Assembly (NCBI GenBank): GCA_003168375.1
Contig: PMSI01000005.1
Location: forward strand, 124,001-188,000
From: Vulcanimicrobiota bacterium
GTDB taxonomy: Bacteria; Vulcanimicrobiota; Vulcanimicrobiia; Vulcanimicrobiales; Vulcanimicrobiaceae
Direction of reading: 5' to 3'
Length of the DNA stretch: 64,000 nucleotides
Shown: piece after piece, positions 1 through 64,000 of the stretch
Layout: each line of letters starts with the position of its first letter
Position numbering within the stretch: the first letter of the stretch is position 1
The notes under the pieces: generated by a model
What the model saw: the letters and a program-made list of their open reading frames with translations, nothing else
What the model was told of the DNA's origin: nothing
Databases searched by the model: none
Translations under genes and position numbers: made by a program

Positions 1-529
1 TTGCGATCCCGGCCGACGGCAGCGAGAGGTGGTACCCGAACGCGGTGATCCCGACGACCGAGAACGCGAGCTGCAGCATCAGCGCGAACCAGAACACCGG
101 CATCGACTGCCCAAAGAACGCGAACGTCGTGATCAGGTAGTCCAGCCACGAATACTGGCGGACGGCGCTGACGATCCCGAACGATACGCCCACGACGATC
201 GAGACGAAGAACGAGCAGCCCATCAGTTCCAGCGTCGCGGGCATGCGGTCGAGGATCGCCTGGGTGACCGGCTCCGAGTTGGACATCGACCAGCCGAAGT
301 CGCCCCTCACCACCTGCCACAGCCACTTGAAGTACTGCACGTACACCGGCTGATCGAGCCCGAGGTTGTGCCGGAGGCGCGCGATGTCCGCCTCGGTGAT
401 GTGCGGGTTCTGGAGGTACGGCGTGAGCGGGCCGCCCGGCGCCTGCTGAAGGATCGAGAAGAGCACGACCGAGACCAGCAGCAGCAGCGGAATGTTCTGC
501 AGAGTGCGGCGGACGGCGTACGTGAGCAG
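1..529 (-). CDS. ABC peptide transporter permease, DppB/OppB type (3' end outside window)
   Basis: Inner-membrane permease of a dipeptide/oligopeptide ABC importer, cut by the window edge after about 176 residues. The protein opens LTYAVRRTLQNIPLLLLVSV (first transmembrane helix) and keeps the DppB-type N-terminal layout: a long periplasmic segment with LRHNLGLDQPVYVQYFKWL, then MPATLELMG and a second hydrophobic helix. In frame there is no ATG, GTG or TTG near the N-terminus. A CTG at 529-527 lies five bases after a perfect GGAGG and gives the same N-terminus (Met-Leu-Thr-Tyr) as the permease at 4306-5223, so I take CTG as the start. It is 66 bp downstream of the keto-acid cleavage enzyme on the same strand, so the two may be co-transcribed. 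Family assignment is firm; substrate is unknown. Confidence 0.85.
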   Translation of the reverse strand, partial: MLTYAVRRTLQNIPLLLLVSVVLFSILQQAPGGPLTPYLQNPHITEADIARLRHNLGLDQPVYVQYFKWLWQVVRGDFGWSMSNSEPVTQAILDRMPATLELMGCSFFVSIVVGVSFGIVSAVRQYSWLDYLITTFAFFGQSMPVFWFALMLQLAFSVVGITAFGYHLSLPSAGIA

Positions 530-595
530 AGTGACCTCCCCGGGGAACGAACCGACGCCAGTTCCGGCCGCGCGCCACGGTCTCCTATGGAACGG

Positions 596-1465
596 TCAGG
601 CGGCGGCCCCGGTTTGAATGCCGAGAATCCGCCGCGCCTCGTCAGGGGTCGCCACCGGACGGCCGAGCTCCTCGGCGATCCGCACGATTCGGGCGACCAG
701 CTCCTCGTTCGTCGCCAGCCTGCCCTTGCTGTAGTAGAGGTTGTCCTCGAGGCCCACCCGGACGTGCCCGCCCATCGCGACCGCGACCGCGGCGAGCGTC
801 AGCTGCATTCGGCCGATCCCGGCGACCGTCCAGGTGCAGCCCGGCGGCAGCGCGCGGACGCAGTCGACGAGGTGCTCGACCGACGCCTCGAGCGCGCCGG
901 GGACGCCGAGCACGAAGTCGACGTGGGCCGGCAGGCGGATCGCGCCTTCGGCGGCGAGCCGCTTCGCGTTGGAGAGGTGGCCGAGATCGAAGAGCTCGAG
1001 CTCCGGAACGACGCCGTGCTCGGCGATCTTCGCGGCGATCCCGCGCATGATCGGAAAGCTGTTCTCGAAGATGTCGTCGCCGAAGTTGACGGAGCCGCAG
1101 GTGAGCGTTGCCATCTCCGGTCGCAGCGCGAGCGGCGCGGCCCGCTCGGCCGGCGTCATCCCGATCGCGCCGCCCGTCGAGAACTGGACGATCAGATCGC
1201 TCGCTTCACGGATCGCCGCGTACGCCTGGCGGAAGCGCTCGACGTCGTGCGTGTTCGACCCGTCGTCGTTGCGGCAGTGCACGTGCACGATGCTCGCGCC
1301 GGCCTCGCGAATCGCGCGCGCCGTCGCCCCGAGCTGCGCGGGCGTGACGGGCAGGTAGGGCGTCTGGTCCGGCATGACCTCGCCGCCGACCGGCGCGACC
1401 GTGATGATCAACGGGTCCACGCGAGAGGGTTCGCTGGCCGAGCCCCACGCTCCGGTGTAGGGCAA
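596..1465 (-). CDS. beta-keto acid cleavage enzyme (BKACE, DUF849 family)
   Basis: Zn-dependent TIM-barrel enzyme of the family founded by Kce (3-keto-5-aminohexanoate cleavage enzyme), which condenses a beta-keto acid with acetyl-CoA to give acetoacetate and a CoA ester. Visible: the strand-opening PLIITVAPVGGE, the metal site HVHCR near residue 61, and RVGLEDN near residue 240, which matches the Kce Arg/Glu/Asp set spaced R-x3-E-D. Length 289 aa is usual. The outer start is TTG preceded by GAGG; a GTG at 1420, just before the PLIITVAP strand, is an alternative. The substrate cannot be told from sequence, but KamB/KamC homologues of lysine fermentation lie 10 kb away, so a 3-keto-5-aminohexanoate role is possible. 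Confidence 0.88.
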   Translation of the reverse strand: MPYTGAWGSASEPSRVDPLIITVAPVGGEVMPDQTPYLPVTPAQLGATARAIREAGASIVHVHCRNDDGSNTHDVERFRQAYAAIREASDLIVQFSTGGAIGMTPAERAAPLALRPEMATLTCGSVNFGDDIFENSFPIMRGIAAKIAEHGVVPELELFDLGHLSNAKRLAAEGAIRLPAHVDFVLGVPGALEASVEHLVDCVRALPPGCTWTVAGIGRMQLTLAAVAVAMGGHVRVGLEDNLYYSKGRLATNEELVARIVRIAEELGRPVATPDEARRILGIQTGAAA

Positions 1466-1708
1466 CCGGGCCTCGATCTCTGCTCAGCTCGGCGTGATAT
1501 CCGTGTGCCTAGCAAAATCTGTGGAGGGGTCCCGGCGCCTCGTGCTAGTGGATATCAGGTACGGTTATCCACGGCGTTCGCGCGGGGACCCTACACAGGC
1601 TGCGGCTGGTTGTCCACAACCGGATGCCATCCGGAGCAGCGATCATCCACAACGTCGTCGGACGTTCTCGACAAAGGCGGGTTCGGTCTCCGGCCCGATG
1701 TGTACGGT

Positions 1709-2009
1709 AATGGCCACGCAAATGTTCACGTTGCTCTTGATCGACGGCTGCCACTACATCGACGACGGCGACGCAAATCGCGTGGCGGTAGCCGTGCGTG
1801 AAAGGCGGGACAGCGTCGATGTCGTGGCTCACATCACCGCGATTCCGAACGTCACGCGGCGTACCCGAGTCGCGACGAAGGATGTTCTCAAGTTGATCGC
1901 GCACGACGTCGCACGCGACGATGCGAAGCCTCACGCCGTCTCGTTGTCAGCTTTTCGCGGCAAACGCGCAGGCCGAAGCGGATCGACCATCCCGTTCGCA
2001 ACCCGATAG
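1709..2009 (+). CDS. small hypothetical protein
   Basis: About 99 residues with no family I recognise. The frame is supported mainly by codon use: from MFTLLLIDGCHYIDDG through the middle, third positions are mostly G/C, unlike the antisense frames. It contains a hydrophobic start, an acidic stretch (IDDGD) and a basic helix (VTRRTRVATKDVLKLIAHDV). There is no clear ribosome binding site; ATGs at 1694 and 1733 are alternatives. Its last 79 bp overlap the convergent HNH gene remnant, which weakens the call for the extreme C-terminus. Confidence 0.4.
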
Positions 2010-2730
2010 CTTTCGATGCTCTCGAGAACCTCGACGAAGAGGAACGTTTCGCGCAAGCGCGCCACATCGTCGCCAGGTCGGTGCGGCAGGACAAAGCGGC
2101 TGAAAATATACAGGAGCTTCGGGATGTTTTCGCGTTCCTGATTTCGCTGGCCGTTGCACCGACCACAAGCCGCTACGACCCACTCGCGCGCCATGAGTTC
2201 GCGCTGCTGTGGTGTCCATCGGTTTTCGAGGAGTTCTTGTACCGCCTTCGGGATGACGTGATCCGGTACAAGGCCGAAAAGATTCGGCTCGATCCGAACC
2301 GGACGAGCGATCTCCGCCGCGCTGGCAAACAGCTCTTCCTGCCGTGGCGCGATCGACGACGCGCGAGCAGCTACCTGCATCGCCTCAATCTGCTGGCTCC
2401 TGAAAAGAACGGCCTCGGCGCTACCCTCATGATAGACGCAGCACCAGTTGTATCGCGCAAAGAGCTGATGGTCTCGCGCCGCCCAAGCCGGTCCGCGCCG
2501 GCGCGATGCGGAGCGCGCGGCCGACCACTCGAAAGCCTCGCCGTACTGTCGATACGAAGCTCGAAGTACCTACGGCATTTCGGACAGCGCGTCGCAATCT
2601 TACGGCTGCCGTTACTGTCGTGGACTCTGGGATACGCAACCACTTCACCGGCGTAACCACATGAACACGGGCGCTTCAGCGCGACGACTTTCGATTCGCC
2701 GTGAGCCGACCAGCCTTCCGGCACTTCCAC
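1931..2730 (-). pseudogene. zinc-ribbon plus HNH endonuclease gene, broken by a frameshift
   Basis: Two overlapping frames together make one protein. The N-terminal part starts with GTG at 2730, nine bases after GGGAGG, and carries a zinc ribbon: CSCGYAG then RCPKCRRYFELR. The downstream frame has no usable start but continues with QYGEAFEW, RDHQLFARYNWCC, LVPDHVIPKAVQ and ACGRCNGQRN, the order of an HNH nuclease (Cys, Asp-His, Cys-x2-Cys-Asn). The join lies near 2550-2560, where a missing single base would restore ELR-x-YRQYGEAF. Read as written, a 119-aa zinc-ribbon protein and a startless HNH part result. Real decay and a sequencing or assembly error are both possible. A short downstream start at 2380 (149 aa) would lack the first HNH half. 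Confidence 0.6.
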
Positions 2731-2875
2731 GAGCCACTGCCTCCCGTTGCAGACCTCTGATGGTGCAGATCATCGTTGGGTTTCGATGGTACAGTGACCT
2801 ATTCGTTGCTCATGGGTTTGATTCCGCCGCGGACGGCAGAATTACCGCCCGCGCGCCTTCGATGCTGTCGGGATC

Positions 2876-3397
2876 ATGACCGCTCGCACCACAGTGATCA
2901 CCGTTCTTTTCGCACTGGGCCTGACGCACGTCGCGGCCGCGAGCGACCCGCCACCGATGAAGATCGTTCCGGCGCCCGCCTCGCAGATCGAGATCACGAA
3001 CGCGACGCTCGTCCCCGGGACCGTCTCCAGCGAGTGCGTCAGCTTCGTCAACCACGCGCCGCAGGCGGCGAAGCGCGTCGTCTTCGTCTTCACCAAGCTC
3101 GACGCGAACGGGGTCGCGTTCGGGCGGGACGTGTTCGACCGCCGCGGCTCGTTCGACCCGAACGGCACGGTCGAGGGGATGCGCAGCGGCCGGGACATGT
3201 TTTCGCGGAGCAAGGTTGCGAACTGCCACGACACCGACATGAACCGGCGAACGCCGGACACGATTCGTGTCGAGATCACGACGGTCGAGTTGGCCGACGG
3301 CACGGTGTGGCAGGCGCCGCTCATGCCGACTGCGACACCGTCGCCGGTGCCCTCACCGACGGACGCTCCGGCACCGGAACCGGCGTCGTCGCCCTAG
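2876..3397 (+). CDS. secreted protein of unknown function, Pro-rich tail
   Basis: 173 residues. A signal peptide is clear (MTARTTVITVLFALGLTHVA, cleavage near AAAS). The mature part has alternating hydrophobic strands such as TNATLVPGTVSSECVSFVNH and RVVFVFTKLDANGVAF, suggesting a beta-sandwich, with two Cys (about residues 54 and 123) that could form a disulfide. The C-terminus is a low-complexity Thr/Pro/Ser/Ala tail of about 25 residues, a style shared with the secreted proteins at 18.0-19.4 kb. The stop directly abuts the end of the convergent permease gene. Function unknown. Confidence 0.7.
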   Translation: MTARTTVITVLFALGLTHVAAASDPPPMKIVPAPASQIEITNATLVPGTVSSECVSFVNHAPQAAKRVVFVFTKLDANGVAFGRDVFDRRGSFDPNGTVEGMRSGRDMFSRSKVANCHDTDMNRRTPDTIRVEITTVELADGTVWQAPLMPTATPSPVPSPTDAPAPEPASSP

Positions 3398-4306
3398 TTA
3401 GCCGCCGCCGGGGTCGAGGGCGTCTCGGAGGCCGTCGCCGAGCAGGTTCACGCCCATCACGGCGATCATGATCGCGAGGCCGGGGAAGAGCGCGGTCCAC
3501 CAGGCGGTGTCGAGATACTGGCGGCCGTCGGAGAGCATCCCGCCCCACGACGGGGTCGTCGGCGGGACGCCGAGACCGAGGAACGAGAGCGAGGACTCGA
3601 ACACGATCGCGCGCGCGATCTCGAACGTGCCGAGCACGATCACCGCTGACATGACGTTCGGGAGCAGATGCCGCGCGAGAATGCGCGGCGAGCTCGCGCC
3701 CGCCGCTACGGCCGCGGCGACGAACTCGCGCTCGCGCAGGCTCATCGTCTCGGCGCGCACGACGCGGACGTACTGCACCCACGAGGTCAGCCCGATCGCC
3801 GCGATCACCGTCCACAGGCCCGGACCGACGACCGCGACGATCGCGACCGCGAGGAGCACCAGCGGGAACGCGAGCTGCACGTCGGTGATGCGCGCGATGA
3901 CCGCGTCGACCCAGCCGCGGCGATAGCCGGCGAGCAGCCCGGCCGTCACGCCGATCGTCCCGCCGATCGCCACCACCGAGAGGCCGACGATCGCGGAGAC
4001 GCGGGAACCCCAGATGATTCGCGTTAGCAGGTCGCGCCCGAGGTTGTCGGTGCCGAGGACGTGCGCGTGGTTCCCGCCCGCGATCCACATCGGCGGGGTC
4101 AGCGTCGCGGTCAGATCCTGCGCGTTCGGATCGACGCGCGTGATGAGCGGCGCGAAGATCGCGCAGACCGCAACAATCGCGACGATGACGCCGCCGACGA
4201 TCGCCGCCGGGTCGCGCGCGAGCCGGCGCAGCGCGGCCACGTGTACGCTGGCTTCGGCAAACTCGTCGTCACGCGGCGGTGCGACGCCGGCAAGCGCGGT
4301 CGCCAT
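3398..4306 (-). CDS. ABC peptide transporter permease, DppC/OppC type
   Basis: 302-aa inner-membrane permease, second subunit of a peptide/nickel-type importer. It has the cytosolic N-terminal stretch, a first helix (IVGGVIVAIVAVCAIFAPLI), the HVLGTDNLGRDLLTRIIWG motif typical of DppC, and the coupling (EAA) loop around VAAAVAAGASSPRILARHLLPN near residue 210. The end SFLGLGVPPTTPSWGGMLSDG is also characteristic. Its start overlaps the stop of the DppB-type gene at 4306 by one base, so the two are translationally coupled. The operon reads binding protein, binding protein, DppB, DppC, with no ATPase in view; ATPase subunits must be encoded elsewhere. Confidence 0.92.
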   Translation of the reverse strand: MATALAGVAPPRDDEFAEASVHVAALRRLARDPAAIVGGVIVAIVAVCAIFAPLITRVDPNAQDLTATLTPPMWIAGGNHAHVLGTDNLGRDLLTRIIWGSRVSAIVGLSVVAIGGTIGVTAGLLAGYRRGWVDAVIARITDVQLAFPLVLLAVAIVAVVGPGLWTVIAAIGLTSWVQYVRVVRAETMSLREREFVAAAVAAGASSPRILARHLLPNVMSAVIVLGTFEIARAIVFESSLSFLGLGVPPTTPSWGGMLSDGRQYLDTAWWTALFPGLAIMIAVMGVNLLGDGLRDALDPGGG

Positions 4307-5223
4307 TACGCGTACCGGATGCGCGGATCGATCACCGCGTAGAGCAGGTCGACCGCGAGGTTCAGCAGCACGAAGAGCGTCGCCGCGATCAGCACGACCG
4401 CCTCCACAACCGGAAAGTCACGCTCGAAGACCGCCTGCACGGCCAACCGCCCGACGCCCGGCCATGCGAACACGGTCTCGGTGATGATCGCACCCGAGAG
4501 CAATCCCCCGAGTTCGACGCCGAGCTGGGTCACGATCGGCAGCCAGGCGTTGCGCAGTCCGTGACCGAGCGAGACCCGCAGCGCCGTCAACCCTTTCGCG
4601 CGCGCGGTGCGCATGTAATCCGCGCCGAGGATCTCCAGCATCGCGGCGCGCGTCAAGCGCATGAGCTTCGCCGTCGAGAAAAATCCCAGCGTCGCCGCCG
4701 GGAGCACGACGTTGTGCCAGTCGCCGATCCCGCTCGCCGGCGCCCAGCCGAGCCGCACCGCGAAGAGCAGGATCAGCATCAACCCGATCCAGTAGGTCGG
4801 CGCGCTCTGGCCGATCAGTGCGACGCCGCGCGCGGTGTAGTCGATCCACGTTCGCGGCTTCAGCGCGGAGAGGATGCCGGCCGGAACACCGACCAGCAGC
4901 ACGATGAGAAACGCGCTGCCGCCGAGCACAGCGGTGGCGGGCAGACGCTCGAGCGCGAGCCCCATCGCGGGCTCTTGGTGGCGCAGCGAAAGGCCGAGGT
5001 CGCCGTGTGCCGCGGCGAGCGCGAACGTCCCGAACTGCACGATGAGCGGACGATCGAAACCTTGCGCGTGGCGAAACGCGTCCATCTCGGCCTTCGTCGC
5101 TTCCGGCGGCATCATGACGCTCGTCGGATCACCGGTCAGGTGAAGGATGATGAACACGACGCTGGTGACGCCGATCAGTGCCCACACCGCTCCGAGCGCG
5201 CGGCGCGCAAGGTACGTGAGCAC
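4306..5223 (-). CDS. ABC peptide transporter permease, DppB/OppB type
   Basis: 305-aa inner-membrane permease. It starts MLTYLARRALGAVWALIGV from a GTG, has LTGDPTSVMMPPEATKAE in the first periplasmic loop and the EAA-type coupling region DYMRTARAKGLTALRVSLGH near residue 205, and ends with the family's VDLLYAVIDPRIRY. It lies 12 bp after the first binding-protein gene and overlaps the DppC partner by one base. Together they form the membrane channel of the importer; the peptide or glutathione-like substrate is inferred from the neighbouring gamma-glutamyltransferase, not shown by the sequence. Confidence 0.92.
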   Translation of the reverse strand: MLTYLARRALGAVWALIGVTSVVFIILHLTGDPTSVMMPPEATKAEMDAFRHAQGFDRPLIVQFGTFALAAAHGDLGLSLRHQEPAMGLALERLPATAVLGGSAFLIVLLVGVPAGILSALKPRTWIDYTARGVALIGQSAPTYWIGLMLILLFAVRLGWAPASGIGDWHNVVLPAATLGFFSTAKLMRLTRAAMLEILGADYMRTARAKGLTALRVSLGHGLRNAWLPIVTQLGVELGGLLSGAIITETVFAWPGVGRLAVQAVFERDFPVVEAVVLIAATLFVLLNLAVDLLYAVIDPRIRYA

Positions 5224-5235
5224 GTTAGGGCGACA

Positions 5236-6768
5236 TCAGCCCGGCGTCATCTCGTACGCGCGGATCGCTTCGTCGCCGCGCGGCTGCCAGCGCACGCGCT
5301 TCGAGGTGGCATAGAGGTCTTCGTATTGGAACAGCACGATCCAGGGAGCGTCCTCGTGCAGGATCGTCGCGATCTGCTTGAACAGCGCCTTGCGCTTCGC
5401 GGGAACGATTTCACGGGCGGCCAGCAGGTCCAGGCGGTCGATCTCGGGATTGTTGTAACACGACAGCGGCGCCGTCGACACGAATAGCGCCGAGACCACA
5501 CCGTCGGCGTCCGCGTTCGCGACGTTCCAACCGAGCTCGTACAGCGGCGTCTCCGCGCGGCGCGCGACCTGCGCATAGTACGCGACCCATTCCTGCGGTT
5601 TGACGGTCGTCTGAATACCGACCGCCTGCAGTTGACCGGCGACGGCTTCGGCGATCTCCTTGTCGCGGTTGTAGCGCCCGGTCGGCGCGTTAAGTGTCAG
5701 TGTCAGCCCCTTTCCATCGGGGTAGCCGGCCTTTGCCAGCAGCTCCTTCGCCTTGGCGAGGTCGTGCTTGTAGGCCGGCACGCTCGGGTCGAAGCCGACG
5801 TAGTTCGACGGGATCGGCGAGGTGAGCTCGAAGCCGCGCCCGCCGAGCACGTTCTTCACGATCGCGGGAACATCGACCGCGTAGTTGATCGCCTGGCGCA
5901 CGAGCTTGTTCTGCTGCGGGCCGGGCTGCAGGGTGTTGAACGCGATGAAGAGCTGGCGGTAGCTGCGCGTGCTGACGAGCTTCGTGTTCTGGCCGCCGGT
6001 GAGCTGAATCTGATACTGGTACGGGACGTTGGTGATCAGATCGGTGCCGCCGGTGCGCAGCGCGGCGACGCGCGCGCCCGCCTCCGGGATCGGCTTGAAC
6101 ACGGCATGCTCGAACGCGACATGCCCGCCCCACCACTTCGGGTTGGCATCCATCACGAGTTGGTCGTCGCGGTGCCACTCACGCAGCACGTATGGGCCGG
6201 TCCCGACCGGGTGGTCGGCGACGTACGCGTTTCCCTTCTCGCGAAAGTATTTCGCGTCGACGATGTAGATCGGCTGCGCGAAACCAAGCTCGATCGCGGT
6301 CGGCGCCGTCGAAACGAACCGCACGGTGTAAGGGTCCGGCGTATCGACGTGGTCGATGTTCCGTACGTACGGCGTCTGGCCCGACACGTTCACCTTGTCT
6401 TTGATCCACTCGACGGAGAACTTCACGTCGGCGCTGGTGAACGGGTCACCGTTCGAGAACGTCACCCCGCGGCGCAGCTTGTACTCTTCGGTCGTCGGAT
6501 TGATGCGCTTCCACGACACGGCCAGCTTCGGATCGTACTGCCCGGCGCTCGTGCCGAAGTCCACCAGCCGCTCGTAGAGATGCCCGACGACGTTGAACGT
6601 CGGCGTGATCGTGGTCGCGAGCGGGTTGAGCGTGTCCGCATCGACCCCTTGCGAGATCGTCACCGTGCTGTCGGCGGCCGGAACCGGCCCCGCCGGGACG
6701 AGCAAAAGAACGCTCAATATGATGAAGCCGACACCCTTTACGCGCATGCGCGGGGCCATACGACCCAC
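5236..6768 (-). CDS. ABC transporter substrate-binding protein, family 5 (copy 1)
   Basis: Periplasmic or lipid-layer binding protein of the peptide/nickel/opine class (SBP_bac_5), about 510 aa. A signal peptide (VKGVGFIILSVLLLVPAGPV) precedes the mature start ADSTVTISQGVDADTLNPL. Family landmarks are LRRGVTFSNGDPFTSADVKF near residue 100, VGTGPYVLREW near 190 and LVRQAINYAVDVPAIVKNVL. I chose the GTG at 6768, nine bases after AGGAG; an upstream ATG at 6822 adds an unlikely leader, and the ATG at 6759 is also possible. It is closely similar to the next gene upstream: both share ISQGVDADTLNPLATT and GPQQNKLVRQAINYAV, so this is a tandem duplicate. Confidence 0.9.
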   Translation of the reverse strand: MGRMAPRMRVKGVGFIILSVLLLVPAGPVPAADSTVTISQGVDADTLNPLATTITPTFNVVGHLYERLVDFGTSAGQYDPKLAVSWKRINPTTEEYKLRRGVTFSNGDPFTSADVKFSVEWIKDKVNVSGQTPYVRNIDHVDTPDPYTVRFVSTAPTAIELGFAQPIYIVDAKYFREKGNAYVADHPVGTGPYVLREWHRDDQLVMDANPKWWGGHVAFEHAVFKPIPEAGARVAALRTGGTDLITNVPYQYQIQLTGGQNTKLVSTRSYRQLFIAFNTLQPGPQQNKLVRQAINYAVDVPAIVKNVLGGRGFELTSPIPSNYVGFDPSVPAYKHDLAKAKELLAKAGYPDGKGLTLTLNAPTGRYNRDKEIAEAVAGQLQAVGIQTTVKPQEWVAYYAQVARRAETPLYELGWNVANADADGVVSALFVSTAPLSCYNNPEIDRLDLLAAREIVPAKRKALFKQIATILHEDAPWIVLFQYEDLYATSKRVRWQPRGDEAIRAYEMTPG

Positions 6769-6775
6769 GTACCTA

Positions 6776-6801
6776 AGCTCCTCTCGCCAGCTCCTCTCGC
6801 C
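6776..6801 (-). repeat. 13-bp tandem duplication carrying the ribosome binding site
   Basis: The 13 bases GGCGAGAGGAGCT (minus strand) occur twice head to tail directly upstream of binding-protein copy 1, so two AGGAG sites stand in series before its start. Only the copy nearer the gene has suitable spacing to the GTG at 6768. Confidence 0.8.
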
Positions 6802-6825
6802 GAATGTCGAGTATCGCGGCAAGCG

Positions 6826-8334
6826 CTAGCCGGCCGACATTTCGTAGGCGCGGATGAACTCGTCGCCGCGCGGCTGCCAATGCAGACGCTTCGAGGTCGC
6901 GTAGAGGTCTTCGTACTGGAACAGCACGATCCACGCCGCGTCGTCGTTCAGGATCGTCGCGATCCGTTTGTAGAGCGCCTTGCGCTTCACCGGATCGAGC
7001 TCACCGCGGGCCTCGTCGGCGAGCCGGTCTATCTCGGGGTTGCTGTAGCACGAGAGCGGCGCGTTCGTAGTGAACAGCGACGTGATGACGCCGTCGGCGT
7101 CGGCCGACGGCTGATTCCATCCCAGCTCGTAAAGCGGCGTGAGCCCGCGCCGTCCGACGAGGTTCGAATACGTCACCCACTCTTGCGCTTTCACGGTCGC
7201 CTGAATGCCGACCGCCTGGAGCTGGCCGGCGACGGCCTCGGCGACCTCGCGGTCGCGGTTGTAGCGCCCGATCGGCGCGTTCACGGTCAGCGAGATCCCC
7301 TTCCCGTCGGGATAACCGGCTTTGGCGAGCAGCGCCTTCGCTTTCGCGAGGTCGTGCTTGTAACCCGGCACCGACGGGTCGTAGCCGAAGTAGTTCGGCG
7401 GTATTGGTGAAGAGAGCTCGTAGCCGCGCCCACCCAGCACGTTCTTCACGATCGCGGGGACGTCGACGGCGTAGTTGATCGCCTGTCGCACGAGCTTGTT
7501 CTGCTGCGGTCCCGGCTGCAGCGTATTGAACGCCATGAAGAGCTGCCGCCCACTCCGCGTGCTCACCAGCTTCGTGTTCTGGCCACCGACGATCTGGGTG
7601 TAGTACTGCGGCGGCACGTTGGTGATCAGATCGGTCGCACCGGTGCGCAGCGCCGCGACGCGCGAGCCGGCTTCGGGGATCGGCTTGAAGACGACGTGAT
7701 CCACCTTCGGGCGGCCGTTCCACCACTTCGGATTGGCGTCCATCACGAGCTGGTCGTCGCGCTTCCACTCGCGCAGAACGTACGCGCCGGTGCCGACCGG
7801 GTGCACGGCGACATACGCGTTCCCTTTTTCCTGGTAGTACTTGGCGTCGACGATGAACAGCGGGTTCTGCAGCCCGGGCGGGATCGCGGTGGGCACCTTC
7901 GAGCTGAAGCGCACCGTGTACGGATCGGGCGTTTCGACGCGATCGATGTCGCGTACGTACGGCGTTTGTTCCGAGGCGTTCGCCTTGTTCTTGATCCAGT
8001 CGACGGTGAACCGCACGTCGGCGCTGGTGAACGGGTCCCCGTTCGAGAACGTCACGCCGCGGCGCAGTGTGTACTCCTCGGTCGTCGGATTGATCCGCTT
8101 CCACGAAACCGCCAGCCGCGGCTCGTACTCGCCGGGATGTGCGCCGAAATCGGCGAGCCGCTCGTAGAAGTGCTGCACGACGTTGAACGTCGGCGTGATC
8201 GTCGTCGCCAGCGGGTTGAGCGTATCGGCGTCGACGCCTTGCGAGATGGTGACCGTCGTGTCCGCCGCGCGCAGCGGCGCGGCCGCCGAGAGCGCCAGGA
8301 CGGCGCCGAAGAGGAGGGCGGTGGCGCGCTTCAT
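6826..8334 (-). CDS. ABC transporter substrate-binding protein, family 5 (copy 2)
   Basis: 502-aa exported binding protein for a peptide-type ABC importer and first gene of the operon that continues into copy 1, DppB and DppC. Signal peptide: MKRATALLFGAVLALSAAAP, then AADTTVTISQGVDADTLNP. It carries the same landmarks as copy 1 (LRRGVTFSNGDPFTSADVRF, VGTGAYVLREWKRDDQLVMD, GYPDGKGISLTVNAPIGRYN). Differences from copy 1 cluster in the middle and near residue 410 (LVGRRGLTPLYELGWNQPSA), where ligand contacts of the family usually lie, so the two copies may prefer different substrates. The region before its start holds the divergent promoter shared with the third copy. Confidence 0.9.
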   Translation of the reverse strand: MKRATALLFGAVLALSAAAPLRAADTTVTISQGVDADTLNPLATTITPTFNVVQHFYERLADFGAHPGEYEPRLAVSWKRINPTTEEYTLRRGVTFSNGDPFTSADVRFTVDWIKNKANASEQTPYVRDIDRVETPDPYTVRFSSKVPTAIPPGLQNPLFIVDAKYYQEKGNAYVAVHPVGTGAYVLREWKRDDQLVMDANPKWWNGRPKVDHVVFKPIPEAGSRVAALRTGATDLITNVPPQYYTQIVGGQNTKLVSTRSGRQLFMAFNTLQPGPQQNKLVRQAINYAVDVPAIVKNVLGGRGYELSSPIPPNYFGYDPSVPGYKHDLAKAKALLAKAGYPDGKGISLTVNAPIGRYNRDREVAEAVAGQLQAVGIQATVKAQEWVTYSNLVGRRGLTPLYELGWNQPSADADGVITSLFTTNAPLSCYSNPEIDRLADEARGELDPVKRKALYKRIATILNDDAAWIVLFQYEDLYATSKRLHWQPRGDEFIRAYEMSAG

Positions 8335-8424
8335 CGTGCGCGCTTACGGCGGCGCGGGGATGGCCCCTGCAACCGGAAGGCGAAGCGCGACCGTCCCCGT
8401 CCCGACCACCGCGCAAGGAACGCT

Positions 8425-9948
8425 ATGACACGTCGCCGGTCCCTCCTGGCCGCACTCGCCTTCGCCATGCTCGCGCCGGCCGTCTCCGGTACCCCCGTAC
8501 GCGCCGCCGATCCGGCGACCGTGACGATCACGCAGGGCGTCGACGTCAGCACACTCGACCCGCTCAAAGCCTCGGTCACGACCGATACCAACGTCCAAGC
8601 GCAGATCTTCGACACGCTCGCGCGCCGCTCGCCCGACGGTTCGGCGCTGATCCCGCAGCTCGCCCTCTCGTGGCGACGGATCGCCCCGACGGTCTGGGAG
8701 TTCACGCTGCGGCGCGGCGTGACGTTCTCGAACGGCGACCCGTTCACCAGCGCCGACGTCAAGTACACCGTCGAGAAGATTCTCGATCCGGCGTACAAGT
8801 CGCAGCAGGTCCCCCGCGTCGACACCGTCGCGCGCGTCGAAGCGCCTGATCCGTACACCGTCCGCTTCGTGACGAAGCGTCCGACGCCGCTGCCGCCGGC
8901 GATCACGCGGCCGGTTTTCATCGCCGACGCGAAGTTCTGGCAAGAGCACGGCGACGCGTACGTCGCGGAGCATCCGATGGGGACCGGGGCCTACGTGCTG
9001 CGCTCGTGGCACCGCGACGACGCGCTCGAGCTCGACGCGAACCCCAAGTACTGGGGCGGTCCGCCGGCGATCGCGCACGTGGTCTTCAAACCGATCCCGG
9101 AGGGCGGGACCCGCGTCTCCGCGCTGCGCACCGGTGCGACCGACCTGATCACCAACGTCCCGTTCCAGTACGCGACGCTGCTAGCCGGCGGGACGAACAC
9201 GCGCATGGCAAGCGCGAAGAGCGTTCGCGTCCTCTACGTCGCGTTCAACACGCTTCAGCCGGGGCCGCAGCAGAACGTGCTGGTGCGGCAGGCGCTGAAC
9301 TACGCGATCGACGTGCCGGCGATCATCAAGGCGGTGCTCGGCGGCCGCGCGTACGAGCTCGGCGAACCGGTGCCGGAAAATTTTTTCGGCTACGATCCGA
9401 AGCTCGCGCCGTACCATCACGACGCGGCGAAGGCGAAGGCCCTGCTCGCGAAGGCCGGGTATCCCGACGGGAAGGGTCTCTCGCTGACGCTCTACGCGCC
9501 GCAGGGCCGGTACAACGGTGACAAGGAGATCGCGCTCGCACTCGGCGGTCAGCTGCAGGCGGCTGGCGTTCACGTCGACGTGCGCACCCAGGAATGGGTG
9601 AGTTACTACTCGCAAACGCTGAGGCGCGCGCTCTCGCCGATGTACATGCTGGGCTGGGGAAACATCACCTACGACGCCGACAACACGCTCTCATCGCAGC
9701 TCGTCTCGGACGCCGTATCGTCGACCTACGCGAATCCCGCGGTCGACAAGCTCGTGGACGCGGCGCGGTACGAGCTCGATCCGGTCAAGCGCAAGGCGCT
9801 CTACGCGAAGGTACTGCAGATTGTGCACGAGGACGCGCCGTGGCTGTTCCTGTTTCAATACGAAGACCTCTACGCCACCTCGAAGCGCCTGCAGTGGCAG
9901 CCGCGCCCGGACGAAGGGATCTATTGCACCGAGATGCGGCTGAGATGA
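8425..9948 (+). CDS. ABC transporter substrate-binding protein, family 5 (copy 3, divergent)
   Basis: 507-aa exported binding protein, third paralogue of the cluster but on the opposite strand. The ATG at 8425 follows AAGGA by five bases and opens a signal peptide (RRRSLLAALAFAMLAPAVSG). The mature part starts with VTITQGVDVSTLDPLKASVT, clearly less like copies 1 and 2 than those are to each other, yet the core RRGVTFSNGDPFTSADVKY and FNTLQPGPQQNVLVRQALNY is kept. Its stop overlaps the start of the gamma-glutamyltransferase (ATGA), so both are made from one message. That pairing suggests a gamma-glutamyl compound or glutathione as the ligand; this is inference. Confidence 0.9.
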   Translation: MTRRRSLLAALAFAMLAPAVSGTPVRAADPATVTITQGVDVSTLDPLKASVTTDTNVQAQIFDTLARRSPDGSALIPQLALSWRRIAPTVWEFTLRRGVTFSNGDPFTSADVKYTVEKILDPAYKSQQVPRVDTVARVEAPDPYTVRFVTKRPTPLPPAITRPVFIADAKFWQEHGDAYVAEHPMGTGAYVLRSWHRDDALELDANPKYWGGPPAIAHVVFKPIPEGGTRVSALRTGATDLITNVPFQYATLLAGGTNTRMASAKSVRVLYVAFNTLQPGPQQNVLVRQALNYAIDVPAIIKAVLGGRAYELGEPVPENFFGYDPKLAPYHHDAAKAKALLAKAGYPDGKGLSLTLYAPQGRYNGDKEIALALGGQLQAAGVHVDVRTQEWVSYYSQTLRRALSPMYMLGWGNITYDADNTLSSQLVSDAVSSTYANPAVDKLVDAARYELDPVKRKALYAKVLQIVHEDAPWLFLFQYEDLYATSKRLQWQPRPDEGIYCTEMRLR

Positions 9949-11558
9949 CCTGGCCGACGCGCGCCGTCGCGCGCTCGACGCGCGGCATGGTCGCTTCGCC
10001 GCACGCGCTCGCGACCGCGGCCGGGGTCGACGTCCTGCGCCGCGGCGGCAACGCCGTCGATGCGGCGATCGCCGCCAACGCCGTGCTGAGCGTGGTGTAC
10101 CCGGCCAGCTGCGGGATCGGCGGCGACGCCTTTTGGATCGTGCACGATCCGAACGCGGTCGTGCACGACGCGACCGCGATGCGCACCGTCGCCTACAACG
10201 GCAGCGGACGGACTCCGCGCACCGCCTCGCTCGACCGCCTGCCCGGCCGCGTGCTGCCCCAGCGCGGAGCGTTGGCGGTGACCGTCCCCGGCGCGGTGCG
10301 CTCGTGGGAGGACGTCGCGCGCGCGCACGGGACGCGCGGGCTCGACGAGCTGCTCGCGCCGGCCGAGCTCTTCGCGCGCAACGGGGTCGCGATCACCGAC
10401 GTGGTGGCGAACTACGCCGCGCTCAACGAGGCGCTATTGCGCCAAAACGCCGACGCGCAGCGGATTTTTCTCCCCGGCGGCGTGCCGCGCGCCGGCGACA
10501 TCCTGCGCAACCCCGAGCTCGGCGAGACGATCGGCGCGATCCGGCGCGGCGGCGCGGACGCGTTCTATACCGGCGAGATCGCCGAGCGCATCGTACGCAC
10601 GCTGAATCGCGACGGAAACGCGATGACGCTCGAGGACCTCGCCACGCACCGCACCGAGGCGACGGTTCCGCTCCGGATCCCGTGGAACGGCGGCGAGCTG
10701 CTCGCGCACCCGCCCAACTCGCAGGCCGCGCTGCTGCTCCTCGGCGCCGGGATGCTCGAAGGCGACCGCGGCGTCGAAGAGCCGCTGTGGCACCATCTCG
10801 GCGTCGAGGCGATGAAGCGCGCGATGGCGATCCGCGACGCGACCTTCCGGGATCCGGCGTTCGGACCGACCGGGATCGAGGCCGAACTCGCGCCGGAACG
10901 GCTGGCTGCACTGCGCGCATCGATCGACCCCGAGCGCGCGAGCCCGCGCCGGCACCTCCCCGATCGGGGCGGCACGATCTTCCTCTGCGTCGTCGACGAG
11001 GATGGGATCGCGGTCTCGCTGATCGAGAGCCTCTACATGAACTATGGTTCGGGCGTCGTCGCCGACGGCACCGGGGTCGTGCTGCAGAACCGCGGCGCGT
11101 ACTTCAGCACCGATCCCGCGCATCCAAACGCCTACGAAGGCGGCAAGCGTCCGGTGCACACGCTCTCACCGCCGATGTTCCTGCGCAACGGTATGCCCGA
11201 GGTCGTTTTCGGGACGATGGGCGGCGACGGCCAGCCGCAGATCCTGCTGCAGTTCCTCCACCAGCTGGTCGACCGCGGCGTCGACGTTCAACGCGCGCTC
11301 GATCACCCGCGCTGGATCTACGGCCGGCACCAGCTCACCGAGCGTCCCGACCTCGCGACCGGCGAGATGGTGCTCGTCGAGTCGCGGATGCCGGAGAGCA
11401 TCGTGGCTGGACTCGAACGGCGCGGACACACCGTGACGGCGCTCGGGCCCTACGAGAACGCGATGGGCCACGCGCACGCGATCGTGATCGACAGCGACCG
11501 CGGAACGCTAGCCGGCGGGAGCGACCCGCGCGCCGACTCGCTCGCGCTGGGCCTGTAG
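9945..11558 (+). CDS. gamma-glutamyltransferase (gamma-glutamyltranspeptidase family)
   Basis: 537-aa N-terminal nucleophile hydrolase that cleaves or transfers the gamma-glutamyl group of glutathione and related amides. The opening GMVASPHALATAAGVDVLRR and GGNAVDAAIAANAVLSVVYP is diagnostic. The proenzyme cleavage site should be GGTIFLCVVDEDG: its Thr aligns with the catalytic Thr of the usual Thr-Thr-His motif, but the following residues are Ile-Phe instead of Thr-His. GTMGGDGQPQILLQFLHQ near residue 425 is the conserved small-subunit motif. No convincing signal peptide is seen, so the enzyme may be cytosolic. It starts inside the stop of the preceding binding-protein gene, arguing for uptake followed by cleavage of gamma-glutamyl peptides. 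Confidence 0.9.
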   Translation: MTWPTRAVARSTRGMVASPHALATAAGVDVLRRGGNAVDAAIAANAVLSVVYPASCGIGGDAFWIVHDPNAVVHDATAMRTVAYNGSGRTPRTASLDRLPGRVLPQRGALAVTVPGAVRSWEDVARAHGTRGLDELLAPAELFARNGVAITDVVANYAALNEALLRQNADAQRIFLPGGVPRAGDILRNPELGETIGAIRRGGADAFYTGEIAERIVRTLNRDGNAMTLEDLATHRTEATVPLRIPWNGGELLAHPPNSQAALLLLGAGMLEGDRGVEEPLWHHLGVEAMKRAMAIRDATFRDPAFGPTGIEAELAPERLAALRASIDPERASPRRHLPDRGGTIFLCVVDEDGIAVSLIESLYMNYGSGVVADGTGVVLQNRGAYFSTDPAHPNAYEGGKRPVHTLSPPMFLRNGMPEVVFGTMGGDGQPQILLQFLHQLVDRGVDVQRALDHPRWIYGRHQLTERPDLATGEMVLVESRMPESIVAGLERRGHTVTALGPYENAMGHAHAIVIDSDRGTLAGGSDPRADSLALGL

Positions 11559-11559
11559 C

Positions 11560-13137
11560 TCAACTCCTCGTAGAGCGCTCGTTCAGCGAGCGCGCGCGAT
11601 CGACGACGCTCTCGTCGAGTCCCAGCAGGCGCGCGAGCGCGAGCGCGTCGGAGTCGGTTTCGCGCGCGTGCGCGTCGACGATGCGATAGTCCATGGCGGC
11701 GTTGATCGCGTCGAGTGCAGCGTCCAGGTCGCTTGCGCGGACGGCGTCGAGCGTCTCCGCGCGCAGCCCCGCGATCCGCAGATGCGGCACACCCGCCGCC
11801 TCCGCTACGCCGTCGAAGTGCGTGGCAACGAGCGCGAGCGTTCCGCGCGCGCGCACTGCTTCGACAACCGCGATCAGCAGCGCACGCCCTTCGCGCGGTC
11901 CGGTCGTCCGCGCGAACTCGTCGACCAGCACGAGCGTTTGCGGCGACGCGACAGCGAGCGCGTCGCCCGCCCGCACGACCTCCGCGGCGTACGACGAGAG
12001 CAGGCGCGCGCGATCTTCGTGCCCCTCGCCGCCGATCCAGACGATCGCGCTCGGCAGCGGCAGCGAGGCTTCGCGCGCCGGCGGCGGCACGCCGAGCGCG
12101 ACGCACGCGCACAGGAAGCCGGCCGTCGCGAGCGCTGCGCTCTTGCCGCCCATGTTCGGTCCGGTCAGGACCGCGACGCCTCGCAGGTCGAGCGAGAGCG
12201 CGGTGTACCGGTGCCCGCGTGCGCCGAGCGCGTCGGCCAGCGGCGCGAAGGTCGCCTCGGCGAAAGCGACGCGGCCTTCGGTGAGCTCGGGGACGCACGC
12301 GCCCCAGCGCTGCGCGAATGCGACGCGCGCCAGCGCGCGATCGAGCGCGCCGAGCGCGCGCGTCGCCGCGGCAACGGCGTCGGCTTCGCGCGCGACCCGC
12401 TCTGCCAGCGCGCGGCGCGCACCTTCTTCTTCGATCGCCAACCGCTCGAGCGCGGCGTCGCGATCCGGCGCGACGACGCGAACCGCCGCCGCACGATACG
12501 TCGGCGTCTCGCGCACGACGAAGACGCCGTCGGGCAGCGGCCCGGCATAGTCGTCGCGCAGCACGACGAACTCGTCGCCGACCGCATCGATGCCGGTCAC
12601 GGCGCGCACCCGCGCGGCGATCTCCCCGCGGCGAGCTTCGTACTCCGCTTCTTCAAGGGCGAACGCGGCCCGCGCGCCGCGCAGTCCCGGCGCGAACGCG
12701 TCGGCAAGATAGAAGCCGGCGCCCTCGCGGCCGGGCGCGAGCACGGCGCGCAGCGCCTCCACCGACGGCGGACGCCTTTCCGGCGCTCCCGCGGCGGCGT
12801 CCCAGGCGCGCGCGAGGGCGGCGAGCGCGTCGACGAAGCGGCCGAGTTCGTAGAAGTCGACGTCGCTGAGCGGATCGCCGGCTCGCGCTCGCCCGAGGAT
12901 CGGCGCAGGCTCGGGAACGGCGCGCAGTGCCGCGCGAACGCGCGCCACCCCGTCGCGGTCCAAACGCTCGGCCAAGGCGACCACGCCGGCGATCTCCGCG
13001 CGCGCGCGGGTTTCGTCACCGGGGCCGTACGGCGCAACCGCGTCGTCGTGACGCCGGCCGAACGCACCCACCGGCGCGACCGCTGCGCGCAACCACGTCA
13101 GCCCGATACGCTCGGCGGTGGTCACATCCGCCCTCAT
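11560..13137 (-). CDS. kamC: MutS-related ATPase, KamC-like (aminomutase reactivase)
   Basis: 525-aa protein whose C-terminal third is a MutS-type ABC ATPase: Walker A VLTGPNMGGKSAAL near residue 316, Walker B QTLVLVDEFARTTGPREG near 410, and the switch histidine in ALVATHFD. The N-terminal part is a long helical region rich in Arg/Ala without the MutS mismatch-binding domain, so this is not a repair MutS. A MutS-like ATPase translationally coupled (ATGA) to a KamB-like P-loop protein is the known arrangement of KamB/KamC, which restore the adenosylcobalamin of lysine 5,6-aminomutase. The mutase subunits are not in the window. A role in another B12 aminomutase or in recombination cannot be excluded. 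Confidence 0.72.
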   Translation of the reverse strand: MRADVTTAERIGLTWLRAAVAPVGAFGRRHDDAVAPYGPGDETRARAEIAGVVALAERLDRDGVARVRAALRAVPEPAPILGRARAGDPLSDVDFYELGRFVDALAALARAWDAAAGAPERRPPSVEALRAVLAPGREGAGFYLADAFAPGLRGARAAFALEEAEYEARRGEIAARVRAVTGIDAVGDEFVVLRDDYAGPLPDGVFVVRETPTYRAAAVRVVAPDRDAALERLAIEEEGARRALAERVAREADAVAAATRALGALDRALARVAFAQRWGACVPELTEGRVAFAEATFAPLADALGARGHRYTALSLDLRGVAVLTGPNMGGKSAALATAGFLCACVALGVPPPAREASLPLPSAIVWIGGEGHEDRARLLSSYAAEVVRAGDALAVASPQTLVLVDEFARTTGPREGRALLIAVVEAVRARGTLALVATHFDGVAEAAGVPHLRIAGLRAETLDAVRASDLDAALDAINAAMDYRIVDAHARETDSDALALARLLGLDESVVDRARSLNERSTRS

Positions 13138-14027
13138 GCGGCCAGATCCGCGACGACGTCGAACGCCGGCAAGCCGGTCGCGCGCGCGACCGCTTCGACC
13201 AGCGCGCGCGGCGCGAGCATCGCCTCGCGCCCTTCGACAAGCTCAGGATGACGCGGCGAGGTGGTGCAGGCGACGACGCGCAGCGGGCGTTCGCAGCGCA
13301 GATCGACGGCGGCGCGCAGCCTGTCGAAGAGCGCGCCGCGGATCGCGATCCGCGTCGGGTCTTCGACGACGACCGTCGCGTCGCGCGCATCCGCCAGCAG
13401 CTCCTCGGCATCGCGCCCGTCGAGGGCGCCGGCGATGCGCACGACGCGAGCCCGCTCGTGTTGCGGATCGCGCCCTGGAATCGTCAGCCGCGCGATCGTT
13501 TCCGCCGCGACCGCCGCGACACGGGCGATCGTCGAGCCGCTCGCCGCGCCGGTTGCGAGGATCACCGCGTCATCGCCGCCGGCGAGCGCCGCGACGCGGT
13601 CGATCGCACCGTCGACCAGCACCGGCCCCGAGCCGAGCGCACGCAGGCGGTCGATCGTCGCGCGCATCGCGCTGGCCGTCGGTGGTCCCGCGATCTCGCA
13701 CATGGTCGGCAGCACGACCCGCGCGAAGACCGTCGTGCCGAGCGCGCTCTCCGCACCAGATCCGAGGATCGCGAGCGCCGGTGTGCGCGGAACGAGTCCG
13801 GCCGCGAGCGCGACCAGCGTCCCCGGCGCCAGGCGCAGCCGCGGCTTCGGTTCCCCGTCGAGCGCGTCCGATGCTTCGCCGTCGCGCCCGATCGACGTCA
13901 CCGCGATCGCGATGCCGCGGCGCATCGCGACGGCGCGGAGCGCGTTGAACGTCGTCGTCTTCCCGACGTTCTTCGCCGTTCCGACGACAATCACGCTGGC
14001 CGCGTGCGCCAGCGCGAGCGAGTACAA
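13134..14027 (-). CDS. kamB: P-loop protein, KamB-like (aminomutase reactivase subunit)
   Basis: About 297 aa. A Walker A motif opens the protein (SVIVVGTAKNVGKTTTFNAL), followed by TSIGRDGEASDALDGEPKPR and an aspartate-bearing strand PVLVDGAIDRVAAL near residue 165. This matches the KamB partner of KamC, the reactivase of lysine 5,6-aminomutase. The start is uncertain: I chose TTG at 14027, just after the mntP stop; a TTG at 14066 would overlap mntP. Near the C-terminus the coding frame runs through a copy of the dispersed repeat (13230-13253), read as SPRHPELVEGRE. Its stop overlaps the KamC-like start (ATGA). Confidence 0.7.
   Translation of the reverse strand: MYSLALAHAASVIVVGTAKNVGKTTTFNALRAVAMRRGIAIAVTSIGRDGEASDALDGEPKPRLRLAPGTLVALAAGLVPRTPALAILGSGAESALGTTVFARVVLPTMCEIAGPPTASAMRATIDRLRALGSGPVLVDGAIDRVAALAGGDDAVILATGAASGSTIARVAAVAAETIARLTIPGRDPQHERARVVRIAGALDGRDAEELLADARDATVVVEDPTRIAIRGALFDRLRAAVDLRCERPLRVVACTTSPRHPELVEGREAMLAPRALVEAVARATGLPAFDVVADLAA
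13230..13253 (-). repeat. dispersed repeat, copy inside the kamB-like gene
   Basis: On the minus strand this reads GTCATCCTGAGCTTGTCGAA followed by GGG, the same core as the copies at 39.28, 42.21 and 49.26 kb. It lies in frame in the 3' part of the kamB-like gene and adds the residues HPELVEG. Confidence 0.85.
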
Positions 14028-14031
14028 CGCC

Positions 14032-14604
14032 TCAGAGGCCGACGTGGAAGAACTTGAGCGCGGCAAAGGCTACGCCAGTGATGACGAGGACGATCCCCGC
14101 CGACAGCGCCGCACGCTCCTCGGCAACGGCGCCGAGCTTCTTCCCCAGCGCGAGCCCCAGCGTCGTCGAGATGACCGAGGCGACGCCGATGAACACCAGG
14201 CTGACGACCAGCGGCACGCCGATGTAGAGGATCGAAAAGCCGATCCCGAGCGAGTCGAGGCTGATCGAGAGCGCCCCGAGCATGAGACCCCAGCCGCGCG
14301 AGAGGTCGAAGCCGCCACCCTCCTCGGTTCCGTGCAGCGCTTCGTAGATCATGTAGCCGCCGACCCCGACCAGCGCGGCGAACCCGAGATAGCCGGCCGC
14401 ATCGCCGAGCAGACGCCCCGCGGCCTGGCCGATCAGCACGCCGATCACCGTCATCGAGACCTCGGCGAAGGCGAACGCCGCGCCGATGCGGATCTTGACC
14501 GCGCGGTCGGTCCCCTTCATCCCGACCCCGACCGAGACGGCGAAGACGTCGAGCCCCAGCGAGAGCGCGACGAACAGGACCTTGAAGAACGCGATCAGCG
14601 TCAT
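14032..14604 (-). CDS. mntP: manganese efflux pump MntP
   Basis: 190-aa inner-membrane protein with six predicted helices in two three-helix repeats, exporting Mn2+. The two conserved aspartate motifs are present: SLGLDVFAVSVGVGMKG near residue 15 and ALSISLDSLGIGFSILY near residue 112. Length and topology are as usual for MntP (YebN). The gene starts 27 bp from an AGCGG pentanucleotide array and hairpin. I see no yybP-ykoY-type manganese riboswitch in front of it. Downstream, with 4 bp spacing, follows the kamB-like gene; the link between them is unclear. Confidence 0.93.
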   Translation of the reverse strand: MTLIAFFKVLFVALSLGLDVFAVSVGVGMKGTDRAVKIRIGAAFAFAEVSMTVIGVLIGQAAGRLLGDAAGYLGFAALVGVGGYMIYEALHGTEEGGGFDLSRGWGLMLGALSISLDSLGIGFSILYIGVPLVVSLVFIGVASVISTTLGLALGKKLGAVAEERAALSAGIVLVITGVAFAALKFFHVGL

Positions 14605-14626
14605 CGCTCAGCCGGGGCGGGGCGGC

Positions 14627-14659
14627 GCGGAGCGGAGCGGAGCGGAGCGGAGCGGAGCG
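14627..14659 (-). repeat. AGCGG pentanucleotide tandem repeat upstream of mntP
   Basis: About six uninterrupted copies of AGCGG lie 23-55 bp before the mntP start. Five-base units are prone to slippage, so copy number may vary between cells and alter promoter or leader spacing. Confidence 0.85.
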
Positions 14660-14686
14660 CGGCTTCGCGCACTTTGCGCGAAGCCG
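14660..14686 (-). terminator. perfect 11-bp hairpin after the receiver gene
   Basis: CGGCTTCGCGC and GCGCGAAGCCG pair perfectly around a five-base loop, beginning one base past the stop of the single-domain receiver gene. There is no T-run on the minus strand, so it may act as a weak terminator or mRNA-stabilising end instead of a strong intrinsic terminator. Confidence 0.55.
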
Positions 14687-14687
14687 A

Positions 14688-15083
14688 TTATGCGCCGAGA
14701 ACGGATTGGAGCGGATCGGTCAGGAGCTGATGCACCGTCGAGCGCAGCTGCGCGAGCGTGAACGGCTTGTTGAGGAAGGCGTTTGCCCCGGCCTCCTTGG
14801 CGCGCGCATCCATCGCGTAGTTGTTGTGGCCGCTGATCATGACGATCGGGAGGTGCGAGGTCGGCCGGTTCTGCCGCACCTGCGCGATCAGTTCGATCCC
14901 GGAGATCCCCGGCATCATGAAGTCGCTGATGAGAATATCGTACGGGTCGTCGCGCTGAATGTGAACCAGCGCACTCTCGGCGTCCTCGCACAACGTAACG
15001 TCGTACGGTCCCCGCGCAAGGATCGTTTTGATGAGCATACATATCTCGGGGTCGTCGTCGGCGACGAGGACTCGCCAGGCCAT
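14688..15083 (-). CDS. single-domain response regulator (CheY-like receiver)
   Basis: 131 aa, one receiver domain and nothing else. The acidic pocket is ADDDPE near residue 9, the phospho-acceptor Asp sits in LISDFMMPG near residue 54, Ser/Thr in VMISGH near 83, and Lys in NKPFT near 106, so the domain should be active. No kinase is adjacent; the nearest is the hybrid kinase at 21.6-23.9 kb on the same strand. It is divergent from proline dehydrogenase, with 130 bp between. Such stand-alone receivers pass phosphate in relays or act on motility or enzyme partners; the target is unknown. Confidence 0.92.
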   Translation of the reverse strand: MAWRVLVADDDPEICMLIKTILARGPYDVTLCEDAESALVHIQRDDPYDILISDFMMPGISGIELIAQVRQNRPTSHLPIVMISGHNNYAMDARAKEAGANAFLNKPFTLAQLRSTVHQLLTDPLQSVLGA

Positions 15084-15213
15084 GCGCGTCGTGTTCCCGT
15101 TTTCGGACCCCTCGCCTACACTGCGATTGAAAAGAGCGTGATAAGACTGCGGGATCCATCGCCGGGGTGGTACCCCGAGGGCCGCGCCGGATCATGCCGA
15201 AGCCCGACGCTTC

Positions 15214-16101
15214 GTGGCACTGCTCGACGTGATCCAGACTCCCGCGTTCCAGCAGCGGTTCTTCTTCCTCGCGAAGCGGTTCATTGCCGGCGAGACCGTC
15301 GCCCAGGCGATGGACGCGGTCGCCGGACTGAACGCACAGGGGATGACGGCGACGCTCGACTTCCTGGGCGAAGACGTCACCTCGCGGGTCGAGGCCGAAC
15401 GGACGCGCGATGCCTACTTCGAGCTCCTCGAGGCGATCCGCAGGCGCGGCGTCGAGACGAACGTATCGGTGAAGCTTACCGCGATCGGTTTGCTCGTCGA
15501 CGAAGACTTCGCGCTTGCGAATCTGCGCGCGGTCCTCGGCGCGTCCTCGCGCAACCGCGATCCGTTCGTCCGCATCGACATGGAGGGCTCGGCGGTCACC
15601 GGCCCGACGCTGCGCGTCTTCGAGCAGGTGTACGCCCAGACCAAGGACGTCGGGCCGGTCCTTCAAGCCTATCTGAAGCGGACGCCGGCCGACGCCGAGC
15701 ACATGATCGAGATCGGCGCCCGGGTTCGCCTCTGCAAAGGCGCCTACAGCGAACCGCCCGAGCTCGCGTACAAGGACATGCCGACGATCCGCAGCCACTA
15801 CCTGCGGTGCGCCGAAGCGCTGCTCGAGCGCGGTCGCTACCCGGGAATCGCGACGCACGACGAGCGCATCATCGCGGCCGTCGAAACGTTCGTCGGCGAG
15901 CGCAACATCGGCCGCGACCGCTTCGAGTTCCAGATGCTCTACGGCGTGCGGCCGGAATTGCAGCGCCGGCTGGTCTCCGACGGCTACCGGCTGCGCGTCT
16001 ACGTTCCGTACGGCACGCACTGGGCGGGCTATTTCTACCGCCGCATCACCGAGCGCCCGGAGAACGCGCTCTTCGCCTTGCGCTCCATGTTGCACCGATA
16101 G
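15214..16101 (+). CDS. proline dehydrogenase (monofunctional)
   Basis: 295-aa FAD enzyme that oxidises proline to 1-pyrroline-5-carboxylate, the first step of proline breakdown. The barrel motifs are in order: GMTATLDFLGEDV near residue 43, NVSVKLTAIGL near 83, RIDMEGSA near 118, RVRLCKGAYSEP near 170, IATHDERII near 210, FEFQMLYGVRP near 238 and the substrate-binding YRRITERPENA at the end, with the Arg-Arg pair typical of ProDH. The start is a GTG with no strong ribosome binding site. The P5C dehydrogenase partner is not next to it. Confidence 0.93.
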   Translation: MALLDVIQTPAFQQRFFFLAKRFIAGETVAQAMDAVAGLNAQGMTATLDFLGEDVTSRVEAERTRDAYFELLEAIRRRGVETNVSVKLTAIGLLVDEDFALANLRAVLGASSRNRDPFVRIDMEGSAVTGPTLRVFEQVYAQTKDVGPVLQAYLKRTPADAEHMIEIGARVRLCKGAYSEPPELAYKDMPTIRSHYLRCAEALLERGRYPGIATHDERIIAAVETFVGERNIGRDRFEFQMLYGVRPELQRRLVSDGYRLRVYVPYGTHWAGYFYRRITERPENALFALRSMLHR

Positions 16102-16115
16102 ATGCACGTTTACGC

Positions 16116-17618
16116 CTAATCATCGGCGAGGCGGACGACCTTCGTCATGTGGTCGCTCTCGACGAGGCGGCCCAGCGTCGCGAAGCCGCTTTCGACTTCG
16201 CCGAACACGGTGAAGTCGCGATTCAAGTGCAGCTGCGGCGAGAGCGTGATGTAGAACTGCGTCCCGGCCGAGTCACGGATCGCGTGCGCATTGGGCGGAT
16301 CGGTGTAGTTCAAGCCCATCGAGATCACGCCGGAGCGCTGCTCGACCGGGTTCTCCTCGGCGGGGATCGTATAGCCGGCATCGCCCTCGCCGTTGTCGTT
16401 CGGATCGCCGGTTTGCACGACGAAGTCCGGGACGATGCGGAACCAGCGCAGGTTGTCGTAGTAGCCGCGGTCGACGAGGTTCAGGAAATTGGCGACCGTC
16501 AGCGGCGCCCATTCGGGGTAGAGGCGCACGACCAGCGTCCCTTTTGTGGTGCCGATGCGGACGCGCGGGTGCGGACCGGTCATCGGGCCGTCGAGTTGCG
16601 CGCTGGTCGCCGCCACGAGCGGAAGGTCGAGACGCGCATCAGCGGCGACGGGCTTTCGCACCGGGCCCAACGCCGCCGGGCGCGGGAGCGGCACCTCGGT
16701 GTTCTCGGGCTCGGGCGCCGGGGTCGCGATCTCGGCCGGGATCGCGCCGAGGTGATCGGTGCGCTGCAGTCCGGCCAGCACCTTGATCGACTCGTACGCC
16801 TGCTCGCGGACGCGCCAGGACGAATCTTTGAGCAGCGGCTGAAGCTGGGCCAGCCCGGCAACGAGCTTGCGGCGACCAACCAGGTCAGCGAACTGTATTC
16901 GTACCAGTTCATCGCGGTCGGCCAGACCGGCTCGGACCGCCGCGGGCGACGTCGCCAAAGCGTACGCCCGGCGCAGGGTCCATGCCTCGTGCCAGCGCAC
17001 GGCAGGCGCCCGCTCGCGGCCGAAAGCGCGCTCGACACGTGCCGCGACGGCATTCGCGTTCGCGGCGTCGCTCCAGGCCGAGAGCGCGGTCGCCGCGCGT
17101 GCCCGAGCGAGCGGGTCGATGTCGCGATCCAGGAGCGCCAGCAGCGGCGTAGCGAGTGCGGTGGATCCCGGATTCTTGGCCGCCTTGCAGCGCCAGCCCG
17201 CATCGACCGCGGCCACGCGGACGGCTGCGGCGGGGTCGGCGAGCCTTTCGGCAACCAACTTGGTTTCGAGAGGGGTCTTAGCGGCCAAGAGACCGTACCC
17301 GTACACAGCTAGAGCTCGGAGCGGAACGTCTTGCGCCGCGGTCGCGTTCTTTAGGGGCCCGGCCGCGCGAGGATCTCCGGTTCTCCCGAGCGCCAGCGCC
17401 GCCCGCCCCGCCAGTCTCGCGTCACCTGACGCAAGCGCCGCGGTCAGCTCGTCGGAAAACGTCCGGGTGCTCTCGAGCTCAACCAATCGCCGATAACCAA
17501 GTTGCTCGTCCGGAGCAGCCGAAACCGGCGCGAGGACACCCGCCGCGGTAACGACCCCCGCGATGGTAAGGACCGCACGAACCTTGATGCAAGCGGTAGT
17601 CCAGCCGATAACATTCAT
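16116..17618 (-). CDS. HEAT-repeat protein with C-terminal cyclophilin-type peptidyl-prolyl isomerase
   Basis: 500-aa exported protein. After a signal segment (VLTIAGVVTAAGVLAPVSA) come HEAT-like helical repeats from about residue 40 to 290 (AGRAALALGRTGDPRAAGPL; LADPAAAVRVAAVDAG; WRVREQAYESIKVLAG). The last 165 residues are a cyclophilin domain: VRIGTTKGTLVVRLYPEWAP, ANFLNLVDRGYYDNLRWFRI, FVVQTGDPNDNGEGDAGYTI, GTQFYITLSPQLHLNRDFTV. The catalytic region FRIVPDFVVQTGD is intact. The enzyme probably acts on exported proteins, with HEAT repeats providing protein contacts. Fusion of the two is uncommon. Confidence 0.9.
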   Translation of the reverse strand: MNVIGWTTACIKVRAVLTIAGVVTAAGVLAPVSAAPDEQLGYRRLVELESTRTFSDELTAALASGDARLAGRAALALGRTGDPRAAGPLKNATAAQDVPLRALAVYGYGLLAAKTPLETKLVAERLADPAAAVRVAAVDAGWRCKAAKNPGSTALATPLLALLDRDIDPLARARAATALSAWSDAANANAVAARVERAFGRERAPAVRWHEAWTLRRAYALATSPAAVRAGLADRDELVRIQFADLVGRRKLVAGLAQLQPLLKDSSWRVREQAYESIKVLAGLQRTDHLGAIPAEIATPAPEPENTEVPLPRPAALGPVRKPVAADARLDLPLVAATSAQLDGPMTGPHPRVRIGTTKGTLVVRLYPEWAPLTVANFLNLVDRGYYDNLRWFRIVPDFVVQTGDPNDNGEGDAGYTIPAEENPVEQRSGVISMGLNYTDPPNAHAIRDSAGTQFYITLSPQLHLNRDFTVFGEVESGFATLGRLVESDHMTKVVRLADD

Positions 17619-17676
17619 GGGTTCGCTTACGTTACTGAGTCAGGTCGATTTTCATCCACGAGGTTCACCCCCACTC

Positions 17677-18012
17677 ATGTCAACCCCAGAACGCAAACCC
17701 GGAAGCGGCATGTCAGTCCGCGAAGCCGGCCAAAAAGGCGGCGAGACCGTCAAGAAAAAGTATGGACCCGAGTTCTACGAGATGATCGGGCGCAAGGGCG
17801 GCCAGGCCACCAAGAAAGCCCACGGCCACGCCTTCTACGAAGCCATCGGCAAGAAGGGCGGCAAGAAGGGTGGCGAGGCAACTCGCGACCGCTACGGCCC
17901 TGAATTCTACGAAACGATCGGTCAGAAGGGCGGCCAGAAGGTCAAAGCTCTGATCGAACAGGGCAAGAAGGCAGCGGCCGCAGCCGCCGAGGCGGAGAAG
18001 AAAGCCAGCTAA
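17677..18012 (+). CDS. KGG-repeat stress-induced protein
   Basis: Small, basic, very hydrophilic protein of about 111 residues built from repeats of the type GQKGGETVKKKYGPEFYEMI, GRKGGQATKKAHGHAFYEAI and GKKGGKKGGEATRDRYGPEF, four Lys-Gly-Gly units in all, then an Ala/Lys tail. KGG repeats mark general stress proteins related to GsiB/Em-like hydrophilins, usually induced by starvation, osmotic stress or drying. Starts are possible at 17677 or at the ATG at 17710, which has GGAAG just upstream. It is divergent from the HEAT-cyclophilin gene. Confidence 0.85.
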   Translation: MSTPERKPGSGMSVREAGQKGGETVKKKYGPEFYEMIGRKGGQATKKAHGHAFYEAIGKKGGKKGGEATRDRYGPEFYETIGQKGGQKVKALIEQGKKAAAAAAEAEKKAS

Positions 18013-18016
18013 GGGA

Positions 18017-18634
18017 GTGCCCGGCATTCGCCGGACGGCCGTTGTAGGGGCGGCCTTCCTCCTTTTGTCGTCGGCCTGGGCGACCGCTGAATCCCCGCAA
18101 CAGCATCTGCTGCCGGCGGGCTCGGCGGTCGTCTTCGTTACGGATGCCCCGCTCGATGCGGGCCGGCGCGAGGGCGACACCGTCAGCGTCCACCTGCGCA
18201 ACAACCTCCTGCTCGACGGACTCGTGCTGGCTCCGGCCGGAACGCGCGCGCAGCTCCTCGTCGGCGGCATCACGATGCCCGACGGGAAGCGTCGTCCGCT
18301 CGTTCTGCTCGACCGGTTCACGATCAGTGCCGGGCTCATGCCCGTCCGCTCGGTCGAACCGATCGTGCCCCCGATTCCGGCGGGCGCCGAGATCGACGCA
18401 CGCACCTTGGCCGAGGTCGACCATATCGGCGACCGCTTGTCGATCCGAATCCCCTTCCCGTTCGCCCTCACCGGCGACCGGCCCGCGTCCGCGTACACGC
18501 CGACGCCCGCACGCACCGCATCGGCGCGCGTCATGATGAAGCCGGGACCGAGGACGTCGCCCAGCGCCGCGCCGACGGGAGCCCCCATTCCCGCATCGCC
18601 CGACCCCTCCACCACGAAGATACCGGGCAAATAA
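18017..18634 (+). CDS. secreted protein of unknown function (a)
   Basis: 205 residues from a GTG four bases after the KGG gene. Signal peptide MPGIRRTAVVGAAFLLLSSA then ATAES. The mature part has strands such as LPAGSAVVFVTDAPLDAG, VSVHLRNNLLLDGLVLAPAG and AQLLVGGITMPDGKRRPLVL, and an IP/P-rich segment PIVPPIPAGAEIDARTL, reminiscent of a beta-barrel or SH3-like fold seen in proteins that set surface resistance; this is only a visual impression. The last 40 residues are a low-complexity Ser/Pro/Ala/Thr tail. First of three consecutive secreted unknowns. Confidence 0.7.
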   Translation: MPGIRRTAVVGAAFLLLSSAWATAESPQQHLLPAGSAVVFVTDAPLDAGRREGDTVSVHLRNNLLLDGLVLAPAGTRAQLLVGGITMPDGKRRPLVLLDRFTISAGLMPVRSVEPIVPPIPAGAEIDARTLAEVDHIGDRLSIRIPFPFALTGDRPASAYTPTPARTASARVMMKPGPRTSPSAAPTGAPIPASPDPSTTKIPGK

Positions 18635-18650
18635 GCGCGAACGGGCACGC

Positions 18651-19370
18651 ATGATGCGTCGTCGTTCGACCTTTCTGCTCGCGTGCGTTCTCGCGCTCGC
18701 ACCGTGCGCCGCCCACGCCGCGGACGCACCGGCCGCGGCGCCGACTGCAGCTCCCTCACCGAGCGTCGCCGAGGCGGCGTTCCTCAAGAAGGTGATGACG
18801 GATCTCCCGAAGCGGTATCCGACGCCACAGGCCGCGATAAAAGCCGGTTACGTCCGGTACACGAACGAGGACGAGACCGGCGCGATCAGCTACGTCAACA
18901 TCAAGGCGTGGGACACCACCGATCCGGACGTTCCCGCCCAGCTGTGGTACGACGTCAAGGGGCGTTTGATCGGCGCCGACTTCAGCGTGCGACGCAACCC
19001 CGATGCAACGCCCGCGCCGAAGCCCGCGCGCCCCTCGCTGTTCGGGATCGATCCGCTACGCGTCATCACCATCGGCGCGCACATCCACTACGTCACCTGC
19101 GACAAGGCGACCGGCAAATGCTTCTACGGAAAAGCCGTCGGCGCGAAGAAGTACGCGACCGTCGGCGACGTCGAGCACCCCACCGCGGATGGTTTGGTGA
19201 AGGTCGGCGCGGTGAAGGACGCCGCGAGCGTCAGCGCCGTCTTCTTGTATCCGGCGATCTACGACGTCTCGGTGTGGATCGTGCCGAACCCGCTGGGCCA
19301 GTTCGCCGACAAGAATCCGAATGTCACGCCAAGCCCGACCGCGGGCAAAGGCGAAGACGACCCGATGTAA
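18651..19370 (+). CDS. secreted protein of unknown function (b)
   Basis: 239 residues. A signal peptide (RRRSTFLLACVLALAPCAAH) is followed by a Pro/Ala linker and a folded part with TPQAAIKAGYVRYTNEDETG, SYVNIKAWDTTDPDVPAQLW, VITIGAHIHYVTC and GKAVGAKKYATVGD, then a Pro-rich tail. Two Cys lie close together (YVTCDKATGKCFYG) and may pair or bind metal. Tandem ATGs at 18651 and 18654 both serve as starts. It is 16 bp after secreted protein (a), likely the same operon. No family recognised. Confidence 0.72.
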   Translation: MMRRRSTFLLACVLALAPCAAHAADAPAAAPTAAPSPSVAEAAFLKKVMTDLPKRYPTPQAAIKAGYVRYTNEDETGAISYVNIKAWDTTDPDVPAQLWYDVKGRLIGADFSVRRNPDATPAPKPARPSLFGIDPLRVITIGAHIHYVTCDKATGKCFYGKAVGAKKYATVGDVEHPTADGLVKVGAVKDAASVSAVFLYPAIYDVSVWIVPNPLGQFADKNPNVTPSPTAGKGEDDPM

Positions 19371-19374
19371 CGTG

Positions 19375-20214
19375 ATGCCCTCGCGAATCGCGCTCGGCGC
19401 GCTCTGCACTTTCGCGCTGACCGCCCAAGTGCCGGCACCGGCGCCGGTCCCGTCGACCCTCCCTGAGATCGGTCGCGTCCACTCGAAGGGATTGTGTACT
19501 ACCGTACGCGACAGCGTCGCGCCGATGGTGCTCGGCCTGATGAAGAGCGACGAGTTGGTCGGCGCCGGGCATCGCGCGTTCTTGAAGATGGCCGACGACA
19601 CGAGGACCGATCCGAGTCCGACCAAGGCCGGGCTCGCGATGCAGATGGACCAGCTCTACCTGCGCAAGGCCGTCGACGCCATGGCGCACAATCTCGTCAT
19701 CATCGACAAGCTGCTTGGGGACACCAAGCAATTCCCGAAAAACGCGACGACCGACGACGATCGCGTCGCTCAGCTGTTGAAAGAACAGATTGCGGCCGTC
19801 GCCGCACAGCAGCGCAAGACCCTCGATGTCATGAACGGCGCGCTCGAGACCGACGCGCTGGGCCGGATGCAGAATGATTTCGGCGGCGGCAGCACCGTCA
19901 TGGGCGCGACCGCCGGCACGAACGCGCCGAAGGGTTCGCTCTCTTCCCCGCAGCGTGGGGCGGATCCGAGCGGCTCGTTCGTCGGCGTCGCCGGTCTGAG
20001 CATGCCGGAGAACGGTTCGACGACCATCGATCCGCGCACGCTCGCGACCGGGAAGACCGCCGGGCACACGGCGTGGGACCGGCTGGCGCGCAACGTCGAG
20101 GTGCAGCAGAGTGCGATCGCCGGGGCCGAGCAACGGCTCTCGCCGACCGTCGTCGCGATCTCGATCGCGTGCCGCGAGGAGCTTGCCTCCCCCTCACCAC
20201 GTCCGTTACCGTAG
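19375..20214 (+). CDS. secreted protein of unknown function (c)
   Basis: 279 residues from the ATG at 19375, four bases after the preceding gene. The N-terminus (RIALGALCTFALTAQVPAPA) is a signal peptide. The mature part is mostly helical: SKGLCTTVRDSVAPMVLGLM, AVDAMAHNLVIIDKLLGD, and VAQLLKEQIAAVAAQQRKTL, followed by a Gly/Ser-rich middle and a final amphipathic helix (AWDRLARNVEVQQSAIAGAE). Cys occurs near residues 11, 44 and 269. Its 3' end overlaps the convergent HPt gene by 9 bp. Function unknown; co-expression with proteins (a) and (b) is likely. Confidence 0.7.
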   Translation: MPSRIALGALCTFALTAQVPAPAPVPSTLPEIGRVHSKGLCTTVRDSVAPMVLGLMKSDELVGAGHRAFLKMADDTRTDPSPTKAGLAMQMDQLYLRKAVDAMAHNLVIIDKLLGDTKQFPKNATTDDDRVAQLLKEQIAAVAAQQRKTLDVMNGALETDALGRMQNDFGGGSTVMGATAGTNAPKGSLSSPQRGADPSGSFVGVAGLSMPENGSTTIDPRTLATGKTAGHTAWDRLARNVEVQQSAIAGAEQRLSPTVVAISIACREELASPSPRPLP

Positions 20215-20538
20215 CGCGGTCAGCGCCGCCAGCTCTTCACCCAGCCGCGCGACGCAGCTCCGCAGCGTAGGAGCGTCGTGAAAATCCGCGCGCTCGAGGT
20301 CTTCGGCGGCGCGCTGCAGGCGCACCGCGCCCACGTTCGCGGCGACTCCTTTGAGCGCGTGCAGTAGATCGCGCATCCTATCGCCGGCCAACTCCGCGGT
20401 GCTGCGAATCTCTGCCGTGATCCCGCTCGCTTCGTCGACGAGCGCCGTTAGCAATTCTCGCGCGAGTCCGGCTGAGCCGCCGGTGATCGCGTCGAGCCGG
20501 CCGCGGTCGAGTACGGGTTCGTCGTTCGAAGCGCTCAC
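20206..20538 (-). CDS. HPt-domain phosphotransfer protein
   Basis: 110-aa four-helix histidine phosphotransfer protein. The phospho-accepting histidine lies in RDLLHALKGVAANVGAVRLQ (His-x2-Lys-Gly), preceded by the helix ARELLTALVDEASGITAEIR. The GTG start at 20538 overlaps the stop of the HD-GYP reading frame (GTGA), so it is translationally coupled to it. With the hybrid kinase and the receiver-HD-GYP gene upstream it completes a relay: kinase His, kinase receiver Asp, HPt His, effector receiver Asp. Confidence 0.85.
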   Translation of the reverse strand: MSASNDEPVLDRGRLDAITGGSAGLARELLTALVDEASGITAEIRSTAELAGDRMRDLLHALKGVAANVGAVRLQRAAEDLERADFHDAPTLRSCVARLGEELAALTALR

Positions 20539-21176
20539 GCGGCAACGCTGTCGTGGAAGCGGCGCTCGATCGACAGCACGCGCTCGCGCGCTGCAAGGAA
20601 CGGCTTGGCGATGGCTGGGTCGAAGTGTGTTCCAGAGGAGCGCTCGATCTCCGCGAACGCGTCGTCGGTGCTCCATGCTTTCTTGTACGGCCGGACGGAG
20701 AGCAGCGCGTCGAAGACGTCGCACAGCGCGGCGATGCGCGCTGCGACCGGGATCGTTTCCCCGCTCAATCCGCCCGGATAACCGGAGCCGTCCCAGCGCT
20801 CGTGGTGCCGCAACGCGATCTCCGCTGCGAGCTGCAGGATCGCGGAACTGCTGCCTTCCAGGATCGAGTGCCCGACGGTCGTGTGCTGGCGCATGATGAC
20901 CCATTCCTCGGGCGTAAGCGCCCCCGGCTTGAGCAAGATGCTGTCCGGCGTCGAGACCTTGCCGATGTCGTGCATCGGGGTCGCGAGCGACAGCAGCCGC
21001 TGCTCCGCCGCGCTCATCCCGAGCAACCCGCCGAGGAGCCCGGCGTACTGCCCCATGCGCGCGACGTGGTTGCCGGTTTCGTTGTCGCGGAATCCGGCGA
21101 CGCGCATGAGACGCTCGATCGTCTCTTCCTCGCGATCGACGATCTTGCGCGTCGCGCGCTCGACGGCTTCTTGCAA
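20535..21176 (-). CDS. HD-GYP cyclic-di-GMP phosphodiesterase domain (3' part of a split receiver-HD-GYP gene)
   Basis: About 213 residues from an apparent TTG. HD-GYP motifs are complete: GNHVARMGQYAGLLG, MHDIGKV (His-Asp), HTTVGHSIL, HHERWDGSGYPGGLSG and VFDALLSVRPYKKAW. Proteins of this type hydrolyse cyclic di-GMP. The coiled linker VDREEETIERLMRVAG at the start normally follows a receiver. Here a 23-bp tandem duplication immediately upstream shifts the frame, separating this part from the receiver at 21607. With one copy removed, the frame reads ALHESRVALRDRAESLQEAV without a break. Whether the TTG at 21176 is used is unknown; otherwise the domain would not be made. Confidence 0.85.
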   Translation of the reverse strand: MQEAVERATRKIVDREEETIERLMRVAGFRDNETGNHVARMGQYAGLLGGLLGMSAAEQRLLSLATPMHDIGKVSTPDSILLKPGALTPEEWVIMRQHTTVGHSILEGSSSAILQLAAEIALRHHERWDGSGYPGGLSGETIPVAARIAALCDVFDALLSVRPYKKAWSTDDAFAEIERSSGTHFDPAIAKPFLAARERVLSIERRFHDSVAA

Positions 21177-21607
21177 CGACTCGGCCCGATCGCGCAGCGC
21201 GACTCGGCCCGATCGCGCAGCGCGACTCGGCTCTCATGCAGCGCGAGCAAGTTGCGTACGCGCGCGAGGAACTCCACCGGATCCGCCGGCTTGGTCAGGA
21301 AATCGCTCGCGCCGAGTTCGAGCGCGCGATGCCGCACGCCGCGGTCCTCCTCCACGGTGATCATGACGATCGGCGTCGGCGTCTCGGCCCCCGGCCGAAG
21401 CGCACGGTATTCCGCGATGAACGTCAGCCCGTCGAGGGCCGGCATCCGATAGTCGAGGATCAGCAAATCAGGTTCGGACGTCACGCACCACGCGAGCGCC
21501 TGGACCGAGGAGGTGAACGTGGTGGCCTCGATCCCAGCGATCTGCGAGACGATCGCCAAATAGACGCGGAGGTTGGTCGGGCTGTCGTCGACGATCAAGA
21601 CGCGCAT
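21014..21607 (-). CDS. response regulator receiver domain (5' part of a split receiver-HD-GYP gene)
   Basis: Starts at ATG 21607, seven bases after GGAGAA and overlapping the end of the kinase gene by 13 bp. Residues 1-125 are a receiver domain: MRVLIVDDSPTNLRVYL (acidic pair), LLILDYRMPALDG (phospho-acceptor Asp), VMITVEEDRG and TKPADPVEFL (Lys). After VRNLLALHESRVALRDRAES the reading frame enters the 23-bp duplication and continues out of frame for about 60 residues of Arg/Ser-rich nonsense. In the undisrupted form it would run into the HD-GYP domain and end at 20535. It is the probable output regulator of the adjacent kinase. Confidence 0.85.
   Translation of the reverse strand: MRVLIVDDSPTNLRVYLAIVSQIAGIEATTFTSSVQALAWCVTSEPDLLILDYRMPALDGLTFIAEYRALRPGAETPTPIVMITVEEDRGVRHRALELGASDFLTKPADPVEFLARVRNLLALHESRVALRDRAESRCAIGPSRCKKPSSARRARSSIARKRRSSVSCASPDSATTKPATTSRAWGSTPGSSAGCSG
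21177..21222. repeat. 23-bp direct tandem duplication that breaks the receiver-HD-GYP frame
   Basis: The 23 bases at 21177-21199 are repeated exactly at 21200-21222, with the first eight bases of a third copy following. 23 is not a multiple of three, so two copies put receiver and HD-GYP out of frame and one copy puts them in frame. Confidence 0.95.
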
Positions 21608-23949
21608 GTAGCGTTCTCCAAAGGCGTAGAGAGCCACCGCTCGAGGACCGCGCGCAGGGATTCCAGTTGGATCGGTTTTGCGAGATAGTCGTCCATGCCG
21701 GCGGCGAGACAGGCTTGGCGGTCGCGCTCGAGCGCACTCGCGGTCAGCGCGACGATCGTCAGGCGCTCGCCGGTGCCGCGTTCGGCATCGCGGATGGCGC
21801 GCGTCGCCGCGTAGCCGTCCAGCTCGGGCATGTGAACATCCATCAGGACGAGATCGTAGCGCCCGTCGCGCACTGCCCGCACCGCTTCGGGGCCGTTCTC
21901 GACGCAGTCGGCGACGAATCCCAGCTCGCGGAGCTGCAACGTCGTGATACGGCGATTGATATCCTGATCTTCGGCGACGAGGATGCGCACATCGGTGCGT
22001 CCCGGGACGTGCCGGCGCGCCGTCGCATCACCCTCGGCGACGAGAACCCGCACGCCGTCCGGCGCAGTCGCGTTCGACGCCGTGCGCGGAGCGAACGCCG
22101 GTTCGAACGGCGCTGCGAAGCTAAAGACGGAACCGGCGCCTTCACGGCTTTCGACCTCGATGCGGCCTCCCATGAGCTCGACCAGCCGACGCGATATCGA
22201 CAACCCGAGTCCGGATCCGCCGTAGCGCCGCGTGGTCGTGCCGTCGCCTTGCACGAACGGTTCGAACAAGCCGGCAAGCGCCGCCTGCGGTATCCCGATC
22301 CCGCTGTCCGTGACCGTGAAGCCGAGGAGGACGACGTCGTCGCGCGCGGTCAGCACGCTGGCCGCGACGCGCACAGCACCGCGCTCCGTGAACTTCACGG
22401 CGTTGCCGACGAGGTTCGTGAGCACTTGCCGGAGCCGCCCGCCGTCGCCGCGCACGAACTGCGGAAGCTGCGGTGACAGCACCAGACGAAGCTCGACGCC
22501 CTTCGACTCGGCGCTCGGTCGCAGCAGGCTCATCACGCTCTCGATGGTGGCGCAAACGTCGAAGTCGACCGCTTCCACGACGAGCTTTCCGGCCTCGATC
22601 TTCGAGAAGTCGAGGATGTCGTTGATCACCGCAAGCAACGACTGCGCCGATTCCATCATGGTCAGCGCGTACTCGCGCTGCGCAGGGCCGAGGTCGGTGC
22701 GCAGCAGCAGCTCGCTCATCGCGATCACGCCGTTCATCGGCGTACGGATCTCGTGGCTCATCGTCGCGACGAACTCGTCTTTGAGCCGCGTCGCTTCGAG
22801 TGCGCGGTCCAGCGCGTCGATCAGCTCTTCGCGCGCGCGCTGCCGCTCGGTGACGTCGCGAATCGTCGAGACGACGATGCGGTGGCCGTCGATCTCGGCA
22901 GTGCGGGCGCGCACCTCGACCGGGAACGAGCTTCCGTCGGTGCGGCGATGCACCGTCTCGAACTCGACGCCGCGTTCACGATCCGAGTCTTCGATCCCCG
23001 GCAGCGGATACGCCGGATCGTGCAGGCTGAAGATCGACAGGCCGACCAACTCCTCGCGCGAGCAGCCGTAGGCACGCAGTGCCGCTGCGTTCGCCTCGAT
23101 GATCGTCAGCGATTCGCGGTCGGTGAACAGGATGATGTCGCTCGTGACCTCGGAGAGCAAACGGTACCGAGCGAGCGCACCTTGCCGCGCCGCGAGCTCG
23201 TCCGCCATGTGTTGGAACGTCTGCGCAACGTGCGCGATCTCGTCCGTTCCGCCCGGCGGCGGAACGAGGGCTTCGCCGCGCCCGAACCGCTCCGCGTTCG
23301 CCGCCAGCCCGTTCAGGCGACGCACGATCGCGTGCGCGAAAGCGATGCCGAACCCGAACGTTAGGAGCGCGGTCAGCGCGCCGGCGGCGAGCAGCATCAG
23401 CCCAACGTTCCGGATCGCCTGGAGCCGGGCGAGGCCCTGAGCGTGCTGTTCGGTTTCGAGCCGTTGATACGCCGAGATCTCGGCGCGGAACTCGTCCATG
23501 TGACGCTTTCCTCGGCCACTCGCCACCCATGCGATCGCCGCCGCTCGCCGGTGCGCCCGAACGTTCTCCACTTGCACGGTGATCTCGGCAAGGCGCACCT
23601 GTGCTGAACGGCTCAACCGGGCGATCATCGCCGCTCGGCGGGGATCGGCTGCTGCGAGAGCCCTCAAGCGCGCGAAAGAGTCCGGGACTTCTTGCAGCGC
23701 TGTCGCGTACGGATCGAGAAAGCGCCGATTGCCGGTTAGCGCGTAACCGTTCATTCCCGCTTCCGCGTCGACGGCCGATCCGAGCAGTGCTTGTGTCGCA
23801 AGCAAGGCGACGTTCGATCGCCCTGTCAGCTCGCCGGCCCAACGCCCCTCGAGCTTCAGCACGGCTCCGCTGCCGATCACGAGCAGCATCGTGGCGACCG
23901 GAATTGTCACCAGGGCAAGCATTCGAAAGCGTAAGCCGCGTTTTATCAC
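21595..23949 (-). CDS. hybrid sensor histidine kinase (CHASE3-HAMP-PAS-HisKA-HATPase-REC)
   Basis: 784 aa. An N-terminal helix (MLALVTIPVATMLLVIGSG) and a second near residue 185 (GLMLLAAGALTALLTFGFGI) bracket an extracytoplasmic helical CHASE3-type sensor containing DAEAGMNGYALTGNRRFLDP. Next come HAMP (RRLNGLAANAERFGRG), a PAS domain near 265-375 (EANAAALRAYGCSREELVGL), HisKA with the phospho-His in FVATMSHEIRTPMNGVI near 396, the ATPase N box VLTNLVGNAVKFTERG and G boxes DSGIGIP and GGSGLGLSI, and a C-terminal receiver (LVLMDVHMPELDG). All catalytic residues are present. It overlaps the receiver-HD-GYP gene, so signal likely flows from this kinase through the HPt protein to cyclic-di-GMP turnover. 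Confidence 0.95.
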   Translation of the reverse strand: MIKRGLRFRMLALVTIPVATMLLVIGSGAVLKLEGRWAGELTGRSNVALLATQALLGSAVDAEAGMNGYALTGNRRFLDPYATALQEVPDSFARLRALAAADPRRAAMIARLSRSAQVRLAEITVQVENVRAHRRAAAIAWVASGRGKRHMDEFRAEISAYQRLETEQHAQGLARLQAIRNVGLMLLAAGALTALLTFGFGIAFAHAIVRRLNGLAANAERFGRGEALVPPPGGTDEIAHVAQTFQHMADELAARQGALARYRLLSEVTSDIILFTDRESLTIIEANAAALRAYGCSREELVGLSIFSLHDPAYPLPGIEDSDRERGVEFETVHRRTDGSSFPVEVRARTAEIDGHRIVVSTIRDVTERQRAREELIDALDRALEATRLKDEFVATMSHEIRTPMNGVIAMSELLLRTDLGPAQREYALTMMESAQSLLAVINDILDFSKIEAGKLVVEAVDFDVCATIESVMSLLRPSAESKGVELRLVLSPQLPQFVRGDGGRLRQVLTNLVGNAVKFTERGAVRVAASVLTARDDVVLLGFTVTDSGIGIPQAALAGLFEPFVQGDGTTTRRYGGSGLGLSISRRLVELMGGRIEVESREGAGSVFSFAAPFEPAFAPRTASNATAPDGVRVLVAEGDATARRHVPGRTDVRILVAEDQDINRRITTLQLRELGFVADCVENGPEAVRAVRDGRYDLVLMDVHMPELDGYAATRAIRDAERGTGERLTIVALTASALERDRQACLAAGMDDYLAKPIQLESLRAVLERWLSTPLENATCAS

Positions 23950-24315
23950 GACGGGTGGCTGCTCTCGTCGCCCTGCGTGCTACCGGCAAACGCACGGTCG
24001 GTATTTTCGCGCGCGCGCACTGGGCGCAAACTCGGGTTCGTTATCCCGAGCTCAGCGGGATGCACGCTCGCCAGCCGGCGGGTTAGAAAGTCGCGGACAT
24101 ACCGCACCCGAAAAGGTCGATCCACATGGCCCACCCTGACCCGAGCCTACGCCCCGGTTTCCCGACGTACCCAAAGGTGAACGGTATTGTCACATTCAGC
24201 GAAGGATCGCGAACAAAGAGCGTCACACTTTTCCCGTCGGCGCTCTCGAACGATGCCGCTCCGGCATGGAAAGCACCGAATCGCGCGCACCCCGGAACCA
24301 ATCGGGGGTCAGAGG
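23950..24315. other. 366-bp intergenic region between kinase and rpoD
   Basis: No convincing gene. It holds a short hairpin (CTCGGG and CCCGAG, 24031-24036 and 24045-24050, eight-base loop) and, on the minus strand directly after rpoD, a 72-codon open frame beginning with TTG at 24301 whose codon use is weak. Codon composition is less GC-biased here than in flanking genes. The stretch next to the kinase presumably carries its promoter, but I could not find convincing -35/-10 boxes. Confidence 0.5.
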
Positions 24316-25485
<1,170 letters not shown>

Positions 25486-25511
25486 CTGGTCTTCACCCCC
25501 TTTCCGTGGGG

Positions 25512-27278
25512 TTATCCTTTCAATTCGGCGGCGAGTGCCGCGTGTGCTGCGCGGAGATCGGCCGGCACGGGTTCTCCCGCCTCCAAGATGCGGTCGAGTC
25601 GTTCGTCGAGCTCCCGATAGCGGTGTTCGGCATCGTCGCGCGCGAAACGCGCGACGACGCGATCCAGCTTCGCCCGCCGTTCCTCGGTGTCGTGCCACCG
25701 CACGACGCCGGAGACGGACGCGAGCGTAGCCGCCGCATCATCATCTCCTGCAAACACGGCCAGCACGTCGGACGGTTGCACGAGCGAGCGAGCATGCCCC
25801 CGCAGCGTCTCCCAGATTCGCCGATGCTCGGGATGTTCGAAGCGTTCGGGCGGGATCCGGTCGCCGTACTCGGCCACGAGCGCCGGCTCGTCGAGCACGA
25901 TCGAGAGCACTTCGCGCTCGAACGACGGGCGCTCCATCGCCGCCGGCACGACGTGGCGCGACGCGTTTGCCGCGCCGCCGCGCGGCGCGAAGTGGGCCGG
26001 ATTCACCAGCAGCCGGGCCCTGCGCAGATCGTCGATGGAGAGGCCGAGCCGGCCCGCGGCGTAGACGCGCCAGCGATCCTGCTCCTCGGGCGGCGCCAGC
26101 CGGCGGATCGTTTCCTCGGCCCAGCGCGCAAGCGCGCCGCCTTCGGTGCGACTGCCGCGGCGGTCGATCTCGGCGTCGATCTTCACCTGCGTCGCGGCGA
26201 TCGGGTTGGCGAGCAGCGCGCGGAACGCCTCGGCGCCGTTGCGCCGCAGGAACTCGTCGGGGTCTTTGCCCTCCGGGATATGGAGCGCCCAGGCGCTGAC
26301 GCCTTCGGCGGTCAGCACCTCGATCGACTTCAGCGCGGCTTCGACCCCGGCGGCGTCGGCGTCGAAGCACAGGATCGCGCGCGAGGCAATCTTACGCAGT
26401 TCGTGCGCCTGCTCGGGCGTGAACGCGGTGCCGAGCGCCGCGACGGCGTTCGCGAAGCCGGCCTGGTGCAGCGCGATGCAGTCGAGATAGCCCTCGACCA
26501 CGATCGCGCTGTCTTCCTTTGCCGCCGCGCGCCGCGCGACGTTGAGGGCGAACAGATACCGGCCCTTCGTGTACACCGGCGTCGTCGCGGTGTTGAGGTA
26601 CTTCGGTTCCTGGTCGCCGAGCGCACGGCCGCCGAATGCGATCGTCTCGCCGGTCGTCGCCAGGGTCGGAATCATCAGCCGGCCGCGGTAGAAATCGTAG
26701 AAGCCGCCACGCTGGCTCGGCTTCAGCAGCCCGGCCTTCGCCGCCAGTTCGAGGTCGACGTCGTTGCGCCGCAGCTCCCCGACCAGACCGTCCCACGCAT
26801 CCGGCGCGTACCCGAGCGAGAACGCCCCGATCGTGGCGGCGGTGATCCCGCGGTTCGTGCAGTAGTCGCGCGCCGCAGCGCCTTCGCCCGCATCGAGCAG
26901 CATGCGGTGGAACCACGCGCGCGCGACCTCGTTCGCGTGGTAGATCGCCTCTTTCTCGCTGCGCACGCGCGCGGCGCGCGGGTCCTCGTTCTCGACCTCG
27001 ACGCCGTAGCGCTTGCCGAGCAGGCGCAGCGCGTCGGTGAACCCGATGTTCTCCTGCTTCTGCACGAACGTCAGCACGTCGCCCTTGGCGTCGCAGCCGA
27101 AGCACTTGTAGAAGCCGCGGTCGGGATGGACGTGAAACGACGGCGACTTCTCGCCGTGGAACGGACACAGCCCGACCAGATCGTTTCCGCGTTTGCGCAG
27201 GGTGACGTACGCCCCGATCACCTCACCGATGTCGGCGCGCGCGAGGATCTCCCGCTTGACGCCGTCGTCGATTCTCAC
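25512..27278 (-). CDS. dnaG: DNA primase DnaG
   Basis: 588-aa primase making RNA primers for replication. The CHC2 zinc site is Cys38, His41, Cys59, Cys62 ([10 protein letters not shown] and [11 protein letters not shown]). The catalytic core has [20 protein letters not shown] and [22 protein letters not shown] follows with [16 protein letters not shown] near 258 and [16 protein letters not shown] near 306. The C-terminal third is helical and divergent, as expected for the helicase-binding domain ([20 protein letters not shown]). It precedes rpoD by 26 bp in the same operon. Confidence 0.97.
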
Positions 27279-27315
27279 AAAACGTACGTTCGACGAGACC
27301 GGGCGCAGCTCCGTC

Positions 27316-27801
27316 CTAGCGCGATTCCACGATGAACTGGTACGCGATCGGAACCAGGGTCGCGAAGTTGTCGAACGAGTACGACTGGCGAATGAGAATC
27401 TCGATGTGGTTGCCCGAGATGAAGTTCGAGCCCGCCATCTGCTGCATCGTCGCCAGATTTCCGCCGCCTTGGAATGCGGAACGCTGCAAAAGCACGTCGG
27501 CGGCGTGCGCCATCGTCACGCGGATCTCCGTCTGGAACTGGTCTTGGCCGCGGGCGTGGGTGAAATCGATCCAACCGGTCAGATCGAACGCGTCCGTTTT
27601 CACGCGCACGATCCGGTAATCGGTCGCACTTTGCGGGCTCCAAACGTTGTCCGCGTAGACGTAGATCTTCTTCAGCCGCGTGTCGCTCTCGACCGGGACG
27701 GGCGCCGATTGCACGCCCTCGTCGATCGAGCCCTGCGGCAGGTAGGCGCGCTGGCGGATTGACGCCTGCAGCACCTGTTCGCTGATGGGCCCCTTGTTCA
27801 T
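27316..27801 (-). CDS. hypothetical protein, beta-rich
   Basis: 161 aa, no signal peptide or membrane segment. The ATG follows a strong GAAGGAGGATCG site, so it is probably well translated. Sequence shows strands such as KKIYVYADNVWSPQSATDYR, IVRVKTDAFDLTGWIDFTHA and QFQTEIRVTMAHAADVLLQR, and ends NHIEILIRQSYSFDNFATLV. I do not recognise the family. It lies 37 bp before dnaG on the same strand and could be the first gene of that operon. Confidence 0.75.
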   Translation of the reverse strand: MNKGPISEQVLQASIRQRAYLPQGSIDEGVQSAPVPVESDTRLKKIYVYADNVWSPQSATDYRIVRVKTDAFDLTGWIDFTHARGQDQFQTEIRVTMAHAADVLLQRSAFQGGGNLATMQQMAGSNFISGNHIEILIRQSYSFDNFATLVPIAYQFIVESR

Positions 27802-27870
27802 CGATCCTCCTTCGAAGGAGCGGGATGATCACTTCCGCCGGCCCGCTCCGAACCCTCGCGCAGTGAGGTC

Positions 27871-29994
27871 CTAGCCTGAGAGCTGGCTCCAGAAAAATGC
27901 GAACCGCTCGGCTGCCGCATCGACGACTTGCTGGAACGAGTTGCCGATCCCGTGGCCCTCGCCGCCTTTCTGCAGCAGCAGGATCGGGTGCGGTGACGAC
28001 GAGTCGGCTTGGAGCAGCGCGACCATCTTGCGCGAGTTGTACGGATCGACGCGCGGATCGTTCTCGCCGGTCGTCATCAGGACGGCCGGATACACCACGC
28101 CCTTGCGCGCGTTGTGGTACGGCGACTGCTGGCGCATCCAGGCGAACTGCGTGGGGTCGGTCACGGTGCCGAACTCCGGCGTGTTGAACGCGCCGTTGGG
28201 CGTCAGCTCGACGCGCAGCAGGTCGTAGATCCCGACGCTGCTCACGACGGCCCGGTAGAGTTCCGGGTTGCGCGTCAGCGCGAGCCCCATCAGAAAGCCG
28301 CCGGCGCTGCCGCCGGCGATGCCGAGGTGCTGGGCATCGCCGTAGCCGTTCGCGCCGAGCCATTTCGCGCACGCCGCCACGTCGTCGGCGCTCACGGTTT
28401 TCGTCGCGAGCCGCGCCGCCTGGTGCCAGTCCTCGCCGTACTCGCCGCCGCCGCGAATCATCGCCGAGGCGATCGCGCCGCCGCGCTCGAGCCACGCGAG
28501 CGAGGTCGCGCTGTACCGCGGCCGCGTGATCGATCCGTACGCACCGTACGCGCCCAGGATCGTCGGCGTCCGCGCGCCGCGCGCGTTCGGGCCGCTGACG
28601 ATCTCGAGCGGGATTTTGGCCTTGCCGTCGAGCGAGGGCACCAGCACGCGCTGCACCCGGACCTGCGAAAAGTCGCCGCGCGCGGGCTGCGCGATCGAGG
28701 TCGGCGCGAGCGCGTTCTGGGACGCGTCGTAGCGATACCAGCGCGGGGGCGCCGTGTAGCCTTCGTAGCCGACGATCACCTCACCGCGGGCCGGGTCGGC
28801 GGCGAGCACGTCGATCGTCGAGACCGCGGGGATCGGAACCGTCGCGCGCGGCGTCCCGTCGGCGGCGAAGACGCGCATCGCGGAGTCGCCGCCGTTGACG
28901 TCGAGCGTCGCGAAGCCGCCCGGGATCGCGACGACGTTCTCGATGACCAGCTCGCCGGCCGGAACGAGCGTCGGCGCGGTCTCGACCGTCTGACCCGGGC
29001 CGATTCCGACCACGACGCCGCGGCCCGACGTGCCCTTCGCGACGGCGACCAGCACGTTGCCGACGAAGGCGGCATCCGCCGAGCTGCTGCTGCCGATCCC
29101 CGCCGCCGGCGTGGCGACCTGCACGAACGCTCCGCTGCCGCGTCGCACGTACACCGACGCTGCAACCCCGTCCCCGTCGGCGACGGCCGCCGCGAACGCG
29201 CTGCCGTCGCGCGCAGCCAGCAGCGTGTACTCCGCCTTCGGCGAGAGGCCGCGGCCGAAGACGTACGCGTCGCCCGCCGGATCGGTGCCGAGCACGTGGT
29301 GGACCAGCACGATCCCGTCGCGCGCGTAGCTGCCGTCGGCGTTGGGCGGCAGCATCGTGTGCGTGAAGCCTTTGCCGTCGGCGTCCCAGGCGAGCGCGAC
29401 CGGCGTCGTCCCGCCGCCGACGTGCGGCAGCGTATCGGCCAGCATCGTCCCCGACGCCGCCTCGACGACGTGCAGCGTCTCCTCCTCGCTGCCGCCCTGC
29501 TGCGTCGTGAACGCGACGCGCGAACCGTCGGGCGCGAGATAGACCGAGCCGATCGCGGGCGGCGCGCCGGCAGCGGAGGCGGCGGGGTCGAACAGCACGC
29601 GCTCGACGCCTGATTCACCGTCGCGCTCGACCAGCACCGCCTGCGGCGCCGGCGGCGTCCGCCGCAGGTAGACCCACCGGCCCGCCGCGATCTGCAGCCC
29701 CGATCGCGACGGCGCGCCCCGCGCCAGGTCGGCGACGCGGGCTCGGATCTCCACATACGCCGGCTGGCCTTGGATGAAGCGGCGCGCCAGATCGGACTCC
29801 GCCGAGGCCCACGCGCGCGTCGCCGGATCGTTCGGGTTCTCCAGGGAGCGATACGGATCGACGATCTGCGTACCGAAGTAGGTGTCGGTCGCCGGTTGCG
29901 CCGGGGCCGGAGGGTACGCGAGCCGCGGCGGTGCAGACGCACCGAGCAGCACAGCCGACGCAAGCAAGGCGAGGACGGTACGGGAGAGCGACAT
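27871..29994 (-). CDS. prolyl oligopeptidase family serine peptidase (S9A)
   Basis: 707-aa exported peptidase. A signal peptide (SLSRTVLALLASAVLLGASA) precedes a seven-bladed propeller domain (residues about 90-430) and a C-terminal alpha/beta hydrolase. Landmarks: YPPAPAQPATDTYFGTQIVD with DPYRSLENPNDPATRAW, typical of S9A; nucleophile motif LGIAGGSAGGFLMGLALTRN; catalytic Asp in GENDPRVDPYNSRKM; catalytic His in KGGEGHGIGNS. It cleaves short peptides after proline, consistent with the peptide-scavenging genes of 3-11 kb. The start codon ATG at 29994 overlaps the start of the divergent HD gene on the other strand, which leaves no space for conventional promoters between them. Confidence 0.93.
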   Translation of the reverse strand: MSLSRTVLALLASAVLLGASAPPRLAYPPAPAQPATDTYFGTQIVDPYRSLENPNDPATRAWASAESDLARRFIQGQPAYVEIRARVADLARGAPSRSGLQIAAGRWVYLRRTPPAPQAVLVERDGESGVERVLFDPAASAAGAPPAIGSVYLAPDGSRVAFTTQQGGSEEETLHVVEAASGTMLADTLPHVGGGTTPVALAWDADGKGFTHTMLPPNADGSYARDGIVLVHHVLGTDPAGDAYVFGRGLSPKAEYTLLAARDGSAFAAAVADGDGVAASVYVRRGSGAFVQVATPAAGIGSSSSADAAFVGNVLVAVAKGTSGRGVVVGIGPGQTVETAPTLVPAGELVIENVVAIPGGFATLDVNGGDSAMRVFAADGTPRATVPIPAVSTIDVLAADPARGEVIVGYEGYTAPPRWYRYDASQNALAPTSIAQPARGDFSQVRVQRVLVPSLDGKAKIPLEIVSGPNARGARTPTILGAYGAYGSITRPRYSATSLAWLERGGAIASAMIRGGGEYGEDWHQAARLATKTVSADDVAACAKWLGANGYGDAQHLGIAGGSAGGFLMGLALTRNPELYRAVVSSVGIYDLLRVELTPNGAFNTPEFGTVTDPTQFAWMRQQSPYHNARKGVVYPAVLMTTGENDPRVDPYNSRKMVALLQADSSSPHPILLLQKGGEGHGIGNSFQQVVDAAAERFAFFWSQLSG

Positions 29995-31243
29995 GCGGCG
30001 TGAGTACGACGCGCCGCGCGACAACCATGCGCTCAAAGCGAAGCGCATCTACGATCCGATCCACCGCTTCATCGAGCTGGACGCGGGCGAGGTCGCGCTG
30101 CTCGCCGCGCCCGCCGTGCAGCGCCTGCGCCGCTTGCGGCAGCTCGGCCTCGCGTACTTAGCGTTCCCCTCGGCCGAGCACTCGCGCTTTTCACACGCGC
30201 TCGGCGCCCTGGCCATCGGCACGCGCGCGTTCGACGCGCTGCACGTCCATTCACCCGAGGCGTTCGACTCCGAGCGCGACTTCGCCGAGAAGCGCCGCCT
30301 GCTCCGCGCCAGCCTGCTGCTGCACGACCTCGGACACGGACCGTTTTCGCACGCGTGCGAAGCCGTGCTCGGGGTGCGCCACGAGAAGCGGACCGAAGCG
30401 ATCCTCGCGCTCCCCGAGCTGCGCGAACCGCTCGCCGCGATCGGCGTCGACGCGAGCGCCGTGCTCGGTTTGATCACCGGCACGCCCGACGCCGATCCGG
30501 TGCTCCGCGAACTGGTCAGCGGGCCGAACCTCGACGCCGACCGCATGGACTACCTGCTGCGCGACACCTACTTCACCGGCGTCGCAGGCGGTACATACGA
30601 CGCCGAGCAGCTGATCGAGTCGCTGCGCATCCTCGAGATCGACGGACGCCAGCAGCTCGGCGTCGAGGGTCGCGGCGTCGTCGCGCTCGAGTCGTTCGTG
30701 CTGGCCCGCTACATGATGTTCGCGACGGTCTATTTCCACCACACGACACGCGCCTTCGAGCGCGTGCTGCACCAGGTGCTCGAAATGCTCTGGCCCGATC
30801 CGCGCGCGCTCGACGACGTCGCGGAGTTCCTGGGCTGGGACGATTTCCGCGTCATCGACGACATCCGGCCGATGGACGGCGAGGCGGTTCGCGCGCTGCG
30901 CGAACGCCGGACCGTCTACGGCCTCGCAGCGGAGTTCAACGCCGAACGCGACCTGAGGACGTTCGAGCTGTGCGAGCGCGCGCTCGTAGCGCGCTTCGGC
31001 GACGCCGTCTGGGGCGACTCACAGGAGCAGCTGCTCCACCGCTTGCCGCTGGGGACCGCCGGCGCGGCACCGACGGTGCGGGTGCGGTTGATGGGCCGCA
31101 TCGTCGACGCGCGCAGCGCGTCGGATCTGATCGCGAAGCTGTCGGGGAAGGCCTACTGGCGCAAGCTCTTCGTGCGCACCGCCGCGGCGTCGGTCGAAGA
31201 GGCGCGCGAGATCTGCGCGAAACTGATCACCGCATCGGCCTAG
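29993..31243 (+). CDS. HD-domain phosphohydrolase (SAMHD1/dGTPase-like)
   Basis: 416 aa. Begins KRIYDPIHRFIELDAGEVAL and RLRRLRQLGLAYLAFPSAEH, the standard opening of this family. Metal ligands: HSRFSHALGALAIG, LLHDLGHGPFSHACE (His-Asp) and NLDADRMDYLLRD (Asp). Family members hydrolyse nucleoside triphosphates or related phosphoesters; the exact substrate is unknown. The ATG at 29993 shares the palindromic CATG with the start of the divergent peptidase. An in-frame upstream start would lie inside the peptidase signal-peptide codons. Confidence 0.9.
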   Translation: MRREYDAPRDNHALKAKRIYDPIHRFIELDAGEVALLAAPAVQRLRRLRQLGLAYLAFPSAEHSRFSHALGALAIGTRAFDALHVHSPEAFDSERDFAEKRRLLRASLLLHDLGHGPFSHACEAVLGVRHEKRTEAILALPELREPLAAIGVDASAVLGLITGTPDADPVLRELVSGPNLDADRMDYLLRDTYFTGVAGGTYDAEQLIESLRILEIDGRQQLGVEGRGVVALESFVLARYMMFATVYFHHTTRAFERVLHQVLEMLWPDPRALDDVAEFLGWDDFRVIDDIRPMDGEAVRALRERRTVYGLAAEFNAERDLRTFELCERALVARFGDAVWGDSQEQLLHRLPLGTAGAAPTVRVRLMGRIVDARSASDLIAKLSGKAYWRKLFVRTAAASVEEAREICAKLITASA

Positions 31244-31255
31244 GAGGACATCACC

Positions 31256-32248
31256 ATGACTGCTTTTTCTCGATTTCCCCGCACGCTGACCGCGCTGGCC
31301 ACCGCGGCGCTGATCCTCGCAGCGACGACGCCGGGCGCGCAGGCAGCGCAACTGATCGTCAACGGCAATTTCGAGTCCGGTCCCAATCCGGGATCGTTCG
31401 TCACCCTGCGCGGAGGCGATCGCACGATCCCCGGCTGGACGGTCACCGGCGTCTCCGTCGATTACATCGGAACGTACTGGCGTGGTGCGGACGGCGGCCG
31501 GAGCGTCGATCTCGACGGCACGCCTGGACCAGGCGGGATCATGCAGATCATCGCGACGCGCCCGGGCGCCACCTACGTGCTCGCGTTCATGCTCTCGGGG
31601 AACGGCGACTGCGCTCCGGACATCAAGCGCATGCAGGTGTCGGCGGGCTCGGTCGCGCGCAACTATTCGGTGAACGTGAACACCGTCAGCGTGTCCAAAA
31701 GACGGTGGCTGCGCATTTCGTTCGCGTTCCGCGCCACGGGTACGCAAACGCGGATCTGGTTGCGCAGTCTCGATCCCCCGACGAACTGCGGCCCGGTCGT
31801 CGACGATGTGAGCGTCAGCGGTCCGCCCGGCCCGCTCATGCCGATGCCTGTGCGCACGATGAGCGTCGCACCGCCGGTCGCACCGACGGCCGCGCCGCCC
31901 GCCGCGACCGGACCATCAGGCACGCCGGTCGCATGCTACGTAAACGCCGGCGCTCTCGCCGCACTCGCGAGGCCGTGCTTCGGTCCCCCCAACTCGACGA
32001 TCACCGTCATTCAAAAGCGTCCGACGCCGGCGAGCTTGACGTTGCTGTTCACCGCGAACCTGACGTTCAGCACCGCGGGTGCCGTGTCGACGCCGCTGAG
32101 CGCGTTTTCCGGCGGGATCGCGACCGCGACGGCGCCCGCGGCGCTGTGCACGGGCTCGTTCCCGCACAAATGGAACGTGTGGCTGGTCGACGCGACGGGA
32201 ACGAGTCAGGGCGTCATCGGTGACTACACGATGACGGGCTGCCCGTAG
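31256..32248 (+). CDS. secreted protein with DUF642/choice-of-anchor-C-like domain
   Basis: 330 aa. A TAGGAGG site precedes the ATG; signal peptide TLTALATAALILAATTPGAQ ends at AAQ. Mature residues about 28-185 form a carbohydrate-binding-like beta-sandwich: LIVNGNFESGPNPGSFVTL, TIPGWTVTGVSVDYIGTYW, GRSVDLDGTPGPGGIMQIIA, NCGPVVDDVSVSG. This pattern (NGxFE, PGW, VDLxG, DDVxV) is that of DUF642 and the choice-of-anchor C domain. After a Pro/Ala linker, about 100 further residues with four Cys form a second unidentified module. Probably surface or cell-wall associated. Confidence 0.8.
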   Translation: MTAFSRFPRTLTALATAALILAATTPGAQAAQLIVNGNFESGPNPGSFVTLRGGDRTIPGWTVTGVSVDYIGTYWRGADGGRSVDLDGTPGPGGIMQIIATRPGATYVLAFMLSGNGDCAPDIKRMQVSAGSVARNYSVNVNTVSVSKRRWLRISFAFRATGTQTRIWLRSLDPPTNCGPVVDDVSVSGPPGPLMPMPVRTMSVAPPVAPTAAPPAATGPSGTPVACYVNAGALAALARPCFGPPNSTITVIQKRPTPASLTLLFTANLTFSTAGAVSTPLSAFSGGIATATAPAALCTGSFPHKWNVWLVDATGTSQGVIGDYTMTGCP

Positions 32249-32261
32249 CGAATCGACGCTC

Positions 32262-32498
32262 TTAGCTCATCCCGCGTTCGGGTGTGCCGCGCGCGGCGCG
32301 GTTCGCTGCGCACGTGTCGTGTCCGCAGTTGCACGGCACGTCGAGCGAGGCTTTTCCGCTCTCGACGTCGGCGAGCTCGACGGTGTTCGCCGCGCACCAT
32401 TCGCTGCACGGCCCTGCGCTGACGAGGTCGTTGCATCCGCAGGCGGCGTTGATGCACTGGTGGGCCGGTGCGGGCGGCGGATCGATCGAGGCGCTCAT
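32262..32498 (-). CDS. metallothionein-like Cys-rich protein
   Basis: 78 residues with eight Cys and two His in the order HQCINAACGCN, PCSEWCAAN and PCNCGHDTCAAN. This arrangement (CxxxxCxC, CSxxC, CxCGHxxC) is the bacterial metallothionein pattern (SmtA/BmtA-type), which binds Zn, Cd or Cu in the cytosol. Start taken at ATG 32498; an in-frame ATG at 32582 adds an Arg-rich extension that I think is not coding. It is convergent with the secreted protein upstream, 14 bp apart. Confidence 0.75.
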   Translation of the reverse strand: MSASIDPPPAPAHQCINAACGCNDLVSAGPCSEWCAANTVELADVESGKASLDVPCNCGHDTCAANRAARGTPERGMS

Positions 32499-32645
32499 AC
32501 GGGGGTTGTACCCGCCCTCCGGCGTCCTCCACCTCAGGCGTTTGAGGGCTCGCTCGCAGCTACCCAGCGGCCGTCCGTTCAAACCAGGCCGCGTCCACCA
32601 ACTTGCCCACTTCGTGCACCAAGATGCACCGGAGCGTTCCGCGCG

Positions 32646-33935
32646 TCAGCGCGCGGTGACGGCGAGCGGCAGCAGGCTGCGATACGCCCGGTCGTCGCGG
32701 AGGTCGGTGAAGACGCCGTCGAGCGGCAGCAGAACCGTCCAGGGCTCGTTCGTTTCGACCGCGGCGCGCAGTTCGTCGATCGTTTCCGCACGCTCGCCGA
32801 GGCCGAACCTGGCGTAGGCGCGCAGATAGTGGTGCGGACGGCGCCGGTGTCCGCTCTCGCGGTCGAGAAAGCGCCGGGCCGGTCGCGGGTCGCCGCGCCG
32901 CGCCCACGCGTGCGCGGAGAGCGCGGCGTACGATTCGCGCGGTTCCGAGGCGCCCAGCAGATCGAGATGCTCGATCGCGTCGTCGTAGCGCCGCATCGCG
33001 ATCAGTTGCGCGGCGAGGTTGTAGCGCGCGAACGAGAAGTCGGGATCGAGCTCGAGGACCTCACCGAGGTGCCGGACGCTGCGCTCCGGGGACCCCTGCA
33101 GCGCGTGCACCATCCCCAGCGTGGTCTGGATCTCGAGCGCATCGGGCGAGTACCCGAGCGCGACGCGCAGGTGCTCCATCGCGGCCGGCAAGTCGGCGTT
33201 GATCATCGCGTGCCAGGCCGCGAAGTGGTGCGCCGTGCTGTAGGTCGGGTCGATCGAGAGCGCCAGGTCGAACGACTCCTTCGCGCGCCGCAGGTCTTTG
33301 TGCGCGAACAGATGCAGGTCGGCCAGCGTCGCGTGCAGTTCCGGCAGCGCCGGATCGAGTTCCATCGCCCGTTCGACCGCGACGTTCGCGTCGTGAAAGG
33401 CTTCGAGCGGATCGCGGATCAGGTACTCGCCCATCAACAGGTGGACGTCGGCGACCCCGGCGTACGCGCGGGCGAAGGTCGGATCGAGCTCGAGCGCGCG
33501 TTCGAAGTACCGGGCCGCGCGCTGCAGCGCGGCGCTCGTGCGGTGCTTCCAGAGGTAGCGGCCGCGAGCGACGAGCGCCAGCACGTCGAGATCCTCGCTG
33601 CGCTTCGGTGGCGCGGCCCGCGTGACGGCGTCGATCTCGGCGGAGACGGCGGCGATCGCCGCGCCGCGGTAGCGGAAGAACGAGCGCTGCGAGAGGTGGA
33701 TCTCGTCCGCGACGACCTGGGAGCTCTCACCGTCGACGTCGACCCGGCGAACGATGGTGGCGTAAACCGCGGGATAACCGCTCAGCGCCCGGTCGGCGAG
33801 GAGCAGCACCGCGTCCCGAATCGAGGGCGCGCCGGTAAGCCGGCACAGGGTCCGCGCCAGCTCGTCATCCTGGATCGCGCCGGGCGTGCGGAGCTTGCGC
33901 AGCAGCTGGCGGACCCGTCGATTCCCCCACTCCAT
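32646..33935 (-). CDS. TPR-repeat protein with N-terminal helical (possible DNA-binding) region
   Basis: 429 aa, cytosolic. The ATG follows AGGAGGTTCGGC. Residues 1-100 are helical and include ESSQVVADEIHLSQRSFFRY, which resembles the recognition part of a helix-turn-helix found in ATPase-less bacterial activators with C-terminal tetratricopeptide repeats. From residue about 125 on, TPR units follow: LQRAARYFERALELDPTFAR, AFHDANVAVERAMELDPALP, RRAKESFDLALSIDPTYSTA, RSVRHLGEVLELDPDFSFAR, YDDAIEHLDLLGAS. A regulator or scaffold role is likely; the target is unknown. An A/T-rich patch (33946-33962) just before the gene could be its promoter. Confidence 0.82.
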   Translation of the reverse strand: MEWGNRRVRQLLRKLRTPGAIQDDELARTLCRLTGAPSIRDAVLLLADRALSGYPAVYATIVRRVDVDGESSQVVADEIHLSQRSFFRYRGAAIAAVSAEIDAVTRAAPPKRSEDLDVLALVARGRYLWKHRTSAALQRAARYFERALELDPTFARAYAGVADVHLLMGEYLIRDPLEAFHDANVAVERAMELDPALPELHATLADLHLFAHKDLRRAKESFDLALSIDPTYSTAHHFAAWHAMINADLPAAMEHLRVALGYSPDALEIQTTLGMVHALQGSPERSVRHLGEVLELDPDFSFARYNLAAQLIAMRRYDDAIEHLDLLGASEPRESYAALSAHAWARRGDPRPARRFLDRESGHRRRPHHYLRAYARFGLGERAETIDELRAAVETNEPWTVLLPLDGVFTDLRDDRAYRSLLPLAVTAR

Positions 33936-34030
33936 GCCGAACCTCCTATTTTTTTAGTAGTACCGTTATCGCATGGAGGTTGTTTCAGAGCGCGGGGCCG
34001 AGGCACAAATTGGGCAGTCCGGTGGCGGCC

Positions 34031-34663
34031 TCAGGCGTGGGGCTTCAGCAGCGCCGGAAAACGCTTGTGCAGTTCCTTGAGCTTCGGGAGGTCGTTGTAG
34101 ACGACGTACGGATAGTCGGGGTTCTTCGCGATGAAGTGCTGGTGGTACGCCTCGGCCGGATAGAAGGCGGTCAGCGGGACGACCTTGGTGACGATCGGCG
34201 CGGGGTAGGCGTGCTGCGCGCTCAGCTCGCGGATCGTCGCCTCGGCGACCCGCTTCTGGTCATCGCTCGCGTAGAAGATCGCCGAGCGGTACTGCGTGCC
34301 GTGGTCCGGCCCTTGGTAGTCGAGCTCGGTCGGATCGTGAGCAACCGTGAAATAGACCTGCAGCAACTGCCGGTACGAGATCTGCGCGGGATCGTAGGTG
34401 ATCTCGACCGACTCCGCGTGCCCGGTCATCCCGCTGCTGACGATCTCGTAATGCGCGGTCGCGGCGTTGCCGCCTGAGAACCCCGATACGACGTTCTTCA
34501 CGCCGCGCAGCTCGTCGAAGACGGCCTCGACCCCCCAGAAGCAGCCGCCGGCAAGGACCGCCTTCTCCAGGTGAGGGGCTGCTTGGACAGGCGCAGCGCC
34601 CAGCATGCCGGTGAGGACCGCAAGCGCGAGCGGGATGGCCTTCGAGAATCGCACGTTCTTCAC
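34031..34663 (-). CDS. msrA: peptide-methionine (S)-S-oxide reductase MsrA, exported
   Basis: 210 aa from a GTG. The N-terminus (KAIPLALAVLTGMLGAAPVQ) is a signal peptide, so the enzyme works in the envelope. The active site is AVLAGGCFWGVEAVFDELRG; GHAESVEITYDPAQISY, HDPTELDYQGPDHGTQYRSA and FYPAEAYHQHFIAKNPDYPY are also typical. The catalytic cysteine is the only Cys, so there is no resolving Cys and regeneration must use an outside thiol. It reduces methionine-S-sulfoxide in exported proteins. A start at GTG 34654 is equally possible. Divergent from the aromatic attenuator locus. Confidence 0.93.
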   Translation of the reverse strand: MKNVRFSKAIPLALAVLTGMLGAAPVQAAPHLEKAVLAGGCFWGVEAVFDELRGVKNVVSGFSGGNAATAHYEIVSSGMTGHAESVEITYDPAQISYRQLLQVYFTVAHDPTELDYQGPDHGTQYRSAIFYASDDQKRVAEATIRELSAQHAYPAPIVTKVVPLTAFYPAEAYHQHFIAKNPDYPYVVYNDLPKLKELHKRFPALLKPHA

Positions 34664-34726
34664 AACGCCTAGGCTACCACCGCCGTTTGCAGCGGCGCCG
34701 CAAGGCGGCTTACACCCCGGCCGCGA

Positions 34727-34755
34727 TTGACGCCGGGCGGCGGCTCTGGTAAAAC
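34727..34755 (+). promoter_or_regulatory. sigma70-type promoter of the aromatic leader
   Basis: TTGACG at 34727-34732, a 17-base spacer and TAAAAC at 34750-34755. Transcription should begin near 34762, only a few bases before the leader ATG at 34765, so the leader peptide would be translated from an almost leaderless message. Confidence 0.6.
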
Positions 34756-34764
34756 CGAACGGAC

Positions 34765-34842
34765 ATGACCGTTGCCGGCTGGTCCTACCGGTATTTTTAC
34801 GCCTCGTGCGATGCGCACCGGCGCGGTAGGCCTTTGCCGTAA
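34765..34842 (+). CDS. leader peptide with clustered aromatic codons (attenuator)
   Basis: 25-codon open frame: [12 protein letters not shown], then [13 protein letters not shown] and a TAA stop. Five of seven codons from 34780 to 34800 are Trp, Tyr, Tyr, Phe and Tyr. It lies right after a promoter, ends 22 bases before the left arm of a terminator hairpin and sits 70 bp upstream of an aromatic-pathway fusion gene. This is the layout of a ribosome-mediated attenuator such as the phe and trp leaders. Tyr and Phe dominate, fitting control by these two end products. The call is from sequence only; no homologue is known to me. Confidence 0.72.
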
Positions 34843-34893
34843 CGAGTCCAACGGACCGAACTGCAGGAGCCCTTCGCCGAGCGAGGGGCTCTT
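34784..34893 (+). promoter_or_regulatory. transcription attenuator: pause hairpin, antiterminator and terminator arms
   Basis: Three alternative pairings can be drawn by hand. 1:2, CCTACCG (34784-34790, over the aromatic codons) with CGGTAGG (34824-34830). 2:3, GGCCTTTGC (34829-34837) with GCAGGAGCC (34863-34871), eight of nine positions counting two G-U pairs. 3:4, the terminator at 34865-34893. Arm 2 is shared by the first and second, arm 3 by the second and third. A ribosome stalled at Tyr/Phe codons covers arm 1, frees arm 2 to hold arm 3, and so lets transcription continue. No folding energies were computed. Confidence 0.62.
34865..34893 (+). terminator. intrinsic terminator hairpin of the attenuator
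   Basis: AGGAGCCCTTCGC (34865-34877) and GCGAGGGGCTCTT (34881-34893) pair over 13 positions with two G-U pairs, a three-base loop, and a short pyrimidine run (CTTCATC) after it. It lies 20 bases before the start of the fusion gene, in its 5' untranslated region. Confidence 0.7.
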
Positions 34894-34912
34894 CTTCATC
34901 CCGGAGAGCACG

Positions 34913-36697
34913 ATGATCAGCCCGCAGACCGCGACCGGCGAGCCGCAGTCGCCGACCCTCACCCTGACCGCCGCCTTCGAGGGGATCGAAGGCTCGTACT
35001 CGCACGCGGTCCTGGAAGCGTACGCGGCCCGCCGCGGCGTGCTCTTCGCGCCGCTCGGCTGCTCGTCGTACCGCGCGGTCGCGCACGCCGTGCTCTCCGG
35101 CCGCGCCGACCTCGGCCTGCTCCCGGTCGACAACGCGATCGCCGGGACGATCCGCGAAGGCTACGACGTCCTGGCCGAATACGAGCTGGACCTGTTGGCC
35201 GAGATCACCTGGCGAATGGAGCACAAGCTGCTCGGCGTCCCCGGCGCGACGCTCGCGGGGCTGCGCGAGATCGACTCGCACCCGGTCGTCCTCGCCGAGT
35301 GCGGCCGCTTCCTGGGCTCGCTCGCCGACGTGCGGCGCGTGCCGGTTCCCGACACCGGGATCGCCGCGCGCGACGTCGCGGCCGCGGCCGATCCGACGCG
35401 CGGTGCGATCGCCTCGGCGGACGCGGCGCTCCGCTACGGCTTGATCGAGCTCGCCGACACGATCGCCGATCACCCCGACAACTTCACGCGCTTCGTGCTG
35501 TTTCGCGCACCGAACGCGCTCGGGCTCGCGGCGGAGTTCGAGCCGGCCGAGGACTTCGCGGTCCGCAAGACCTCGCTGCTCTTCGCCGTCGCCGACGCGC
35601 CCGGCGCGCTCGGCCGCTGCCTCTCCATCCTCGGCGAACAAGGGCTGAACGTCTCCAAGCTGGACTCCAAGACGCGGCTCGGCGCGAACGCGCAGTCCTC
35701 GTTCTACGTCGACGTCGACGGCGACGTGCGTGACGAGCGCTTTGCCGAGGCGCTGCGCGCCCTGCGCGAGGTGACGGTCGCGCTGCACATCATCGGGAGC
35801 TACGACGCCTCGAGCGCGCCGGCGCGCGTGCGGCGCGAATCGACGATCGCCGTCGACGAGCGGCCCGCCGTCGTCCCGAAGCCCGATAAGGTCGCCTTCC
35901 CGAAGGCGCAGCGGCAGGGCGAGCATCACGTCCGTTCGCGCGTGATGGTTGGCAACGTCGCGATCGGCGACGGCAACTTCGTCATCATCGGCGGCCCGTG
36001 CAGCGTCGAATCGCGCGATCAGATCCTGACGACCGCCGAAGCGGTCGCGGCCGCCGGCGGCGTGATGCTGCGCGGCGGCGCGTTCAAACCGCGCACCTCG
36101 CCGTACGCGTTCCAGGGTCTCGGCTGGGAAGGTGTCGCGCTACTCGCCGAAGCGAGCCGCGCGAGCGGCTTGCCGATCGTCAGCGAGGTGATGAGCATCG
36201 ACCAGGTGGAGCGCATGGCGGCGTCGGTCGACTTGCTCCAGATCGGCGCGCGCAACATGCAGAACTACGACCTGCTCAAGGCGGTCGGCAAAGCGGAGCG
36301 TCCGGTGCTGCTCAAGCGCGGGATGGCGGCCTCGATCGACGAGCTGCTCGCGGCGGCCGAGTACATCCTGAGCGAAGGCAATCCCAACGTGATCCTGTGC
36401 GAGCGCGGGATCCGCACGTTCGAGACCGCCACGCGCAACACGCTCGACCTCTCGGCGATCCCGGTGCTGCGCGAGCGCAGCCACCTCCCGGTGCTGGTCG
36501 ACCCTTCCCACGGCGTCGGCGTCCGGCGCTGGATCGCGCCGCTCTGCCGAGCCGCGAAAGCAGTCGGAGCACACGGTCTCTTGCTCGAGGTCCATCCGAA
36601 CCCGGCGGAGGCGAAGTGCGACGCCGATCAAGCGCTCACGTTCGCCGATTTCCGGGCCATCGTCGCCGAGTTGGCGAGGATCCCGCTCCAGGCGTAA
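34913..36697 (+). CDS. fusion of prephenate dehydratase, ACT domain and DAHP synthase
   Basis: 594 aa joining the last step of phenylpyruvate synthesis to the first step of the shikimate pathway. Residues about 14-205 are prephenate dehydratase ([40 protein letters not shown], and the catalytic DNFTRFVLF). Residues about 220-302 form an ACT domain ([20 protein letters not shown]), with DSKT where Phe-binding enzymes have ESRP. Residues about 330-594 are a KDPS-like class I-beta DAHP synthase ([59 protein letters not shown]). No chorismate mutase is present. ATG 34913 follows GGAGAG. One ACT domain could let phenylalanine inhibit both activities. Expression is probably set by the attenuator in front. 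Confidence 0.93.
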
Positions 36698-36801
36698 GGC
36701 CCGAAATCGCACGATCCCAGCAATCTCACAGGACTCTCACCGAACTCCTCACGTTCCTCAGACACGGTGCTTCTCGCACCGCGACTCCAAGGAGGAGCAG
36801 C

Positions 36802-37455
36802 TTGAGGCCTCATTCTTTCATCCGAACTCTCGCCGTCGCGGCGCTGATCGCCGTGCCGTCGATGGCGCTGGCGGCACCCGACCAGAACACCAACAACAAC
36901 AACGGCTGCCGGGGCGGCCAATGGGTCAACGGCCAGTGCGTTTACAACAACAACAATAACAACAACAACAATAACAACAACGGCCGCTGGAACAACAACG
37001 GCAACAACAACAACAACGGCCAGCATGCCGACCGCGATGACCGCGCTCGGGCGGACCGCGAACGCTGGCAGCGCGAGCATCAGAACAACAACAACAACAA
37101 CAACAACAACGGCTCGTACAACAACGGCGGCTACAACAACGGCTCGTACAACAACGGCGGCTACAACAACGGCGCCTACAACAACGGCAGCTACAACAAC
37201 GGCGCGTCCAACAACGGCAACTGGAACTACGGCCGCGGCAACACGCTGACCGGCACGGTCTCCTCGTTCTCGCCGTACAACCTCTACCTGAGCAACGGCC
37301 GGCACGTCGACCTGCACAACGGCACGGTGATCAACCCGACCGGGACCAACCTCTCACCCGGGATGCGCGTGCGCATCGTCGGCAACCAGAACTCGGACGG
37401 CACGTTCAATGCCAACGAGATCGACGTCGTGGGCAATGGTGGCTACGGCCGTTAA
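36802..37455 (+). CDS. secreted Asn-rich low-complexity protein with C-terminal OB-like domain
   Basis: 217 aa from a TTG seven bases after GGAGG (AAGGAGGAGCAGC). Signal peptide FIRTLAVAALIAVPSMALAA. Then comes an Asn-rich region (residues about 30-145) of poly-Asn runs and NNG[ST/GA]YNNG-type units, interrupted by a charged spacer ADRDDRARADRERWQREHQ. The last 70 residues fold differently: NTLTGTVSSFSPYNLYLSNG, VDLHNGTVINPTGTNLSPGM, RVRIVGNQNSDGTFNANEID, a pattern like DUF5666/OB-fold domains of exported proteins. Function unknown; the Asn-rich part may form a flexible, hydrated or aggregating surface segment. Confidence 0.8.
   Translation: MRPHSFIRTLAVAALIAVPSMALAAPDQNTNNNNGCRGGQWVNGQCVYNNNNNNNNNNNNGRWNNNGNNNNNGQHADRDDRARADRERWQREHQNNNNNNNNNGSYNNGGYNNGSYNNGGYNNGAYNNGSYNNGASNNGNWNYGRGNTLTGTVSSFSPYNLYLSNGRHVDLHNGTVINPTGTNLSPGMRVRIVGNQNSDGTFNANEIDVVGNGGYGR
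36889..37217 (+). repeat. AAC trinucleotide-rich repeat tract in coding sequence
   Basis: Runs of AAC (up to about nine in a row) plus repeats of TACAACAACGGC encode the Asn-rich part of the secreted protein. The tract could expand or contract in frame, since its units are multiples of three. Confidence 0.85.
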
Positions 37456-37494
37456 GGCTACCCCGCGCTGACCTCCGGGAACCCGGGGGACTGT

Positions 37495-37521
37495 GGGCCG
37501 GTGATCGAAGATTACCGGCCC
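37495..37521 (+). terminator. hairpin terminator after the Asn-rich gene
   Basis: GGGCCGGT (37495-37502) pairs perfectly with ACCGGCCC (37514-37521) around an 11-base loop and is followed by TTCGCATT. It sits between the Asn-rich gene and the class II aldolase gene and probably ends the former transcript. Confidence 0.55.
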
Positions 37522-37544
37522 TTCGCATTCCCCGGGAGCATTCG

Positions 37545-38315
37545 ATGAGCGCGACCGTCACCGATCTCACCCCTGCCGGCGCCGGAGCCTCCACCGAGGA
37601 GCGACGGGCGCGCATCGACCTGGCCGCCGCGTACCGGCTGGTCGCGCACTACGGCTGGGACGACCTGATCTTCACTCACATCTCGGTGCGCGTCCCCGGG
37701 CCCGAGCACCACTTCCTGATCAACCCGTACGGGATGCTCTTCAGCGAGATCACCGCGTCGTGCCTGATCAAGGTCGATCTCGACGGCAACGTCGTCGAAC
37801 CGACGCCGTACTTCTTCAACCCGGCCGGCTTCACGATCCACAGCGCGGTCCACGCAGCCCGCGAGGACGCGAAGTGCGTGCTGCACCTGCACACGGTCGC
37901 GGGCGTCGCCGTCTCGTGTCAGGAAGGCGGCTTGCTCCCCCTCAACCAGACCGCGATGCTGCTGAACGATCAGATCGCGTACCACGAGTACGAAGGCGTC
38001 GCGCTGCTGCTCGACGAGCGTCCGCGCCTGGTCGCCGATCTCGGGACCAAGAACGCGATGCTGCTGCGCAACCACGGGACGCTCACCGTCGGCGCGACGG
38101 TCGGCGAGGCGTTTCTGGCGATGTACTTCCTCGAGCGCTCGTGCGCGACGCAGGTCGCGCTGCTCGCCGGCGGCGTCGCGCTGCACTACCCCTCGGCCGA
38201 GGTCCAAGAGGTCGTGAAGCAGCAGGCCGGGCACGGCGTTCCGCAGGTCGCGAAGCTCGCCTGGGACGCGCAGCTGCGGATGCTCGACGCGAAGGATCCG
38301 AGCTACAAGAACTGA
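37545..38315 (+). CDS. class II aldolase/adducin family protein
   Basis: 256 aa, cytosolic Zn-dependent fold. Family motifs: YRLVAHYGWDDLIFTHISVR (substrate loop), HFLINPYGMLFSEITASCLI, the metal ligands in HSAVHAAREDAKCVLHLHTV near residue 110, and AMLLRNHGTLTVGATVGEAF with the third histidine near residue 175. Closest in style to the group including fuculose-phosphate aldolase-like and adducin-like proteins of unknown substrate. The next gene, glutathionyl-hydroquinone reductase, starts 14 bp downstream, so they are probably co-transcribed. Confidence 0.88.
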   Translation: MSATVTDLTPAGAGASTEERRARIDLAAAYRLVAHYGWDDLIFTHISVRVPGPEHHFLINPYGMLFSEITASCLIKVDLDGNVVEPTPYFFNPAGFTIHSAVHAAREDAKCVLHLHTVAGVAVSCQEGGLLPLNQTAMLLNDQIAYHEYEGVALLLDERPRLVADLGTKNAMLLRNHGTLTVGATVGEAFLAMYFLERSCATQVALLAGGVALHYPSAEVQEVVKQQAGHGVPQVAKLAWDAQLRMLDAKDPSYKN

Positions 38316-38329
38316 CGCAGGCCCTGACG

Positions 38330-39265
38330 GTGAAAACGCAGTTCCCGCACGAGACGGTCGAAGGGCGCTTCGTCCGCCAGGGCGATGCGTTCCGCGACTG
38401 GGTGAAGGCCGACGGGTCGACGCCCTACGCGCCGGAGTTCGGGCGCTACCACCTGTACGTCTCGCTGGCGTGTCCGTGGGCGCACCGCACGATCATCGTG
38501 CGCGCGCTCAAAGGGCTCGAGGACGCGATCGGGATGTCGGTCGTCGATCCGCTCCGCGACGAGTTGGGCTGGGCGTTCCGCGAGGTCGACGCCGCGACGA
38601 CCGGCGATCCGGTCAACGGGTTCACCTACCTCGCCGAAGCCTATCAGGCGACCGATCCGCGCTATCACGGCCGCGTCACGGTCCCCGTGCTCTGGGACAC
38701 GCAGACGAAGCGGATCGTCAGCAACTCCGACGACGACATCATGCGGATGTTCGAGACCGAGTTCGAACCGTTCGCGCGGCATGACCTCGACCTGTATCCC
38801 CACGCGCACCGGGCCGAGATCGACCGCTTGAACGGCGTGATCTACGAAACGGTGAACGACGGCGTCTACCGCGCCGGCTTCGCCGCGACGCAAGCCGCGT
38901 ACGAGCCGCCCGCGTACCGGCTGTTCGAGCAGCTCGACGCGCTCGACGCGCTGCTCGCGAAGCAGCGCTACCTGTTCGGATCGGCGCCGGTCGAAACGGA
39001 CTGGCGACTCTTCGTGACGCTGATCCGCTTCGACGCCGTGTACCACGGCCATTTCAAATGCAACCTGCGCCGGATCGTGGACTACCCGAACCTGTCAGGC
39101 TACCTGCGCGACCTCTACCAAGTGCGCGGCGTCGCGCACACGGTGAACTTTGATCACATCAAACGCCACTACTACATGACGCACGACGAGATCAACCCCA
39201 CCCGAATCGTCCCGATCGGCCCGCTCCAAAACCTAACCGCCCCCCACAACCGCGACCGCTTCTAA
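38330..39265 (+). CDS. glutathionyl-hydroquinone reductase (Xi-class glutathione transferase)
   Basis: 311 aa from a GTG. The catalytic cysteine lies in LYVSLACPWAHRTIIVRALK near residue 47. Other Xi-class features: VTVPVLWDTQTKRIVSNSDD near 122, the Tyr-bearing segment NGVIYETVNDGVYRAGFA near 172, and the C-terminal RLFVTLIRFDAVYHGHFKCN followed by YYMTHDEINPTRIVPIGP. These enzymes release glutathione from glutathionyl-hydroquinones formed during breakdown of aromatic compounds, matching the protocatechuate genes further on. Partner gene upstream is a class II aldolase. Confidence 0.9.
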   Translation: MKTQFPHETVEGRFVRQGDAFRDWVKADGSTPYAPEFGRYHLYVSLACPWAHRTIIVRALKGLEDAIGMSVVDPLRDELGWAFREVDAATTGDPVNGFTYLAEAYQATDPRYHGRVTVPVLWDTQTKRIVSNSDDDIMRMFETEFEPFARHDLDLYPHAHRAEIDRLNGVIYETVNDGVYRAGFAATQAAYEPPAYRLFEQLDALDALLAKQRYLFGSAPVETDWRLFVTLIRFDAVYHGHFKCNLRRIVDYPNLSGYLRDLYQVRGVAHTVNFDHIKRHYYMTHDEINPTRIVPIGPLQNLTAPHNRDRF

Positions 39266-39280
39266 ACTCTGAGCGCCCCA

Positions 39281-39306
39281 TTGTCACCCTGAGCTTGTCG
39301 AAGGGT
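39281..39306 (+). repeat. dispersed repeat, intergenic copy
   Basis: TTGTCACCCTGAGCTTGTCG then AAGGGT, identical over the core to the copy at 42.21 kb. It follows the reductase gene by 15 bp and may act as the end of that transcript. Confidence 0.85.
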
Positions 39307-39405
39307 GCGGCCCCCATTACCGTCACGCCGAAGCCTCCGGCGGAATGTCGTCGCAAGCGGCGAACGCCTGCCGACATCCCGTCTTTCTCCTAGGAGGTCG
39401 ATTCC

Positions 39406-39600
39406 ATGAGCCGTTTCCTGTCCGCGGCGCTCGCGCTCGCGTTCGTCGCCTCACTCGCCATCGGCGCCGATGCGAAGTCGTGCAGAGACGCGAAGGGTCA
39501 CTTCGTGAAATGCCCCCCGTCGGCGATGGCGCCGATGAAGAACAAGCCCTGTCGCGACAAAAAGGGTCACTTCATGAAGTGCAAGACGAAGGCGATGTAA
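39406..39600 (+). CDS. small secreted protein with two CRDxKGHFxKC motifs
   Basis: 64 residues: signal peptide SRFLSAALALAFVASLAIGA, then a 40-residue basic mature peptide with SCRDAKGHFVKCPP and PCRDKKGHFMKCKT. The four Cys (two per repeat) could make disulfides. A TAGGAGG site lies nine bases before the ATG. Similar CRDxKGxFxKC peptides are common but uncharacterised in soil bacteria. Confidence 0.8.
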   Translation: MSRFLSAALALAFVASLAIGADAKSCRDAKGHFVKCPPSAMAPMKNKPCRDKKGHFMKCKTKAM

Positions 39601-39678
39601 CGATCCTGTCGGTCTGGGGCTGGGCGCGGCGCTTCGGAGCCGCGCCCGGTCGCTCGTCCCGCGCGCCCGCGACCGCGT

Positions 39679-40071
39679 CTAGAAGTTCTTGTAAAAAGCG
39701 TCGTACAGCGGCATGAGAGCGCCGGGTCCCGACACCAGAACGATGACACCACCGCGGCCGGCGGGTGAGCCTTGGGGTGTTGCATTCAAGCAGAACACCC
39801 TGATGGCGTTCGAACCCTTCGTACCGTACACGAGCGTCGCGAAGCCGTTGGTCACCGAACCGACTCCCGTGTATCCGGTCTTGGACAGCGAAAGCGTCGC
39901 CTTCGTCGCGCAGCCGATGATGTCGATGCCCTCATTCAGCGCGCTCGCACCGATGGTAAGCGGGTTCGCCGCCGGCTCCGCGGCGGTCGCGGGGCACGTG
40001 CTCGCCGCGATGGCGGCCGCGAGAAACAAAGAGCCGCCGCCGGCCAGACAACGCCGTAGGAGTCGCCGCAT
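39679..40071 (-). CDS. small secreted protein of unknown function
   Basis: 130 aa. Signal peptide RRCLAGGGSLFLAAAIAAST, cleavage near ATAAEP. The mature part is a run of small beta strands (TKATLSLSKTGYTGVGSVTN, GFATLVYGTKGSNAIRVFCL, GGVIVLVSGPGALMPLYDAF) with two Cys that could pair. Not recognised. Divergent from the antiporter gene, 113 bp away. Confidence 0.68.
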   Translation of the reverse strand: MRRLLRRCLAGGGSLFLAAAIAASTCPATAAEPAANPLTIGASALNEGIDIIGCATKATLSLSKTGYTGVGSVTNGFATLVYGTKGSNAIRVFCLNATPQGSPAGRGGVIVLVSGPGALMPLYDAFYKNF

Positions 40072-40150
40072 GATGATGGTCCGCCTTACTTGGAAGCTGC
40101 GTTCGTGTTGGCACCCAGTTAGGTCGCGTTGCCTGCCGAAAGTACCTTTT

Positions 40151-40178
40151 TTGCGCCGGCGCCCGGCTGTGCTAGGAT
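40151..40178 (+). promoter_or_regulatory. possible promoter of the antiporter gene
   Basis: TTGCGC at 40151, 16-base spacer, TAGGAT at 40173-40178. The expected start point falls at or just before the ATG at 40185, implying a leaderless message; there is no ribosome binding site there. Confidence 0.45.
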
Positions 40179-40184
40179 CGACGG

Positions 40185-41804
40185 ATGAACGGGGCGGTCT
40201 CCGTCGATCTGGCGGTCATCTTCGTCGCGATCCTCGTCCTGGTCTCGGTCGCCAACCGGATCGGCGTCGCGTACCCCATCATGCTGGTCCTCGGCGGGAT
40301 CGCGATCGGATACGTCCCGGGGATCCCGCCGCTCGCGATGCCGCCCGAGCTGGTGCTCACGATCTTCCTTCCGCCACTGCTCTACTGGGAGAGCGTGACG
40401 GCGCCGACCAGCGAGTTCTTCTCCGGCTCCGGCTTGTGGTGGATCTTTCAACTTGCCTTCGGGCTGGTCATCATCACGATGCTCGCCGTCGCCGCGGTCG
40501 CGCACGTGATGATCCCGGCGCTGGCGTGGGGGCCTGCGCTCGTGCTCGGCGCGATCGTCTCATCGACCGACGAGGTCGCCTTCGCGCCGATCATCGCGCG
40601 GATCCCGCTCCCGCGTCACGTGATCGCCACCATCGAAGGCGAGAGCCTGGTCAACGACGCGACCTCGCTCGTCCTCTACAGCATCGGGATCGCCGCCGTC
40701 GTCAGCGGGACGTTCTCGTTCCCGCACGCGCTCGGCGAGCTGGCGGTGTCGGTCGTCGGCGCGATCGCGATCGGCGGCGCGGCGGCGCTGCTGTGCGTCG
40801 CGGCGTGGCAGCTCACCAAGGACGATGCGCTGCAGGCGATGGTCTCGCTGATGGCGCCGTACCTCGCCTACCTTCCGGCCCAGCATTTCCACGTCTCGGG
40901 GGTGCTCGCCGTGGTCACGGCGGGGCTGGTCGTCACGCACTACACGCCGCGGGTGTTGACGCCGCGCGCACGGGAGCGCGGGAGTGGCTTCTGGGTCACC
41001 GCGGTCTTCATGGCCAACGCGTTCATCTTCGTCCTGGTCGGCATGCAGTTCCACCAAATCCTCGGAACGCTGCATCGCTTCCACCCCGTACAACTGATCG
41101 GCTACGGGCTCGCGATCAGCGCGACGGCGATCGTCGTGCGCCTGGTGTGGGTCTTCGGGCAGGCGCTGCTGCCGGCGACGAACGAGCCCGAGCATATCGA
41201 CGGGAAGGCCGATTGGTCGCACGTCGCCGTGCTCGCGTGGGCCGGGATGCGCGGCGGGATCTCGCTGGCCGCCGCGCTCGCGATCCCGCTCGAAGCGGCG
41301 GCGCGGCCGTTTCCTGACCGCGATCTCATCATCTTCCTCACCTTCTGCGTGCTGCTCGCGACGCTCGTCGGGCAAGGCGGCACCTTGCCCTTCATCCTTC
41401 GCTGGCTGAAGGTGACGGACGACGGGACCGACGAGCGCGAGGAGCGCATCGCCCTCGCCGCCACGGCGAAGGCCGCGCTGAAGCGCCTCGACGAGCTGGC
41501 CGGCAGCGGCGACGTTCCGCCGGAGATCTGTGACGTGCTGCGCCGACGCTTCCGCCGCCGCTGGGCCGAGTTCGGCGTCGATGAGGGGGAGGAAGACGGC
41601 GCGGCGGCGCGCTTCGGAACGCGCATCAGAAAACTCGAGTCGGAGCTGGTCGACGCCCAGCGCACGGCGCTGATCCGCCTTCGCCGCGAGGGCAAAGTCG
41701 ACAACACCGTCATGCGCCGCGTTCAGCGGCTGCTCGACCTCCAATCGGAGGAGACGGAACTGCTCGAATCGACCGGCCATTCCGACATCGAAGAAGGCCC
41801 GTAG
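40185..41804 (+). CDS. Na+/H+ antiporter, CPA1 (NhaP) family
   Basis: 539-aa inner-membrane protein with about 12 helices in the first 400 residues. The ion-binding pair Asn-Asp is in ESLVNDATSLVLYSIGIAA near residue 157; other CPA1 features are ILVLVSVANRIGVAYPIMLV, FLPPLLYWESVTAPTSEF, AIVSSTDEVAFAPI and AWAGMRGGISLAAALAIPLE near 350. A 130-residue cytosolic charged tail (SGDVPPEICDVLRRRFRRRW) follows and may bind regulators. It exports Na+ or K+ in exchange for protons and so controls pH and salt. It stands alone in its operon. Confidence 0.93.
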   Translation: MNGAVSVDLAVIFVAILVLVSVANRIGVAYPIMLVLGGIAIGYVPGIPPLAMPPELVLTIFLPPLLYWESVTAPTSEFFSGSGLWWIFQLAFGLVIITMLAVAAVAHVMIPALAWGPALVLGAIVSSTDEVAFAPIIARIPLPRHVIATIEGESLVNDATSLVLYSIGIAAVVSGTFSFPHALGELAVSVVGAIAIGGAAALLCVAAWQLTKDDALQAMVSLMAPYLAYLPAQHFHVSGVLAVVTAGLVVTHYTPRVLTPRARERGSGFWVTAVFMANAFIFVLVGMQFHQILGTLHRFHPVQLIGYGLAISATAIVVRLVWVFGQALLPATNEPEHIDGKADWSHVAVLAWAGMRGGISLAAALAIPLEAAARPFPDRDLIIFLTFCVLLATLVGQGGTLPFILRWLKVTDDGTDEREERIALAATAKAALKRLDELAGSGDVPPEICDVLRRRFRRRWAEFGVDEGEEDGAAARFGTRIRKLESELVDAQRTALIRLRREGKVDNTVMRRVQRLLDLQSEETELLESTGHSDIEEGP

Positions 41805-41807
41805 CGT

Positions 41808-42197
41808 TCAGCGTTCCGCTTCGGCCGCGTCCCATTCCGGCGCGAGGGCGCCGTAGCGAAACATCTCGCTCGGTTCGTGCTGCGTGAACTCGACGACGAT
41901 CTGCTGCTCCGGCAACCGCGTGGCGCGCGCGATCAGCACGACGAGGTCGCGTGCGAGCCGTTCGCGCTGCGCCGCATCCCGGCCGCGGCGAACATCGCAC
42001 ATCAGCACCGCGACGTCGGCGAGCGCACCGTCTTGATAGCGAAACGGTCCGCCCTCGCCCGCATCGCGGATGCAGATCGAGGGGATGTGGCGGCCGGTCT
42101 CCATCACCGCCGCATAGCGCTCGCCGATCGCTTCGGCGAGCCCGCGTTTCGTCGCCGCGTCGAGCGGCGCCGGGACGTCAAGCTGCAAGTAGGGCAT
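41808..42197 (-). CDS. tautomerase-family protein (4-oxalocrotonate/CHMI-like fold)
   Basis: 129 aa. The N-terminus MPYLQLDVPAPLDAATKRGL keeps the Pro residue that is the general base once the Met is removed. The rest (AEAIGERYAAVMETGRHIPS, RLPEQQIVVEFTQHEPSEMF) fits a double beta-alpha-beta tautomerase subunit of the long (malonate-semialdehyde decarboxylase/CHMI) type. Located 33 bp after the class II aldolase on the same strand and near the protocatechuate genes, it may isomerise a keto/enol intermediate; this is inference. The dispersed repeat lies just upstream of it. Confidence 0.75.
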   Translation of the reverse strand: MPYLQLDVPAPLDAATKRGLAEAIGERYAAVMETGRHIPSICIRDAGEGGPFRYQDGALADVAVLMCDVRRGRDAAQRERLARDLVVLIARATRLPEQQIVVEFTQHEPSEMFRYGALAPEWDAAEAER

Positions 42198-42205
42198 CTA
42201 TCTCG

Positions 42206-42241
42206 TTGTCACCCTGAGCTTGTCGAAGGGTCAGGATGACA
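42206..42241. repeat. dispersed repeat, longest copy; forms a hairpin
   Basis: GTCACCCTGA (42208-42217) and TCAGGATGAC (42231-42240) can pair as a ten-base stem with one G-U, enclosing GCTTGTCGAAGGG. This is the fullest copy of the element. Its right arm supplies the stop codon of the class II aldolase gene (42231-42233). Confidence 0.85.
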
Positions 42242-42932
42242 CGGAGACGGCGCGCGACCAAAGCTCCCAGGCGCGCGCGATCTGACCTGCGTTCGCAGCG
42301 CTGGAGCGCAGCGCTTCCTTGTCGCTGAGGAACGTCACCTCGCCCATCCGCATCGCCTCGGCTTGCAGGCGCGCGTTGACCTCCGCGTAGACCGCGCGGA
42401 AGACCGCTTCCGGCAGGCTCCGCCCGACCGTCGTCGAGCCGTGGCCGCGCATCAGCACCATGGGGTTGTCGCCGAGCGACGCCGCGAGCGCGTCGCCGAG
42501 GCTCTCGTCGCGGACGAGCATGTCGTTGTCCGGGCCGGCCGCGTCGCGAATCTCGAACACCGGGACCGGCCCTCGCAGGAACGAGCTCATGTGGAATACG
42601 GGCCGCAGCGTGACGCCCGCGACGACGCCGAACGGGATCACCGCCGGCGAGTGGTTGTGCACGACCGCACCGACGTCCGGCCGCACACGATAGATCGACC
42701 CGTGGATGAACCGCTCGAGGTACGGCGTACGGCTGTCGCCGCCCAGCGCCGCCCCGTCGAGCGCGAACGCCATCACGTCCTGGGCGGTGACCAGCGCGGG
42801 CGCAATGTTGCGCGCCAGCAAGAACCGCTCGGGATCGCGGACGTCGCGCACGCTGACGTGCCCGAACCCGTCGACGACGCCGCGCTCGTAGAGAATCCGA
42901 TTCGCCAGCACGAGCTCTTCGTTTAGGTCCAC
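42231..42932 (-). CDS. class II aldolase/adducin family protein
   Basis: About 233 aa. Metal site and fold motifs: LYERGVVDGFGHVSVRDVRD, FLLARNIAPALVTAQDVMAF, HGSIYRVRPDVGAVVHNHSP near residue 90, and MVLMRGHGSTTVGRSLPEAV near 165. It differs from the aldolase at 37.5 kb, which has HLHT where this has HNHS. The GTG at 42932 overlaps the end of the binding-protein gene upstream by 10 bp, and a larger upstream start is not credible since that sequence encodes the binding protein. Likely a lyase or decarboxylase for an aromatic or sugar-acid breakdown product; substrate unknown. Confidence 0.82.
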   Translation of the reverse strand: MDLNEELVLANRILYERGVVDGFGHVSVRDVRDPERFLLARNIAPALVTAQDVMAFALDGAALGGDSRTPYLERFIHGSIYRVRPDVGAVVHNHSPAVIPFGVVAGVTLRPVFHMSSFLRGPVPVFEIRDAAGPDNDMLVRDESLGDALAASLGDNPMVLMRGHGSTTVGRSLPEAVFRAVYAEVNARLQAEAMRMGEVTFLSDKEALRSSAANAGQIARAWELWSRAVSVSS

Positions 42933-44188
42933 GTTTTCGGCGTGTAGCCGTTCCGGTCGCCGATCTTCTGCGAGGCCATCGCGGCGGTTGCGGCTTTCGC
43001 CCATGGCGAATCGCATGTGCCGTCGGACTCAGGCGCCGGCACCTCGCCGATGAGCTCGTACATGAACTGCGACTTCTCGAATGCCTTCGACGACACGCTG
43101 GCGCCGGCGTACGTGTCCTGGATGCACTGATGATCGCAGCCGCGATAGGTCGAACGCGACGTCTTCGCGCCGTCGAACGAATAGTTGGCGAACGCATCGG
43201 CGAGTTTGTCGGCTTTGGTGGTGCCGGCGGTCTTGATCCGCTCCATCAGCGACCACGCCGCCATGTAGCCGAGCCAGTGGCGTCCGCCGATCGGTCCGCC
43301 GATCCCGGCGCGCAGCCGTTTGGCGAGGTTCGCGCCGTTCGGCGAGGCCGTGGGCGACCACAGCACCGGGAACGTCATCCCGACGACGTCGTCGAGCGGG
43401 AGGGTCTTGTAGTAGACGTCCTCCATCGAGATGCCGGCCAGCTTCTGCTTCTTGTGCAGACCGAACTGCGCCCACTGCTTCACGGTGTTCGCCGCGTCGG
43501 CCCCGCTGTTGCACAGCACGAACACGTCGGCGTCGCTGTTGCGCAGCTTCGTCAGCACCGACGAGAAGTCGGCGGTTCCCAGCGCGACGATGTCGTGTCC
43601 CACCTCGGTGCCCCCGGCACGCCGCAGCGCGTCCGAGAGCTGCGCATAGGCATCCTTCCCGAGCGCGTAGTCCGCTTGAATGAAGTACCACTTCTTCCCC
43701 AGCGCCAACGCACGGCGGACGACCGGTTTGAGCAACATGCGGACGTTGGGGCCGAAGCGGTACGTCAGCTTCCCCGCTTTCTCACCCGTCATCGAAGAGT
43801 CTTGAGGGCCGAGGCTCAGGTTGAAGACGCCGAGTTCGAGCACGATCGGGTTGAGCGCGAGTCCGTTCGCCGACGACGTTCCGCCGAACAGGACGTCGAC
43901 GCCCTCTTGCCCGACGAGGCGGCGCGCTTCGGTGACCGCCTGCGCCGGTTTCGAGCCATCGTCGCCGAAGGCGAACTCGAACTTCACGCGGCCGGATTTG
44001 TTCTGATCGGCGAGCGCCAGCTCCGCGGCCTGGCGGTGCACGCCACCGAGGTCGGAGAAGACGCCGCTGAACGATTCCAGGAAGCCGATCTTCACGGTCG
44101 CGGCCGGCCCGGCGGCGAGCGTAAAACGTGGTGTTGCGAGCGCGCCGGCGGCGACGGCGCCGGATGTCAGAAAGGTCGTTCGCTTCAT
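42923..44188 (-). CDS. ABC transporter substrate-binding protein, LivK type
   Basis: 421-aa exported binding protein of the branched-chain amino acid/aromatic acid class (Peripla_BP_6). I start it at ATG 44188, seven bases after GGAGGG; signal sequence KRTTFLTSGAVAAGALATPR then FTLA. Mature motifs: VKIGFLESFSGVFSDLGGVH, AAELALADQNKSGRVKFEFA, DVLFGGTSSANGLALNPIVL, YALGKDAYAQLSDALRRAGG, ALGTADFSSVLTKLRNSDAD. A Cys-containing C-terminal segment (RGCDHQCIQDTYAG) is unusual. It is divergent from the protocatechuate operon with 116 bp between, so it may bind an aromatic acid; permease and ATPase genes are not in the window. Confidence 0.88.
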   Translation of the reverse strand: MKRTTFLTSGAVAAGALATPRFTLAAGPAATVKIGFLESFSGVFSDLGGVHRQAAELALADQNKSGRVKFEFAFGDDGSKPAQAVTEARRLVGQEGVDVLFGGTSSANGLALNPIVLELGVFNLSLGPQDSSMTGEKAGKLTYRFGPNVRMLLKPVVRRALALGKKWYFIQADYALGKDAYAQLSDALRRAGGTEVGHDIVALGTADFSSVLTKLRNSDADVFVLCNSGADAANTVKQWAQFGLHKKQKLAGISMEDVYYKTLPLDDVVGMTFPVLWSPTASPNGANLAKRLRAGIGGPIGGRHWLGYMAAWSLMERIKTAGTTKADKLADAFANYSFDGAKTSRSTYRGCDHQCIQDTYAGASVSSKAFEKSQFMYELIGEVPAPESDGTCDSPWAKAATAAMASQKIGDRNGYTPKTWT

Positions 44189-44304
44189 GATCCCTCCTGC
44201 CACGCAGCCGCGCCGCTTCCCTTGGTCTCAGACCCGCGGAGCGTGCGTCCGAGCAAGGCAGCATCCAGGAGGGGTACCGGGCGGTGCGAAAACTCGGGCT
44301 CGTT

Positions 44305-45015
44305 ATGAGCGGAACCGTCGTGCGAAACATCGAGCGCTCATCGCTCGAGCGATTGGCGCCGTTGGCCGAACGAGGCGTCGCAACGGTCCATGAAGCGATG
44401 GGACGCACGGGTCTCATGCGCTCGTACATGCGGCCGATCTACCCCGGCGCCTCGATCGTCGGGAACGCGGTCACCGTCTCCGTTGCGCCCGGTGACAATA
44501 CGATGCTCCATGTCGTGGTCGAACTGTGCCGCGAGGGCGATGTGGTCGTCGTCGTGCCCACCTCGCCGTGCGAGGACGGGTATTTCGGCGATCTCTTCGG
44601 CGGCGCGCTCAAGGCCCGCGGCGTGCGGGGCACGATCATCGAAGCCGGCTGCCGCGACATCCGCACGCTCAAAGAGATGGGCTATCCCGTTTGGTCGAAG
44701 GCGGTGTTCGCGCAGGGCACGGTCAAGGAAACCCTGGGCGACATCAACCTTCCGCTGGTGTGCGCCGGTCAGCGCGTCGAGCCGGGCGACGCGATCGTCG
44801 CCGACGACGACGGCGTGCTCGTCGTTCCACGCGTGCGAATCGGTGATGCGCTCGACGCCTCGCTCGCGCGGGTGAAGAAAGAAGAGACGAACCGGGGTCG
44901 GTTCGCCGCCGGTGAAGTCGGTCTCGACGTGTACGGCATGCGCGACAAGCTCGCGGCGAAGGGACTTCGCTACTACGACGATGCGCGCGCCCTCGCCGAC
45001 GCGCCGCGCTCGTGA
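44305..45015 (+). CDS. ligK: 4-carboxy-4-hydroxy-2-oxoadipate aldolase/oxaloacetate decarboxylase
   Basis: 236-aa RraA-fold class II aldolase that splits 4-carboxy-4-hydroxy-2-oxoadipate into pyruvate and oxaloacetate, the last step of protocatechuate 4,5-cleavage. Key motifs: VATVHEAMGRTGLMRSYMRP, PGDNTMLHVVVELCREGDVV, and the Arg-Asp pair in IIEAGCRDIRTLKEMGYPVW near residue 116, which binds substrate and metal. ATG 44305 gives the usual N-terminus (SGTVVRNIER); a GTG at 44284 adds seven residues. It is the first gene of the seven-gene operon and overlaps the next by four bases. Confidence 0.92.
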   Translation: MSGTVVRNIERSSLERLAPLAERGVATVHEAMGRTGLMRSYMRPIYPGASIVGNAVTVSVAPGDNTMLHVVVELCREGDVVVVVPTSPCEDGYFGDLFGGALKARGVRGTIIEAGCRDIRTLKEMGYPVWSKAVFAQGTVKETLGDINLPLVCAGQRVEPGDAIVADDDGVLVVPRVRIGDALDASLARVKKEETNRGRFAAGEVGLDVYGMRDKLAAKGLRYYDDARALADAPRS

Positions 45016-46112
45016 CGCAGACCGCGATCCCGTGCACGCTGATGCGCGGCGGCACGTCGAAGGGTCCGTTCTTCCTGGCCTCCGACCTCCCGGCCGACCC
45101 GGCGCTGCGCGACCGGGTGCTGCTCGCCGTCATGGGTTCTCCGGACGCACGCCAGATCGACGGGATCGGCGGCGCCGATACGCTGACCAGCAAGGTCGCG
45201 ATCGTCTCGCCGTCGAGCCGCCCGGACGCGGACGTCGACTACCTCTTCCTTCAAGTCGTTCCCGACGAGCCGCGCGTCGACGCTTCGCAGAACTGCGGTA
45301 ACATGCTGGCGGGGATCGGGCCGTTCGCGATCGAGAAGGGGCTGGTGCCGGCCGCCGACGGCGTGACGAAGGTGCGCATCCACATGGTCAACACCGCGAG
45401 CATCGCGGTCGCGACCGTGCAGACGCCGGGCGGCCGCGTGCGCTACGACGGCGCCGCCCGCATCGACGGCGTGCCGGGGACCGCCGCGCCGATCGTGATC
45501 GACTTCCTCGACATCGCGGGCGGCAGCACGGGCGGCGCGCTGCTGCCGACCGGCAACACGCGCGACGTCGTCGAAGGTGTCGAAGCGACGCTGATCGACA
45601 ACGGGATGCCGGTCGTCGTGATGCGCGCGTCGGATTTCGGCAAGACCGGCCGCGAGTCGCCGGCCGAGCTCGAGGCCGACACCGAGCTGAAAGCGCGCGT
45701 CGAGGCAGTGCGACTCGCGGCCGGGCGTCTGATGCATCTCGGCGACGTCACCAAGAAGACCGTGCCGAAAATGTGCCTGGTCTCGCCGCCCACGAACGGC
45801 GGCGTGGTGTCGACGCGAAACTTCATCCCCCACAAGGTGCACAAAGCGATCGGCGTGTTCGGCGCGGTCAGCGTCGCGACGGCGTGCGCGTATCCCGGGA
45901 CGGTCGCCGCCGAGGTCGCCGGCGGCGGCGCGCAGCTCGGCGCGCGCAGCCTCGAGATCGAACATCCGACGGGCTTCTTCACCGTCGAGATGATGCTGGT
46001 CGACCAGGGCGGCAAGCCGCGCGTCGAACGCTCGGCGCTGCTGCGAACGGCGCGCGCGCTCATGGCCGGCGACGTGTTCGTGCCGGCCGCGCTCTGGGAC
46101 GGAACACCGTGA
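45012..46112 (+). CDS. ligU: 4-oxalomesaconate tautomerase (PrpF/LigU-GalD family)
   Basis: 366 aa, diaminopimelate-epimerase-like fold. Opening IPCTLMRGGTSKGPFFLASD and GIGGADTLTSKVAIVSPSS are the family marks, with the catalytic region ASQNCGNMLAGIGPFAIEKG near residue 95 (the Cys) and MCLVSPPTNGG near 255. It interconverts double-bond isomers of 4-oxalomesaconate so that LigJ can hydrate it. GTG start at 45012 overlaps the ligK stop (GTGA), and its own stop overlaps the ligJ start. LigU-type allylic isomerase or GalD-type tautomerase activity cannot be told apart from sequence. Confidence 0.87.
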   Translation: MTQTAIPCTLMRGGTSKGPFFLASDLPADPALRDRVLLAVMGSPDARQIDGIGGADTLTSKVAIVSPSSRPDADVDYLFLQVVPDEPRVDASQNCGNMLAGIGPFAIEKGLVPAADGVTKVRIHMVNTASIAVATVQTPGGRVRYDGAARIDGVPGTAAPIVIDFLDIAGGSTGGALLPTGNTRDVVEGVEATLIDNGMPVVVMRASDFGKTGRESPAELEADTELKARVEAVRLAAGRLMHLGDVTKKTVPKMCLVSPPTNGGVVSTRNFIPHKVHKAIGVFGAVSVATACAYPGTVAAEVAGGGAQLGARSLEIEHPTGFFTVEMMLVDQGGKPRVERSALLRTARALMAGDVFVPAALWDGTP

Positions 46113-47134
46113 TCGTCGACTGCCACGGGCACTACACCACCGCACCGGGTCCGCTCCAGGACTTCCGTCAGAGCCAGCTCGCCGCGCTCGAGGGCAACGC
46201 TGCGGCACCCTCGCCCGGCAGCATCGCGATCAGCGACGATCAGATTCGCGAGAGCCTGGAGAACGCGCAGCTCAAACTGCAGCGCGAGCGCGGGACCGAC
46301 CTGACGATCTTCTCCCCGCGCGCCTCCGCCATGGCGCACCACATCGGTACCGAGGAGACGAGCATGGCGTGGTCGCGCGCCTGCAACGACCTGATCGCGC
46401 GCGTCTGCGCATTGTATCCGCAGAACTTCGCCGGCGTCTGCCAGCTCCCGCAGTCGCCCGGCGCGCCGCCGGCCAACAGCGCGCGCGAGCTCGAACGGTG
46501 CGTGAACGAGCTCGGCTTCATCGGCTGTAACCTCAACCCCGATCCGTCGGGCGGGCTCTGGAACGGCCCGCCGCTGACCGATCGCCACTGGTATCCGCTC
46601 TACGAGAAGATGGTCGAGCTCGACGTTCCGGCGATGGTTCACGTCAGCGCGTCGTGCAATCCGAACTTCCACGCCACCGGAGCGCACTACATCAACGCCG
46701 ACACGACCGCGTTCATGCAGTTCCTCACCTCTGACCTCTTTCGCGACTTCCCGACCCTGCGGTTCGTCATCCCGCACGGCGGCGGCGCGGTGCCGTACCA
46801 CTGGGGACGCTATCGCGGCCTCGCGCAGGACATGAAGAAGCCGCCGCTGACCGAGCTGCTGCTGCACAACGTCTTTTTCGACACGTGCGTGTACCATCTA
46901 CCGGGGATCGAGCTGCTGCTCAAGGTGATTCCGGCCGAGAACATCCTGTTCGGGTCGGAGATGGTCGGCGCGGTGCGCGGAATCGACCCGGAGACGGGGC
47001 ATTATTACGACGACACGAAGCGCTACCTCGACGCGCTCCCGCTCGGCGACGACGTCCGGCACAAGATCTTCGAGACCAACGCCGCGCGCGTCTACCCGCG
47101 CCTCGCCGCCAAGCTCGCGAAGCTCGCCCGATGA
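46109..47134 (+). CDS. ligJ: 4-oxalomesaconate hydratase (amidohydrolase superfamily)
   Basis: 341 aa from a GTG overlapping the preceding stop. The metal-binding opening MIVDCHGHYTTAPGPLQDFR, VPAMVHVSASCNPNFHATG near residue 178, FVIPHGGGAVPYHWGRYRG near 225 and VIPAENILFGSEMVGAVRG near 275 match LigJ, which adds water to 4-oxalomesaconate to give 4-carboxy-4-hydroxy-2-oxoadipate, the LigK substrate. Its neighbours are the steps before and after it. The unrelated GalB-type hydratase of pseudomonads is not what is seen here. Confidence 0.9.
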   Translation: MIVDCHGHYTTAPGPLQDFRQSQLAALEGNAAAPSPGSIAISDDQIRESLENAQLKLQRERGTDLTIFSPRASAMAHHIGTEETSMAWSRACNDLIARVCALYPQNFAGVCQLPQSPGAPPANSARELERCVNELGFIGCNLNPDPSGGLWNGPPLTDRHWYPLYEKMVELDVPAMVHVSASCNPNFHATGAHYINADTTAFMQFLTSDLFRDFPTLRFVIPHGGGAVPYHWGRYRGLAQDMKKPPLTELLLHNVFFDTCVYHLPGIELLLKVIPAENILFGSEMVGAVRGIDPETGHYYDDTKRYLDALPLGDDVRHKIFETNAARVYPRLAAKLAKLAR

Positions 47135-48020
47135 CCACGCCGTTCACGATGGACGCGAACTACCGCCCGTTCCACCCGAACCCGCGCAAGCCGACGTACG
47201 TCCCACCGCCGGGCGCGGTCGACGCGCACTGTCACGTCTTCGGCCCGGGCGAGGAGTTCCCGTACGCGCCCGAGCGCAAGTACACGCCGTGCGACGCGCC
47301 CAAGGAAACGCTGTTCGCGCTGCGAGATTTTCTCGGCTTCGACAAGAACGTCATCGTGCAGGCGAGCTGTCACGGCCGCGACAACGCGGCGATGGTCGAC
47401 GCTCTCGACGCCTCCGGCGGAAAGGCGAAAGGCGTCGCCGTCGTTCGCTACGACATCGGCGACGACGAGCTGAAGGCGCTCGACGAAGCCGGCGTCCGCG
47501 GCGTGCGCTTCAACTTCGTCAAGCGGCTCGTCGACGCGACGCCGCGCGAGAACTACCTGCGCGTCGCCGAGAAGATCGCACCGCTCGGCTGGCACATCGT
47601 CGTCTACTTCGAAGCGCCGGACCTCGCGGGGTTGACGCCGTTCCTGACCTCGCTGCCAGGGAAGATCGTGGTCGATCACATGGGGCGCCCCGACGTCGGG
47701 AAGGGCGTCAACGATCCCGACTTCCAGCGGTTCGTGCGGCTGCTCGCGGAGCACGAGAACATCTGGGTCAAGGTGACCTGCCCCGAGCGGCTCACCGTCG
47801 CGGGCCCGCCGTACGACGACGTCGTTCCGTTCCAGCGCACGCTGGTCGAGCGCTTCCCCGATCGTGTCCTGTGGGGCACAGACTGGCCGCATCCGAACAT
47901 GACCTGGATCGTCCCCGACGACGGCGAGCTGGTCGACCTCATCCCGCGGATCGCGCCGACGCCCGAGCTTCAGCAGAAGCTGCTGGTCGACAATCCCAAC
48001 CGTTTGTATTGGCCCGCGCG

Positions 48021-48024
<4 letters not shown>
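47131..48024 (+). CDS. ligI: 2-pyrone-4,6-dicarboxylate lactonase
   Basis: 297-aa amidohydrolase that opens 2-pyrone-4,6-dicarboxylate to 4-oxalomesaconate. Typical features are the start YRPFHPNPRKPTYVPPPGAV, DAHCHVFGPGEEFPYAPERK (metal-site-like His-x-His that in LigI needs no metal), RGVRFNFVKRLVDATPRENY near residue 122, IVVDHMGRPDVGKGVNDPDF near 180 and RVLWGTDWPHPNMTW near 245 with the catalytic Asp. The ATG overlaps the ligJ stop (ATGA). Confidence 0.93.
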
Positions 48025-50261
<2,237 letters not shown>

Positions 50262-50306
50262 AATCCGCCCGATGAGGATATCCCCGATGACGCAATTACG
50301 CTCGCC

Positions 50307-51038
50307 CTACGAATCCCAAATCCTTTCTTGATGCTTCGCGATAAGGTCGGGAGTTGGGCATCGGATCCACCCGAACTGTCGAAACAAACTAGTAATTGCC
50401 AGCACCGCTTCCGCGCTTGGCTGAGCAATGATGGCGTCGACCGAGATTGTACGTCTATGGACGGCGCCGTCCGAGCGAGCCATATATACATCGGAGAGCG
50501 GCTGAGTTGCCTCGTCAGTTCCGAGCGCCCAACCTTTGATCCCCCGGAGGCCCACGCGCAAGTCGACTGAAGTATCGAATGGGACCTGTTTCGCGAGGCG
50601 AGAAGCGAAGATGTATGCCCTCGTTACGAGGGACACTACCGACATGAATGACACGAAGCCAAGTGGATCTCGAACATAAGTACGCTCCGGATGCCGGCGC
50701 TTTATCGCATCTCGCGTACCCTGCTGATACTTCTCCCTGACCCCCTCTTCCAACATTGTCCGAAATACGAACTGTCCGCTGCAGTAGATTCGCCACTGTT
50801 CGAGGCGATATGCGAATCCTTGAAAGTCCGCTTCACCAAGAACGTATGTGTCGCCCGGACCGTGAAAAATGGAACCCTCCGTATAGGGCCAGGACCAGCC
50901 TTGTGAGAGTATCGCAGACGACGCGACTAAGTGGAGGCACCGGTCTATGGCGAGACGCTTCGGGTCGTATTCGGTCGGTGCAATTACCGTAACGAATCGC
51001 GGAAAGTCATTGAATCTCTCGAGGCTAGGGTCGGTCAC
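50307..51038 (-). CDS. unknown partner of a TIR-like protein
   Basis: 243 aa in a less GC-rich stretch, from a GTG that overlaps the stop of the TIR-like gene (GTGA). No signal peptide or clear membrane helix. Visible: GWSWPYTEGSIFHGPG followed by GFAYRLEQWRIYCSGQFVFR near residue 70; a similar Gly-Trp-x-x-Pro and WRxYxSGQF pattern occurs, from memory, in sensor-like proteins of defence islands, but this is not proof. The rest has helices such as LGFVSFMSVVSLVTRAYIFA and ends SLFRQFGWIRCPTPDL. I do not know its function; the tight coupling argues that it works with the TIR-like protein. Confidence 0.65.
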   Translation of the reverse strand: MTDPSLERFNDFPRFVTVIAPTEYDPKRLAIDRCLHLVASSAILSQGWSWPYTEGSIFHGPGDTYVLGEADFQGFAYRLEQWRIYCSGQFVFRTMLEEGVREKYQQGTRDAIKRRHPERTYVRDPLGFVSFMSVVSLVTRAYIFASRLAKQVPFDTSVDLRVGLRGIKGWALGTDEATQPLSDVYMARSDGAVHRRTISVDAIIAQPSAEAVLAITSLFRQFGWIRCPTPDLIAKHQERIWDS

Positions 51039-51523
51039 AAGCCATCGCCGAAATCGCCGCGTTCCTCTTCGAATAATGAGGCGTCCGAGTCAGCCAACCG
51101 TTCCGCGGCGCTCAGCCTGTGAATTGCGTGCTCTACGAATTCAGGAAGATAGCGGCGCAGCTGTTCCTCTAGATCTGCACGGTCCTTGTAACGGATCGAA
51201 TCCCAGCCTTCGATATCAGAAAACACGGAGCTTGCTCGATCAGGCTTCGGGTTAAGCTTTTCATCGGTGCAATACAGCACTGCGTAGCGATGGCCTTTTC
51301 CATGTGCGATCCCAAGTTCCAAGGCTACGTTTGGATTGTGAAGAGTGAGGTCGAAGAGGCAGGCATCTGCTTCCGCCATCATTTCCTCGATTTTGTGTAG
51401 CAGAGGCAAGCCGCGGAGGCGGTCCGACGCCACCAAAATGCTAGCGATGCCTTGAGCAGCTGCCTCGACGGCTGATCGAACATCGGATAGTGCAAATGGA
51501 TAGCCTAAGAAAAGCTGTACCAT
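51035..51523 (-). CDS. TIR-like/nucleotide-hydrolase fold protein
   Basis: 162 aa. Fold features: MVQLFLGYPFALSDVRSAVE (strand and helix), LLHKIEEMMAEADACLFDLT, and the key HNPNVALELGIAHGKGHRYA, where an Asn-Pro-Asn-Val-x-x-Glu-Leu-Gly motif carries the catalytic Glu of TIR and nucleoside deoxyribosyltransferase-like enzymes. Such domains cleave NAD+ or other nucleotides, and many serve in antiviral defence or toxin systems. The C-terminal half is helical and acidic. It is the first gene of a two-gene operon with the 243-aa protein; base composition is lower in GC than neighbouring operons, as in acquired DNA. Substrate unknown. Confidence 0.7.
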   Translation of the reverse strand: MVQLFLGYPFALSDVRSAVEAAAQGIASILVASDRLRGLPLLHKIEEMMAEADACLFDLTLHNPNVALELGIAHGKGHRYAVLYCTDEKLNPKPDRASSVFSDIEGWDSIRYKDRADLEEQLRRYLPEFVEHAIHRLSAAERLADSDASLFEEERGDFGDGL

Positions 51524-51809
51524 TCTGTGACGCTCTCCAAGCGCTTGCTATAGTACGGACGACGAACGCGGTCTAGCCTTCAATTCATGAAGGGTCAGTT
51601 GGGCATTCCGCGCTTTATCCGCTGCTGGAGGGTGCGCCTCTTCTTGACATGACGCACGCTGCGAGGCAAAACGATGCCGTCGGTCGTTCACCTAACAGTT
51701 AGCTAGTGCGCTCAGGCGTGCTAATCGACGAGGATCGGATTCTGGTCAGGATCGGTGTGACGAAGCTCGCGGGTCGCCGCTAACTTAAGGGGCGGCAGCG
51801 GCCGGCTTA

Positions 51810-51838
51810 TTGACGCTTCTTCACAATTTTGTTATGAT
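51810..51838 (+). promoter_or_regulatory. strong promoter of the XRE gene
   Basis: TTGACG at 51810-51815, a 17-base spacer and TATGAT at 51833-51838. The start point falls near 51845, about four bases before the ATG at 51849, so this message is nearly leaderless. The gap at 51524-51809 upstream contains no gene that I can support. Confidence 0.7.
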
Positions 51839-51848
51839 GGCTGCAGGC

Positions 51849-52205
51849 ATGGGAAGAAAAGTTGCACCATCCCCGCTTGGATCCGACCACGCCGCTGTGG
51901 CTGCTGCGCGAACCGGCGATCCGAGCTATCGCGCCGCCCGGCTGAGATTTGCGGTAGCTGAAAAGGTAGCTCGGCTGATGATCGGCTTTCGGCAGCAACA
52001 CGATTTGACGCAGGCCCAATTGGCTGCCGCCCTCGGCATGAAAGAATCCGCAGTAAGTAGGCTCGAGAGCGGCGAGCATGTGCCGAACTTCGAAACTTTG
52101 GGACGGATTGCAGAGGGTTGCAACGTCGACGTCGTGCTTGACTTTGCAAATCGCACGCCCGTTGCAAAAGTAACCCGCCGCGAATCGACCCTCGCCAGAT
52201 CCTAG
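51849..52205 (+). CDS. XRE-family helix-turn-helix regulator (antitoxin-like)
   Basis: 118 aa from ATG 51849, chosen because the promoter start point excludes the upstream ATGs at 51810, 51834 and 51837. The HTH is at residues about 55-110: LRFAVAEKVARLMIGFRQQH, DLTQAQLAAALGMKESAVSR, LESGEHVPNFETLGRIAEGC, ending VDVVLDF. This size and fold match HigA-type antitoxins and phage-type regulators. Its stop TAG shares CTAG with the stop of the convergent toxin-like gene. In known HigBA systems the two genes are tandem; here they face each other. Confidence 0.82.
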   Translation: MGRKVAPSPLGSDHAAVAAARTGDPSYRAARLRFAVAEKVARLMIGFRQQHDLTQAQLAAALGMKESAVSRLESGEHVPNFETLGRIAEGCNVDVVLDFANRTPVAKVTRRESTLARS

Positions 52206-52591
52206 GGTGCGTCGCCTCCAACTGCGCGTGGAGGTACTCTCTCGACTGCGTCCATTCGCCGCCCAAAGTCGATCCACCGTGACGCCGCTAAGTCGATCTC
52301 GGCCGGCGGAATCCTTGCCGTCTTCTTGACGAAAATATGGAGCAAGACGATGAGCCCAGATTCCGCTTCCTGATACAACACTCGATAGCTCAGACCGGCA
52401 AAATCGGCCTTTAGCCGGCGCAGCTTCCCTCGCACCTTCTTACTATGGGGCGCTGGGATCAGTGGCCCAAACACGTTGAGTCGATCAATCTTTCGGTCGA
52501 TGAGCTCTTGATGCGCGGGCGGAAGCGTATCAATGAAGTCCTTCACCGGCTGTGCTCCCTGTCGATCGCGATAGTATTTTGCAATCCACAC
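52202..52591 (-). CDS. HigB/Gp49-type ribonuclease toxin-like protein
   Basis: 129 aa from a GTG at 52591. Features of phage-derived Gp49-like (RelE/HigB superfamily) proteins: VWIAKYYRDRQGAQPVKDFI, LPPAHQELIDRKIDRLNVFG, SKKVRGKLRRLKADFAGLSY, RVLYQEAESGLIVLLHIFVK and KTARIPPAEIDLAASRWIDF. These enzymes cut mRNA at the ribosome and are usually held by an XRE antitoxin. The expected partner is next door but convergent, with stop codons sharing CTAG at 52202-52205. Longer upstream frame is not credible. Confidence 0.82.
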   Translation of the reverse strand: MWIAKYYRDRQGAQPVKDFIDTLPPAHQELIDRKIDRLNVFGPLIPAPHSKKVRGKLRRLKADFAGLSYRVLYQEAESGLIVLLHIFVKKTARIPPAEIDLAASRWIDFGRRMDAVERVPPRAVGGDAP

Positions 52592-52766
52592 GGTGCGGCC
52601 GCCACCGCTGCTCTTGCTCGGATTTTCACGATGCACTCGACACCCGCACTCCCCGTGACTAGCTCGTGTTACATTTTCCGCCCACCTATCGCAGGTCCCT
52701 ACAGGGCTTACGTGCCCGGCGTCGCGACGCGAAGGCAGCCGGCAGCGGTGCGCTGAATCCGCGCGC

Positions 52767-53558
52767 ATGCATTCCGACACCGGACCGATCGCCGTGCTGG
52801 GCCTGGGCGAGGCGGGCTCGCTGATCGCGCGCGATCTCGTGCGCGGCGGCGCCGTGGTGCGCGGCTGGGATCCCGATCTCCACGGCGATCTGAGCGAGAT
52901 CCCGCTCGCCCCGAGCTTCGCCGCCGCGGTCGACGGGGCGCAGTTCGTGCTCTCGGTGAACTGGGCGATCGTCGCCGCGGACGTCGCCCGCGAAACGCTG
53001 GTGTTCCTGCGGCCCGGCGTGATCTACGCCGACCTGAACACCGGTGGTCCGGGCCTCAAACGCGAGCTCGCCGCGATCGTTGCGCCGAGCGGCGCCGCGT
53101 TCGTGGACGTCGCGATGATGGCCCCGGTTCCGCCGCTCGGGATTCGCGTCCCGATGTTCCTCGCCGGCGACGGCGCGTCCGCGCTTGCCGCGATGCTGCG
53201 ACCGTTCGGCACGCCGGTCGAGATCGTCGGCGACGAGCCGGGCGAAGCGGCGGCCCGCAAGCTCACCCGCTCCGTCTTCTTCAAGGGAATGTCCGCCGCG
53301 GTGTGCGAGGCGCTCGAGGCCGCCCGCGCGGCCGGCGTCGAGGACTGGCTCCGCAGCGACATCACCCGCACGCTCGTCGCCGCCGACGCCACAATGCTCG
53401 ACCGCATCGTCGACGGCACGCACAAGCACGCCAAACGCCGCGCCCACGAGATGGCCGACGCAACCGCGCTCCTCGAAGAACTTGCCGTCCCCGCGACGAT
53501 CACCCGGGCCACCACCGAGTCGCTAGAACGAATCGCCGCCGCCAAAACCTCAGCGTGA
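52767..53558 (+). CDS. NAD(P)-binding dehydrogenase with DUF1932 domain
   Basis: 263 aa. Rossmann start PIAVLGLGEAGSLIARDLVR, then the 6-phosphogluconate/hydroxyisobutyrate-dehydrogenase-like motif VIYADLNTGGPGLKRELA and VDVAMMAPVPPLGIRVPMFL. The C-terminal part (RKLTRSVFFKGMSAAVCEAL; THKHAKRRAHEMADATALLE) matches DUF1932. Proteins of this type sit in aromatic and hydroxy-acid catabolic clusters, but the substrate is not established. Convergent with the PcaD-like gene, overlapping it by nine bases. Confidence 0.85.
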   Translation: MHSDTGPIAVLGLGEAGSLIARDLVRGGAVVRGWDPDLHGDLSEIPLAPSFAAAVDGAQFVLSVNWAIVAADVARETLVFLRPGVIYADLNTGGPGLKRELAAIVAPSGAAFVDVAMMAPVPPLGIRVPMFLAGDGASALAAMLRPFGTPVEIVGDEPGEAAARKLTRSVFFKGMSAAVCEALEAARAAGVEDWLRSDITRTLVAADATMLDRIVDGTHKHAKRRAHEMADATALLEELAVPATITRATTESLERIAAAKTSA

Positions 53559-54347
53559 TCCTTCGAGAAATCGCAGCAGCAGGTCGTTGAACGCGACCGG
53601 CTGCTCGGCGTTCAGGATGTGCGCGGCGTGCATGACCTCGAGCTGCGCGCCCGCGATCGCATCGCGCATCTCGGCACCGACGGCGGGCGACGCGGTGGGG
53701 TCGTGCGTCCCGGCGACGATCAGCGTTCGGGCGCGGATCAGCGCATCGTCGGCGCGCAGGTCGGCGTCGCGGACGGCCCGGCCGCAGGCGAGGTACCCCG
53801 CCTTCGGCGTACGGCGCACCATGTTCGCAAACCCTCGCACGAGCTCCGGACGGTCCGCGTGCGTCTGTTCGGTGAACCATCGCCCCATCGTGCTGTCGAC
53901 GATCACCTCGAGGCCGTCACGTTCCACGGTCGCGAGCCGCTCGTCCCAAATCGGAATCGTGCCAAGCCGGCTGCCGGTCGCGCACAGGACGAGCGAACCG
54001 ACGCGCGCCGGATGCCGCGCGGCGACGCGCTGCGCGACCATCCCGCCGATCGAGAGGCCGACCATGTCGAACCGGTTGACGCCCAGCGCGTCGACCAGCG
54101 CGATCGCGTCGTCGGCGAGCCGCTCGATCGTCGCATGGTACGGATCGTCGCCCGGCGTCGTGTCGGTCAGCCCGTGGCCGCGCATGTCGTAGCGCAGCAC
54201 GCGGTGCTTCCGGCTCAGGGCGTTGATTTGCTCGTCCCACATATGCACGTTCGTCGCCAGCGAGTTGGCCAGCAGCACGACCGGTGCGTCGTGCGGACCG
54301 GCAAAATCGTAGTGGACGGTCAGGTCGTTCGGGCGGATGAACGGCAT
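53550..54347 (-). CDS. alpha/beta hydrolase, 3-oxoadipate enol-lactonase (PcaD) like
   Basis: 265 aa, cytosolic. Catalytic Ser in FDMVGLSIGGMVAQRVAARH near residue 96; Asp in LIVAGTHDPTASPAVG near 212; His in MHAAHILNAEQPVAF near 240. FIRPNDLTVHYDFAGPHDAP and RYDMRGHGLTDTTPGDDPYH are typical of the PcaD group. Since the pathway here is the 4,5-cleavage branch, which makes no enol-lactone, the hydrolase may act on another lactone or ester, or belong to a separate branch. The name is by similarity only. Confidence 0.82.
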   Translation of the reverse strand: MPFIRPNDLTVHYDFAGPHDAPVVLLANSLATNVHMWDEQINALSRKHRVLRYDMRGHGLTDTTPGDDPYHATIERLADDAIALVDALGVNRFDMVGLSIGGMVAQRVAARHPARVGSLVLCATGSRLGTIPIWDERLATVERDGLEVIVDSTMGRWFTEQTHADRPELVRGFANMVRRTPKAGYLACGRAVRDADLRADDALIRARTLIVAGTHDPTASPAVGAEMRDAIAGAQLEVMHAAHILNAEQPVAFNDLLLRFLEGSR

Positions 54348-54430
54348 CGACGATCTCCCTGCCGGGGCGGGCGGGCGGGTCCGTTCGCGCGGGCGAGGCG
54401 ACCTCCTCCGCCGTGGCTAAACCACCCGGC

Positions 54431-55414
54431 ATGAGTCGCTTGTTCGGCGTCGCGACGGCCTGCGTCGCGATGCTTCTGGCCGCGTCGGTCGGCGCGCAAA
54501 CCTTCGTCGGAGGCTGGACCAAGGGCGCGCAGCTCCGGAACTCGCGCAGCGAGGTCGCCGTGGCCGCCGTCGGCAGCACACTGTTCGTGATCGGCGGCTA
54601 CGCGCCGGCCGGACCGAACCCGACCGCGCTCGACGCGAGCGGCCAGGTCGACGTCGACGAGCCGCTGGTACAGGCGTTCGATCTGCAGACCGGGCGCTGG
54701 TCCGATCGCGCCCCGTTGCCGCGCGGGCTCAACCACCTCGGCGTGACCGTGCTCGACGGAAAGATCTACGCGTTCGGCGGCTTCGCGCAGCAGAACCGCG
54801 AACCGGTCGCCGACGCCAACCTATACGACCCCGCGGCCGACGCATGGACCGCGCTGCCGCCGCTCCCCGGCGCGCTCGGCTCGATCGCCGTCGCGGCGCT
54901 CGACGGTAAAATCCATCTGGTCGGCGGACGCGACGTGCACAGCGTCGCCACGCACCTCGTCTTCGACCCCGCGACGAAGCGCTATACGAGCGCGGCACCG
55001 CTCCCGATCGGGCGCGACCACATGGGGCTGGTGGCGTACGGCGGGAAGCTGTACGCGATCGCCGGCCGCATCGACGACTTCGACCACAACACGTCGTACG
55101 TCGACATCTACGATCCGAAGACGAACCGCTGGACCGCCGGGACGCCGATGCCCTCGCAGCGCAGCGGGATGGCCGTCGTGCTGTTCCGCGACCGCATCCT
55201 CGCGATCGGCGGCGAACGCGTCGGCGGCACGTTCACGAACAACGAGGCGTACGACCCGCGCACGAACCAGTGGCTCAGCCTGACGGCGCTCCCCGAGGGC
55301 CGCCACGGGACGGGCGCCGCGGTGATCGACGGCGTGCTCTACCTGCCCGGCGGCGCTCCGGTCAACGGCGGGAGCCAGCAGTCGGACACGCTCTTCATGT
55401 TCCGGCAATCCTGA
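54431..55414 (+). CDS. secreted kelch-repeat protein
   Basis: About 327 aa. Signal peptide SRLFGVATACVAMLLAASVG, ending at AQT. Six kelch-type blades follow, marked by RSEVAVAAVGSTLFVIGGYA, HLGVTVLDGKIYAFGGFAQQ, LGSIAVAALDGKIHLVGGRD, HMGLVAYGGKLYAIAGRIDD, RSGMAVVLFRDRILAIGGER and HGTGAAVIDGVLYLPGGAP. Beta-propeller of unknown binding partner. The ATG at 54431 fits the signal peptide; a GTG at 54413 is also in frame. It overlaps the next gene's CTG start (CTGA). Confidence 0.85.
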   Translation: MSRLFGVATACVAMLLAASVGAQTFVGGWTKGAQLRNSRSEVAVAAVGSTLFVIGGYAPAGPNPTALDASGQVDVDEPLVQAFDLQTGRWSDRAPLPRGLNHLGVTVLDGKIYAFGGFAQQNREPVADANLYDPAADAWTALPPLPGALGSIAVAALDGKIHLVGGRDVHSVATHLVFDPATKRYTSAAPLPIGRDHMGLVAYGGKLYAIAGRIDDFDHNTSYVDIYDPKTNRWTAGTPMPSQRSGMAVVLFRDRILAIGGERVGGTFTNNEAYDPRTNQWLSLTALPEGRHGTGAAVIDGVLYLPGGAPVNGGSQQSDTLFMFRQS

Positions 55415-55830
55415 AACGCCGCATCTGGACCGCCGTCGCGGTCGTCGTCGTCATCGCCATGTTCTACGCAGCGATCAGCCTGCGCGTCTACCGTCACACG
55501 CTGCCGCACCTCTTGCTCATGCATCTCTTCGGCGAGGACTACAACGAAGGTCCGGTCTCGGTGCTGGTCCTGTTGCGGAAGTTCTACAGCATCGTCGCCT
55601 TCGCGCTGATCGGCTTCGTCGTCGACAAAGCGCTGCCGGCGACACGCCGCCCCGCCCTGCGCGCCGCGCTGATCGTCGCCGCCTTCTCCGCCGCGATCGA
55701 AGTCGTCCAGAAGCTGCACGGCGCCGGCGAAGGTCCACTCTCGGAAGCGGTCGACGTCGCCTGCGGAGCCCTCGGCGGCTGGCTCGCCGTCACGATCGCG
55801 AGAGCGCTCCACCGAGGAGGCAATCCATGA
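55411..55830 (+). CDS. VanZ-like membrane protein (CTG start)
   Basis: 139 aa with three to four hydrophobic helices: WTAVAVVVVIAMFYAAISLR, SIVAFALIGFVVDKAL, ALIVAAFSAAIEVVQKLHG. The AAIEVVQ and VDVACGALGGWLAV segments resemble the VanZ domain. No ATG, GTG or TTG lies near the first helix; CTG at 55411 overlaps the preceding stop in CTGA, the same coupling that other genes here use with ATGA or GTGA. An internal ATG at 55459 would lose half the first helix. Role unknown; VanZ relatives are linked to envelope stress and teicoplanin resistance. Confidence 0.68.
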   Translation: MKRRIWTAVAVVVVIAMFYAAISLRVYRHTLPHLLLMHLFGEDYNEGPVSVLVLLRKFYSIVAFALIGFVVDKALPATRRPALRAALIVAAFSAAIEVVQKLHGAGEGPLSEAVDVACGALGGWLAVTIARALHRGGNP

Positions 55831-56141
55831 TCATCGAGATGCGCACGTATACGACGAAGCCGGGCAAGCGATCCGAGTTCCTCGAGATCTTCCGCACCAG
55901 ATCGATCCCGGCACACGACGAGATCGGGATGAAAATACTCGGTCCGTTCCTCTCCGTCGAAGACGCCGACACGTTCTTCTTCATGCGCGGCTTCCCGGAC
56001 TTGCCGTCACGCGAGCCGATGAAGGCCCAGTTCTACGAAGGCTCACTCTGGAAGGACGAGCTCGAGAACCGCGTCATGCCGATGTTGGACCATTACGAGG
56101 TCGTCGTGGTGGACGACCCCGAAAATGCAATCCGCTGGTAG
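55827..56141 (+). CDS. NIPSNAP-family protein
   Basis: 104 aa with the NIPSNAP start IIEMRTYTTKPGKRSEFLEI and the central SVEDADTFFFMRGFPDLPSR. Small ferredoxin-like alpha/beta barrel; the family function is uncertain, but it is often next to oxidoreductases. ATG overlaps the stop of the VanZ-like gene (ATGA), so kelch, VanZ-like and NIPSNAP genes form one translationally coupled operon. Confidence 0.88.
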   Translation: MIIEMRTYTTKPGKRSEFLEIFRTRSIPAHDEIGMKILGPFLSVEDADTFFFMRGFPDLPSREPMKAQFYEGSLWKDELENRVMPMLDHYEVVVVDDPENAIRW

Positions 56142-56192
56142 GCATTGATCGCAGGACGTTCCACCGACGCGCTTCGCGATCACCACAGCCGT

Positions 56193-56879
56193 TCAGACGC
56201 CCGGAGCCTCGCCAAGTACGGCTGCCAACAGCGGGATGCTCGGTAGTTCTCGAACTGCCGCGGCCGCGTTCGTCAAGAGCGCGCGCACGTCAGCGGCGAG
56301 CGTTGCGAGAGTGCCGTCGCCGAAGTAGGCGAGTGCCTTGAGCGAATCAGCGCTTTGAAACGCGGGGCCGTAGATCGTCCGGGCGGAACCGAGGCCGCGC
56401 TCGAGCGCATGCCCTGCACGCAGGAGTGCGGCGATATCGAGATAGTCCTTCGCCTCGGCTCGGTCGAGTATGACCTTCACTTTCGTCGCGAAGAGATCGT
56501 CGATCGACGCGACGAGGAGGCTGCCGTCGTCGGTACGTTCGGGCTCGCCGACGCGTCCCGCGATCCGAGCCGGCACCAGATCTCCGAAAAACGACACCTT
56601 GACAGGTCGGCCTTCTCGTTCCACGACCAGCGTCAGGGTGTCAACCGCATCCTGCACCACTCGCCCTCCGCGCAGGAGCCCGGCTTCAAGAATCTGGTCC
56701 TTGCGCAGCGGCCGGTCCGTGAAGAAATCGAAGTCGACGGACTCGCGGTGACCGAGCCGCAGCGCGAGAGCCGTGCCGCCGTAGAGCACGAAACCCATCC
56801 GTTCAAACGGCGCGAGTTCAGGCCACAGCGCGATCTGCGCAGGCGGGAGGGTCTCGCGCTGCGGAACGAACGTCTTCAC
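56193..56879 (-). CDS. nucleotidyltransferase, AbiEii/AbiGii toxin family
   Basis: 228 aa. The nucleotidyltransferase core is clear: FVLYGGTALALRLGHRESVD followed by FDFFTDRP (Gly-Gly then Asp-x-Asp) near residue 36. Further on, LLVASIDDLFATKVKVILDR and EAKDYLDIAALLRAGH are typical of AbiEii (DUF1814-like) toxins. Such proteins transfer nucleotides to RNA or tRNA. The GTG start overlaps the stop of the upstream 94-aa partner (GTGA), the coupling usual for toxin-antitoxin pairs. Confidence 0.85.
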   Translation of the reverse strand: MKTFVPQRETLPPAQIALWPELAPFERMGFVLYGGTALALRLGHRESVDFDFFTDRPLRKDQILEAGLLRGGRVVQDAVDTLTLVVEREGRPVKVSFFGDLVPARIAGRVGEPERTDDGSLLVASIDDLFATKVKVILDRAEAKDYLDIAALLRAGHALERGLGSARTIYGPAFQSADSLKALAYFGDGTLATLAADVRALLTNAAAAVRELPSIPLLAAVLGEAPGV

Positions 56880-57160
56880 TTGAAGACGCGGCGCGGCAGC
56901 GGGGGAACGTCTTGGCCCGGCCTTACAACGCCGAGCCGGTAGTGCCAGTAGCTCCATGAACGCGGCTTCAGCCAGCCGGCCTCCGCGTGTGCGAGCACGT
57001 CGCGAAACGGATCTTCGCCGACCTCGCGGATCACGCGCAGCACGTCGTCGTAGTCGCCGATATCCATGACCTGCGCGATGATGCGGCGCGGCGCGTGCGG
57101 GCTGTTATCGCCGGTTTTCCACCAGAGGTATTTCGCGCTCATCTCGTCCAGGATGCTCAT
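56876..57160 (-). CDS. small partner of the AbiEii-like protein (antitoxin candidate)
   Basis: About 94 aa, all-helical. Visible segments: MSAKYLWWKTGDNSPHAPRR, RIIAQVMDIGDYDDVLRVIR and SWSYWHYRLGVVRPGQDVPP, ending in PLPRRVF. Similar small proteins with a Trp-x-Tyr-Trp-x-x-Arg-Leu-Gly motif precede AbiEii-type genes. It lacks the winged helix of AbiEi, so the pair is not a standard AbiEi/AbiEii. Start at ATG 57160; a GTG at 57178 adds six residues. Confidence 0.7.
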   Translation of the reverse strand: MSILDEMSAKYLWWKTGDNSPHAPRRIIAQVMDIGDYDDVLRVIREVGEDPFRDVLAHAEAGWLKPRSWSYWHYRLGVVRPGQDVPPLPRRVFK

Positions 57161-57207
57161 CGACCGATCACGCTCCACGTAGAGTCTTCGTCAGCGCAGT
57201 GGCAGCA

Positions 57208-58155
57208 TCATGCGGATACGCGCGTCGGGGGCTCTTTGCCGTCGAGGAACGCTATGAGGTTCTCCGCGGCGAGCATTGCCATGCGGGCGCGGGTTTCGTA
57301 GGTGCCGCTGCCGACGTGGGGGACGATCACGACGTTGTCGCAGAGCGCGAGCGGGTGGTCCGGTGGGAGCGGTTCGGGGTCGGTCACGTCGAGCGCCGCG
57401 CCGACGATCGTCTTCTGCTGCAGCGCGCGAACCAGGGCGTCCGTGTCGACCACCGCGCCGCGAGCGACGTTGACGAGCGTCGCGGTCGGCTTCATCTGCG
57501 CGAACTGCGCGTCGCCGAACATGCCGCGCGTTTCGTCCGACAGCGGGACCAACAGCACGACGCAGTCGGCTTCGGCGAGCAGCGCCTCGAACGAGTGGTA
57601 GGACGCCCCGGTCGTCGCGTCGTCACCGCGCGGGTTGCGGTTGCTGTAGATCACGCGCATCCCGCTGATCTGGGCGCGCTTCGCGAGCGCGAGGCCGATC
57701 GTACCGAACCCGACGATCCCGAGCGTCGCACCCTCGAGATCGTGGCCGAGCGGCATGTTGCCCTGCATCCAGCGCCCGGAACGCACCCAGTTCAGTCCGA
57801 CGGCGAGGTTGCGCACCGCGAAGATCACCAGCGCGTACGTCAGGTCCGCGACCGTCTCGGTCAGCGAGCCGCTGGTGTTCGTCAGCACGATCCCGCGCGC
57901 GGCGAGCGCGGCCAGGTCGACGTTGTCGTAGCCAACCGACCAGGTCGCCACGATGCGCAGCTTCGGTGCGGCGGCGAGAAACGCCGCATCGATCGGGAAG
58001 GTCGAGCTCACCAGCACGCCGGCCGCGTCCGCCAATGCCGCGTCCCATTCCGAGCGCGGGAGCGCCGAGACGTCGGTGACCTCGGCGCGCTCGCGCAGCC
58101 GCTCAACCACGACCGCCGGAACCGGCGTCGCGACGACGATCTTCGCCCGTTCCAT
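57208..58155 (-). CDS. D-2-hydroxyacid dehydrogenase (glyoxylate/hydroxypyruvate reductase-like)
   Basis: 315 aa, NAD(P)-dependent. Motifs: VATWSVGYDNVDLAALAARG, the nucleotide loop GATLGIVGFGTIGLALAKRA near residue 150, catalytic Arg in ATLVNVARGAVVDTDALVRA near 230, Glu in VTDPEPLPPDHPL, and His in NVVIVPHVGSGTYETRARMA near 283. It reduces glyoxylate, hydroxypyruvate or a similar 2-oxoacid. The start touches the stop of the tartrate/malate dehydrogenase gene (one-base overlap), so they form one operon with the TRAP transporter genes. Confidence 0.9.
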   Translation of the reverse strand: MERAKIVVATPVPAVVVERLRERAEVTDVSALPRSEWDAALADAAGVLVSSTFPIDAAFLAAAPKLRIVATWSVGYDNVDLAALAARGIVLTNTSGSLTETVADLTYALVIFAVRNLAVGLNWVRSGRWMQGNMPLGHDLEGATLGIVGFGTIGLALAKRAQISGMRVIYSNRNPRGDDATTGASYHSFEALLAEADCVVLLVPLSDETRGMFGDAQFAQMKPTATLVNVARGAVVDTDALVRALQQKTIVGAALDVTDPEPLPPDHPLALCDNVVIVPHVGSGTYETRARMAMLAAENLIAFLDGKEPPTRVSA

Positions 58156-59210
58156 CAGATCGCGGCGGCGATCGCCTTCCCGACTTCTTCCGTGCTCGCG
58201 GTCCCGCCGATGTCGCGCGTGCGCGGACCGTTCGTCAGGACGCTCTCGATCGCGCGCACGACGGCCTGCGATGCGTCGGGATGGCCGAGATGGTCGAGCA
58301 TCATCGCGCCCGACCAGATCTGGCCGATCGGGTTCGCGATCCCCTTGCCGTAGATGTCGGGCGCCGAACCGTGCACCGGCTCGAACAGCGACGGGAACTC
58401 ACGCTCCGGATTGAGGCTCCCCGACGGTGCGATCCCGATCGTACCGGTCGCGGCCGGGCCGAGGTCGGAGAGGATGTCGCCGAACAGATTCGAGGCGACC
58501 ACGACGTCGAACCAATCCGGATGCTGCACGAAGTGTGCGGTCAGGATGTCGATGTGGTACTGGTCGGTCTTCACGTCGGGATAAGCGGCACCGACCGCCT
58601 TGAAGCGCTCGTCCCAGTACGGCATCGTGATCGCGATCCCGTTCGATTTCGTCGCCGAGGTCACGTGCTTCTTCGGCCGCGTGCGCGCGAGCTCGAACGC
58701 GTAGCGCATGATCCGGTCGGTCCCGCGCCGCGTGAAGATCGACTCCTGGATGCACACCTCGTTCTCGGTCCCTTCGAACATCCGGCCGCCGACCGACGAG
58801 TACTCGCCTTCGGTGTTCTCGCGTACGATCCAGAAGTCGATGTCGCCGGGCTCGCGTCCGGCCAGCGGTGACACGATCCCCGGCATCAAGCGGACGGGCC
58901 GCAAGTTGACGTACTGCTGAAAACCGCGCCGGAACGGGATCAGCAGTCCCCACAGCGAGACGTGGTCGGGGACGCTCGGGAAGCCGACGGCGCCGAAAAA
59001 GATCGCGTCGTGCTCTTTGATCTGCTCGAGCCCATCGGCCGGCATCATCGCGCCGGTCGCGGCGTAGCGCTCGCAGCTCCAGTCGAAATGGTCCCACGCG
59101 AACGCGATGCCGTGCTTGCGCGCGACCGCTTCGAGCACGCGGATCCCTTCGGGCACGACCTCTTTGCCGATCCCGTCGCCCGGGATCGCGGCGATCCGAT
59201 ACGTTTTCAT
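58155..59210 (-). CDS. tartrate dehydrogenase/D-malate dehydrogenase (isocitrate/isopropylmalate dehydrogenase family)
   Basis: 351 aa. Family marks: RIAAIPGDGIGKEVVPEGIR, FGAVGFPSVPDHVSLWGLLI near residue 74, the Arg-rich substrate loop in YVNLRPVRLMPG, WIVRENTEGEYSSVGGRMFE near 128, KSNGIAITMPYWDERF near 190 with the catalytic Lys-Ser-Asn, and VVASNLFGDILSDLGPAATG near 235. The Trp-Gly-Leu loop is typical of the tartrate/D-malate group and not of LeuB. It likely oxidises D-malate or tartrate to a 2-oxoacid. Downstream of the TRAP importer genes, which fits uptake of C4-dicarboxylates. Confidence 0.88.
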   Translation of the reverse strand: MKTYRIAAIPGDGIGKEVVPEGIRVLEAVARKHGIAFAWDHFDWSCERYAATGAMMPADGLEQIKEHDAIFFGAVGFPSVPDHVSLWGLLIPFRRGFQQYVNLRPVRLMPGIVSPLAGREPGDIDFWIVRENTEGEYSSVGGRMFEGTENEVCIQESIFTRRGTDRIMRYAFELARTRPKKHVTSATKSNGIAITMPYWDERFKAVGAAYPDVKTDQYHIDILTAHFVQHPDWFDVVVASNLFGDILSDLGPAATGTIGIAPSGSLNPEREFPSLFEPVHGSAPDIYGKGIANPIGQIWSGAMMLDHLGHPDASQAVVRAIESVLTNGPRTRDIGGTASTEEVGKAIAAAI

Positions 59211-59211
59211 G

Positions 59212-61098
59212 CTATTGACCTGCGGTCTTCGGGAGAAATCCGAGCGAGATCCACGGCACGTACGCGACGATGAGCAACCCGATCAGCAGCGCGATCAGGT
59301 AGGGGACCATCGGCTTGACCACGCGTTCCGGATTCGCTTTCCCGATCGCGCTTGCGGCGAAGAACCCGATTCCGACCGGCGGTGAGAACAGGCCGACGCC
59401 CATCGCGAGCACGACGACGATCGCGTAATGCACTTCGTTGATGCCGGCCGCCTTCGCGACGGGAAAGAGCAGCGGTCCGAACAGCACCATCGCCGGGATC
59501 CCTTCGAGTACGGAGCCCAGGAAGATGAACATGATGATGGAGAGCAGCATGATCCCGGCCTTGCCGCCGGGCGCGTGGCCGAGGATGTCGGCCAGCTGCT
59601 GCGCGAAGCCCGACTGCGTCAGCGCCCAGCCCATCGCCGTCGCGGTCGCGATGATCAGCAGGATCGCGCCCGCCAGCGAGACCGTCTCGAGCAGCGTCGG
59701 GTACAGCGTGCGCCAGTCGAGCGCGCGGTACACGAGCACGCCGACCAGCAGCGTATAGATGATCCCGACGACGCTGACCTCAGTCGCGGTCGCGATCCCG
59801 GCGACCACGAAGTAGCGGATGACCAGCGGCAGCACGAGCCCGGGCAGCGCGATGAAGAACGCCCAACCGATCGTGCGCATCGACGCGCGCTTCGAGAGCG
59901 TCGCGTTCTCGCGCTTCGCATCGTACAGCGCGACTGCGACGAGGAGGATCGAGAGGACGAACGCGGGCAGCAGCCCGGCGGTGAACATCGCCTGAATCGA
60001 CACGCCGGTCACCGACCCGATGATGATCAGCACGAGGCTCGGCGGGATCGTCTCCGCCATCGCGCCCGAGGTCGCGAGCAGCGCGATCATCGAGGTGCGC
60101 TTCTGCCCGCGGCGTTCCATGTCGGGGAACAGCACCGGCGCGACCGCGGCCATGTCGGCGATCTTCGAGCCCGAGATGCCGGAGACGAGGTACATCGCGC
60201 CGACCAGCACGATGCTCAGCCCCCCGCGCAAGTGGCCGACCAGGCTCGCCAGCGCACCGACGAGCCGCTGCGCGATCCCCGCGGTCTCCATCAGCAGCCC
60301 CAGGAAGATGAACAGCGGCACGGCGAGCAGCACGAGGTTCGATACACCCTCCTGCATGCGCCCGGAGACCGTGCTGAGCGGCACCGTCGTCACGATCGCG
60401 AGATAGCTCAGCGTCCCCAGCCCGAACGAGAACGCGATCGGGACGCCGATCGCAACGCACGCACCGACCAGCACGACGAAGAACAGCACGAGGTTGAAGT
60501 TTCCCAGCACATGGAATGCGTCGCGCCCGAACCACGCCGCCGCGCTGACGAGCACCGCCGTCCCGACGACGCCCGCGACGATCTTGGGGTCTTGCTCCGA
60601 GATCCGCAGCAGCGCGAGCACGAGGATCAGCACCAGACAGATGATGATGGCCAGGACTTCGTACGACCGCGGGATGCTGAGCGCCGGGGTCAAGTCGATC
60701 TTCTCTTGGTTGAAGAACTTCACCGTCGCCGGCATCAGCTCGATGACGAAGATCGACGTCACGACCGATGCGATCGCCTCGAGGATTTGCCGGGTCCGCG
60801 GCGACGCCCGCCGCACGAGCGCAGAGAGGCTGATGTGCTCGCCGCGGCGGTACGCGACGACCGACCCCAGCATCGCCAGCCACAGGAAGACCATCGTCGC
60901 CAGCTCGTCGCTCCACACCAGCGGGTTGCCGAGTACGTAGCGGGTGAAAACTCCGGCGGAAAGGATCACGATCTCGGCGACGACCAGCAGCGCCGCGAGC
61001 GGCTCGACCACCACGCCGATCGCGCGGTCGATCGCCGCTGCCCACGGCCGGCGGAACGCGAGTTGGGTGGGCTCGACCGCGGTCTCGGCTACGTGCAC
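59212..61098 (-). CDS. TRAP transporter, fused small and large permease (DctQM)
   Basis: 628-aa inner-membrane protein. The first 180 residues are the DctQ part with four helices (LAALLVVAEIVILSAGVFTR; RYVLGNPLVWSDELATMVFL). The remaining about 430 are DctM with about 12 helices: VLFFVVLVGACVAIGVPIAF, VSNLVLLAVPLFIFLGLLME, LIIIGSVTGVSIQAMFTAGL, IVVVLAMGVGLFSPPVGIGF. It imports organic acids using ion gradients and the binding protein of the next gene upstream. Its start is six bases after the DctP gene. Fused QM forms are common for carboxylate and sialic-acid-like TRAPs. Confidence 0.95.
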   Translation of the reverse strand: MHVAETAVEPTQLAFRRPWAAAIDRAIGVVVEPLAALLVVAEIVILSAGVFTRYVLGNPLVWSDELATMVFLWLAMLGSVVAYRRGEHISLSALVRRASPRTRQILEAIASVVTSIFVIELMPATVKFFNQEKIDLTPALSIPRSYEVLAIIICLVLILVLALLRISEQDPKIVAGVVGTAVLVSAAAWFGRDAFHVLGNFNLVLFFVVLVGACVAIGVPIAFSFGLGTLSYLAIVTTVPLSTVSGRMQEGVSNLVLLAVPLFIFLGLLMETAGIAQRLVGALASLVGHLRGGLSIVLVGAMYLVSGISGSKIADMAAVAPVLFPDMERRGQKRTSMIALLATSGAMAETIPPSLVLIIIGSVTGVSIQAMFTAGLLPAFVLSILLVAVALYDAKRENATLSKRASMRTIGWAFFIALPGLVLPLVIRYFVVAGIATATEVSVVGIIYTLLVGVLVYRALDWRTLYPTLLETVSLAGAILLIIATATAMGWALTQSGFAQQLADILGHAPGGKAGIMLLSIIMFIFLGSVLEGIPAMVLFGPLLFPVAKAAGINEVHYAIVVVLAMGVGLFSPPVGIGFFAASAIGKANPERVVKPMVPYLIALLIGLLIVAYVPWISLGFLPKTAGQ

Positions 61099-61104
61099 GT
61101 CGGC

Positions 61105-62115
61105 CTACGCGAGCTTGTTCGCGTACTTTTCGAGGGCGGCCCAGGCCTTCGGCCCGAACTTATCGCGCCACCGTTCGTAGTACTTCGCCTCGACGAGCTT
61201 CGCTTTGAAGCTGCCCTTGTCGACGTCGTTGAACTTCATCCCGCGCCGCGCCAGCTTGTCGCGCACCGACCGGTTGAGGATCACGTTGTCGTTGCGCGCG
61301 TCGAGCACCGCCTTGATCATCTCGCGCGAGATGACGTCCTGAAGACCCTTGCCGAGCTTGTTCCACACGTCCTGGTTGAAGAGCGTCCAGTAGCCGGACC
61401 AGATATGGTCGGACATCGAGACGTACTTCTGCACTTCGTAGAACTTCTGCTGGTCGATCAGCAGCAGCGGATTCTCCTGGGCGTCGATCACGTGGGTCTG
61501 CAGCGAGGTGTAGAGCTCGCTCAGCGCGATCGGCGTCGGTGAAGCGCCCAGCGACTTGAACGTGTCGACGCGAATCTCGCCCGGCGAGACGCGGATCTTC
61601 AGCCCCGCCAAGTCGGCGACGTTGTGGATCGGCTTGATCGAGCTGGTGATCTCGCGAAAGCCGTTCTCCCAGATTTTTTCGAGGACGACCATCCCGCCTT
61701 TGGTCTGGATGTCGTCGCGCACGACCGTGCCGAGATCGCCGTCCATCGCCTTGAAGACCGTCTCGCGGTTCGGATAGGCGTAGGCGAGGTTCTCGATCGA
61801 CGCCAGCGGCGCGATCTGGTTGAGGAACGCGCCCGGCATCGCGAGCGACTCGAGCGCACCGGAGCGGAGCTGCGCGATCATGCTGGGGTCGCTGCCGAGC
61901 TGGCTGGTCGGGAACGACTTGAAGTTGACCCGGCCGTTCGTTGCCTTGCGGATCCGCCCGAACGCCTCGACCGAACGGACGTTGATCGGATGCTCGGCCG
62001 GCAGATCGTGCCCGTATTTCAGCTCGAAGTCGGCGGCGCGGGCGGGCGTGATGATACCGATCGTCGCGAACGTCGCCGCGGTGCCGAGCACGAAGCCTTG
62101 GCGGGTGACGGGCAT
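61105..62115 (-). CDS. TRAP transporter substrate-binding protein (DctP)
   Basis: 336-aa periplasmic binding protein, started at ATG 62115, nine bases after AAGGAG. Signal sequence TRQGFVLGTAATFATIGIIT, ending before RAADFELKYGH. Body: EHPINVRSVEAFGRIRKATN, GRVNFKSFPTSQLGSDPSMI, GLKIRVSPGEIRVDTFKSLG (the Arg that binds the carboxylate lies here), PIALSELYTSLQTHVIDAQE, and MSDHIWSGYWTLFNQDVWNK. It feeds the fused permease at 59212. Organic-acid substrates are likely, C4-dicarboxylates most of all given the enzymes downstream. Confidence 0.93.
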   Translation of the reverse strand: MPVTRQGFVLGTAATFATIGIITPARAADFELKYGHDLPAEHPINVRSVEAFGRIRKATNGRVNFKSFPTSQLGSDPSMIAQLRSGALESLAMPGAFLNQIAPLASIENLAYAYPNRETVFKAMDGDLGTVVRDDIQTKGGMVVLEKIWENGFREITSSIKPIHNVADLAGLKIRVSPGEIRVDTFKSLGASPTPIALSELYTSLQTHVIDAQENPLLLIDQQKFYEVQKYVSMSDHIWSGYWTLFNQDVWNKLGKGLQDVISREMIKAVLDARNDNVILNRSVRDKLARRGMKFNDVDKGSFKAKLVEAKYYERWRDKFGPKAWAALEKYANKLA

Positions 62116-62170
62116 TGGGGGGTGCTCCTTGTGGGTGAACGGCGCCCGGGTGACTCGAGCGCCCGCATTG

Positions 62171-63409
62171 CTACGGCTTCGAACCACCGTGCTCCCGGTA
62201 GCGCGGCTCGGCGATCGCTCCTGCCTCGTGCAGCCGCCGGAGCTCCGCCTCGTCGAGACCGAGGTCGCGTCCCAGTACCTCGGCGGTGTCGGCGCCGACC
62301 TGGGTTCGGCCGGGCTCGAGCGGCGGCGCTCCGGCGCGGGCGAAGCGCGGAAATGCGTTGTTGATCACGACCTCACCGAGATCGGGATCCGGGAGCCTCA
62401 CCAGCGAGCCGCGCGCCGCGATCTGAGGGTTGTCGAAGACCGAGTCGATCGACTCCAGCGGGCCGACCGCGCACCCGGCCCGGGTCAGGACGCCGATGAC
62501 CTCGTCGCGCGGGCGCGTGTCGCAAAACGTCTGGATCGTCACGTCGAGCGCCTCGCCGTTCGCGACCCGGTCGGCGTTGGTGCGGAAGCGGGGGTCGGCG
62601 GCCAGCGCGTCGCCGCCGATCGTGCGCAGCACCCGCTCGGCGACTTCTTGCGTGCTCCCCGAGAGCGCGACGTACCGCCCGTCGGCGCAGCGGTACGCGC
62701 CGCGCGGCGCCGTGTCTTCCAGCCGGTTCCCCAGCCGCTGGTGCAGCGTCCCGTTCGCCGCGTACTCGGTGATCTGCGACTCGACCAGCTTCATCACCGC
62801 TTCGTAGATCGCGAAGTCGATCACCTCGCCCTCGCCGGTCCGCAGCCGATGCGCGTACGCGGCGCAGACCGCGGCCGTCGCGGCCTGTCCGGCCATCACG
62901 TCGGCGAGCGGAAACGCGGGCAGCAGCGGCGGCCGGTCGTCGTACCCCGAGACGGTCGCGATCCCGGTCATCGCTTCGGCGAGCGTGCCGAAGCCGGCGC
63001 GGTCGCGGTACGGGCCGTCCTGACCGAACGCCGTCATCCGCAAGATGACGAGGTGCGGCGCCGCTGCCAGCAGACGCTCGGGAGCGAGGTTCCAGCGCTC
63101 TAGCGTCCCCGGCCGGAAGTTTTCTATGAAGACGTCGAACGAGGGCAGCCAGCGCAGCAGCAGCTCTTGCGCCTCGGCGCCGTGGAGATCGAAGGCGACG
63201 CTGCGCTTGTTGCGCCCCAGCGATTTCCAGTAGAGCCCGATCCCGTTCTGCTGCGCACCATAGCGGCGCGCGTGATCGCCGGGACCCGGCCGTTCGAGCT
63301 TGATCACCTCGGCGCCGAAGTCCGCCAGCATCGCCGCGGTGGTCGGCGCGGCGATCATCGTCGAGCAATCCAGGACGCGGACGCCGGCCAGGGGACCGTT
63401 CTGGGCCAT
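62171..63409 (-). CDS. family III CoA-transferase (CaiB/BaiF)
   Basis: 412 aa. Typical: LAGVRVLDCSTMIAAPTTAA, ADFGAEVIKLERPGPGDHAR, WKSLGRNKRSVAFDLHGAEA, IENFRPGTLERWNLAPERLL and the catalytic Asp in PAFPLADVMAGQAATAAVC near residue 167. It moves CoA between carboxylic acids, so it could activate an acid brought in by the TRAP system. It is first in the run that continues into DctP, DctQM and the two dehydrogenases on the same strand, 55 bp before DctP. Substrate unknown. Confidence 0.92.
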   Translation of the reverse strand: MAQNGPLAGVRVLDCSTMIAAPTTAAMLADFGAEVIKLERPGPGDHARRYGAQQNGIGLYWKSLGRNKRSVAFDLHGAEAQELLLRWLPSFDVFIENFRPGTLERWNLAPERLLAAAPHLVILRMTAFGQDGPYRDRAGFGTLAEAMTGIATVSGYDDRPPLLPAFPLADVMAGQAATAAVCAAYAHRLRTGEGEVIDFAIYEAVMKLVESQITEYAANGTLHQRLGNRLEDTAPRGAYRCADGRYVALSGSTQEVAERVLRTIGGDALAADPRFRTNADRVANGEALDVTIQTFCDTRPRDEVIGVLTRAGCAVGPLESIDSVFDNPQIAARGSLVRLPDPDLGEVVINNAFPRFARAGAPPLEPGRTQVGADTAEVLGRDLGLDEAELRRLHEAGAIAEPRYREHGGSKP

Positions 63410-63454
63410 CCCGGTTTGAGCCCCGAACGCAGTGCAGAATCCTGCGTGGTATAG

Positions 63455-63470
63455 ACCTACTTGCGTAGGT
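63455..63470. promoter_or_regulatory. palindromic operator-like site between divergent genes
   Basis: ACCTAC-TTGC-GTAGGT, a perfect 6+4+6 inverted repeat in the 140-bp gap between the CoA-transferase and the 72-residue gene. TTGCGT within it could be a -35 box (63461) 16 bp before TACGTA (63483-63488) for the plus-strand gene, so a bound repressor would block that promoter. Confidence 0.45.
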
Positions 63471-63549
63471 ATTGTAGAGTGGTACGTAACGGAACAACGT
63501 CGAGCGCTTGCGCTCGCGTCCCGATCGCTATTTTTGCGAGGACACGACC

Positions 63550-63768
63550 ATGATCAAGATGGTTCGCATCAGTTCGCCGCGTCCGACCGAAGGCCGGCCG
63601 GGACGCTACGAGTCGTTCATTACCGGCACGGGCGAAGACCCGGTGCGCGTCGTCGGCCCCTCGAGCGACGCGGTGAAGGGCTCCGCCACCGCGGTGATCG
63701 CTCATAGCCACCGCCAAGGCTGCGATCTGCGCACCGCGCTCCGCGCCGTCGCGAACGGCACCGCCTAA
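63550..63768 (+). CDS. small hypothetical protein
   Basis: 72 residues: IKMVRISSPRPTEGRPGRYE, SFITGTGEDPVRVVGPSSDA and a C-terminal helix QGCDLRTALRAVANGTA. No motif recognised. ATG at 63550 is preferred over a frame start at 63508, which would lie only about 20 bp after the -10 box; the ribosome binding site is weak. It lies 70 bp before the start of the open frame at the window end. Confidence 0.5.
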   Translation: MIKMVRISSPRPTEGRPGRYESFITGTGEDPVRVVGPSSDAVKGSATAVIAHSHRQGCDLRTALRAVANGTA

Positions 63769-63838
63769 CAACCAGGTCCCCACCGCCTCGGCCCGGCCCG
63801 TTCGGGGACGGCCGACCCGGGCGGTCGAAGTGCGTCGC

Positions 63839-64000
63839 ATGCACGAGCCGGATCCGGCGACGCTGACCATTTCCGAGCGCGCCGATGCGCTCGAGCAGCG
63901 CATGAGCGACGAGCTCGACGCGCTCGTCGTGAAATCGAACCTCTATACCTCGGGCGAGAGCGACCCGCGCGCCTACCGCACTCCGAAGCTCGGTGACGAC
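63839..64000 (+). CDS. start of a gene cut by the window end
   Basis: 54 codons open to the window end: MHEPDPATLTISERADALEQ, RMSDELDALVVKSNLYTSGE and DPRAYRTPKLGDD. An in-frame GTG sits at 63830. Hydrophilic, acidic, helical; no family recognised from this piece. Confidence 0.4.
   Translation, partial: MHEPDPATLTISERADALEQRMSDELDALVVKSNLYTSGESDPRAYRTPKLGDD

Follow-up and report, generated by a model that had tools for sequence, protein, structure and literature searches.

Does a pair of genes for KamB- and KamC-like proteins, found apart from any lysine 5,6-aminomutase, still serve that enzyme? We asked this of a 64,000-nucleotide stretch of Vulcanimicrobiota DNA (hereafter the window), which corresponds to contig C5:124001-188000 in a genome of 7 contigs and 4.43 Mb. 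The name "reactivase" for KamBC derives from NCBIfam. Drawing on the family membership of KamC, the whole gene set, synteny and co-occurrence, all of which were observed, we consider it very probable that KamB and KamC together form, with one NTPase subunit each, the reactivase of a B12- and PLP-dependent lysine 5,6-aminomutase, KamDE, that is encoded elsewhere in the same genome.

Both genes lie on the minus strand. kamC (11560..13137) encodes a MutS-core ATPase of 525 aa, the putative ATPase subunit of the reactivase, and was assigned by NF052383, predicted fold and Walker motifs; the adjoining kamB-like gene (13134..14027) encodes a P-loop NTPase and was assigned by synteny and predicted fold, with a score below the NF052386 cut-off. 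At the minus-strand junction (...GCATGAGG...) the KamB stop and the KamC start overlap as ATGA (13134..13137). The KamB-like frame starts with TTG at 14027, and an alternative longer ORF starts at TTG 14066, which falls within the 3' end of the upstream MntP-like gene (14032-14604). KamC scored 313.4 bits against the NF052383 equivalog model, above the cut-off of 300, with profile positions 1-506 of 508 covered. Its partner reached 172 bits against the NF052386 cut-off of 210, and for that reason we use the label KamB-like; in our genome scan this cut-off was reached in only 1 of 60 genomes. The AKNVGKTT motif is present and conserved in the KamB set, as GPNMGGKS is in the KamC set. The P-loop and a GRDGE motif are conserved in the KamB set, including the KamB-like protein of the window, and the Walker A core GxNMGGK and Walker B DE are retained among 55 KamC sequences. 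The sequence-only reading, which had described two ORFs here with the ATGA overlap and these two motifs and had named them KamB and KamC, is thus borne out, with KamC above its equivalog cut-off and KamB-like below its own. Upstream, at 14032-16101, the MntP-like pump gene reaches or overlaps the start of kamB and is followed by a response regulator and a proline dehydrogenase; homologues of these three are found near kamB in most relatives.

AlphaFold models of the two proteins had pLDDT values of 91.6 (KamB-like) and 91.4 (KamC). The predicted fold of KamC is the MutS2 core, with a TM-score of 0.68-0.75 by target length against solved MutS2 cores, and a PDB sequence search with KamC returned MutS-family chains only. 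Foldseek searching with the KamB model gave zero matches at E 0.001 or better, with MeaB seen only as a weak resemblance in the P-loop fold (E 0.08). When re-aligned, the KamB-like model matched SRP GTPases and dethiobiotin synthetases at Z about 10-11.5, and the predicted fold is read only as a SIMIBI-type P-loop.

Whole-genome searches for kamD, kal and kdd recovered a single copy of each, all on contig C4: kamD at C4:1818431-1819945 (KamD 778.8 bits, above the equivalog cut-off of 600), kal at C4:1709053-1709409 (194.1 bits, cut-off 160) and kdd at C4:1196081-1197106 (248.7 bits, cut-off 200). Reading downstream of kamD located kamE, which adjoins it on the 3' side and whose product passes its equivalog model (337.9 bits, cut-off 280). 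A KamA-family radical SAM gene adjoins kdd and passes TIGR00238 (224.5 against 199.2); because it scores far below the cut-off of the lysine 2,3-aminomutase model TIGR03820 (243.5 against 525.4), the first pathway step is assigned via family and kdd neighbour only. KamA-like, KamB-like, KamC, KamD, KamE, Kdd, Kce and Kal constitute the full gene set from lysine to crotonyl-CoA and acetoacetate, in four loci. The earlier observation that the window holds no kamD, kamE or kal is borne out for kamD and kal, and the genome-wide KamD search that it called for returned one kamD with an adjacent kamE, both over cut-off. Its suggestion that the mutase might lie just outside the window fails, as kamDE lies on C4 and the remainder of C5 is without kamD. 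KamC and KamDE coexist in this genome, with kamC on C5 and kamD on C4 rather than side by side, and since the mutase is simply on another contig the puzzle is largely an ordinary one. Among the best 80 of 585 confirmed kamD loci, the closest named MAG contigs by KamD were Vulcanimicrobiota (Eremiobacterota, WPS-2).

The remaining lysine gene in the window is kce, a BKACE-family gene at 596..1465 on the minus strand that was identified by Pfam PF05853 (E=1.4e-101) and synteny; it scored 372 bits against NF052387, below the cut-off of 382. To place it we fetched 20 kamBC regions from relatives, 15 outside the window's genus and 5 inside. kamB lies immediately upstream of kamC in all 20. In 12 of the 15 regions from outside the genus kce comes immediately after kamC, and in the other 3 it lies within about 1.4 kb. 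Within the genus, a gamma-glutamyltransferase separates kamC from kce by 1.6-1.7 kb in two of the five regions; in two more, gamma-glutamyltransferase, solute-binding proteins and permeases separate them by about 10 kb (one with kce in the adjoining stretch, the other with kce cut by the edge of the fetched stretch), and in the fifth the contig end was reached before kce. The window, with kamC ending at 11560 and kce starting at 1465, resembles the 10-kb pair. Between them lie a gamma-glutamyltransferase ORF (9594..11558, plus strand; PF01019 at residues 146-648, and synteny), whose true start is probably well inside the ORF, near 9945; an ORF with a family-5 solute-binding protein match from residue 318 (7696..9948, plus strand; PF00496); two family-5 solute-binding proteins (6826..8334 and 5236..6822, both minus strand; PF00496); a peptide-type ABC permease (4306..5223, minus strand; PF00528); and an OppC-type ABC permease (3398..4306, minus strand; PF00528, PF12911). 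From the synteny outside and inside the genus it follows that kce is the ancestral operon neighbour of kamBC and that the gap of about 10 kb is an insertion into a kamB-kamC-kce unit. The sequence-only reading therefore had the position of the BKACE gene, more than 10 kb away, right, and erred in treating it as a distant bystander.

We then compared this arrangement with named kamD loci, using the best 80 of 585 confirmed loci and counting those with at least 4 kb upstream of kamD. Where kamB and kamC occur together with kamD in named genomes, they are found directly upstream of it. Among the Bacillota loci, kamB and kamC were both near kamD in 29, kamB only in 4 and kamC only in 1, the contig of this last locus beginning inside kamC; 5 Promethearchaeota loci had kamB only; and neither gene was near kamD in 7 Bacteroidota and 9 Vulcanimicrobiota loci. 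For 6 of those 7 Bacteroidota, KamC is encoded elsewhere in the genome, and in 3 of 4 Bacteroidota regions fetched kamB is beside kamC. Like the window, Bacteroidales loci L211, L213 and L214 have kamB and kamC adjacent and away from kamD, although the KamC proteins of Bacteroidales form a separate clade; in L212 kamC is present and kamB was not detected. Because Bacteroidota show the same separation, the window is not alone in having kamBC apart from kamDE, and adjacency of kamC and kamD is common, not defining.

We also compared the set with the kamABCDE-kdd-kce cluster of Fusobacteriota and Clostridia, represented here by Fusobacterium gastrosuis (L149; order kce-kdd-kamA-kamB-kamC-kamD-kamE). 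Shared features are that KamC, KamD, KamE, Kdd and Kal pass their NCBIfam models, that kamB directly precedes kamC and that kce belongs to the set. The window genome differs in having four loci instead of one cluster, in linking kamBC to kce and peptide-type permeases and not to kamDE, in having KamB and Kce under the curated cut-offs, and in carrying haem-copper oxidases. The putative reactivase pair is a further member of a known family, not an orphan, and is merely rearranged.

Scattered genes and the several relatives without KamC could also be taken to mean that the lysine genes are decaying remnants in this lineage and that kamBC was kept by chance; in the same direction, PMC9758169 describes cultured Vulcanimicrobium WC8-2 as growing only aerobically and not using L-lysine as sole carbon source. 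Against decay, kamBCDE, kdd, kal and kce are open frames that span their models in the window genome, and identity within the genus is 85-88% for KamD and 76-81% for KamB, so that we regard a relic as improbable.

To determine which enzyme the pair follows, we searched 60 relatives, including the window genome, for kamB, kamC, kamD and kdd. Presence and absence were tabulated by hand from listings; a KamC match had to reach 240 bits, except that fragments in G007 and G040 were also counted; KamD counts include partial matches at contig ends (for example G007, G009 and G017) and KamB counts include partial matches in G004, G007, G009 and G010. A better set comprised the 42 genomes with completeness of 90% or higher and contamination of 5% or lower. 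Here KamB and KamD were both present in 26 genomes and both absent from 15, with KamB only in 0 and KamD only in 1. The corresponding numbers for KamC and KamD were 21 both, 0 KamC only, 6 KamD only and 15 neither, and for Kdd and KamD 26 both, 1 Kdd only, 1 KamD only and 14 neither. All four genes are missing from the 14 genomes of class f3, 12 of them in the better set; this absence is one shared history, and much of the co-occurrence rests on it. With f3 removed from the better set, the counts (both, first only, KamD only, neither) are 26/0/1/3 for KamB/KamD and 21/0/6/3 for KamC/KamD. Across all 60 genomes, KamB occurs without KamD in G003, G010, G032 and G040 (74-85% complete), KamD without KamB in G011, G056 and G059, and KamC without KamB in none. 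G056, which is 96% complete, has KamD and lacks both KamB and KamC.

These distributions bear on the proposal, also made from the sequence, that the client of the pair is a different cobalamin enzyme, for instance methylmalonyl-CoA mutase or some other mutase. The window genome does have three matches to the methylmalonyl-CoA mutase family PF01642, and its kamBC is not beside kamDE. However, PF01642 is found in 58 of the 60 genomes, including nearly all of those lacking KamBC, and it is KamD that KamB and KamC follow across the relatives; the position of kamBC immediately upstream of kamD in named genomes points the same way. We consider another client very unlikely, and methylmalonyl-CoA mutase was rejected as client on the PF01642 distribution.

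In the KamC tree the window protein clusters with other Vulcanimicrobiota KamC (100/100) and next with Alicyclobacillus KamC (99/95), and in a larger KamC tree Alicyclobacillus and Thermoactinomyces fall on the Vulcanimicrobiota side (96/92). MutS-family rows, including the MutS-family proteins of the window's own genome, branch jointly and away from all KamC rows (100/98). An AU test in which Vulcanimicrobiota KamC was constrained with the MutS rows gave p 0.184 and so did not reject that grouping; since the constraint mainly shifts the KamC root and does not turn KamC into a MutS2, we give the result no weight in either direction. KamC and KamD trees, the latter with SH-aLRT support only, agree for the five genus members they share, with G005 outermost, G006 next inside, and the window genome grouped with G001 and G002; this last fork has modest support (KamC 94/56, KamD SH-aLRT 89). 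Such matching order is as expected if both loci descend together. The view that KamC is a MutS2-type or mismatch-repair ATPase in a chance neighbourhood, for which MutS_V as the sole Pfam domain and the shared MutS2 core fold could be cited, is the least probable of all and was rejected, given a score of 115.4 bits against the MutS2 model cut-off of 400, a length of 525 aa (about 270 residues shorter than MutS2; the MutS-family rows used have about 790-830), the distinct long MutS-family proteins that C2 and C6 of the same genome encode, the adjoining kamB in every fetched region, and the tree. The sequence-only reading had suggested a KamC phylogeny, with a MutS2 placement and no aminomutase in the genome as the outcome that would speak against it; the tree sets KamC apart from the MutS family, and the genome encodes the aminomutase.

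Some relatives retain KamB without KamC. In G034, G013, G027 and G015 (L111, L112, L113 and L114) kamB runs straight into kce with no kamC between, and in G032 (L115; 85% complete, no kamD detected) kamB lies 1.1 kb before kce, again with no kamC between; genome-wide, none of the five has a KamC-grade match. On the KamD tree (SH-aLRT only), G013 pairs with G026 (88) and G034 with G029 (81), and since both partners have KamC, KamC was likely lost at least twice. Among named genomes, 12 have kamB near kamD and no KamC over cut-off (7 Promethearchaeota and 5 others), although completeness is unknown for some of these, and a 104-bit contig-end fragment in G066 could be a cut KamC. The Promethearchaeota loci are L139, L153, L159, L169, L176, L185 and L199, with KamC under cut-off or not found; the Prometheoarchaeum locus L156, unlike these seven, has both kamB and kamC. 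KamC thus appears to be lost more easily than KamB, the latter seemingly being kept alone in five relatives and in roughly a dozen named genomes. Somewhat short of an even chance, in our estimate, KamB alone is a minimal reactivase and KamC an optional accessory ATPase.

Other B12-enzyme reactivases, for example diol dehydratase reactivase and MeaB, rescue a B12 enzyme with ATP or GTP. Reactivase activity of KamBC is putative and each step of its mechanism is proposed by analogy with these, to which no sequence match was reported. As published, KamDE destroys its own coenzyme during turnover (suicide inactivation). On the analogy, KamBC would bind the enzyme thus inactivated; SIMIBI-like KamB and KamC, a MutS-like clamp, may then open KamDE by binding or hydrolysing NTP, so that damaged cobalamin could be swapped for fresh adenosylcobalamin. 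The client pathway would be the lysine fermentation route (KamA, KamDE, Kdd, Kce, Kal). PMC3958899 describes recombinant KamDE as active and yet suicide-inactivated by substrate, and mentions for the native enzyme an auxiliary protein of about 80 kDa, E2, whose activity is linked to ATP; we infer that KamBC is, or resembles, this activator E2. A lysine fermentation cluster figure in PMC3149608, also seen in part, marks a MutS-family gene, and the part of PMC3091704 consulted yielded nothing on KamBC. Literature searches on KamB/KamC, or on reactivase with aminomutase, found no KamBC assay, and the match for the term reactivase concerned diol dehydratase only; searches on an aerobic lysine aminomutase, on BKACE with lysine and on microcompartments with an aminomutase contributed nothing further. 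Counting against a KamDE reactivase are the scores of KamB and Kce under their NCBIfam cut-offs, the lack of an operon joining kamBC to kamDE here, the several genomes with KamD and no KamC, G056 with KamD alone, the share of the co-occurrence that comes from the single absence in class f3, the KamA score far under the lysine 2,3-aminomutase cut-off, and the failure of WC8-2 to grow on L-lysine.

In two distant phylum members, an Era-type GTPase gene and then bacterial-microcompartment genes come after kamD-kamE (L084 in G055, 5693-15435; L085 in G056, 4286-11881). Both include a BMC shell gene and an aldehyde dehydrogenase, with a phosphate propanoyltransferase in L084 and EutN/CcmL and RpiB in L085; this could be a lysine-linked microcompartment or a mere neighbour. 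L101 (G027, 9121-10644) has kamD without a detected kamE beside it. In L105 (8991-9731) kal is at the very end of a long ORF (9413-11140) that is MazG-type-like by eye, an odd partner for a lysine pathway gene.

COX1-family oxidases were found in 56 of the 60 relatives, and 35 of the 37 that have KamD are among these; because most KamD-bearing relatives have such oxidases, the route from lysine may supply acetyl-CoA for oxidation instead of ending in butyrate fermentation. The failure of aerobically grown WC8-2 to use L-lysine as sole carbon source speaks against this. Literature searches combining Eremiobacterota or Vulcanimicrobiota with lysine or aminomutase gave no report of the pathway among the matches listed. 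By searching the whole genome and comparing synteny, an apparent orphan pair is resolved, and a route familiar from anaerobes that ferment amino acids is shown to be encoded, in separate pieces, across a soil phylum. What stays of interest is the rearrangement of the operon and the likely recurrent loss of KamC in lineages that keep KamB. With genomes that have KamB only, it can be tested directly how the two reactivase subunits share their work, and if KamB alone does prove to be a minimal reactivase, the window's clade would be a natural experiment in which half of a B12-enzyme reactivase is being lost.
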